Shown piece after piece: positions 1 to 28,238 of a stretch of 28,238 nucleotides of DNA. The position numbers were made by a program, and so were the translations under genes. Under the pieces are notes generated by a model, which saw only the letters and a list, made by a program, of their open reading frames with translations, ran no database searches and was not told the DNA's origin. How positions within the stretch are numbered: the first letter of the stretch is position 1; each line of letters starts with the position of its first letter. The stretch lies in the IMG/VR virus record IMGVR_UViG_3300041585_000076, positions 1 through 28,238 of that record. One strand, written 5' to 3'. The DNA is from a virus.

Positions 1-1142
1 TTTGCAGTAGTTACTGCAGAGTTTTGAATATTAATTGCTTTAATTGAATTATCAGGAATTGCTTCTAGCTTAGAATAAAGCTGTGTTTGAATTGGTGAAT
101 CTACTCCAGCTAAATGTTGAATTTCTAAATTAGTTACATCTCCAATTCTAGCCGAAAGTGCGTATAACTGTCCAACTTCTAAAGCTTCTCTTGTGTAGCT
201 ATTAAAATCTACTGTTTGGCCAGGTTCATTTGTTACACCTGCAAATAATTTCCAAATTCCATCTGTTGCATCACGAACAAAACCAGAGTGCTGATAGGTT
301 CCATCATTAAATGCTGCTACAAAACCAAGGTCAAGAACATTTGATTGGTTTCCATCTCCAAAGTATAGCATTGGGTCCTTATATGAAACACTTGTTGAAT
401 TTACTGTTGTTGTTGTTCCATTGACTGTTAAATTTCCACCAATATTTACATCATTTGCTGTTAATAAAACAACTGAGGTTACGTTATTTGAAAATATCTC
501 GTCTGCTCCAATTGAGCCTAATGTAGTAATGTTTCCCTCTAAAGAATTTAAAGGAAGCTGATTTTGCGGAATCTTTGCGCTTGCATCAAGTGAGGCTACT
601 CCGTTTGGCAATCCTCTGTCTGCAACAACAAGGTAGTCTGAAAGTGAATTATTTATTCCACTTATTGCATTGGCTGTGTAATCTTCTGCAGCAATGATTG
701 CCGCAGCTGTTGCTGCAGCTGCTTTAGTTGTAGCATCTGTTGCTGCAACTGCTTGTGCTGCATTGGCTTTAGTTGAAGCATCTGTTGCTGCAGCTGCTTG
801 TGCTGCATTGGCTTTTAATGTTGCTTCTGAAGTTGCAAAAGCTTTTGTTGATATAACATCTGTATTAACAGTAATCGTAATTGTATTTGATCCATCGTTG
901 TATGTTTTTGTTAATCCTGCACCCATTGAAAGAGCGGCATCAATTGCATCTTGAGAAATCTCAGCAATTGCTACATCGGAATTGTTGGCATATACAAGGG
1001 CTGTCCATGTACTGGATCCGTTACCAAATTTGAATAAATTAGTGTTTGTTTCAACACCCATTTCACCTGCAGCTAATATTGGATTTGCTATGGTCCATTC
1101 TGAAGCCAAACCTCTACGTACTTGAATTCTTACTGTTGACAT
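1..1142 (-). CDS. Tail fibre protein, C-terminus beyond window
   Basis: Reading from ATG at 1142 the frame stays open to the left edge (about 380 residues), so the C-terminus is missing. The N-terminus (STVRIQVRRGLASEWTIANP, then GEMGVETNTNLFKFGNGS) is the module that starts many phage fibres, and it recurs in the fibre at 6238-8202. Residues about 90-140 are an Ala-rich stretch with KANAAQAA units, probably helical. Then come GLPNGVASLDASAKIPQNQLP and a beta-rich part with VNIGGNLTVNGTT, common in cyanophage-like fibres. Its likely role is in the virion tail, binding host surface glycans or proteins; the receptor is unknown. An SD-like AAAGGGGTGG lies just before the ATG and a TGC-TATAAT promoter at 1173-1181. 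Confidence 0.85.
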   Translation of the reverse strand, partial: MSTVRIQVRRGLASEWTIANPILAAGEMGVETNTNLFKFGNGSSTWTALVYANNSDVAIAEISQDAIDAALSMGAGLTKTYNDGSNTITITVNTDVISTKAFATSEATLKANAAQAAAATDASTKANAAQAVAATDATTKAAAATAAAIIAAEDYTANAISGINNSLSDYLVVADRGLPNGVASLDASAKIPQNQLPLNSLEGNITTLGSIGADEIFSNNVTSVVLLTANDVNIGGNLTVNGTTTTVNSTSVSYKDPMLYFGDGNQSNVLDLGFVAAFNDGTYQHSGFVRDATDGIWKLFAGVTNEPGQTVDFNSYTREALEVGQLYALSARIGDVTNLEIQHLAGVDSPIQTQLYSKLEAIPDNSIKAINIQNSAVTTA

Positions 1143-1172
1143 TATGCCACCCCTTTTATCTTATATATTGAA

Positions 1173-1181
1173 ATTATAGCA
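1173..1181 (-). promoter_or_regulatory. Extended -10 promoter for the leftmost fibre gene
   Basis: The minus strand reads TGC-TATAAT about 30 bases before the ATG at 1142, with an SD between them. The same TGC-TATAAT block precedes genes at 14641 and 16961. No good -35 is seen, as expected for extended -10 promoters. Confidence 0.5.
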
Positions 1182-1203
1182 TTTAAATTATTATAATTTA
1201 GCA

Positions 1204-1566
1204 TCATGCTACTAATGCTCCTGAATCAAAAGTCATTCCAAACTCTGTTGTTGTTGGTTCCCCGCCAGAAACAAATTTGCTTGTTTCTGATGGAGTGACT
1301 CCATTTGCTTGGATAATATAAGTTGGTTGGCCATTGTAGTCAATTGCTAATCCAACATCCATAAATGAAAGTACTAAAGCCTCATTTGGAATTTCTGAGT
1401 ATAAAGCTATAGGCTGCCAAGTTCCATTAATTTGAACTTGTAGCCTATTTGTAGTTGTATCAAAAGATAAGGGTGTTTCGCCTAAAATTATATTAGAGTC
1501 AAATGTTGCATCTCCTGCTACATTTAACCCGTTTTTTACTCTAAAATTTTTATTTATTAGTGCCAT
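1204..1566 (-). CDS. Short tail-fibre/adhesin-like protein
   Basis: 120 residues. The N-terminus MALINKNFRVKNGLNVAGDA matches the start of the next fibre gene upstream (MATVVKNFRIKSGLIVEGTT), so both share an attachment or initiation module. The rest holds the fibre phrase TTTNRLQVQINGTWQPI, and no Ala-rich shaft or large tip is present. It may be a minor fibre, a fibre tip subunit or a shortened paralogue. It lies in the minus-strand fibre cluster between genes 1-1142 and 1636-3042. An AGGGG that may serve as SD lies 14 bases before the ATG, inside an arm of the alternative hairpin described at 1579-1621. Confidence 0.7.
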   Translation of the reverse strand: MALINKNFRVKNGLNVAGDATFDSNIILGETPLSFDTTTNRLQVQINGTWQPIALYSEIPNEALVLSFMDVGLAIDYNGQPTYIIQANGVTPSETSKFVSGGEPTTTEFGMTFDSGALVA

Positions 1567-1578
1567 TTAAGTTCACAT

Positions 1579-1621
1579 ATCCCCTAATTGTTTTTTGTGG
1601 GGGATTTTGAAAGGATCCCCC
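1579..1621 (-). promoter_or_regulatory. Three-armed alternative hairpin between two fibre genes
   Basis: The transcript of the minus strand would contain GGGGGAT (1621-1615), ATCCCCC (1605-1599) and GGGGAT (1584-1579). The middle arm can pair with either neighbour, so the two hairpins exclude each other. The third arm includes the likely SD of the downstream 120-residue gene. This looks like an attenuator or SD-sequestering switch. There is no U-run right after the first hairpin, so simple termination is doubtful. Confidence 0.45.
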
Positions 1622-1635
1622 TAACCTTTAATACT

Positions 1636-3042
1636 TTATATTAGTAGTGTTCCTATAACAGTAACTTCTGATCTACTCGTATTTACTGTTACTAATAGAT
1701 TTAAACTATTACCAATCATTTCTGCAGAAACTGTTGATAATGAACCATTGGTTCCAACAATTCCATATTCAGTAAAAGCAATATTATGAGAATCATCTAC
1801 AGTCAAAAGAACCTTAGAGATTTCTGTATGGCCTCCATGGCGAACCTTAACAAGAAATTCTGCTGAACCATATTCATTCGCCGCGAAGGTATATACTGTA
1901 TGAACTCCTGCTTCACGAGGGTAATATCTTGCAGCAACTTGCTTAGCAATGAAATTTAAATCAACTGTTGCAAAGTTTGGAGATTGGCCTTGAAGAGCAT
2001 ATCGTGCACGAGCATCTGTGAAATAAAGGTTTGAGCCCTCTTCAATATCGTCTGTGTCAAGTGCGTTGATTGCTGTTGTAGTAAAATTTTCTACATACGC
2101 TTCTGCTTGAGCTATTGCTTCTGATTTAGCACCATTTGCATATATGACAAAAGCATCTCCCAGTGCTAATGTTTGGTCATCTGTGTAAGAATTAGCCTCT
2201 GACTTTGCTGCGTTGGCCTTTGATGTTGCATCTGATGCTGCTGCAGACTGTGCTGCTGAAGCATAACCTTGTGCGGCTATATCAAGATCAGAAATCTCTG
2301 AGTTAACATACGATGTATCTGCTTTAGTTGCAACCAAGTTAGCAACATCTGATGCATAATTTGGATTATCTGCAATTGCTGCTGCTAACTCATTAAGAGT
2401 ATCAAGAAGTGCTGGTGCTGAATCAACAAGTGCTGCAACTTCTGAGTCTGTGTAAGCCTCTGCTGCGGCTTGTGCTGCGTTGGCCTTTGATGTTGCATCT
2501 GCTGAGGCTGTGGCCTCTGCTGCGGCTTGTGCTGCGTTGGCCTTTGATGTTGCATCTGCTAAGGCTGTGGCCTCTGCTGCGGCTTGTGCTGCGTTGGCCT
2601 TTGATGTTGCATCTGCTGAGGCTGTGGCCTCTGCTGCGGCTTGTGCTGCGGTGGCCTTTGATGTTGCATCTGCTGAGGCTGTGGCCTCTGCTGCGGCTTG
2701 TGCTGCGGTGGCCTTTGATGTTGCATCTGCTGAGGCTGTGGCCTCTGCTGCGGCTTGTGCTGCGTTGGCCTTTGATGTTGCATCTGTTGCTGCAGCAGAT
2801 TGAGCGGCAGAAGCTGATCCATAGGAATCAAAGGTATTAGCATTGATGGTAAGATTTCCAACACCATCTACTCCAAATACTCCTGAGTCAACAGACTTTA
2901 CAAGAGTAGCTCCTCCAACAAGATTGAGGATATAGGCATCTCCGCCTGTTTCTGAAAGTATATTTTGACCATTGACTGTGGCTGTTGTGCCTTCAACAAT
3001 CAGACCTGATTTAATTCTAAAGTTTTTTACTACTGTTGCCAT
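1636..3042 (-). CDS. Tail fibre with Ala-rich 19-residue repeats
   Basis: 468 residues. Order: an N-terminal module (KNFRIKSGLIVEG, shared with the 120-residue gene); a beta region; about residues 80-195, tandem 19-residue units of the type DATSKANAAQAAAEATASA; a helix-rich linker; LYFTDARARYALQG, a hinge phrase repeated in the 654-residue fibre; and a C-terminal beta domain (about 365-468) with YGSAEFLVKVRHGGHTEISK and EYGIVGTNGSLSTVSA. That C-terminal domain resembles one I know from fibres of T4-like cyanophages. Role: trimeric adhesin, inferred from architecture. The repeats should make a long helical shaft whose length can change by unequal recombination. Confidence 0.85.
   Translation of the reverse strand: MATVVKNFRIKSGLIVEGTTATVNGQNILSETGGDAYILNLVGGATLVKSVDSGVFGVDGVGNLTINANTFDSYGSASAAQSAAATDATSKANAAQAAAEATASADATSKATAAQAAAEATASADATSKATAAQAAAEATASADATSKANAAQAAAEATALADATSKANAAQAAAEATASADATSKANAAQAAAEAYTDSEVAALVDSAPALLDTLNELAAAIADNPNYASDVANLVATKADTSYVNSEISDLDIAAQGYASAAQSAAASDATSKANAAKSEANSYTDDQTLALGDAFVIYANGAKSEAIAQAEAYVENFTTTAINALDTDDIEEGSNLYFTDARARYALQGQSPNFATVDLNFIAKQVAARYYPREAGVHTVYTFAANEYGSAEFLVKVRHGGHTEISKVLLTVDDSHNIAFTEYGIVGTNGSLSTVSAEMIGNSLNLLVTVNTSRSEVTVIGTLLI
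2461..2802. repeat. 57-bp tandem repeat, six units, in a fibre gene
   Basis: Units begin at 2461, 2518, 2575, 2632, 2689 and 2746, exactly 57 bases apart. The first five are nearly identical at base level and the sixth drifts at its end. Each codes for 19 residues on the minus strand, so gain or loss of a unit keeps the frame. High DNA identity, not only protein identity, suggests recent duplication or gene conversion. Confidence 0.9.
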
Positions 3043-3072
3043 TTATATGACTCCTCTTATTGCTTTATTTTA

Positions 3073-3630
3073 TTATACTTTTATTGCTGTTCTGATAAAT
3101 CTAACTGAGATTGAGCCAGATATTGGTGCTACTCTTAGATTAATTATACCTGATATTTCTTCAAAGGTATAAGAAAATAAATTTGTATCCGTTGTTGAAA
3201 CTATGTTTGATTCAGATACTAGTACGTTAGTTCCATCTTGAACTACCGCTAAATCTGATGAATAAATGTCAAAACCTTTAGTAACTTGAAGTTTATAAAA
3301 AGCTGACCTCCAAGTATCTTTAGCAAAGCTGTCTATGGTTGTTACATTTTCTATTCCATAAACTTCTAGATCATTGTTTCCGTCTAATCCCAAAAGCTCT
3401 GAAATTGTGTCTGAGTTGTTGTTTAGATCAATTAATGATGTTTCTATTTGTTCAACTTTGTAGGACAAAGAATTTGGATCAGATGATTCTATTGTTCCAA
3501 CAAATTCTTGAAGTGCTTCTATTGCATCATTAGCGTTTGAGTGTTGCTCAGAATGTGACGGCGCAGAAAGTTGATCAGACCCATTTGGGTTAATTAATTC
3601 GTCTATATTGTTTGGATAACTGGTGGCCAT
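3073..3630 (-). CDS. Tail fibre/adhesin-like protein
   Basis: 185 residues. The N-terminus contains LSAPSHSEQHSNANDAIEAL, a phrase common near the start of phage tail proteins. A helical region with NSLSYKVEQIETSLIDLNNN follows, then a C-terminal beta domain with FAKDTWRSAFYKLQVTKG and ending ISVRFIRTAIKV. The C-terminal half resembles small beta domains at the ends of cyanophage-type fibres. An SD-like GGGGGT lies about 9 bases before the ATG. Specific partner and receptor are not known. Confidence 0.75.
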   Translation of the reverse strand: MATSYPNNIDELINPNGSDQLSAPSHSEQHSNANDAIEALQEFVGTIESSDPNSLSYKVEQIETSLIDLNNNSDTISELLGLDGNNDLEVYGIENVTTIDSFAKDTWRSAFYKLQVTKGFDIYSSDLAVVQDGTNVLVSESNIVSTTDTNLFSYTFEEISGIINLRVAPISGSISVRFIRTAIKV

Positions 3631-3695
3631 GTGGCTACCCCCTTATGTATAATATATTAATACTTATGTAATTATACACTAAATATAATTATAAT

Positions 3696-3932
3696 TTACC
3701 ACTTATTTAATGGACAGGTTGCTTTTTTAAGCTTTGTTTTTGCTGCCATAAAACAACCACATTTCTTACAAGTTTTAGTTAACTTAATAAGCTCTGGACA
3801 AGATTTGCATATACTATATCTATTTTCAGCAATTTCTTCTGTAGTATACTCAGTATGTGGATTTAAAAAATCCCATGGTTTTACTTTTCTAGCAGATTCT
3901 TTTTCTTGATATTTGTCCCATTCACTTTTCAA
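3696..3932 (-). CDS. DUF6171-like zinc-binding phage protein
   Basis: 78 residues. A charged N-terminus (MKSEWDKYQEKESARKVKPW) leads into a cysteine module: CKSCPEL, then CKKCGCFMAAKTKLKKATCP. The spacing of the two CxxC pairs plus GCFM and the final TCPLNKW is what I know from the DUF6171 family of small phage proteins. Metal binding is inferred from the cysteines; the function is unknown. It sits inside the fibre cluster two bases downstream of the next gene (3935-4330), so the two are probably co-translated. Confidence 0.75.
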   Translation of the reverse strand: MKSEWDKYQEKESARKVKPWDFLNPHTEYTTEEIAENRYSICKSCPELIKLTKTCKKCGCFMAAKTKLKKATCPLNKW

Positions 3933-3934
3933 TA

Positions 3935-4330
3935 TTATTCCATTTCGCCTGGGATTATAAAATCTTCATTAATGTATTTCCAGCCTACACCAATTATTTC
4001 AGCATATTTATGTTTTTCTAATGTCCAACCCACTAAAATAGGATTTGATAAAAGTATAGCTTTAATTTTTTCTGGACAAATTAAAGTATCAATAATAAAA
4101 TTATCTTTAATCAAATTAATTGCATAAAGGTCTTCTTTTGAATAAGAAAGGTCTTCTTCAAATGAGTCTATTGTTTCCATTAAATCAGAAAACCATCTAT
4201 CTGTTGCCATTGTTTCTACAACAGTATCTTCAATAATAAAAGCTAGAGGTTTTCCGCCCTCAATATTATTATCAATTCTATTTTGTTTTACTCCTGGAGT
4301 AGACCAATTAATTTCTGAATAAATAATCAT
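3935..4330 (-). CDS. Hypothetical protein in fibre cluster
   Basis: 131 residues, not recognised. The protein is acidic and mixed in composition (ETMATDRWFSDLMETIDSFE in the middle, VGWTLEKHKYAEIIGVGWKY near the end), without membrane segments or cysteine motifs of note. It does not look like a fibre. Together with the DUF6171-like gene it forms a two-gene insert between fibre genes; a chaperone or modifier of fibres is possible but unsupported by sequence. Confidence 0.65.
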   Translation of the reverse strand: MIIYSEINWSTPGVKQNRIDNNIEGGKPLAFIIEDTVVETMATDRWFSDLMETIDSFEEDLSYSKEDLYAINLIKDNFIIDTLICPEKIKAILLSNPILVGWTLEKHKYAEIIGVGWKYINEDFIIPGEME

Positions 4331-4368
4331 AATGTATTATATCCTTTTGCAATAAATTTTGTCAAGCG

Positions 4369-6228
4369 TTAAGAGTAGCATTTTGCTCTGCTTCCGTCTG
4401 GGTTTCTTGGGGCGGTACATGCTCCAACTGAATAGCATTGATAGTAATTTGTGCTCAAGCTGTTATTAACATCGTAGCTTGAACATTGATAATATCCTGA
4501 TGGTGTTTTAGATACATTTGGACAACAACTATTTACGGTTGTTCCACTTAAAGATCCAGCTCTTTGCGAACCACTTGGACAACATTCAGGGGCATAGTGA
4601 TAGCTTTGAGTTTCTGTTGTAGAGTAATTGCAAACACAAGCTGGTGGTGGTGGTGGAGTTGTATAACCGCAAACTCCATTTATTTGAGAATAAGAGCCAT
4701 AGCTAGAAGAAGACGTAGTTCCACAATTATAATCGTAACTTCCATTCCAATTTCCATTAATCAATATTTGTCTTTGATAAAATGTTGTTGTAGTTATTAC
4801 ATTTCTACTGTAAGTTCCACTACATTCTGAAGAATAAGAAGTACTTGTGTTATATGAAGTACAAGAGCCATACGTTGTTACTGGAGCAGGATTTATTGTT
4901 GTTCTAGAAGTTGAAGCGCTTGCACTAACTCCAGTTTGATTAGCACCACTGTAAACATAGGCTGTATATGTATATGTTGTGCTATATGCTAAACCAGAAT
5001 CATATATTCCAGGAGAATATCTTCCATTTCCAGAAGAAATTAATCCTCCTCCAGATCTATAGACAGCCCAAGAATTTGTATTTGCAGAGCCCTCTACCGA
5101 TAGAGTCATTGCTGGATTATTAGGATCTGAAAAAACAAAAAACCCGTCAAAACTTGGTGGTGCAACATAAACTGGAAGAGTATAATATGCTGTTGTACTT
5201 ACTGACCCTTCTGAATTTGTTATAGTTGCGGTACATGAAACAGTTGTTCCATTTTGATCAAACAAAGCGTTTGCTGATCCATTATAAAAACTTGCTTGAG
5301 GCCATGAGTAGTCTACTGTTCCAGAAGGACTTCCATAACTATTAACCGACAAATTCATTGTTAAGCTTATTAATGCTGGATACCCTGAAACAGATGAAGC
5401 AGTAAGAGATGACGAATTTATAATAGGAGGGGTTGATGTTCTAATAGTGGACAAACTTACTTGTTTTCCTCCTCCTTGCAATCTTGATGCAAGGAGGTTT
5501 GAAAAAGGATTTGAGTTGCTAGTTGGCCAAATAGATATGGAAAGTGTTCCTCTTTTTGTTGATCCTAGCTCTAAATATTTGTTCCCAAAAGAAGGCTCTA
5601 CGCTTGTGCCAAGCTCTTCATTTATTGCTGGTAAAATTAATTCTGTAAATGTAACTTCTGACCCTTGATATTGAACATAATATCCATTAGCTCCTTTTGA
5701 TTTTTCCCATAGCATGTAAATTCTTCCATCTGATACTGGATATGCTATAAAACTTTGTATTGCTTGAGGACCCCAAATTAATCCTGATTCAAAAATAGCT
5801 GGAAGCGTTGATTCTCCAATTCCATTAGAAGCGTAAACTTTTACTCTAACTAGGTATCCAACCCAATTACTTGACAAGTAAGCACTTTGATTAGTTTGAG
5901 CAACTCCATTATATGTTAATGCTTGCCAGTTATAAGAAGAGTTAGAATAAGGAGCTGTTTCCCAAACATATCTATACGAGGTAGGAGAATTATCCCAGGT
6001 TCCATTTGTAGCAACTAAAGTTTGTTCTACTGATCCCATTGCGGTTCCAGTATTTGATTGAGAGTAAGATGGTAATGTTAAATTTGTTGGAGCTCCAGTA
6101 GAAAAAAGTTTCCACTCTGTTCCATTAAACATATATGAGGCTTTAGATTCATTCCAGTTAGTCCCATTATGAATTTGTATTTTTTTGAAAGGATTCCAGC
6201 TAGAACCGTCAAAAATGTTTAGCGGCAT
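4369..6228 (-). CDS. Large adhesin with Ig/Fn3-like repeats and Cys-rich tip
   Basis: 619 residues. The N-terminus has three short repeats of a 'fibre label' motif (FDGSSWNPFKKIQIHNGTNW, then YMFNGTEWKLF). Residues about 50-450 are Ser/Thr/Tyr/Asn-rich beta domains of Ig or fibronectin type III style (ATNGTWDNSPTSYRYVWETA; TYTYTAYVYSGANQTGVSAS). From about residue 451 the protein changes: 14 cysteines in the last 169 residues, including two CC pairs, and a PPPPP linker at about 525-529. The cysteine-rich end is unusual for a phage fibre folded in the cytoplasm; it may bind metal or form disulfides after release. Most likely a receptor-binding protein. Confidence 0.8.
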   Translation of the reverse strand: MPLNIFDGSSWNPFKKIQIHNGTNWNESKASYMFNGTEWKLFSTGAPTNLTLPSYSQSNTGTAMGSVEQTLVATNGTWDNSPTSYRYVWETAPYSNSSYNWQALTYNGVAQTNQSAYLSSNWVGYLVRVKVYASNGIGESTLPAIFESGLIWGPQAIQSFIAYPVSDGRIYMLWEKSKGANGYYVQYQGSEVTFTELILPAINEELGTSVEPSFGNKYLELGSTKRGTLSISIWPTSNSNPFSNLLASRLQGGGKQVSLSTIRTSTPPIINSSSLTASSVSGYPALISLTMNLSVNSYGSPSGTVDYSWPQASFYNGSANALFDQNGTTVSCTATITNSEGSVSTTAYYTLPVYVAPPSFDGFFVFSDPNNPAMTLSVEGSANTNSWAVYRSGGGLISSGNGRYSPGIYDSGLAYSTTYTYTAYVYSGANQTGVSASASTSRTTINPAPVTTYGSCTSYNTSTSYSSECSGTYSRNVITTTTFYQRQILINGNWNGSYDYNCGTTSSSSYGSYSQINGVCGYTTPPPPPACVCNYSTTETQSYHYAPECCPSGSQRAGSLSGTTVNSCCPNVSKTPSGYYQCSSYDVNNSLSTNYYQCYSVGACTAPRNPDGSRAKCYS

Positions 6229-6237
6229 ATGAACTCC

Positions 6238-8202
6238 TTAATATTGTATGTATATATCGCCAGCAGCATTTCCACTAGATGGCGGTGTAGCATTTGTTCC
6301 ATAACTTATTTTATTTACATTTGATCCGCTTACTCCATTTGTATATCCAGTAATTACTGAGCTTCCAAGAGAAATTGCAGATCCGTTTACGGTTATAAAA
6401 TTATTTTGTAGCATTGAATTTGTAATAGTTGGCAAAGCAGAAGATAAAATTTTGCCAGATGAATCTAAACCAGCAAATCCTCCATTAAGATTTCTATCAG
6501 AATCTAAAACATAAGAGTCTAAAGAGTTGTTAATTCCTGCAATAGCAGAATTAGTATATGCTTCAGAAACAATTTTTGTTGAATAAGGAATTAATGATTG
6601 ACTAAGCAAACTTTTTGTAGCATATTGGTTTGCTGCATTTAGTTTAGAAAGATATGTTTCTGATGCTAATTCAGAAGAAAGTTTTGTTTCAACTAACGTC
6701 GTTAAAACATCAGTAGATCCTGAATTTTGTTCTAATGCTGTTGCTAATTCGGATAATGTATTTAAAGTTTCTGGGGCAGAACCCACTAGGCTTGCTATTT
6801 GTGCTGCAACATCTGCAGATCTAGCTATTGATGTTGGAACTGAAGACTCTAAAATCTTACCAGATGAGTCTAGTCCAGAATATCCTCCATCAGCATTTCT
6901 ATCAGAAATAAGAGCATAGGAATTTAATGAGTTATTTATTTCTACTCGAAGATCATCAATTGTACTATTTGCAGATATTAAAATAGCAGTTCTTGCATTA
7001 TTTGTTGCTGAAATTGCTCTAGCATTTGTAAAGTATAAATTAGTTCCTTCGGCAAGATCGGTAGTAGAAGATATATTTGATCCTCCGCCAGGAATAGAGG
7101 CAATAGCATTTGCAATTTCTGGTGCCACCGCTTCCTTAGCTCTTAAATCTGTAAAGTAGAGATTAGATCCTTCTTCAATTTTTGAAGTTGTAATTAAATC
7201 AATGGAACTTTCTATAAATCCTTCTGCGTGTAAATTTGCTGCTTCAATAGCGTCTAGATATTTTTGATTTGAATAAAAGGTTGACTGATCTAAAATTTCA
7301 TTGCTTTTTAAAGTAGCATCTTCTGCTGCTGCAGCTATTGCTGCTGTTTGAGCAGCATTTGCTTTAGTTGTAGCGTCTGCTGCTGCTGCAGCTATTGCTG
7401 CTGTTTTAGCAGCATTTGCTTTAGTTGTAGCGTCTGCTGCTGCTGCAGCTATTGATTCTGATTTAGATAAAGAAGATTTAGTTGTAGCACCTGCTGCTGC
7501 AGCAGCTATTGCTGCTGTTTGAGCAGCATTTGCTTTAGTTGTAGCGTCTGCTGCTGCTGCAGCTATTGCTGTTGTTTGAGCAGCATTTGCTTTAGTTGTA
7601 GCATCTTGAGAGGATAAGTTTAATAAACTTAATATTTCTTGATCTACATAAACAATGTCAGATTTTTCAGAAATTAAATCTATAATATTTGAAATTGATC
7701 CAGAATTTTCTTCTAATGCAGCAGATAATTCACTTAATGTATTTAAAGCTTCTGGGGCAGAGTTAATTAAATCAGATATTTTATTTGCAGTATTTGTAGC
7801 TGCTGCAGCTATTGCATTAGCAGCTGAACCAGAAATATCAAAAACTCCAGAACCAGCGTTTACAACTCTTTCTTGAGTAAAATATAAATTTAATCCTTCA
7901 GAAATAGAAGAAGTTGTTATTTGGCTTATTTCATTTTGAATTAATCCTAAAATTTCATTGTCTAAAACCAAATTAGGAAGTTGACTTGATGGCACTTTTC
8001 CAGTGTCGTCTAAGCTTGCAACTCCATTTGGAAGACCAGGCTTTAAAGCATAAGAAGTAATTTCATTCCATCTTTGGGAACCATTTCCTACTTTAAACCT
8101 AAGTGTGTCTGTTTCTATTCCAATTTCACCATTTAAAAGTAATGGGTTGTTTGATACCCAGTTTATTGCGGTATCTCTTCTTAGTTGAATTTTAATTGCC
8201 AT
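6238..8202 (-). CDS. Long tail fibre with repeated Ala-rich shaft
   Basis: 654 residues. It begins AIKIQLRRDTAINWVSNNPL with GEIGIETDTLRFKVGNGSQRW, the same N-terminal module as the leftmost gene. GLPNGVASLDDTGKVPSSQL and three copies of a hinge phrase (EGLNLYFTQER, EGSNLYFTDLRA, EGTNLYFTNARA) follow. Between the first two hinges lie five units of 19 residues such as ATTKANAAQTAAIAAAAAD. The motif APE(A/T)LNTLSELA also recurs twice, as does RNADGGYSGLDSSGKILESS near the C-terminus. The C-terminus ends PPSSGNAAGDIYIQY. Its start codon overlaps the stop of gene 8202-8657 (TAATG), implying coupled translation. Confidence 0.85.
   Translation of the reverse strand: MAIKIQLRRDTAINWVSNNPLLLNGEIGIETDTLRFKVGNGSQRWNEITSYALKPGLPNGVASLDDTGKVPSSQLPNLVLDNEILGLIQNEISQITTSSISEGLNLYFTQERVVNAGSGVFDISGSAANAIAAAATNTANKISDLINSAPEALNTLSELSAALEENSGSISNIIDLISEKSDIVYVDQEILSLLNLSSQDATTKANAAQTTAIAAAAADATTKANAAQTAAIAAAAAGATTKSSLSKSESIAAAAADATTKANAAKTAAIAAAAADATTKANAAQTAAIAAAAEDATLKSNEILDQSTFYSNQKYLDAIEAANLHAEGFIESSIDLITTSKIEEGSNLYFTDLRAKEAVAPEIANAIASIPGGGSNISSTTDLAEGTNLYFTNARAISATNNARTAILISANSTIDDLRVEINNSLNSYALISDRNADGGYSGLDSSGKILESSVPTSIARSADVAAQIASLVGSAPETLNTLSELATALEQNSGSTDVLTTLVETKLSSELASETYLSKLNAANQYATKSLLSQSLIPYSTKIVSEAYTNSAIAGINNSLDSYVLDSDRNLNGGFAGLDSSGKILSSALPTITNSMLQNNFITVNGSAISLGSSVITGYTNGVSGSNVNKISYGTNATPPSSGNAAGDIYIQY
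7331..7615. repeat. 57-bp tandem repeat, five units, in the 654-residue fibre
   Basis: The repeated block starts at 7331, 7388, 7445, 7502 and 7559, again with a 57-base period. Units 1, 2, 4 and 5 are near identical; the middle one has diverged in its second half. The period equals that of the repeats at 2461-2802 although the base sequence differs. Confidence 0.85.
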
Positions 8203-8657
8203 TATGAATTTCCTCCGTCAAGGGAAGGGGCATCAAAATCTTCTGAGCCTCCTCCTCCTAGTATACTATCTTGTGTTTCTGCTATTCCGTCAAAAAGCCC
8301 TGCATCAAATAAAGTTTCTTCTACAAAGAGGGGGTTATTAAGATTGCTTAAGGGTAATCCTCCATCGTAGCCAACAATCTCTGGAAGAACTAGCCCTGGA
8401 GTGCTAGGGTTTTCAAGATTTTTAAAATCAATTTGATTTTGAATATCTATTGTGTGAACATCTCCATTAAAAGTATGAGTGTGCATATAAAATGGTGTTG
8501 GATCAGTGCTTGGTGGAGTAAGCTCTATCCAAATAGTTCCGTTATGAACACGTAAATTTTTAGTTGTAGTGTTTATATAAACTTCGCCTACTTGTCCAAA
8601 AACTGGGTCCTCTACTAAAGCCAAAAGTCTTAGGGGAACCAGCATTTTTCTAGACAT
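8202..8657 (-). CDS. Small tail fibre-associated protein
   Basis: 151 residues. The N-terminus has GQVGEVYINTTTKNLRVHNGTIWIEL, a compact beta module with the NGTxW phrase found across these fibres. The middle has HTHTFNGDVHTID, a His-rich patch that in some fibres binds metal ions along the trimer axis (inference). The C-terminus is acidic and Gly/Ser-rich (ILGGGGSEDFDAPSLDGGNS). It is three bases downstream of gene 8661-9878 and overlaps the following start by one base, so the three are one translational unit. Confidence 0.7.
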   Translation of the reverse strand: MSRKMLVPLRLLALVEDPVFGQVGEVYINTTTKNLRVHNGTIWIELTPPSTDPTPFYMHTHTFNGDVHTIDIQNQIDFKNLENPSTPGLVLPEIVGYDGGLPLSNLNNPLFVEETLFDAGLFDGIAETQDSILGGGGSEDFDAPSLDGGNS

Positions 8658-8660
8658 TTT

Positions 8661-9878
8661 TTATCCTACTACAACTACTCTATATTCTCCAGCAGATGGA
8701 GCAGAGGCAAAGTTAATAACTACTGTGTCGTTGCTTGATCTTAAAACATCTGCTTCTACTTGAGCATAAGGTATTGCAGATTCAAATATTTGAACCGTTA
8801 CATCTGTAGTTCCTAAATTATGAGATATAGTGTATGATGTTGCAGAAGCTCCCAGTGTTTGAGAATATTTTCTAGCAATTGAATGGTAATCAGAACCATT
8901 ATTTGTCAATGTCCATCTATCTGATGTTTCATTCCACAGTATTTCAACATCTAGTTCTGTTCCGCGCTCTACAACTATTCCTGCATCTGTTGTTGGAGTT
9001 CCAGTAAAATTGCTATTAAGGTTTATTTTATTGTCTTCGATGTTTATCTGAGTTGTATTTACAGAATTAACTGTTCCAATTACATTTAGATTTCCGCCTA
9101 CTTGAAGATTTCCAACTATTTCAACATTTTCTGGCAATCCAACAGTTACTGCTGCGTTATGTCCGCTATTTGGAGAAACAGTTATTTCATTTTCTGTTCC
9201 AACAATTGTTGCTACATAGTCTCCAGTTGTTTGTCCATCAATATCAATATTTTTAACAGATACAAGTCCATCTACAACATTAAAATCTAATCCATCAAAG
9301 CTTGCAATTCCTTTATTTGTGTTTGTTGCATCTTCACCAGAAATTGTAATTGTATGTAGGTCACCAGAAACTGTATACTGTGTATCTACACCTTCTCCCC
9401 CAACAAATTTAATTGAATCTGTAAGAAGGTCTAATTTATATCCGCCATGAGCATTGTCTGCTCCAAGATCTAGTTGGGTTGCAAGGTCTACCTCTGATGC
9501 TTCAGTTAATTGTCCTTGAGCATTTACTGTAAACGTTGGTATTTTTGTAGTAGAGCCATAATTTCCAGCATCTACTGCTGTATCTGTAATTCTAATTGTT
9601 TCTGTAGAAGAGGAATCATTGTATGTTGCTGTTATTCCAGTTCCGCCAACAACTGTTTGACCAATAACATCTTGAATAACTTCCTCAGAAGCAGACATCG
9701 GCATCCATGGGCCATTTGGTGATGCTAGTCCATTGTAATAATACATTACATTGCTTGATGTATCAAAATAAACTTGACCAGATACTGGACTTGAAGGAGC
9801 AGACCCTAAGTTTTGAATTCTAGCATTGAGTAATTCGTTTTTATTAAGATCAATGCTAACTAAAAATTTTCTTGCCAT
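8661..9878 (-). CDS. Tail fibre protein, cyanophage-like
   Basis: 405 residues. It starts MARKFLVSIDLNKNELLNAR with the phrase SGQVYFDTSSNVMYYYNG, seen at the start of many cyanophage-like fibres. It continues through beta-rich segments (GGTGITATYNDSSSTETIRI; VEIVGNLQVGGNLNVIGTVN) and a late module with TQINIEDNKINLNSN and DAGIVVERG. It ends with the domain SYTISHNLGTTDVTVQIFE through AGEYRVVVVG, a known small beta-sandwich at the end of such fibres. Host recognition or structural fibre; the attachment site on the baseplate is not deducible. Confidence 0.85.
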   Translation of the reverse strand: MARKFLVSIDLNKNELLNARIQNLGSAPSSPVSGQVYFDTSSNVMYYYNGLASPNGPWMPMSASEEVIQDVIGQTVVGGTGITATYNDSSSTETIRITDTAVDAGNYGSTTKIPTFTVNAQGQLTEASEVDLATQLDLGADNAHGGYKLDLLTDSIKFVGGEGVDTQYTVSGDLHTITISGEDATNTNKGIASFDGLDFNVVDGLVSVKNIDIDGQTTGDYVATIVGTENEITVSPNSGHNAAVTVGLPENVEIVGNLQVGGNLNVIGTVNSVNTTQINIEDNKINLNSNFTGTPTTDAGIVVERGTELDVEILWNETSDRWTLTNNGSDYHSIARKYSQTLGASATSYTISHNLGTTDVTVQIFESAIPYAQVEADVLRSSNDTVVINFASAPSAGEYRVVVVG

Positions 9879-9892
9879 TTTTTATCTCCTTT

Positions 9893-10330
9893 TTAGGACA
9901 GGTATGCTGTCCCCGAAAATGGCTGGGCCATTGTCAATGTTATTTGGTTAATACTATTATAGTCTATTCCTGTTTCTAACAAGTCCCCTGAACTTGACTT
10001 AACAGATACATTAGGGTGAAACTGTAAATTGTGATTTATTGCTACTGAGTATATTCCGTCTACTGGACCAGTAATTTGACTCATTTCCCAAGAATAAATA
10101 TACGATATTTGCTTGTCTAAAATAAAGCTTCTATTAATATCCCAAGTATCTGTGCTTGCAGATTTTGGCCCCCAAAATCTTGTTGTCAATAAATCAAAAT
10201 AAAAGTCTCCAGGAACACCTAAAGTATTTAAAGGGTTTCCTTCTCCACTTATAATTGTTCTTCCTGGAGAACCTGAAGCTCTTACTACAACTAAGGGATT
10301 ATTTTCTGTAACAATTAGGCGGGTTGCCAC
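9893..10330 (-). CDS. Tail fibre/baseplate-linked structural protein
   Basis: 145 residues. The phrase GVPGDFYFDLLTTRFWGPKS is the fibre label module (product of the type 'xGDFYFDxxTxxxWGPK'). The C-terminal half, IYSVAINHNLQFHPNVSVKS through SGTAYLS, is a small beta domain similar in plan to the end of the 405-residue fibre (HNLG...VTVQI versus HNLQFHPNVSVK). It overlaps the stop/start of gene 10330-10674 by one base. Likely a short fibre or adaptor. Confidence 0.7.
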   Translation of the reverse strand: MATRLIVTENNPLVVVRASGSPGRTIISGEGNPLNTLGVPGDFYFDLLTTRFWGPKSASTDTWDINRSFILDKQISYIYSWEMSQITGPVDGIYSVAINHNLQFHPNVSVKSSSGDLLETGIDYNSINQITLTMAQPFSGTAYLS

Positions 10331-10674
10331 TATAAAGTTACCGCCCTATTTAATGTTAAATATCCTTCTAACAATCTAGTTGTATTTACGCTTGGGTCAA
10401 TTAAAACTAAATCATATGCTGATTTTGGATAAAATAATTTTTTTGTTCTAGAAGGAGAAACTGAAATTGATAGTTTGCCTAAAGATGGAGTAATAACTAT
10501 TCCATCTTCTTCTGTTAAAGTAAATGCCAATTTTTTTCCACCTTGAGTATCTCTAACTTGCATTTTTGCTGTATGATGATTTAATTGTATAGGAGAGTTA
10601 TCTTCGTCCAAATATTGGATTTCAAATGTAAATGTTGCATTTTCGTCTACCTGAAAATTTTTTTGAGCTGCCAT
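10330..10674 (-). CDS. Ig-like tail adaptor protein, BppU-N-like
   Basis: 114 residues. The sequence FQVDENATFTFEIQYLDEDN...HHTAKMQVRDTQGGKKLAF resembles the N-terminal Ig-like domain of phage baseplate upper proteins, in which a beta sandwich anchors fibres to the baseplate. LLEGYLTLNRAVTL is the typical last strand. It is the first gene of the fibre operon, consistent with an adaptor role. The SD is TTAGGAG, just after the terminator at 10693-10729. The family assignment is by pattern memory and moderate. Confidence 0.65.
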   Translation of the reverse strand: MAAQKNFQVDENATFTFEIQYLDEDNSPIQLNHHTAKMQVRDTQGGKKLAFTLTEEDGIVITPSLGKLSISVSPSRTKKLFYPKSAYDLVLIDPSVNTTRLLEGYLTLNRAVTL

Positions 10675-10692
10675 TTAATTACTCCTAAAAAA

Positions 10693-10729
10693 GGGATACC
10701 CTTACACTATTTTAGCATAAGGGTATTCC
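10693..10729 (-). terminator. Rho-independent terminator between holin and fibre operon
   Basis: On the minus strand the arms GGAATACCCTTA and TAAGGGTATCCC (12 bp, one G-U) close a 13-base loop and are followed by TTTTTT. It ends the transcript coming from nrdJ and the holin-like gene. The loop contains TGC-TAAAAT, an extended -10 look-alike that could start the fibre transcript. Confidence 0.8.
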
Positions 10730-10743
10730 TAATTGACTAATAA

Positions 10744-10986
10744 TTACTTTTTCTTAAATCCAAAGCTTTGATCGCTTGGTGATAGTGCTTTTAATATTAC
10801 TGGGGCAATTGCAGCAAAGCCTGCGGCAATTAGATCTGAGGGCTTTGTGTTGCCAGTCATATATAAAGCCATTGCTGCGGCTAAAAATGCTCTTCCATAA
10901 GTTCCTAATGCGGATAAAATTTGCTCTTGCATTGTTACTTTCCCATCTTTATTTAAATCAGCTTTATCAAATTTTTTGACAGCCAT
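10744..10986 (-). CDS. Holin-like protein with N-terminal EF-hand
   Basis: 80 residues from the ATG at 10986, chosen because GGAGATGATAAT precedes it; an upstream in-frame ATG at 11037 lacks an SD. Residues 10-21 are DLNKDGKVTMQE, a canonical EF-hand loop (D10, N12, D14, E21). Two hydrophobic segments follow (about 28-46, GTYGRAFLAAAMALYM; about 51-68, DLIAAGFAAIAPVILKAL), and the pattern matches r1t-type holins of actinobacteriophages. Such proteins make holes in the inner membrane and trigger lysis. The calcium-binding loop before a holin is odd and could tie opening to Ca2+. The lysin candidate is at 13286-13834, across nrdJ. Confidence 0.7.
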   Translation of the reverse strand: MAVKKFDKADLNKDGKVTMQEQILSALGTYGRAFLAAAMALYMTGNTKPSDLIAAGFAAIAPVILKALSPSDQSFGFKKK

Positions 10987-11056
10987 ATTATCATCTCCAT
11001 TTAAGCATTGTTGCTCATGAATTTTGGTTTTACCCAATATTATTATTTTACCATAA

Positions 11057-12988
11057 TTAAGATATATCTACAAGCTCGCAGTTACCATCCGAGCTGCAAG
11101 CTAAAGTACCTGTCGGAGATGTTCCGTCTTCTGTCTCATAAAAAGATAAATCTTCCCATCTAATATCTTTTGGCATTTTGGAAACTAAAATCTCATATTC
11201 CTCTTTGCTTACTTCTTGATAAGGAGCCTGTTTATAAGAATGTTCTGAGTGAGGCAAAAATGATATACCTGAACATTCATCAAAATGCTTGTACACCCAT
11301 GCTCCAACTTCCATCCACTCTTCTTCTTTTACAGAAACTGTAATAGAAGGTTTATGCTCACACCATGCACGTTGATAAACTAACCATAAATTTAAATGTT
11401 CAATTGCAGTTAAATCATTTCTTGTAACTGCTCCTTCTGGTGATTTTACAGGAAATGAAAAAACGTAAGTTTCATTTGGCTTCATTACATCATCTTCTAC
11501 GGGAATTCCAACTGATTTTAAAAATTCGGAAATTGGATCTGCTTTAGATCCACGAACAGTTCGAATATAATACTCTGAGTGCCAAGCATGCATTCCAGAA
11601 GAAACTCCAACAAGCTGGGAAACTGTTCCAGAAGGTTTTACGCAGGTAATTGCGGCAGATGGATTAATTCCAATTTTTTTAGCTTCAGAAACATTTACAT
11701 TTACTGCACTTTCCCTTGCTGTCATAAGAAAAGCTTCTAAGCCAACTAAATCTTGTTTTCCTGACATAAACTTGTGACCAAACTGGCCAGTTAAAGAAAC
11801 ACCCAAGAGCCTTTCTTCTTCTGTATTGTCTTTCCAAATCTTTCGAATGTACTTGAAGTCTGTAATTGTTGATTGCCATGTACCAAGAATTGTTGCTAAT
11901 CTTACTTTATTAATAATATCTTCTTTTGTATCTTTTTCGCGCAAGACTACTTCTGAAAGATTACAAAATTGATAAGGACGAAGAATTATTTCTGCACAAG
12001 GATTTGTTCCATAATGAATTTCTGGATCACGTCGGCCATACTTAGCTGCTTGTGCTTGCGCTGCTGCAACATTGTATATCCCTCTTTCCCCTGATTTAGA
12101 ATCATAAAGATTTTTCCACTCTGTTATAAATTGTTCCATCTGAGGCTTGCGAGAGTAAGCAACAGAATTATTTGCTAAAGCACGTTGTCCATTATTTTCC
12201 CACCAACTACCTGATTTAGCAGAAGCCATTTCAATATCATTAATATTTGACAAAGAAATCATTGCAGAACGACGAACTCCTCCAACAACAACAATTTCTC
12301 CAACCTTACACATAATGTCATGTGCTTCAATAGGCTTTAGTTGTCTTCCAGCAGCAGACTTAAACTTTGCAATTGTAAAATCAAATAGATTTACAAGTGG
12401 TTGAGGCCCAGATGATCTTCCCCCCATTGTTTTAAGTCTTGCGCCTGATGGTCTTACCTTAGAAACATCAATCATTGGAATTTGTCCTGACCAAAGTAAA
12501 GCCAACAATTCACGATAAGCTTTTGCCCATCCTTGCTTTGAATCTTCTACTGTAATAACGGTTGTTGATTTTTCAAAAGAATCTGGAAGGGAAGGAAGTT
12601 TATTAACATATTTGTATTCAACAGAAAACCCGACTCCCGTGCCACACATTGATATATACATCGCTTCATCAAAAGATCTTGGTGAATCTACTGGCATAAA
12701 TGAACAATTGTATCCAGCTACATTATCTCTATTTAATGCTACTCCAGCAGTCATTACAGATCGCATAGATGGCATTACATTTCTTTCAAAGACTGCTCTT
12801 TTAAGTTCTTCTACTAATTTTGATTCTGGCTCATACCCATGATTATCAAAAAGGTGGTCTAGCATAAAAGAAAAATATCTATCTACAGTTTCTCCCCAAG
12901 TTTCTCTTCTGTTGTCCTCAGGTATCCATCTTGCATATCTTGATAGTGCAATAAAGTTTTCATATGGGTTTTCAATAGTATTTTTCAT
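11057..12988 (-). CDS. nrdJ: Adenosylcobalamin-dependent ribonucleotide reductase (class II)
   Basis: 643 residues. It reduces ribonucleotides (triphosphates in the monomeric family) to deoxyribonucleotides, using a cobalamin-made thiyl radical, and supplies dNTPs for phage DNA. Visible active-site residues: C95 (AGYNCSFMP), then N329, C331 (thiyl radical), E333 in GTNPCAEI, and C342 (FCNLSEVV). The spacing 331/333/342 equals C408/E410/C419 of the Lactobacillus leichmannii enzyme. C631 and C637 near the end (ACSSDGNC) are the relay cysteines, six apart here against five in the reference. It is shorter than the 739-residue reference. An SD GGAGG lies 12 bases before the ATG. No cobalamin riboswitch was seen in the leader. 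Confidence 0.93.
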   Translation of the reverse strand: MKNTIENPYENFIALSRYARWIPEDNRRETWGETVDRYFSFMLDHLFDNHGYEPESKLVEELKRAVFERNVMPSMRSVMTAGVALNRDNVAGYNCSFMPVDSPRSFDEAMYISMCGTGVGFSVEYKYVNKLPSLPDSFEKSTTVITVEDSKQGWAKAYRELLALLWSGQIPMIDVSKVRPSGARLKTMGGRSSGPQPLVNLFDFTIAKFKSAAGRQLKPIEAHDIMCKVGEIVVVGGVRRSAMISLSNINDIEMASAKSGSWWENNGQRALANNSVAYSRKPQMEQFITEWKNLYDSKSGERGIYNVAAAQAQAAKYGRRDPEIHYGTNPCAEIILRPYQFCNLSEVVLREKDTKEDIINKVRLATILGTWQSTITDFKYIRKIWKDNTEEERLLGVSLTGQFGHKFMSGKQDLVGLEAFLMTARESAVNVNVSEAKKIGINPSAAITCVKPSGTVSQLVGVSSGMHAWHSEYYIRTVRGSKADPISEFLKSVGIPVEDDVMKPNETYVFSFPVKSPEGAVTRNDLTAIEHLNLWLVYQRAWCEHKPSITVSVKEEEWMEVGAWVYKHFDECSGISFLPHSEHSYKQAPYQEVSKEEYEILVSKMPKDIRWEDLSFYETEDGTSPTGTLACSSDGNCELVDIS

Positions 12989-13183
12989 GTGTATTCTTTC
13001 CTCCGTCTAACGGTTTAATTGTTTGTGTGAGTTCTAATTGTACCAAAGTTTTTATAAAACAAAAGAAAAATATTTTTATTATTATATTTTAGTTGATTGT
13101 AATTATGTTATACTTTTTATATGCATTATATGATTTATATGTATTATGTATTGATTTACTGACCCCCCGACCCCCCTATTGGA

Positions 13184-13211
13184 AGTATACTATTTTGATA
13201 TTCTTTGTCAA
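13184..13211 (-). promoter_or_regulatory. Sigma70-type promoter reading toward nrdJ
   Basis: The minus strand has TTGACA (13211-13206), 16 bases, then TATACT (13189-13184). It faces away from the lysin promoter at 13223-13252, so the two form a back-to-back pair. The implied nrdJ leader is about 190 bases and AT-rich, with two C6 runs on the plus strand (13162-13176) but no recognised riboswitch. Confidence 0.6.
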
Positions 13212-13222
13212 GAAAAATTTAT

Positions 13223-13252
13223 TTGACAACGATTTAATATCAATGGTATGAT
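13223..13252 (+). promoter_or_regulatory. Sigma70-type promoter for the lysin operon
   Basis: TTGACA (13223-13228), 18 bases, TATGAT (13247-13252), about 33 bases before the lysin ATG. It has a canonical -35, unlike the TGTCAG promoters of the right half. Confidence 0.65.
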
Positions 13253-13285
13253 TATATTTCGCTATCTCTAAAGGAGGAAATGCCA

Positions 13286-13834
13286 ATGGAGAATATAAAA
13301 GAAAATTTGAGTGCTGTTATCCATCACTGGACAGCAATTGCAGTAGCAACAATGTTTTTGTTTTCAAATACAAGTACAGTTGCTTTAGCTCAAACAACAA
13401 TAGTACAACCAAAGACAGAAGTACAACTTAAGAAAGAAACCTTAGAAAAGTACAGCAATACTGTTTATAGGCCTTCAGAAATGCTTACAGATAAAGAACT
13501 AAAAAATCTTCTATTAACTGTAGGGTTTGAAGGAAAAGCCCTTAAAACGGCTTGGGCCATTGCAAAGCGGGAGTCTAATGGACGACCACTAGCTTATAAT
13601 GGTAACAGAGCAACTGGAGACAGTTCTTACGGAATTTTTCAGATCAATATGCTGGGTAATCTCGGCGTACATCGTCAAGAAAAATTTAATTTGAAGTCAA
13701 ACAATGAGTTGTTTGACCCAACTAAAAATGCAGAGATAGCGTATCACATGACCAATGGCGGAAACGATTGGTCAGCTTGGAAGGGGTTAACCCCAAGAGC
13801 AATGGAATTTTATTTAAATTTTCCTAGTAACTAG
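13286..13834 (+). CDS. Secreted transglycosylase/lysozyme-like lysin
   Basis: 182 residues from ATG 13286; AGGAGG ends 8 bases before it, while the ATG at 13280 is only 2 bases from the SD. Residues 1-35 are a signal peptide (hydrophobic IAVATMFLF, then VALA cleaved before Q36). The enzyme domain runs from about 66 to 182: the helix AWAIAKRESNGRP contains the probable catalytic Glu96, followed by SSYGIFQINM, the second typical motif of SLT/goose-lysozyme-like folds. It should cut peptidoglycan glycan strands. The signal peptide suggests Sec export, so lysis may need the holin mainly for membrane collapse. It could also act in cell-wall entry. Confidence 0.8.
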   Translation: MENIKENLSAVIHHWTAIAVATMFLFSNTSTVALAQTTIVQPKTEVQLKKETLEKYSNTVYRPSEMLTDKELKNLLLTVGFEGKALKTAWAIAKRESNGRPLAYNGNRATGDSSYGIFQINMLGNLGVHRQEKFNLKSNNELFDPTKNAEIAYHMTNGGNDWSAWKGLTPRAMEFYLNFPSN

Positions 13835-13846
13835 AAAGGTTGTAAA

Positions 13847-14059
13847 ATGAAGATACAATACGTGTCTACATACATAAACCTTTCAAAAGAAGGCCTTGTC
13901 CCAAAGCTTACATGCCCACAGGATCAAGGTCTTCTTTTATGCAATGGGGATGGGGAATCTCTTGTTTATTTATATTGCCTAGAGTGCGATTATAAAAATA
14001 CATTAGGTTTACAAAAATACGATAGTATAGTAAAATTAGTAGATGAGCAAGCTAAGTGA
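13847..14059 (+). CDS. Small Cys-containing hypothetical protein
   Basis: 70 residues, not recognised. Cysteines in LTCPQDQGLLLC and YCLECDYKN may form a zinc ribbon. SD GAAAGG is placed before the ATG, and the gene follows the lysin after 12 bases, so it is probably co-transcribed. Confidence 0.65.
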   Translation: MKIQYVSTYINLSKEGLVPKLTCPQDQGLLLCNGDGESLVYLYCLECDYKNTLGLQKYDSIVKLVDEQAK

Positions 14060-14147
14060 TTTTGAATCATACATGCTTCCAGTAACGGATGCTATGGGAA
14101 GAGAAATTTGGTGGGAAGATGCAGGAAGACCAGAAGACATCAAATAA
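14043..14147 (+). CDS. Micro-protein ending WWEDAGRPEDIK
   Basis: 34 residues from ATG 14043, overlapping the previous stop by 17 bases in another frame. The composition (MLPVTDAMGREIWWEDAGRP) looks like protein rather than chance. No clear SD; coupled translation from the overlap is the likely mode. Function unknown. Confidence 0.45.
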   Translation: MSKLSDFESYMLPVTDAMGREIWWEDAGRPEDIK

Positions 14148-14328
14148 TTTAGAAGATAACCTTCCTATGGTTACATATATTATGCTTCATAGGATTTATG
14201 ATTTACTTAGTTTAATTGCTAGTAAAGTTGCAGATTCAAATGATGTTCAAAAAATGATTGAGTATCACGAGGCGGGGTACCTATTGGGACCAGTTCCGTC
14301 ATTTAACCCAGGAGAAGAAAATGAATAA
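14119..14328 (+). CDS. Small hypothetical protein
   Basis: 69 residues from ATG 14119 (GGTGG shortly before it); a start at 14167 (MVTYIMLHRIYDLLSLIASK) is also possible and avoids the overlap with the preceding micro-gene. A helical middle and C-terminal GYLLGPVPSFNPGEENE are seen. Not recognised. The stop overlaps the next start. Confidence 0.55.
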   Translation: MQEDQKTSNNLEDNLPMVTYIMLHRIYDLLSLIASKVADSNDVQKMIEYHEAGYLLGPVPSFNPGEENE

Positions 14329-14503
14329 AGAACAACTATTAAGTTTTATGATAGAAGAATTTGAATTGGCTAATAAACAAGCCATGGTTGGATCTGGAAT
14401 AAGTGAATCAGAAGCAGATTTAAAAAATTCTGAATACCGATTTTCAATAAGCATGCTTCTTTCACAGGTTGTGGAAAAAATGTTTGAAAAAAATATTTTT
14501 TAA
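14321..14503 (+). CDS. Small helical hypothetical protein
   Basis: 60 residues. ATG 14321 is chosen for its SD GGAGAAG; a longer in-frame ATG at 14258 would overlap the previous gene deeply and has no SD. The protein is predicted mostly helical and acidic (LLSFMIEEFELANKQAM, then YRFSISMLLSQVVEKMFEKN). No family recognised. It closes the operon that begins with the lysin. Confidence 0.6.
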   Translation: MNKEQLLSFMIEEFELANKQAMVGSGISESEADLKNSEYRFSISMLLSQVVEKMFEKNIF

Positions 14504-14582
14504 ATATTGCTTTTTTATTTAAAATGTAATAACATTGGATTTACGTTAGTTGAGTAAATCCTAACGTATGCATGAAAATGCA

Positions 14583-14620
14583 AATAAACCCTTACGGATC
14601 CGCCTCCGTAAGGGTTTATT
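14583..14620 (+). terminator. Strong 15-bp hairpin terminator
   Basis: AATAAACCCTTACGG (14583-14597) and CCGTAAGGGTTTATT (14606-14620) pair perfectly around an 8-base loop. The A-rich 5' arm and T-rich 3' arm make it work on both strands. A smaller hairpin, ACGTTAG/CTAACGT, lies just upstream (about 14544-14569). Confidence 0.8.
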
Positions 14621-14622
14621 CA

Positions 14623-14631
14623 TGCTATAAT
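14623..14631 (+). promoter_or_regulatory. Extended -10 promoter for a leaderless gene
   Basis: TGC-TATAAT directly after the terminator and 9 bases before the ATG at 14641. It is the same block as at 1173 and 16968. Confidence 0.55.
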
Positions 14632-14640
14632 AATACTGTG

Positions 14641-14796
14641 ATGACCAGGAACCATTTTTCAAAATATATGGCGAGCCCCCAATTTCAATTTGAACAAAGG
14701 GAACATGAAGAACATAAAAAAATTTGTGAAAGATGTAAAGAAGGATTTATTAAGTTTTATTTTAAAAAAATAACAAGAAAGGCTGGTATAAAATAA
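14641..14796 (+). CDS. Small His/Cys-containing protein, probably leaderless
   Basis: 51 residues from ATG 14641. The start is chosen because the -10 at 14626-14631 places transcription start at or beside the ATG; a longer frame would begin inside the terminator. HEEHKKICERC contains two His and two Cys in close order and may bind zinc. The basic C-terminus FIKFYFKKITRKAGIK suggests nucleic-acid contact (inference). Its TAA shares a base with the ATG of the oxygenase gene. Confidence 0.55.
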   Translation: MTRNHFSKYMASPQFQFEQREHEEHKKICERCKEGFIKFYFKKITRKAGIK

Positions 14797-15644
14797 TGTT
14801 TTATGATAGAGAAAATTGTATTAAGGCTTCATTTTTTCCTGATGATTATGAAACACCTAGTGGAGTATTTATATTTAAAGGATTTTATACAGATGAAGAA
14901 TGTAAACTAGTAGAAGATGGATTAAGAGATTACGATCTTGGAGATCAGTACAAAGACACTCTTATAAGTTGGTATGCAAACAAACTCAGTCCACCACTAA
15001 AAGAATTGCACGAGCTTTGGGAAAAAGCAAGCGATTTGCTTTATCCAGAATATGTAATGCATCCTCAATCGAATGTTCTTATAATTACTCCAGAAATGAA
15101 CGAAGGAATGTTTACTCATTCTGATTCTCCTGGAAAAGGTGAATGCCACAGATTGTCACAGGTTGATGTTTGGAAAACTTGCTGTGAACTTGACTATGGC
15201 CTTGTAGCGTATTTTGGAGATTTTAAAGGCGGAGAAGTTTTTTACGTAAATATTGACAAAGACGGAAACAAAAAAAATGCATCTGAAGAAAACAACCAGC
15301 TAATAGTAAAGCCAGAAAGAGGAGATTTAATAATTCATGGAGCATTTAATCCCCACGCTCATGGAGTTAAGCCAGTAACATCTGGAAAAAGATATGCTTT
15401 TTCAAATTTTGTATTAAAGTCAGAAGATAATCCAGGAACTTTTTATAATTATAAAACTGCAGAATATTACGAACAAATTAAAGATAAAAATTCTATGAGC
15501 CCTGAAGATTTTATTGGAACATGGATGCAGCCATTAAAAGAAAATCCTCAATTTACAAGAGCTCTTATTAATAAATATCAGGCTTCTGGTTTAGAAGGAA
15601 CTGATTTATCTAGTAAATTTATGGGCGAATTTAAAGAACATTAA
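14796..15644 (+). CDS. 2-oxoglutarate/Fe(II)-dependent oxygenase
   Basis: 282 residues, with the prolyl-4-hydroxylase-like core. Iron ligands: H108 and D110 in FTHSDS, and H189 in HAHGVKPVTSGKRY; R199 would bind 2-oxoglutarate. The strand GDFKGGEVFY (about 141-150) and PERGDLIIHG are typical of the family. Residues 22-60 form the helical lead (GVFIFKGFYTDEECKLVEDG). Phage members hydroxylate proteins, nucleobases or small molecules; the substrate cannot be read from the sequence. It follows the 51-residue gene with a one-base overlap and is terminated before a long gene-free gap. Confidence 0.88.
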   Translation: MFYDRENCIKASFFPDDYETPSGVFIFKGFYTDEECKLVEDGLRDYDLGDQYKDTLISWYANKLSPPLKELHELWEKASDLLYPEYVMHPQSNVLIITPEMNEGMFTHSDSPGKGECHRLSQVDVWKTCCELDYGLVAYFGDFKGGEVFYVNIDKDGNKKNASEENNQLIVKPERGDLIIHGAFNPHAHGVKPVTSGKRYAFSNFVLKSEDNPGTFYNYKTAEYYEQIKDKNSMSPEDFIGTWMQPLKENPQFTRALINKYQASGLEGTDLSSKFMGEFKEH

Positions 15645-15710
15645 TTAGTCATATAGTGCGAAAAAAGTGCGTCGCGAGAAAGAACCACATTTAGTCAACT
15701 AGGATCTATA

Positions 15711-15726
15711 TGTTTCATGTGAAACA
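15711..15726. other. parS-like palindrome
   Basis: TGTTTCATGTGAAACA differs at one central base from the bacterial parS consensus TGTTTCACGTGAAACA, bound by ParB. It lies in a gene-free gap between convergent genes. No ParA or ParB gene is in the window. It may recruit host ParB, or be a chance palindrome used by another protein. Confidence 0.5.
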
Positions 15727-15750
15727 ATATGATTTCAAATACCCATATGC

Positions 15751-15788
15751 AGCCTTCTAAAGGCTCAATTAGGCTTTACTAGCCTTTT
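15751..15788 (+). terminator. Twin hairpin after the oxygenase gene
   Basis: AGCCTT-cta-AAGGCT (15751-15765) and AGGCT-TTACT-AGCCT followed by TTTT (15771-15788). The second hairpin with its short T run is a plausible terminator; alternative pairing between the two is possible. Confidence 0.5.
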
Positions 15789-15844
15789 GGCCTATCCAAG
15801 GACGGGCGGGAGCAAATAAGACCCTTTAGATCCATATACTACAA

Positions 15845-15891
15845 TATAGATTAAACAAGTAAGACAAGGTATAGACTAAATAAGAACAAGG
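15845..15891. repeat. Two degenerate direct repeats
   Basis: TATAGATTAAACAAG...ACAAGG (15845-15869) is followed directly by TATAGACTAAATAAG...ACAAGG (15870-15891). They lie about 120 bases from the parS-like site and might be iteron-like, but two copies are weak evidence. The rest of the 15645-15908 gap holds nothing else that I recognise. Confidence 0.35.
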
Positions 15892-15908
15892 ATAGCTTTA
15901 GTAAGAGG

Positions 15909-16043
15909 TTATAGTTCATTATCGTCTTCTATGTCAAAGATATCTTTTATCCCGCCCATTTTTTTAACTTCATATAAAAATATAAATACTGGAGACAGTA
16001 TTACAGAAATTATTAAGATAAAATTAAAGTACTTTTTTTTCAT
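15909..16043 (-). CDS. Small single-pass membrane protein
   Basis: 44 residues. A basic N-terminus (MKKKYF) and one membrane segment (NFILIISVILSPVFIFLY) are followed by a charged tail (KKMGGIKDIFDIEDDNEL). The ATG lies inside the end of the upstream zinc-binding micro-gene; GCGGAG serves as SD. Function unknown; an accessory lysis or superinfection protein is possible only by size and topology. Confidence 0.6.
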   Translation of the reverse strand: MKKKYFNFILIISVILSPVFIFLYEVKKMGGIKDIFDIEDDNEL

Positions 16044-16155
16044 ATAGGTGATCTCCGCATAATTTTATTAGCTCCCCTTGTTTAGTTAGCTTAGATGTAT
16101 ACGCAAAGTTTTTGCAATATGCACATCTAGGTTTACGCCTGGGTAATAGTCTCAT
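16024..16155 (-). CDS. Zinc-binding micro-protein (CxxC...CxxH)
   Basis: 43 residues: MRLLPRRKPRCAYCKNFAYT, then IKLCGDHLYEKKVL. CAYC and CGDH are a compact four-ligand zinc site, and the N-terminus is basic. TATAAT lies 6 bases before the ATG and there is no SD, so it is probably leaderless. It overlaps the next gene by 20 bases. Confidence 0.55.
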   Translation of the reverse strand: MRLLPRRKPRCAYCKNFAYTSKLTKQGELIKLCGDHLYEKKVL

Positions 16156-16161
16156 ATAGTA

Positions 16162-16188
16162 ATTATACTATATAAATATTCTAGTCAA
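16162..16188 (-). promoter_or_regulatory. Promoter at the SGNH gene end for a leaderless gene
   Basis: The minus strand has TTGACT (16188-16183, overlapping the stop of the upstream gene), 15 bases, then TATAAT (16167-16162), 6 bases before ATG 16155. Confidence 0.5.
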
Positions 16189-16846
16189 CTGCAATATCAC
16201 TAAGCTTTGTAGAAAATAAATTCCATATCTTTGCCATATACTCAGGTTTTAATCCATCTACTGGATGAGGAGCATCTTTATGTGTCATAGACGGAGTTAG
16301 CTCAAGAACTTCTAATGCATTTAGTATATCTTGTTGAGTAATAATTATTTCAAATCCCGCTTTTTTTGAATATTTGTGCAATGCAGCTAAAAACTCTCTA
16401 TTCTGATCTATTCTCTGCTCTACAGTGTAGTATGGACTAATCCCTTCATGCTTTAGCAGCATCTCAGTAAACTGAGGTAGTGGCTCTATAACTACAACAC
16501 GAGAATTAGGAAAGTTTAATTTAATATTATCGATAAAGCTTTTTACTGTAGCATCTGCATTTTTATATTTAGGCAAAAATGTTCTAGTGTCTACATATCC
16601 CATCCATAAAGCTAAAACCCCATCATCTTTAATTATTGAAAATGGTTGTGGACTATGGTTGACTGTTCTAGCAATTTCAACACCAGAAGAAATTTCATCT
16701 TCTTCTTGCATTTGCTCAATGCTAAACCCATGCATTTTTTTAGCAGCTTTAGGCCATGGCACAAAAGTTACTTCATGTTTTTCTGGATAGTAATGTTCTA
16801 TTGCCCTAGACAAATGACAATCGCTAATCATATAAACATTTTTCAT
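16181..16846 (-). CDS. SGNH/GDSL-like hydrolase family protein
   Basis: 221 residues from ATG 16846. This start comes one base after the TAA of the upstream micro-ORF (TAAAATG), so translation is probably coupled; a GTG at 16882 is less likely. The start KNVYMISDCHLSRAI resembles block I of SGNH proteins, but the usual G-D-S-H reads S-D-C-H, so the nucleophile would be Cys10 if active. ALWMGYVDTRTF and the C-terminal DAPHP (D191, H194) stand where the N block and the DxxH block are expected. Family members are esterases or acetylases on sugars and lipids; some phage copies may be inactive binders. Substrate unknown. Confidence 0.65.
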   Translation of the reverse strand: MKNVYMISDCHLSRAIEHYYPEKHEVTFVPWPKAAKKMHGFSIEQMQEEDEISSGVEIARTVNHSPQPFSIIKDDGVLALWMGYVDTRTFLPKYKNADATVKSFIDNIKLNFPNSRVVVIEPLPQFTEMLLKHEGISPYYTVEQRIDQNREFLAALHKYSKKAGFEIIITQQDILNALEVLELTPSMTHKDAPHPVDGLKPEYMAKIWNLFSTKLSDIAVD

Positions 16847-16847
16847 T

Positions 16848-16961
16848 TTATTCTGTTTCATGTGTTGCAGGTACTGAAACACCTAGAAAAGAACTGCGTA
16901 AAAGCTTTGACGCAAAAGTAATTCCAGATCCCGCTGGGGAGGATATAAATTTTTTGCTCAT
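16848..16961 (-). CDS. Micro-ORF resembling a sulfotransferase P-loop start
   Basis: 37 residues: MSKKFISSPAGSGITFASKL, then LRSSFLGVSVPATHETE and TAA. FISSPAGSGITFASKLLR looks like the first strand and phosphate loop of a sulfotransferase/P-loop protein, but nothing of the rest follows in frame. It may be a remnant of a truncated gene, or a short peptide that couples translation to the SGNH gene one base downstream. The start is leaderless by position: TGC-TATAAT ends 6 bases before the ATG. Confidence 0.5.
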   Translation of the reverse strand: MSKKFISSPAGSGITFASKLLRSSFLGVSVPATHETE

Positions 16962-16967
16962 ATGTTT

Positions 16968-16976
16968 ATTATAGCA
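16968..16976 (-). promoter_or_regulatory. Extended -10 promoter for a leaderless micro-ORF
   Basis: TGC-TATAAT on the minus strand, 6 bases before ATG 16961; it lies between the tRNA-Ile 3' end and the micro-ORF. Confidence 0.5.
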
Positions 16977-16987
16977 TTTTTAATTTG

Positions 16988-17062
16988 TAGGAGTACTTGG
17001 ATTTGAACCAAGGATATTTTGTATATAAGACAAATGCTTTCACCAGACTAAGCTACACTCCC
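16988..17062 (-). tRNA. tRNA-Ile (anticodon UAU)
   Basis: 75 bases with all four arms: acceptor GGGAGTG/TACTCCT (G-U at both ends), D stem GCTT/AAGC, anticodon stem TTTGT/ACAAA with loop CTTATAT (anticodon TAT), T stem CTTGG/CCAAG with TTCAAAT. The discriminator is A and CCA is not encoded. It reads AUA, a codon that this AT-rich genome uses often. Bacteria usually read AUA with a lysidine-modified CAU tRNA, so a direct UAU tRNA may relieve a host shortage. Confidence 0.9.
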
Positions 17063-17067
17063 TTAAT

Positions 17068-17169
17068 TTAGGAGTTATGTATTCGTATATGATTATTATA
17101 TGTAATGTAGGCAAAAGAAGATTTTACTTGGACTTCCCGCCCACAAATATCACACACAATTACTCGCAT
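17068..17169 (-). CDS. C2H2 zinc-finger-like micro-protein
   Basis: 33 residues: MRVIVCDICGREVQVKSSFA, then YITYNNHIRIHNS. CDIC followed by HIRIH after 17 residues is a C2H2-type zinc finger arrangement with a slightly long spacer. No SD; TGC-TACAAT ends 6 bases before the ATG, so a leaderless start. It lies 5 bases upstream of the tRNA-Ile gene and may share its transcript. A DNA-binding regulator is possible. Confidence 0.55.
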   Translation of the reverse strand: MRVIVCDICGREVQVKSSFAYITYNNHIRIHNS

Positions 17170-17175
17170 ATTAAA

Positions 17176-17184
17176 ATTGTAGCA
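17176..17184 (-). promoter_or_regulatory. Extended -10 promoter of the minus-strand micro-operon
   Basis: TGC-TACAAT on the minus strand, 6 bases before ATG 17169. It is likely the first promoter of the 15909-17169 group, including tRNA-Ile. Confidence 0.5.
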
Positions 17185-17223
17185 CAGATAATCCTAGTTG
17201 ACTAGTATTTGAGATTTTATAAA

Positions 17224-17254
17224 ATGTTAATAAATTTTTAACATGTATGATACA
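17224..17254. promoter_or_regulatory. Palindromes in the divergent intergenic region
   Basis: ATGTTAA-N7-TTAACAT (17224-17244) is followed by the palindrome TGTATgATACA (17244-17254). They lie between the minus-strand micro-operon and the first promoter of the right arm, a typical place for an operator. No protein can be named. Confidence 0.4.
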
Positions 17255-17306
17255 GTATCTAAAAATGAATTTTATTTTTACATAGTCCGCACATACTGAG
17301 CGTGAG

Positions 17307-17322
17307 TGTGATGTACTTCACA
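17307..17322. promoter_or_regulatory. Crp/GlxR-type box
   Basis: TGTGATGTACTTCACA matches TGTGA-N6-TCACA perfectly and the actinobacterial GlxR form TGTGAnnTAnnTCACA. The centre is 72.5 bases before the -10 of the promoter at 17371. Confidence 0.55.
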
Positions 17323-17370
17323 AAGATATTTTTTAATTTGTCCCTAATGTCCGAATTTAAACTTGTTATT

Positions 17371-17392
17371 TGTCAGACCCCCCTGCTAGTAT
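17371..17392 (+). promoter_or_regulatory. TGTCAG-N10-TAGTAT promoter
   Basis: First of the family. The -10 is a weak TAGTAT. The leader ends ACAGAAAGAAG before ATG 17441. Confidence 0.6.
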
Positions 17393-17440
17393 TATAGTAT
17401 AAGTTAAATTAACTTAGATTAACAGAAAGAAGAACAGATA

Positions 17441-17608
17441 ATGACTATCACATACTCAATTTGGCAAGGCTCACGCTTACTAAGCGTAGATAATGTCGCT
17501 ACAGAAATTAAGGCAATAGATACACTAATCTCATCACTCAACGCTAGCGACTTAGGCAAGATAAAGAAATTTCACGCTAACGTTATGACTCTTAAGGTAG
17601 GTAAATAA
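17441..17608 (+). CDS. 55-residue hypothetical, copy 1 of a duplicated gene
   Basis: MTITYSIWQGSRLLSVDNVA, then TEIKAID... and NASDLGKIKKFHANV. It is nearly the same as the gene at 18047-18214: the first two thirds match base for base except a few positions, while the middle (TLISS versus HLINS) and last eight residues differ. Not recognised as a family. SD AAAGAAG. The stop abuts the next ATG. Confidence 0.7.
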   Translation: MTITYSIWQGSRLLSVDNVATEIKAIDTLISSLNASDLGKIKKFHANVMTLKVGK

Positions 17609-17791
17609 ATGATTATTTATGCAATAGCAGACAGTGCTTATTCAGAGCCAGATTATTATTTTACAACAGAAGAAAAGGCAAGAACTTTTATCGCTGATGA
17701 GATTACTAAAGAAAATTCTTACAATTTAGAAAACGGTACTGAGTTTACAAATGCGCAAGATTATTATATAAAAGTAACAGAGGTACAATAA
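17609..17791 (+). CDS. Small hypothetical protein
   Basis: 60 residues: MIIYAIADSAYSEPDYYFTT, EEKARTFIADEI, then YYIKVTEVQ. The alternating pattern (beta strand, helix EEKARTFIADEI, beta strand) suggests a small alpha/beta fold. Its ATG follows the preceding stop without a gap. Function unknown. Confidence 0.65.
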   Translation: MIIYAIADSAYSEPDYYFTTEEKARTFIADEITKENSYNLENGTEFTNAQDYYIKVTEVQ

Positions 17792-17950
17792 ATGAATCAA
17801 CTTACAGAAACTTTATTTTCTACTATTGTTCACGATTATCATAACGGCGGTATTAAGTCATCTTATGGTTTAGATACTTATACCCGCAAGGAGATCCTCT
17901 CCTATCTTATCCGCTCTATGGGTTGTGAGTGTATTAACTGTCTAGTGTGA
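17792..17950 (+). CDS. Small hypothetical protein with C-terminal cysteines
   Basis: 52 residues ending RSMGCECINCLV; the cysteine trio may bind metal. Starts directly after the previous stop. Its stop codon overlaps the Crp-type box at 17946-17961, so operator and coding sequence share bases. Confidence 0.6.
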   Translation: MNQLTETLFSTIVHDYHNGGIKSSYGLDTYTRKEILSYLIRSMGCECINCLV

Positions 17951-17961
17951 TACAACTCACA
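17946..17961. promoter_or_regulatory. Crp/GlxR-type box
   Basis: TGTGATACAACTCACA, perfect half-sites; centre 52.5 bases before the -10 at 18006. Confidence 0.55.
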
Positions 17962-17989
17962 CCCTAACCCTAGGGCGTGTTGCTATAAA

Positions 17990-18011
17990 TGTCAGTGCTA
18001 TGCGCTATAAT
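17990..18011 (+). promoter_or_regulatory. TGTCAG-N10-TATAAT promoter
   Basis: Perfect -10. The leader has AACGAAAGAAG before ATG 18047. Confidence 0.7.
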
Positions 18012-18046
18012 TCCTACTATAACTACTAACGAAAGAAGAACAGATA

Positions 18047-18214
18047 ATGACTATCAAATACTCAATTTGGCAAGGCTCACGCTTACTAAGCGTAGATAAT
18101 GTCGCTACAGAAATTAAAGCGATTGACCATTTAATAAATTCGCTAAACGCTAGCGACTTAGGCAAGATAAAGAAATTTCACGCTAACATTTCAGACATAA
18201 AGGTGACCAACTAA
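18047..18214 (+). CDS. 55-residue hypothetical, copy 2 of a duplicated gene
   Basis: Second copy of the 17441 gene (MTIKYSIWQGSRLLSVDNVA). The duplication spans the SD and leader as well, which shows it copied a promoter-proximal unit. Divergence is concentrated at the C-terminus (ISDIKVTN). Function unknown. Confidence 0.7.
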   Translation: MTIKYSIWQGSRLLSVDNVATEIKAIDHLINSLNASDLGKIKKFHANISDIKVTN

Positions 18215-18396
18215 TGATGACCGTATGGGACACTATTCAAGAAGATGTAAAAGACCAATACGCTTACCTCAATGAGGTAGATGAGGAAGAAGATAGTGAT
18301 GAAGATGACATTTTTAATTTTTCTAAGGCTATCGAGATAGACCATCTCACAGACGAACAACTAGATGAAATTGCTACTATGCTAGGGGTTAAATAA
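18214..18396 (+). CDS. Acidic small protein
   Basis: 60 residues, with NEVDEEEDSDEDDIF in the centre and HLTDEQLDEIATMLGVK at the end. TAATG junction with the previous gene; ATG 18217 could also serve. Very acidic small phage proteins often mimic DNA or bind host enzymes; here that is only a possibility. Confidence 0.65.
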   Translation: MMTVWDTIQEDVKDQYAYLNEVDEEEDSDEDDIFNFSKAIEIDHLTDEQLDEIATMLGVK

Positions 18397-18504
18397 ATGA
18401 AAGAATTTATCATAGCCCTACTAACCTTACAATTATTGAATGCTATTTTTCTAGTGCCTTTAATACTATGGGTAATTAAACAAAATAAGAAATTGGGCAA
18501 CTAA
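18397..18504 (+). CDS. Small membrane protein
   Basis: 35 residues: one long hydrophobic segment (FIIALLTLQLLNAIFLVPLI) followed by a basic tail IKQNKKLGN. Starts right after the previous stop; the stop overlaps the next ATG (TAATG). Function unknown. Confidence 0.55.
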   Translation: MKEFIIALLTLQLLNAIFLVPLILWVIKQNKKLGN

Positions 18505-18623
18505 TGAACAGACTACTTACTAGCCTAGTACAAATAGCCCTTGCTATTCCCGCCCTATACCTAGGGCGTATGATGTGGCGCGAGATCGTAGCCGATTTTA
18601 GAGAGTGGGATAAATCACACTAG
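18504..18623 (+). CDS. Small amphipathic/membrane protein
   Basis: 39 residues: MNRLLTSLVQIALAIPALYL, GRMMWREIVADFREWDKSH. One hydrophobic segment then a charged helix. Last gene before the first full intergenic module. Confidence 0.55.
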   Translation: MNRLLTSLVQIALAIPALYLGRMMWREIVADFREWDKSH

Positions 18624-18627
18624 CCCT

Positions 18628-18722
18628 ACGGCGTGTCGACTTGACAAGTCGGCAAGCTCCCCCACACTTGGTACGGGGTCGGGCGTGTCGTTAAGAGTGT
18701 GAGATTAATCACCCTGGAATTT
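18628..18722. repeat. Intergenic GC-rich element, copy 1
   Basis: 95 bases, nearly identical to 19470-19564. Parts: the palindrome CGACTTG-A-CAAGTCG (18637-18651), a CCCC...GGGG arm pair (about 18660-18678), GGTCGGGCGTGTCGTTAAGA, the box TGTGAGATTAATCACC and CTGGAATTT. The last 48 bases (18675-18722) recur in all four copies. The element is GC-rich in an AT-rich genome and is found only between genes of the right arm. Confidence 0.8.
18698..18713. promoter_or_regulatory. Crp/GlxR-type box inside element copy 1
   Basis: TGTGAGATTAATCACC, one mismatch in the second half-site; centre 98.5 bases before the -10 at 18804. Confidence 0.5.
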
Positions 18723-18737
18723 GTGAGTAATCTCACA
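18722..18737. promoter_or_regulatory. Second Crp/GlxR-type box
   Basis: TGTGAGTAATCTCACA, perfect; starts 24 bases after the first box; centre 74.5 bases before the -10. Confidence 0.55.
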
Positions 18738-18787
18738 CGCAATTTACACGCTCCACATAATGAGATTATTTTGCTAGGATTGGATAA

Positions 18788-18809
18788 TGTCAGACCCTTC
18801 TGGTATTCT
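18788..18809 (+). promoter_or_regulatory. TGTCAG-N10-TATTCT promoter
   Basis: The -10 is TATTCT. The leader contains AAAGTTAAAGTTTAACTT, a partial dyad, then AAAGAAAGG before ATG 18856. Confidence 0.6.
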
Positions 18810-18855
18810 TACAGTATAAGAAAAGTTAAAGTTTAACTTAAAGAAAGGTTATCAA

Positions 18856-19035
18856 ATGATAATACTAAAAATAAATAAGTGCTTAGAGCACACACCTAAT
18901 GAGAGCGCTATCTCATTCTATCAAGATACAGAATACACATTCTGTGAAGTTTGCGAAATTAACATTGAGCAATTCTGGATTTTTGATGATGAGGATAGAC
19001 TTCCTTTTGCTACAGGTTGGCAGGTATCTAACTAA
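18856..19035 (+). CDS. Small hypothetical with CxxC
   Basis: 59 residues; YTFCEVCEINIEQFWIFDDE in the middle gives one CxxC, and KCLEHTPNES upstream may supply Cys/His ligands. Not recognised. TAATG junction with the next gene. Confidence 0.65.
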   Translation: MIILKINKCLEHTPNESAISFYQDTEYTFCEVCEINIEQFWIFDDEDRLPFATGWQVSN

Positions 19036-19154
19036 TGTTTAGTCAATGCTTAAAGTGTGGTTACATAGCAGACCCTCAAGATGTTTGGTGTATGGTTTGC
19101 ACACCTAAGTTTTCACAGCGTATGGTACGCGTTACAGAAAAGGGAAAAAAATAA
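19035..19154 (+). CDS. Zinc-ribbon micro-protein
   Basis: 39 residues with two CxxC pairs: CLKCGY and CMVC, 11 residues apart, then a basic tail (QRMVRVTEKGKK). This is a minimal zinc ribbon; a nucleic-acid role is likely but unproved. Overlaps both neighbours by one base. Confidence 0.6.
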   Translation: MFSQCLKCGYIADPQDVWCMVCTPKFSQRMVRVTEKGKK

Positions 19155-19363
19155 TGGAAGATTTCTACGATGAATTACTTAATGATTGCTATGGAGAAAT
19201 CAAGCTTGGCAATTTAGTTTTCTCCCCCGCTGAAATTATCAAACGCCTTGACCCTATCGCTTATCATCAAGGCTTGTTAGATTTTGAGGACACAATGCGT
19301 GAAAATGTAAGAGAAGAAAAAGACGAAATGATTGCACAACTAAACGAAGAAAAGGAAAATTAA
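19154..19363 (+). CDS. Small hypothetical protein
   Basis: 69 residues: LLNDCYGEIKLGNLVFSPAE, then RLDPIAYHQGLLDFEDTM and a charged helical tail. The phrase 'DPIAYxxGLxDFED' resembles small proteins I have met in other actinophages. Probably soluble. Function unknown. Confidence 0.65.
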   Translation: MEDFYDELLNDCYGEIKLGNLVFSPAEIIKRLDPIAYHQGLLDFEDTMRENVREEKDEMIAQLNEEKEN

Positions 19364-19365
19364 TA

Positions 19366-19467
19366 ATGGAAAACATACAACAGCAATTTGCAAATGCAAT
19401 TCAAACAGATCATCTTACTAAATCAGAATTGGATTTAATAGAAGAGATGTTTAAAGATTTTTCTTAA
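19366..19467 (+). CDS. Helical micro-protein
   Basis: 33 residues: MENIQQQFANAIQTDHLTKS, ELDLIEEMFKDFS. Two short helices; the look of a small helix-turn-helix or adaptor, without a family match. Two bases after the previous stop. Confidence 0.5.
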   Translation: MENIQQQFANAIQTDHLTKSELDLIEEMFKDFS

Positions 19468-19469
19468 AC

Positions 19470-19564
19470 ACGGCGTGTCGACTTGACAAGTCGGCAAGCC
19501 CCCCCACACTTGGTACGGGGTCGGGCGTGTCGTTAAGAGTGTGATATAAAACACCCTGGAATTT
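19470..19564. repeat. Intergenic GC-rich element, copy 2
   Basis: Same length and order as copy 1 (18628-18722). The box inside is altered to TGTGATATAAAACACC. A partial third start of the motif, ACGGCGTGTTGACTTGACAA, follows at 19564. Confidence 0.8.
19540..19555. promoter_or_regulatory. Degenerate Crp/GlxR-type box
   Basis: TGTGATATAAAACACC, two mismatches in the right half-site. Confidence 0.35.
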
Positions 19565-19602
19565 ACGGCGTGTTGACTTGACAAACAAAACGGACATTTT
19601 TG

Positions 19603-19618
19603 TGTGATTAGTATCACA
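19603..19618. promoter_or_regulatory. Crp/GlxR-type box
   Basis: TGTGATTAGTATCACA, perfect half-sites; centre 73.5 bases before the -10 at 19684. It may replace the degenerate box upstream. Confidence 0.55.
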
Positions 19619-19667
19619 CGACTTGAGCGTCTCAATATTTGAAATTACTGGTTAGTAGGTAGATAAA

Positions 19668-19689
19668 TGTCAGCCCTTGAGTGTATAAT
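19668..19689 (+). promoter_or_regulatory. TGTCAG-N10-TATAAT promoter
   Basis: Perfect. The leader has CAACGAAAGAAGG before ATG 19723. Confidence 0.7.
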
Positions 19690-19722
19690 GTCTACTATAA
19701 CAACAACGAAAGAAGGTCAGAA

Positions 19723-19839
19723 ATGAACCTAGACGAATTCCGTCAGCACATTCTCGCTCAGCGCGAGGAAAGCAAGGCTCAAGCCTTGTCAGTCCTATCT
19801 GCTACAATGTCAAAATCAACAACGAAAGAAGGAAAATAA
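19723..19839 (+). CDS. 38-residue protein whose 3' end contains the next promoter
   Basis: MNLDEFRQHILAQREESKAQ, ALSVLSATMSKSTTKEGK. The N-terminal 20 residues form a charged helix. Codons for the rest coincide with TGTCAG-N10-TACAAT and the leader CAACGAAAGAAGG of the next gene, so the C-terminus TTKEGK is a read-through of regulatory DNA. Its own promoter is at 19668. TAATG junction. Confidence 0.55.
   Translation: MNLDEFRQHILAQREESKAQALSVLSATMSKSTTKEGK
19787..19808 (+). promoter_or_regulatory. TGTCAG-N10-TACAAT promoter inside a coding region
   Basis: Lies within the 3' half of 19723-19839; its leader CAACGAAAGAAGG precedes ATG 19839. No Crp-type box nearby. Confidence 0.65.
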
Positions 19840-20039
19840 TGTCAGTAAATATCTATAGTGTAGAAAGCCTATTGGTAGGCAAAATGTATTATTCCAATTC
19901 CGTAAGGGGCGAGATTGTTTCAGCCGAAAAAAATGGTGATGTCTGGTATTCGGGCGCAGACACTTACAAAGTGCAGATAAGCCCTACCAATTCAATTAAA
20001 GACACATACCGATATGTAGCGGTAAAGGTAGGTGACTAA
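19839..20039 (+). CDS. Small beta-rich hypothetical protein
   Basis: 66 residues. YSVESLLVGKMYYSNSVRGE, then SADKxGDVWY-like SAEKNGDVWYSGADTYKVQI and RYVAVKVGD suggest a small beta barrel. Unknown function. SD GAAGG. TAATG junction with the next gene. Confidence 0.65.
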   Translation: MSVNIYSVESLLVGKMYYSNSVRGEIVSAEKNGDVWYSGADTYKVQISPTNSIKDTYRYVAVKVGD

Positions 20040-20197
20040 TGGATACAATTAAATTAAATGAGTGGTATTACACTACCGACCAAAGTTTATACTGTTGCGA
20101 TGAATTTCAGTATGTAAACTATTGCTATGCTCACGATGAAGCGCAGGGGTGCTATTATTGCGAGTCCGATTATTTCAAAAAATGTGAGTGTGATTAA
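20039..20197 (+). CDS. Cys-rich small protein
   Basis: 52 residues with eight cysteines: SLYCCDEF, YVNYCYAHDE, GCYYCESD and KKCECD, plus a His. The arrangement resembles one or two small zinc sites. No family recognised. Followed immediately by the next ATG. Confidence 0.6.
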   Translation: MDTIKLNEWYYTTDQSLYCCDEFQYVNYCYAHDEAQGCYYCESDYFKKCECD

Positions 20198-20341
20198 ATG
20201 GGATTTATTGAAATTTTTCGCCTTGATGAACAAGGTGCTGGCTGGGTAGATTTATCCGAAGCCACCCCCGATGAAATGTTTAACTTAGAACTTGGCTTGC
20301 TTAATGAGGGAGCCTTATTCTCTAGCCCCGAAACTGAATAA
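20198..20341 (+). CDS. Small acidic hypothetical protein
   Basis: 47 residues: MGFIEIFRLDEQGAGWVDLS, EATPDEMFNLELGLLNEGAL. Its TAA runs directly into the TGTCAG promoter at 20343. Confidence 0.6.
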   Translation: MGFIEIFRLDEQGAGWVDLSEATPDEMFNLELGLLNEGALFSSPETE

Positions 20342-20342
20342 A

Positions 20343-20364
20343 TGTCAGTGGCAAGTGCTATAAT
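20343..20364 (+). promoter_or_regulatory. TGTCAG-N10-TATAAT promoter
   Basis: Perfect. It begins two bases after the stop of 20198-20341. The leader is CCAAACGAAAGG before ATG 20393. The ATG within TGTCAG (20342) opens a frame that is not a real gene start. No Crp-type box upstream. Confidence 0.7.
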
Positions 20365-20392
20365 ACTTACTCAACCAAACGAAAGGCAAACT

Positions 20393-20596
20393 ATGTATAA
20401 AGTAACTTCAGCAAATGACGGATTTGCTCCATCTTGGAGCAAAGAATTTGAGAGCGAATACGAAGCGTGGAAATCTTTTTTTAGTTTCATTGACTGGGGT
20501 TTTTCTGACGAATACCGCACAGTCAATTTATCAACACCAACTGGCAAAATGTATACAAAAACTTTTTATCGTAATGGAGAGGTCGTAGTTAAATGA
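20393..20596 (+). CDS. Small hypothetical protein
   Basis: 67 residues from ATG 20393, chosen because ACGAAAGG precedes it and the promoter lies just upstream. MYKVTSANDGFAPSWSKEFE, SEYEAWKSFFSFIDWGF and YTKTFYRNGEVVV suggest a compact alpha/beta domain. ATGA overlap with the next gene. Confidence 0.7.
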   Translation: MYKVTSANDGFAPSWSKEFESEYEAWKSFFSFIDWGFSDEYRTVNLSTPTGKMYTKTFYRNGEVVVK

Positions 20597-20778
20597 TGAC
20601 AAGAAAAGATTATGTTGCAACCGCAGAAATTCTAAACTATGCAAGCAATAAAATTCACCCCGCTTTATTTTCTAAAATGGTTGGAGATTTCGCAACTATG
20701 TTTGCAACGGATAACCCTAGATTTGATGTTACGCGATTTCATACCGCAAGCAATTACAAAATAAAGGTGGGTCAATAA
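20593..20778 (+). CDS. MTRKDYVATAEILN-type small phage protein, copy 1
   Basis: 61 residues. The start MMTRKDYVATAEILNYASNK and the phrase MFATDNPRFDVTRFHTAS match the plan of the gene at 22726-22908 (MMTRKDYVATAEILNKNADE ... FENDNPGFNAERFWEA). Small proteins with this 'TRKDYxxxAEIL ... DNPxFxxxRF' pattern are common in tailed phages; function unknown, mostly helical. Confidence 0.75.
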   Translation: MMTRKDYVATAEILNYASNKIHPALFSKMVGDFATMFATDNPRFDVTRFHTASNYKIKVGQ

Positions 20779-20921
20779 TGATTTTAGAAATGTCAGCAAT
20801 TTATTGCGAAGAGTGTAATGACTCAGCATTTATTATTCAACACGAGGATAAAATAGAAATCTCAGCGTGTTATTGTGCGCAAGATTTACAAAAAATAGCG
20901 GACTGGATAAATGAGCCTTAA
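20778..20921 (+). CDS. Cys-containing small protein
   Basis: 47 residues: AIYCEECNDSAFIIQHEDKI, then ISACYCAQDLQKIADW. CEEC and CYC with a His between could bind zinc. ATG overlaps the previous stop. Confidence 0.6.
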   Translation: MILEMSAIYCEECNDSAFIIQHEDKIEISACYCAQDLQKIADWINEP

Positions 20922-21030
20922 AGAAAAAATAAAACGAATACAGGAGCTGCGGAGATCAAATGCCGCGACTCCTGTTCGTAATAAAAAAAAATACACAAGA
21001 AAAATAAAGCATAAAAATAAACACGACTGA
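20911..21030 (+). CDS. Very basic micro-protein
   Basis: 39 residues, mostly Lys/Arg (KEKIKRIQELRRSN, then NKKKYTRKIKHKNKHD). It overlaps the previous gene by 11 bases in another frame and has no SD of note. Charge suggests binding to DNA or RNA. Confidence 0.45.
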   Translation: MSLKEKIKRIQELRRSNAATPVRNKKKYTRKIKHKNKHD

Positions 21031-21042
21031 ATAAATATGCAG

Positions 21043-21107
21043 CCCCCCACACTTGCTGCGGGGTCGGGCGTGTCGTTAAGAGTGTGAGATTAATCACCCT
21101 GGAATTT
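21043..21107. repeat. Intergenic GC-rich element, copy 3
   Basis: CCCC...TGCGGGG arms, GGTCGGGCGTGTCGTTAAGA, box and CTGGAATTT, without the CGACTTG palindrome. ACGGCGTGTCG follows. Confidence 0.75.
21083..21098. promoter_or_regulatory. Crp/GlxR-type box inside element copy 3
   Basis: TGTGAGATTAATCACC; centre 52.5 bases before the -10 at 21143. Confidence 0.5.
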
Positions 21108-21126
21108 ACGGCGTGTCGTAGATAAA

Positions 21127-21148
21127 TGTCAGTCCCCTGTGGTATTAT
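21127..21148 (+). promoter_or_regulatory. TGTCAG-N10-TATTAT promoter
   Basis: The leader is CCAAACGAAAGG before ATG 21179. Confidence 0.65.
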
Positions 21149-21178
21149 TTCATTATCAACCAAACGAAAGGCAAACTT

Positions 21179-21271
21179 ATGAACAATTGTGGCTCTTGTG
21201 GTGAAGTTACTTCACAATTTATTACTGATGACGGCGAATATTATTATCCAATGTGTGGGGAGTGCTATTAA
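21179..21271 (+). CDS. Zinc-ribbon micro-protein upstream of GP88
   Basis: 30 residues: MNNCGSCGEVTSQFITDDGE, YYYPMCGECY. Two CxxC pairs 17 residues apart form a minimal zinc ribbon. TAATG junction puts it in the same unit as the GP88 gene. Confidence 0.6.
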   Translation: MNNCGSCGEVTSQFITDDGEYYYPMCGECY

Positions 21272-21993
21272 TGACTAAATTACTACGCTCTAAAGATAGA
21301 AAAGTCGCTAACGCCGTATCTCCTAATGGTAAGACTGCAACAATTGCTAACACTTTTGGGCTACCCGCAGGAAAAGCATACTCTTGTCCTGGAGCCACGA
21401 GCATATGCGAAAGCGTATGCTACGCAGGAAAGTTAGAAAAGGTATTCCCTAGTGTAAAGAAGAATTTATTACATAACTGGGAATTGTTACGCAATGCAGA
21501 TATTGAAACTATGACTATCCTATTGGATGAGATGATAAAGGACTTCCGCAAGGATTGTGAAAAGAAAAACGCTAAAATGTTATTCCGCATTCACTGGGAC
21601 GGCGATTTTTTTAATGATATTTATACCTATGCTTGGAAAAATGTTATTGAAAATAATACTGATATTCAATTTTGGGTTTATACTCGCGTAAAGTCTGCAG
21701 CCCTAATTCTAAAAAATATAACTAACCTATCATTATATTATTCAACCGATGATGAGAATAAAGAAATAGCATTTGATTTAAAGCGTAATGAAAAAATAAA
21801 ATTGGCATACTTAGGAAAAACATTCGACTTAACTAAAAATAGTATGTTGGAGCTAACTGGTAAGCCTGGGGCTAAATGTCCTGAAAATTTAAAGTCAATT
21901 CCATTAATTTCAACTAATGGCAGCGCGTGTGTATCTTGCGGATTATGTGTATACGGTAAGGCGGATATTAGATTTTCATCAAGTAAAAAATGA
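21271..21993 (+). CDS. GP88 family phage protein
   Basis: 240 residues from ATG 21271 (overlaps the previous stop; an upstream ATG at 21253 lies inside the previous gene). SKDRKVANAVSPNGKTATIA, then SCPGATSICESVCYAG and RIHWDGDFFN are hallmarks of the GP88 family named after a mycobacteriophage protein. Cysteines C39, C46, C50 near the N-terminus and CVSCGLC (C220, C223, C226) at the C-terminus could together hold a metal or Fe-S cluster (inference). The biochemical function is not established to my knowledge; it may be nucleic-acid linked. Confidence 0.85.
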   Translation: MTKLLRSKDRKVANAVSPNGKTATIANTFGLPAGKAYSCPGATSICESVCYAGKLEKVFPSVKKNLLHNWELLRNADIETMTILLDEMIKDFRKDCEKKNAKMLFRIHWDGDFFNDIYTYAWKNVIENNTDIQFWVYTRVKSAALILKNITNLSLYYSTDDENKEIAFDLKRNEKIKLAYLGKTFDLTKNSMLELTGKPGAKCPENLKSIPLISTNGSACVSCGLCVYGKADIRFSSSKK

Positions 21994-22088
21994 TATACGA
22001 TATTATTGGGGCCCTGGGAGGGATAGTGATCATACTAGTATCCTTGTCACCCTTTATTCTTGCATGTTATATATTTTTTAAAGATTAA
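21990..22088 (+). CDS. Small membrane protein
   Basis: 32 residues with one hydrophobic segment (IIGALGGIVIILVSLSPFIL). ATGA overlap with GP88. Function unknown. Confidence 0.5.
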   Translation: MIYDIIGALGGIVIILVSLSPFILACYIFFKD

Positions 22089-22096
22089 CGGCGTGT

Positions 22097-22118
22097 TAGC
22101 TTGACAACCGTCAAGCTA
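22097..22118. promoter_or_regulatory. Hairpin/dyad TAGCTTGAC-aacc-GTCAAGCTA
   Basis: Nine-base perfect arms, extendable by one or two pairs, in the position of the CGACTTG palindrome of copies 1 and 2 and after the same GGCGTGT. The arms differ but stay self-complementary, which points to a conserved structure rather than conserved sequence. Confidence 0.5.
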
Positions 22119-22132
22119 GCCCGTATATATAG

Positions 22133-22172
22133 GGGGTTATCCACAGTCTTATGAACACTTGTGGAAAACCCC
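22133..22172. promoter_or_regulatory. Inverted pair of DnaA boxes
   Basis: TTATCCACA (22137-22145, perfect DnaA box) and TTTTCCACA on the other strand (22160-22168) lie in an imperfect inverted repeat, GGGGTTATCCACAG / CTTGTGGAAAACCCC. Host DnaA could bind here. Confidence 0.55.
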
Positions 22173-22180
22173 TGAAAAAA

Positions 22181-22196
22181 TGTGAGATTAAACACA
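22181..22196. promoter_or_regulatory. Crp/GlxR-type box
   Basis: TGTGAGATTAAACACA, one mismatch; centre 62.5 bases before the -10 at 22251. Confidence 0.5.
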
Positions 22197-22234
22197 GAAA
22201 AATTTTTGCGACACGCCGATGTTAAAATTGTAAA

Positions 22235-22256
22235 TGTCAGACCGTTACGCTATAAT
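22235..22256 (+). promoter_or_regulatory. TGTCAG-N10-TATAAT promoter
   Basis: Perfect. The leader is CAACGAAGGAG before ATG 22287. Confidence 0.7.
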
Positions 22257-22286
22257 TCTCTTATACCAACAACGAAGGAGAAATAA

Positions 22287-22556
22287 ATGACAATGACTCA
22301 ACTAGATACAACTAACTGGGTTTCATACCCTTTCACAGTAAGCGGAATTGACTTTGTTTCTAAAGTTAATCCTGAAAGTTCAATAGGTATTAAAGTAAGT
22401 TTTATTCCTGTTGAAATGTTTAACTCAATGAATAGCGAAGCAGTTCTTGACATCATAGGCAACCCGTCTCTATTGTCTGCCGATAAATTAAAATCTGAGT
22501 TAGTTCGTGTTAATCATAGCGCAAGCGAAGCAATAATTGAATTGGCAGGTGAGTAA
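22287..22556 (+). CDS. Small hypothetical protein
   Basis: 89 residues: TTNWVSYPFTVSGIDFVSKV, MFNSMNSEAVLDIIGNPSLL, and HSASEAIIELAGE at the end. A beta N-terminal half and a helical C-terminal half. Strong SD GAAGGAG. Not recognised. Confidence 0.7.
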   Translation: MTMTQLDTTNWVSYPFTVSGIDFVSKVNPESSIGIKVSFIPVEMFNSMNSEAVLDIIGNPSLLSADKLKSELVRVNHSASEAIIELAGE

Positions 22557-22558
22557 TA

Positions 22559-22723
22559 ATGAGTAAAAAAGTTTGGAATTCATCACTTACCGCTGAAGAT
22601 GTAGCGAGTCTATCATCAGGACAACAAGAAGAGTTATTTGAAAACTTAAACGATGCAGTCATGTATGCTTGCCAAGAGTTCGGTTTATTTTCTGATGAAG
22701 AAGATGAAGAGGAGGAGGACTAA
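22559..22723 (+). CDS. Small protein with poly-acidic tail
   Basis: 54 residues ending FSDEEDEEEED; the body SLTAEDVASLSSGQQEELFE is helical. Two bases after the previous stop. The acidic tail could mimic DNA charge or simply keep it soluble. Confidence 0.65.
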   Translation: MSKKVWNSSLTAEDVASLSSGQQEELFENLNDAVMYACQEFGLFSDEEDEEEED

Positions 22724-22725
22724 AA

Positions 22726-22908
22726 ATGATGACACGAAAAGACTATGTAGCAACCGCAGAAATTCTAAATAAAAATGCTGATGAGTTAGGTTCTAACTTA
22801 TTGGACACACTTGCAAATCAATTTATTGAAATGTTTGAAAATGATAACCCAGGATTTAACGCTGAAAGATTTTGGGAAGCGTGTTTCAAGGAGAGTGAGA
22901 GAGTATGA
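22726..22908 (+). CDS. MTRKDYVATAEILN-type small phage protein, copy 2
   Basis: 60 residues, paralogue of 20593-20778: identical over the first 15 residues, then diverged but keeping DNPxF and the final aromatic helix (RFWEACFKESERV). Duplication within the same arm. Its stop overlaps the next start (ATGA). Confidence 0.75.
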   Translation: MMTRKDYVATAEILNKNADELGSNLLDTLANQFIEMFENDNPGFNAERFWEACFKESERV

Positions 22909-23048
22909 TTTTAGATACTGGAACATTAATTGGAATTTGTATTGCACTTACTAGTTCAATTATTGCTATGGTTTCATTTTATTTAGTCAATGTACAACTA
23001 GAAAAAGAAAATCGCCGTTTGCAAATTGAATTGGCAGGTAAGCAATAA
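22905..23048 (+). CDS. Membrane protein with short coiled coil
   Basis: 47 residues: a membrane segment (GTLIGICIALTSSIIAMVSF) followed by QLEKENRRLQIELAGK, a coiled-coil type helix. The size and plan are like small phage spanin- or Rz-like or anti-holin proteins, but no lipobox or partner is seen. Function unknown. Confidence 0.6.
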   Translation: MILDTGTLIGICIALTSSIIAMVSFYLVNVQLEKENRRLQIELAGKQ

Positions 23049-23329
23049 TGGGATACACAACTGCGTTAGAATTATCAGATAGCGGAATGGACTTAGAATC
23101 GTCTATTGGTATGCACCTTAGAATGAATCACTATCCACCCGTTCCGCTTGCTATGGTGCAACCCTGTATTGATGCTATTGATGCTTATTGGGAAGGTAAC
23201 TATGAATTAAAAATAGACTTACCTAAAGACATAACTTGGCGAGGCAATAACTATGCCACCGCGTCCGCTATTATTGATGCCCACCACTTAGACGCTTGGC
23301 TAGTGGATACAGAAGGCTACGAGGACTAG
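23048..23329 (+). CDS. Conserved actinophage protein (NHYPPVP motif)
   Basis: 93 residues. LHLRMNHYPPVPLAMV-type phrase (HLRMNHYPPVPLAMVQPCID) and YATASAIIDAHHLDAWL are known to me from many actinobacteriophage small proteins. No function is established. The start overlaps the previous stop (TAATG). Last gene before the module at 23338. Confidence 0.75.
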   Translation: MGYTTALELSDSGMDLESSIGMHLRMNHYPPVPLAMVQPCIDAIDAYWEGNYELKIDLPKDITWRGNNYATASAIIDAHHLDAWLVDTEGYED

Positions 23330-23337
23330 CGATCTTA

Positions 23338-23367
23338 GTAGGCGTGTGAGATTACTCACACGCCTAC
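23338..23367. terminator. 13-bp perfect hairpin containing a Crp-type box
   Basis: Arms GTAGGCGTGTGAG and CTCACACGCCTAC around ATTA. No T run follows, so it is either a factor-assisted terminator or an operator. The centre is TGTGAGATTACTCACA (23345-23360). Confidence 0.55.
23345..23360. promoter_or_regulatory. Crp/GlxR-type box within a hairpin
   Basis: TGTGAGATTACTCACA, perfect half-sites; centre 134.5 bases before the -10 at 23487, farther than the others. Confidence 0.5.
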
Positions 23368-23430
23368 GCCCGCAATAGCTGCGGGGTCGGGCGTGTCGTT
23401 AAGAGTGTGAGATTAATCACCCTGGAATTT
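23368..23430. repeat. Intergenic GC-rich element, copy 4
   Basis: CCCGCA-ATAGC-TGCGGG hairpin, GGTCGGGCGTGTCGTTAAGA, box and CTGGAATTT. Confidence 0.75.
23406..23421. promoter_or_regulatory. Crp/GlxR-type box inside element copy 4
   Basis: TGTGAGATTAATCACC; centre 73.5 bases before the -10 at 23487. Confidence 0.5.
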
Positions 23431-23470
23431 ACAGGCTTGCAGTCTCAAATAGTAAGATTGGGCTGGTAAA

Positions 23471-23492
23471 TGTCAGTCCTTAATGTTATAAT
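23471..23492 (+). promoter_or_regulatory. TGTCAG-N10-TATAAT promoter
   Basis: Perfect. The leader is AGAAAAGAGG before ATG 23521, less like the CAACGAAAGG type. The ATG at 23470 inside TGTCAG is not a gene start. Confidence 0.65.
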
Positions 23493-23520
23493 TACAACCT
23501 ACACAGAAAAGAGGCAAAAA

Positions 23521-23703
23521 ATGGCAGTAGATAACTTCACTTATCAGGTTGGTGATTTATTCACCACTCTAAAGTCAAAAAAGACAGGCGTGATTAAAGA
23601 AATCCACCCACAACCATCTGGCTCGGTGCGTGTGCTACTAGAAATGCCAACAAAGGAAACTCGTTGGACTTCAGTGTCCGCTAATTCCCTGCTAGGCGCA
23701 TAA
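23521..23703 (+). CDS. Small SH3-like beta protein
   Basis: 60 residues from ATG 23521 (SD GAGG). YQVGDLFTTLKSKKTGVIKE, then SGSVRVLLEMPTKETRWTSV is the pattern of a small SH3-like barrel ('GDLF...KTGVI...VRVLLE...TRWTSV') seen in phage proteins. Function unknown; nucleic-acid or protein binding possible. Confidence 0.65.
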   Translation: MAVDNFTYQVGDLFTTLKSKKTGVIKEIHPQPSGSVRVLLEMPTKETRWTSVSANSLLGA

Positions 23704-23710
23704 GTAATGG

Positions 23711-23735
23711 GGTGGGACTGCTTGTCAGTCCCACC
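23711..23735. promoter_or_regulatory. 10-bp perfect inverted repeat overlapping a promoter
   Basis: GGTGGGACTG-cttgt-CAGTCCCACC. Its right arm includes the CAG of TGTCAG and most of the 10-base spacer of the promoter at 23723. As RNA it would end the previous transcript; as DNA it could be an operator. Confidence 0.6.
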
Positions 23736-23744
23736 TGCTATACT
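23723..23744 (+). promoter_or_regulatory. TGTCAG-N10-TATACT promoter
   Basis: The leader is ACCAACGAAAGG before ATG 23777, the best match to the loop of the candidate sRNA at 27539-27634. No Crp-type box. Confidence 0.65.
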
Positions 23745-23776
23745 AACAACTTAACCAACCAACGAAAGGTATCAAA

Positions 23777-24202
23777 ATGGCACAAAGAGGAAAAGCAATT
23801 AGCGTAAAGATAGCAACACCTAAAGTAATTAAGGCACTTGAAAGTGCACTTGTTAAGTTAAACCTTAACTACTCATCACAAGAAGCAAACGAAGCAAAAT
23901 ACGACAAAGCCGTAAAACAATACAACAAAGAAATCGCAAAACTTGCTATGACTCAATTTTCTAAAGCAGAAAATGTCAGAGTAAATGTTCGTTCGTGGAA
24001 TAAATCAGTTAATGTTGATTTTGATTTACCATACGGCTTAGTCACTTTCCCTGAAGAGCCAACTCGTGACTATGAGTCAATTCACTTCAGCACTTATCGT
24101 GAGTCAAAGCAAGAATTAGAAAATGCAATTTCAATTCTTAAAATGACAGATGAGGAAACAGTTTCCACATCAACTTATCAAGCGGTAGCCCGTTATCTAT
24201 AA
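23777..24202 (+). CDS. Hypothetical protein, 141 residues
   Basis: A helical N-terminal half rich in Lys and Ala (RGKAISVKIATPKVIKALES, YDKAVKQYNKEIAKLAMTQF), then a beta part with VRVNVRSWNKSVNVDFDLPY and a helical end (SKQELENAISILKMTDEETV). No known motif. One of the larger products in the arm, with its own promoter and a strong leader, so probably abundant. Confidence 0.7.
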   Translation: MAQRGKAISVKIATPKVIKALESALVKLNLNYSSQEANEAKYDKAVKQYNKEIAKLAMTQFSKAENVRVNVRSWNKSVNVDFDLPYGLVTFPEEPTRDYESIHFSTYRESKQELENAISILKMTDEETVSTSTYQAVARYL

Positions 24203-24262
24203 TTAAATAAACAACCTGAGTATGTTGCTAAACTACTCACTAACTACTATCAAAGGAACAAA

Positions 24263-24496
24263 ATGCAAAATCGATTTAAGATACAAATGTTTGATGAAGT
24301 AAAATCAAACGATATCACAATGTATTCTGATGAAGGATATGACAATGAATCTCTTAAGGAGTTAGTTTTTTCTAACTTAAAAAAGTTTGACGGAAATGTA
24401 AAAGCATTTGTCTATGATCAAAAAAACAAAAAGAAAACATCTGCGGCATTCTTTCCTATGGAAACAGTAAACTACGTAAAAAATCTAATAAAATAA
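24263..24496 (+). CDS. Small basic hypothetical protein
   Basis: 77 residues: MQNRFKIQMFDEVKSNDITM, then FDGNVKAFVYDQKNKKKTSA. A basic alpha/beta protein; SD AAAGGA. The 60-base gap upstream has only a weak TGC-TAAACT, so it may be read from the 23723 promoter. Confidence 0.65.
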   Translation: MQNRFKIQMFDEVKSNDITMYSDEGYDNESLKELVFSNLKKFDGNVKAFVYDQKNKKKTSAAFFPMETVNYVKNLIK

Positions 24497-24554
24497 TAAT
24501 AAGACCTGGGTATGTCTTTAAAATTCCCAGCTTGGCCCGCAATAATGTGGGGGG

Positions 24555-24584
24555 TTATCCACAGGTTTAAGAGGGTTATCCACA
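24555..24584. promoter_or_regulatory. Two direct DnaA boxes, 21 bases apart
   Basis: TTATCCACA at 24555-24563 and 24576-24584, same strand, both preceded by GGG. The 21-base period puts them on one face of the helix. They lie just upstream of a Crp-type box and the DUF932 promoter. Confidence 0.6.
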
Positions 24585-24596
24585 ATCCCTGAAATT

Positions 24597-24612
24597 TGTG
24601 AGATTAATCACA
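24597..24612. promoter_or_regulatory. Crp/GlxR-type box
   Basis: TGTGAGATTAATCACA, perfect; centre 62.5 bases before the -10 at 24667. Preceded by CCCTGAAATT. Confidence 0.6.
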
Positions 24613-24650
24613 TTATACAATTTGGACATCTTATACTTAGCCGTATACAA

Positions 24651-24672
24651 TGTCATACCCCTATGTTATACT
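24651..24672 (+). promoter_or_regulatory. TGTCAT-N10-TATACT promoter
   Basis: One mismatch in the upstream element. The leader is CTAACAAAGGAG before ATG 24703. Confidence 0.6.
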
Positions 24673-24702
24673 AAATCTAACAACCTAACAAAGGAGAAAA
24701 AA

Positions 24703-25710
24703 ATGGCTCATAATCTCGAAATCAAAAATGGCGAAGTAGCATTTGCATTGCGTGGCGCACCTGCGTGGCACAATCTTGCTAATCGAATTTTTACAAAAGA
24801 TGAGGAAGTTACTACATCTTTAATGCTTAGCGAAGCAAAATTATCAAACTGGAATGTTCGCTTATCTCCACTTACCAACCACATTTCAGAATCTTGGAAT
24901 GATGTATCTAATGCGTCTCTTGTAATTCGCGATAACCCTTTCAATGGCGAAACCGATGTTCTTGCTACTGTTGGAAAGCGTTACAAGCCTGTGCAAAATG
25001 AAGAGTTATTTCAATTTGCAGACGCTATCCACGACGCCGACCCTGCTTGCCGTTGGGAATCTGCTGGTTCATTAAAGAAGGGTAAAGTTGTATTTGGAAC
25101 TGTGGACATTCCACGCACTATGGTGTTAGACCCACAAGGTGCTAATGATGAGACAAAACTTTATCTTATCGTATGGACATCACACGACGGCTCTGTTGCC
25201 GTTCAAGCAGCCGTTACCCCTGTTCGTGTTGTATGCCAAAACACTTTGAACTTTGCTGTAAATAATGCTAAGCAATCATTCAAAATTCGACACACACAAT
25301 CTGTTGAGGGTAGAATTCAAGTTGCTCGTGAAACTCTAGGGCTTGCTCTAGGCTACTTTGATGAATTTGAAAAGGAAGCACAAGCACTTTATTCTCAGTC
25401 AATTACTGACGCTGAATTCTCAAAATTGATTCAGACAATTTATCCAAAGCCAGCAGAAGGTTCTGCAAAAGTTGCGCTAACTAAATGGGAAAATAAGGTT
25501 GTGCTACTTGATGAACTTTATCACAATTCACCAACTAACGCCACAATCAAGGGAACTAAGTGGGGCGCATTCAATGCGCTAACTGAACGCCTAGACTATT
25601 TCCGTTCAGGTCGTGGAAATTCTGAAACACTTATGGCAGGTGCTTCAGGATTTGACCCAATCATTACCGCAGAAAAAAATAAAATTAAAAAATTAATTTC
25701 TGCGTTCTAA
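24703..25710 (+). CDS. DUF932 phage/plasmid-like protein
   Basis: 335 residues from ATG 24703 (SD AAAGGAG); the longer frame from 24598 would run through the promoter. VAFALRGAPAWHNLANRIFT, then WNVRLSPL, LATVGKRYKPVQNEELFQFA and VQAAVTPVRVVCQNTLNFAV are the marks of DUF932 (TIGR03299-type), widespread in phages and plasmids. RSGRGNSETLMAGASGFDPI stands near the end. The function is not known with certainty; links with replication or recombination have been proposed. It has DnaA boxes and a Crp-type box upstream. Confidence 0.88.
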   Translation: MAHNLEIKNGEVAFALRGAPAWHNLANRIFTKDEEVTTSLMLSEAKLSNWNVRLSPLTNHISESWNDVSNASLVIRDNPFNGETDVLATVGKRYKPVQNEELFQFADAIHDADPACRWESAGSLKKGKVVFGTVDIPRTMVLDPQGANDETKLYLIVWTSHDGSVAVQAAVTPVRVVCQNTLNFAVNNAKQSFKIRHTQSVEGRIQVARETLGLALGYFDEFEKEAQALYSQSITDAEFSKLIQTIYPKPAEGSAKVALTKWENKVVLLDELYHNSPTNATIKGTKWGAFNALTERLDYFRSGRGNSETLMAGASGFDPIITAEKNKIKKLISAF

Positions 25711-25749
25711 ATAATAAAATTCCTGAGCAAGAATTAAAACTGCTCGCAA

Positions 25750-25823
25750 GATTCCATAGATCAATTGGTTAGATCGCTACCCTGTCACGGTAGAGGCTGC
25801 GGGTTCAAGTCCCGTTGGAATCG
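25750..25823 (+). tRNA. tRNA-Asp (anticodon GUC)
   Basis: 74 bases: acceptor GATTCCA/TGGAATC (7 pairs), D stem GATC/GATC with TTGG in the loop, anticodon stem CTACC/GGTAG with loop CTGTCAC, T stem GCGGG/CCCGT with TTCAAGT. Discriminator G, no encoded CCA. It follows the DUF932 gene. Confidence 0.93.
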
Positions 25824-25881
25824 CTAGGAGTGTCGACTTGACAAGTTGACAGCTGGCCCGCAATTTTAAGGGACACAAAAG

Positions 25882-25897
25882 TGTGTTACGGATCACA
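25882..25897. promoter_or_regulatory. Degenerate Crp/GlxR-type box
   Basis: TGTGTTACGGATCACA, one mismatch; centre 53.5 bases before the -10 at 25943. A GTGTCGACTTGACAAG palindrome like that of copy 1 lies upstream at about 25830-25845. Confidence 0.45.
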
Positions 25898-25926
25898 TAA
25901 AATTTCCCCCAGATTCTATTGACTTA

Positions 25927-25948
25927 TGTCAGTGGCATCCGCTATACT
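25927..25948 (+). promoter_or_regulatory. TGTCAG-N10-TATACT promoter, leaderless output
   Basis: The -10 ends 7 bases before ATG 25956, so this member of the family probably makes a leaderless mRNA. Confidence 0.6.
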
Positions 25949-25955
25949 TCCTACT

Positions 25956-26555
25956 ATGACAACGAAACAATATGACAAAACAACCCTAGTATGCACCAAC
26001 ACCATGTCATGCGACGCCACCCTGTATGTAACATCTAAGTGGTTTGACATACATTCACACGGTGCTTGCCCTGCATGCGGAGCAAACCTGTTGATAGTAT
26101 CGGATACAATACAACCTAACCTAACGAAAGAAGAGCAAATGGAAACAGAAACAGGAGTCTTCACAACTGAGTTCTTGCTAAACAAGATCGCAGAAATGCA
26201 GGCAGATAAAAATGAACAAGATACACTCATCAAGCAATTAGAGCATGCAAAAGAAAGTCTATACAAATCAGTTAACGGATACCACACAAAAGAACAATGG
26301 CTTCTTGATTACCTAATAAATAACTATGATGAACTTGAGCAACACGCACAGGTCATTGCAGATATTTTTGGAATTGCATTAACTAAGGAAGTTGAATACG
26401 ACGTTACTATCACTGCCCGTATTGTCGTTGAGGTTTCAATGGATGAAGTTGACAGTGTTGAAGATTTTATTTCAAGCAATGTCAGCGTTGATTCTTATAC
26501 CTCAGAGATGACTATTATGAATCACGAAATTCAAGATGTAGTTGAGGTGAAATAA
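25956..26555 (+). CDS. Zinc-ribbon plus coiled-coil protein with internal start
   Basis: 199 residues from ATG 25956, placed at the predicted transcription start; an ATG at 25926 lies inside the promoter. Residues about 13-48 hold VCTNTMSCDA, HSHGACPACG: a zinc ribbon. After the leader-like DNA coding NLTKEEQ, Met62 at 26140 starts METETGVFTTEFLLNKIAEM, a helical coiled-coil region, then YDVTITARIVVEVSMDEVDS and a beta C-terminus. Upstream of 26140 the DNA reads AACGAAAGAAGAGCAAATG, a standard leader, so a 138-residue form probably also exists. It looks like two genes fused in frame. Function unknown. Confidence 0.65.
   Translation: MTTKQYDKTTLVCTNTMSCDATLYVTSKWFDIHSHGACPACGANLLIVSDTIQPNLTKEEQMETETGVFTTEFLLNKIAEMQADKNEQDTLIKQLEHAKESLYKSVNGYHTKEQWLLDYLINNYDELEQHAQVIADIFGIALTKEVEYDVTITARIVVEVSMDEVDSVEDFISSNVSVDSYTSEMTIMNHEIQDVVEVK
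26089..26110 (+). promoter_or_regulatory. Degenerate internal promoter before Met62
   Basis: TGTTGA-N10-TACAAT followed by AACGAAAGAAG and ATG 26140. The upstream element is poor, the -10 and leader are good. Confidence 0.4.
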
Positions 26556-26758
26556 TGTACTTTGAACTTACCGCTCCGTCTCAGATTGCCCTGCAGAGGG
26601 CTTTATGGGATGCTGAGATAATCGGATTAGACCCAGAGTTAATGTCAGCATTGACTTTCAACATTGGAACTGGTAGTATTGAGAAAGTAAGTAGGATTCG
26701 TGATAAGTATAACTTAATTGAATCTTACTGGTCAGATAAACAGGCAACAGGATACTAG
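26555..26758 (+). CDS. Small hypothetical protein
   Basis: 67 residues: MYFELTAPSQIALQRALWDA, LMSALTFNIGTGSIEKVSRI. Helical with a Gly turn. TAATG junction with the previous gene. I have seen similar small proteins in actinophages but cannot name a family. Confidence 0.65.
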   Translation: MYFELTAPSQIALQRALWDAEIIGLDPELMSALTFNIGTGSIEKVSRIRDKYNLIESYWSDKQATGY

Positions 26759-26766
26759 GAGATAAA

Positions 26767-26913
26767 ATGTCAGATTACAAAGATGGTTTTGAGGACGGGT
26801 ATAAGTTTGCTCGTGAGGAGATGATGGAGAAGTTATCAGAGATTGATATTGCTGATATTGATTCTTGGATTCTTGACCGTCTTTCTGAGATGATTGAGGG
26901 AGGTGCATTGTGA
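26767..26913 (+). CDS. Acidic helical small protein
   Basis: 48 residues: MSDYKDGFEDGYKFAREEMM is a 'GFEDGYKxAREE' helix common in phage small proteins, followed by SWILDRLSEMIEGGAL. SD TAGGAGA. TGATG junction with the next gene. Confidence 0.65.
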   Translation: MSDYKDGFEDGYKFAREEMMEKLSEIDIADIDSWILDRLSEMIEGGAL

Positions 26914-27101
26914 TGACTGAATGGCTTAAGTGTGATCAATGTACAGCCCAAGCCATGTGGGAAGCTAAGAAAGATTCTTTCTCATTATATTTTTGCGGGC
27001 ATCACAAAAATTTGCAGGGTGAAACCCTTGTGGACTGGGCACAAAAAATGGTACAATTGCTAAACTACGAAAAAAAACAACAACTAGAAACGGCGGAATA
27101 A
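26913..27101 (+). CDS. DUF7455-like zinc-ribbon protein
   Basis: 62 residues from ATG 26913 (overlapping the previous stop). LKCDQCTAQAMWEAKKDSFS and LYFCGHHKNL give CxxC ... CxxH, the pattern 'CDxCxAxA...LxFCGHH' of a zinc-binding family widespread in actinobacteria and their phages. Function unknown; the fold probably binds one zinc. Confidence 0.75.
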   Translation: MTEWLKCDQCTAQAMWEAKKDSFSLYFCGHHKNLQGETLVDWAQKMVQLLNYEKKQQLETAE

Positions 27102-27103
27102 AT

Positions 27104-27508
27104 ATGGGAGACAGAGCAAACTTTGGGTTTACACAATCCAACGGCGATACAATCATAGTATATGGACACTGGGCAGGCTCGGGAATGCTGGACCTATTAG
27201 CACGAGCAGTTGATAAGGCACGCTCTAGGTGGTCGGATGAATCATATGCAACACGCATTGCTATATCTAATTTAATTCAAGATGAGTGGACCAGCGAAAC
27301 TGGATGGGGAATGCTAGTTAATCAGCGAGGGGACAATGAGCATAAGATTCCAATCGTCAACTTTGACTTAGGAACTTTTAGTCTTCATGGAGAGGCTACA
27401 TTTAGCGATAGCAATAAAATTAAGGGTGTTGTAGATGAACCCTTGTTTGTTAGTACTTTAGACTCATTTGTATCTAAGTATGCTAAGGAATTGATTCTAG
27501 TAGATTAA
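27104..27508 (+). CDS. Conserved actinophage MGDRANF protein
   Basis: 134 residues. MGDRANFGFTQSNGDTIIVY, GHWAGSGMLDLL, WSDESYATRIAISNLIQDEW, and NQRGDNEHKIPIVNFD are all conserved phrases of a family I know from many actinobacteriophages. No function is known. It lies two bases after the previous stop, and its 3' region carries the structured RNA at 27539-27634. Confidence 0.82.
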   Translation: MGDRANFGFTQSNGDTIIVYGHWAGSGMLDLLARAVDKARSRWSDESYATRIAISNLIQDEWTSETGWGMLVNQRGDNEHKIPIVNFDLGTFSLHGEATFSDSNKIKGVVDEPLFVSTLDSFVSKYAKELILVD

Positions 27509-27538
27509 TTTAAGGGTGCCTCTAAGAGTCCGCAAGGG

Positions 27539-27634
27539 CCAGGGGTTAAATAAAGCAGAGTTTTTTACTTTCGTTGGTGATACTCTAGCAGCCTGTATAT
27601 AAATACCCCTGGTTGTCAGATCCAGGGGTTTTTA
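27539..27634 (+). ncRNA. Candidate phage sRNA with anti-leader loop
   Basis: A stem GCAGAGT/ACTCTaGC (27555-27561 and 27582-27589) holds a 20-base loop with CTTTCGTTGGT (27568-27578). This is the exact complement of ACCAACGAAAG in the leader at 23758-23768 and of CAACGAAAG in several others. CCAGGGGT (27539-27546) can pair with ACCCCTGG (27605-27612) to close the structure, or the latter can pair with CCAGGGG (27622-27628) as a terminator. No clear promoter is seen, so it would be derived from the 3' end of the upstream mRNA. Function is inferred, not shown. Confidence 0.4.
27606..27634 (+). terminator. Rho-independent terminator
   Basis: CCCCTGG (27606-27612), a 9-base loop, CCAGGGG (27622-27628), then TTTTTA. 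It ends the operon from 25956 onward and the candidate sRNA. Confidence 0.85.
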
Positions 27635-27701
27635 TTTGCCCGCAAAAGCTAAGGGTAATATATTCTTGTTACGAAGTAAATAGCAATTCGCCTGAAATTT
27701 G

Positions 27702-27717
27702 TGTGACATTGACCACA
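27702..27717. promoter_or_regulatory. Crp/GlxR-type box
   Basis: TGTGACATTGACCACA, one mismatch, preceded by CCTGAAATTT; centre 68.5 bases before the -10 at 27778. Confidence 0.4.
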
Positions 27718-27728
27718 TTGGAATTAAA

Positions 27729-27744
27729 TGTGGTGTGAAACACA
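27729..27744. promoter_or_regulatory. Degenerate Crp-type box
   Basis: TGTGGTGTGAAACACA, weak half-sites; centre 41.5 bases before the -10. Confidence 0.3.
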
Positions 27745-27761
27745 CTAAATTCTATTCCATT

Positions 27762-27783
27762 TGTCGGTGGTCTGATATATAAT
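27762..27783 (+). promoter_or_regulatory. TGTCGG-N10-TATAAT promoter
   Basis: One mismatch in the upstream element and a perfect -10. The leader is TCAACGAAAGG before ATG 27811. Confidence 0.65.
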
Positions 27784-27810
27784 TAGAACATATCAACGAA
27801 AGGATATAAT

Positions 27811-28238
27811 ATGCCAAATTGGGTATCTAATACATTAACAATTCAAGGTCCAAAATCTGAAATAGATATGATTAAAGATAGATTGAATAAGCCTTTTACA
27901 TTAGCACAAGAAACTCATGGTATGGGTGATATTAGCCTTAGTGGTTTTCCTACTAGGATTAAAGAGGTTTCTTATTCTGCTCCCGTTTTTTCTTTCAACA
28001 ACATACACTCATATAAAGATGATGGCATTACTGATGAAGAGTATGCCTGCCAACCTGACAGAGGTGGCACTGACCTAAAAGACCCTGATTGGTATGCTAA
28101 GTCTGTTGCTCATGCTAAGACTCAGAAAGATTGGTATTCTTGGAATACTACCAACTGGGGAACTAAATGGGATGTAGCAGTAGTAGATAATGATAACTAT
28201 GCAAATACAGAATTACTTGAATATAAATCAGAAGGTGA
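27811..28238 (+). CDS. Api92-like/DUF1281 protein, C-terminus beyond window
   Basis: 142 residues are present and the frame is open at the right edge. MPNWVSNTLTIQGPKSEIDM is the typical start of the Api92-like, ferredoxin-fold family found in phages and plasmids. TTNWGTKWDVAVVDNDN is the second hallmark ('NWGTKWD'). SD AAAGG. The function is not established. It is the first gene of a new operon. Confidence 0.82.
   Translation, partial: MPNWVSNTLTIQGPKSEIDMIKDRLNKPFTLAQETHGMGDISLSGFPTRIKEVSYSAPVFSFNNIHSYKDDGITDEEYACQPDRGGTDLKDPDWYAKSVAHAKTQKDWYSWNTTNWGTKWDVAVVDNDNYANTELLEYKSEG

Follow-up and report, generated by a model that had tools for sequence, protein, structure and literature searches.

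The window examined here, which is the whole 28,238-nucleotide stretch of viral record IMGVR_UViG_3300041585_000076 (positions 1 to 28,238), carries on its + strand a structured RNA with a three-way junction at 27507..27601, supported by a covariance model match of 82 bits and by covariation. In most relatives the gene directly 5' of the RNA is a conserved one that corresponds to phrog_31860, of unknown function, which occupies 27104..27508 (+ strand) in the window. The RNA, all of it on the + strand, comprises the P1 stem (27510-27517/27591-27598), the P2 stem (27518-27523/27541-27546), a conserved joiner UAAAUAAA (27547-27554), the P3 stem (27555-27560/27583-27589) and the P3 loop CUUUCGUUGGU (27568..27578), the last being defined by sequence, pairing probabilities and conservation of an octamer; UUCGUU within the loop (27570-27575) is predicted to be about 0.99 unpaired. 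An intrinsic terminator on the same strand (27605..27633; ACCCCTGG/CCAGGGGT followed by T5) was identified from sequence, folds and a terminator search. The first-pass annotation had proposed a hairpin followed by a U-run terminator, and both are present in the window (terminator stem 27605-27629, then T5). Two corrections apply: the hairpin forms just one arm, P3, of a larger conserved RNA with its start near 27507, and the closest relatives do not keep the T-run terminator. The P2 arm CCAGGGG (27539-27545) is able to pair with the terminator arm CCCCTGG (27606-27612), and it is possible that the window version of the RNA refolds in this way; the pairing is not kept in close relatives, and an attenuator formed by these arms was dropped as the main function since the terminator is not conserved.

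The P3 loop reads CTTTCGTTGGT (27568-27578) and is perfectly complementary, over 11 bases, to ACCAACGAAAG at 23758-23768. Its core, CTTTCGTT, occurs only once on the + strand of the whole window, at 27568, whereas the complement of that core, AACGAAAG, has 8 + strand copies against 0.55 expected by base composition. All 8 copies fall within 18028-27795, each directly 5' of a start codon. These leaders (all + strand) are situated at 18028..18035 (5' of ORF 18047), 19705..19712 (5' of ATG 19723 and 3' of a promoter motif at 19668-19689), 19821..19828 (ORF 19839), 20378..20385 (ATG 20393), 21163..21170 (ATG 21179, in an operon with a GP88 protein, PF17338), 26123..26130 (ATG 26139) and 27795..27802 (ORF 27811, the first gene 3' of the RNA), together with the perfect 11-base loop complement ACCAACGAAAG at 23758..23768 (ORF 23777). 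A one-mismatch leader, CAACGAAGG, lies at 22270..22278, 5' of ORF 22287. The motif TGTC[AG]G-N10-TATAAT precedes leaders, as exemplified on the + strand at 27762..27783. The leader region is non-structural, and most of the leader-bearing genes have no known function; the window operons encode GP88 and DUF932 proteins.

The longer form CAACGAAAG is found exactly at 19704, 19820, 23760 and 27794, with one-mismatch forms at 18027, 20377, 21162, 22270 and 26122; allowing up to one mismatch, the window contains 22 matches, against 6.3 +/- 2.45 in shuffles. The 11-base complementarity claimed by the first-pass annotation (27568-27578 against 23758-23768) thus held exactly, whereas some of the other coordinates that it gave for matches were 1-7 bases off, the matches themselves being found at the corrected positions. 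Scoring against shuffled controls, which it had proposed, was run on duplex energies: the loop-leader duplex averages -14.7 kcal/mol compared with -7.0 (sd 1.5) for shuffled loops, and none of 1000 shuffles was as strong. The window leaders are predicted to be mostly unstructured (0.59-0.98 unpaired). With an assumed actinobacterial 16S 3' end, ribosomal pairing is estimated at -6 to -10 kcal/mol, which is exceeded by the duplex at about -13 to -17 kcal/mol.

The window has several other features. An intergenic block is repeated at 18640-18730, 19478-19560, 21040-21110 and 23375-23430, comprising a terminator-like CCCCCACACTTGGTACGGGGTCGGGCGTGTC followed by GTGTGAGATTAATCACCCTGGAATTT, and may represent a terminator together with an operator for a phage regulator. 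Between operons, at 22127-22140 and 24550-24590, lie several perfect DnaA-box-like TTATCCACA sequences, and a -10 box (TATACT) within 25940-26000 is about 7 bases 5' of a start codon, a spacing that could hint at a leaderless message.

Fold and distribution of the RNA family

An exact 19-mer scan retrieved seven viral contigs, and scans with the scaffold and with the protein of the upstream gene extended this to over 100. Several of the scans were partial, many of the records are fragments, and all phages related to the window are uncultured, their assignment to actinobacterial hosts being inferred from homology to actinobacterial phages. The relatives have in common a P1 closing stem, the hairpins P2 and P3, and between them the joiner YUAARUAARGC, which hardly varies; the P3 loop displays CUUUCGUU. 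Across 46 sequences, 91.7% of cells in the proposed pairs are standard pairs, a share that falls to 26-47% on sliding the partner, and both sides have changed in 11 of the 19 pairs; the fold is shown by this comparative sequence evidence. Of 96 distinct versions of the RNA, 93 retain the loop octamer. The covariance model returned exactly one convincing copy per related phage genome region searched, at 53-82 bits, and no RNA in the searched loci of Streptomyces, Nocardia and Gordonia phages. Actinomycetia phage DSL-LC01 has related leaders, yet no RNA was found by the model when its whole record was searched. No Rfam family reached the gathering threshold, and at a relaxed threshold only weak chance scores were obtained, the best of them from the terminator part. 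None of the CTTTCHTT loop variants in viral contigs fitted the covariance model convincingly, and a loop-independent pattern run against host genomes gave chance matches only, in a partial search.

Of 94 distinct versions, 60 have an exact TATAAT in the 60 nt 5' of the RNA, where 7.1 would be expected, and 49 are followed by an intrinsic terminator; because of these signals the RNA looks like a gene of its own in most relatives. No recognisable promoter was found upstream of the RNA in the window version and its close group, so that the window RNA may depend on read-through, and the terminator is absent from relatives L001-L005 of this group.

Shared leaders and their evolution with the loop

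About 20 phage records, 96-120 kb in length, have 6-14 copies of AACGAAAG around the RNA, on its own strand, clustered within about 15 kb and beside start codons, 3' of the promoter motif TGTC[AG]G-N10-TATAAT. The P3 loop is almost the sole opposite-strand copy of the motif in those regions. In total, 780 distinct copies of AACGAAAG were collected 5' of start codons, at hundreds of non-homologous gene starts. The consensus, (C)AACGAAAG(G), carries the Shine-Dalgarno sequence, and the motif lies over the latter, 2-14 nt 5' of the start codon. Among 495 measurable leaders the spacing to the ATG has an sd of 2.0, compared with 4.0 for the spacing to the -10 box, and this closer link to the start codon fits an element that acts in the mRNA. 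One leader (L356:5466-5492) has its own upstream CTTTCGTT-ATC-AACGAAAG hairpin, which would hide its own Shine-Dalgarno.

The bases that flank the core change with the loop. Where a C precedes CTTTCGTT in the loop, 214 of 230 leaders have a G after AACGAAAG, compared with 385 of 550 for other loops; where a G follows CTTTCGTT, the corresponding leader C is present in 307 of 678, as opposed to 22 of 102. With row and column effects removed, duplex energies favour the pairing of a clade's loop with that clade's own leaders in each of the four clades, and none of 5000 label permutations was as strong. Neither the flanking-base test nor the clade duplex test includes a correction for relatedness.

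Loss of the loop was compared using leaders picked by the promoter motif alone. In loop-bearing loci a median of 60% (44-86%) of promoter-anchored leaders contain AACGAAAG, compared with 11% in loop-less loci. Likewise, the base before GAAAG is C in 330 of 382 leaders from loop-bearing phages, whereas in loop-less phages it is A in 58 and C in 26. Loop-less phages L386, L393, L400 and L421 keep the scaffold, with P3 loops that are different or shrunken, and retain AACGAAAG in only 0-1 of their 10-13 leaders. The leaders of loop-less phages shift to AAAGAAAGG, which, judging from sequence alone, should fit the ribosome better than AACGAAAG, and the promoters are unchanged where the leader motif is gone.

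Two loop-less records retain the motif to a greater extent. In L405, 10 of 16 leaders keep it; this is only an apparent exception, because a separate and non-homologous 12-bp hairpin about 2.6 kb downstream (L405:11359-11394) bears a loop, TCCCTTTCGTT, with the same CTTTCGTT. In L411, 6 of 14 leaders are kept and no loop is present in the record, the contig ending before the spot of the extra hairpin of L405. The covariance-model match in L411 (8711-8788) has CCCTTTCGG in its P2 loop, complementary to CGAAAGGG, and the pairing site may conceivably have shifted to another arm. Two further cases concern altered loops: that of L220 differs by one base (CTTTCGATGG) from that of L218 while the leaders are unchanged, in near-identical contigs that were taken as uninformative, and in G002 (L170) the scaffold bears loop CCTCGAAAA, with no recurrence in the leaders of either the complement of that loop or AACGAAAG.

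Mapped on a protein tree, the loop label undergoes six changes, of which three fall on branches with good support. Among independent pairs, leaders follow the loop in 2.6 of 3 and never go in the opposite direction, which is too few for significance (sign test p 0.25). Comparative sequence shows the loop to be conserved, the leader to be present in multiple copies, and the two to have evolved together. The first-pass annotation had held that loop and leader changing independently in relatives would refute its proposal; this was examined and is not what the relatives show, since the octamer is kept, the leaders keep its complement, the flanking bases co-vary, and loss of the loop tracks loss of the leader motif.

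Proposed mechanism and rival readings

The element is best explained as a phage-encoded, trans-acting antisense RNA, the three-way junction of which would display CUUUCGUU on arm P3. The loop would pair with the (C)AACGAAAG(G) leader, in which the Shine-Dalgarno lies, of about 8-14 operons spread over a 12-15 kb non-structural region of the phage's own genome. Initiation of translation would then be blocked at all of these operons together, perhaps to shut off early or middle operons at a set time. That the RNA masks the Shine-Dalgarno of a phage-wide regulon is likely, with accumulation of the RNA, pairing in the cell, repression and timing all being inferred. The parts of this reading differ in strength. 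Loop-leader pairing is close to certain on comparative grounds, without expression data; repression via masking is a probable inference, likewise with no expression data; and an early-to-late timed switch is plausible, rests mainly on the mycobacteriophage case considered below, and is judged a little more doubtful than probable. The trans-acting small RNA of the first-pass annotation, targeting a shared leader and Shine-Dalgarno, is therefore supported, with its expression in the window and translational repression unproven, and the dozen operons that it envisaged are put at about 8-14. Several points count against the explanation: expression data are lacking, the window version has no recognisable promoter, L411 retains leaders with no loop in its record, SAS of mycobacteriophages (see below) exist without an anti-SAS hairpin, part of the leader is a plain Shine-Dalgarno, and there are few independent evolutionary contrasts, with three on well-supported branches.

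The alternative that comes nearest, albeit an unlikely one, is that the RNA pairs with the leaders without repressing them, and instead stabilises, activates or marks the mRNAs (for preferential translation, for example), or that the leaders serve as a sponge drawing the RNA off some other target. The sign of the effect is indeed not given by the evidence for pairing, and the leaders are predicted to be mostly unstructured. However, the duplex covers the Shine-Dalgarno and is stronger than ribosomal pairing, which makes activation the harder reading, and with no inhibitory leader structure to open, the classical activation mechanism has nothing to relieve. A reading of AACGAAAG as an element of the DNA or a site for protein binding, near the promoter or akin to an operator, with the loop as an inverted copy and no RNA-RNA pairing, draws some support from the position of the leaders after a common promoter motif, but is very improbable. 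The motif is anchored on the start codon as opposed to the -10 box, is found in one orientation with its inverted copy in the loop of a covarying RNA, and can be absent while promoters persist unchanged; moreover, the non-homologous hairpin of L405 has the same loop.

It could also be argued that the loop is a generic anti-Shine-Dalgarno mimic, resembling the 16S 3' end (CCUUUC), with the match to AACG arising by chance, and CUUUC is, as general background, common to the loop and the actinobacterial anti-Shine-Dalgarno. Against this, the GUU and CUUUC parts of the loop are equally invariant, and leaders keep AACG even though the ribosome would prefer the AGAAAGG used by loop-less phages, so that there is very little to recommend the idea. 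Also remote is the possibility that the main target is a host mRNA or the host ribosome, the phage leaders being merely similar in sequence. The host is unidentified and its transcripts were outside the search, which leaves room for such a target, but the loop and the phage leaders are lost together, tying the loop to phage targets. The preferred reading remains that of an antisense RNA acting on the leaders of its own phage; if true, the loop RNA probably switches 8-14 of the phage's own operons off together.

Comparison with known systems

Mycobacteriophages of cluster K have a start-associated sequence (SAS), GGGATAGGAGCCC, at 11-19 gene starts, and a lone opposite-strand SAS in K1 phages was reported without explanation in 2011 (PMC3203893). 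Microbacterium cluster EF also has SAS (PMC7302621). The role of SAS was unknown according to these papers (PMC3203893, PMC7302621), and is described as ill-defined in 2024 literature and as needing verification in 2025 literature. In Adephagia and Anaya the opposite-strand SAS was found to be intergenic, in the unpaired loop of a long hairpin (L482:38683-38695 and L483:39871-39883; JF704105, JF704106). Eight further K1-type (Anayavirus) phages have the same hairpin, with an invariant loop, CTCCTATCCC, that is the exact complement of GGGATAGGAG, and the homologous region is present in well over 100 records. The stem is 92% paired, compared with 39-49% when slid, with weak covariation among nine sequences. 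In Adephagia the hairpin lies in the gap between genes 92 and 93, in which late transcription appears to start (PMC11373665), and a late-made RNA that silences early genes is therefore suggested; this remains a possibility inferred without any hairpin transcript having been seen. Neither a reverse copy of the SAS nor an anti-SAS hairpin was found in mycobacteriophages TM4 and Pixie or in Microbacterium phage AnnaSerena, all of which have SAS, and an anti-SAS RNA therefore cannot explain SAS entirely. No paper linking SAS to the hairpin was found in the literature searched.

The SAS of clusters K and EF resemble the window leaders in being multi-copy, in one orientation and a few bases before starts, with the Shine-Dalgarno inside, and in being associated with non-structural genes and conserved beyond the need of the ribosome. 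K1 phages also match the window system in having a single opposite-strand copy placed exactly in a hairpin loop. However, the cluster K consensus GGGATAGGAGCCC is unrelated to AACGAAAG, the phage groups are unrelated, and the K1 RNA would be a plain long hairpin as opposed to a three-way junction. A bolder reading, which the evidence does not quite carry, is that actinobacteriophages have repeatedly evolved 'one key, many locks' control, in which every early operon would have the same Shine-Dalgarno leader and a late-made hairpin RNA would silence them all. The comparison offers a testable answer on the role of cluster K SAS, open since 2011, in phages that are genetic tools and therapy candidates, and public Adephagia RNA-seq data (GSE271014) could check the first prediction, an anti-SAS RNA.

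In Streptomyces phages of the Stanwilliamsviridae a tmRNA takes this position, immediately 3' of the homologue of the upstream gene; those of StarPlatinum and Karimac (L343:5418-5697 and L347:5417-5695) lie where the lake phages have the antisense RNA. The window element differs in that neither ARAGORN nor Rfam fits a tRNA or tmRNA model to it. The C4 antisense RNA of P1/P7 is, like the window RNA, phage-encoded and structured, with loops complementary to the region of a ribosome-binding site, and it blocks translation (PMC12197685); the CI RNA of P4 is a similar phage antisense RNA. C4 targets the ant mRNA, whereas the window family would address one leader in 8-14 separate operons and, unlike C4, has no match to an Rfam model of a known antisense RNA. 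By analogy with C4 (PMC12197685), a role in superinfection immunity is possible, and untested. The bacterial trans-encoded small RNAs OmrA/B, GcvB and CyaR are known to mask the Shine-Dalgarno of several mRNAs, and the resemblance lies in a loop or seed that pairs with this region in several messages. The window RNA differs in being phage-encoded and in having an identical 8-11 base target in every leader, and is not known to depend on a chaperone. A phage RNA that masks a ribosome-binding site by antisense pairing belongs to a kind of mechanism already known from C4. What is new is a family of RNAs in lake-type actinobacterial phages without an Rfam match, a single identical target in the leaders of most operons of a region, so far as we know no earlier phage regulon having been described that rests on a single antisense loop with a common translation leader, and the recurrence of this layout, with an unrelated motif, in the K1 mycobacteriophages.
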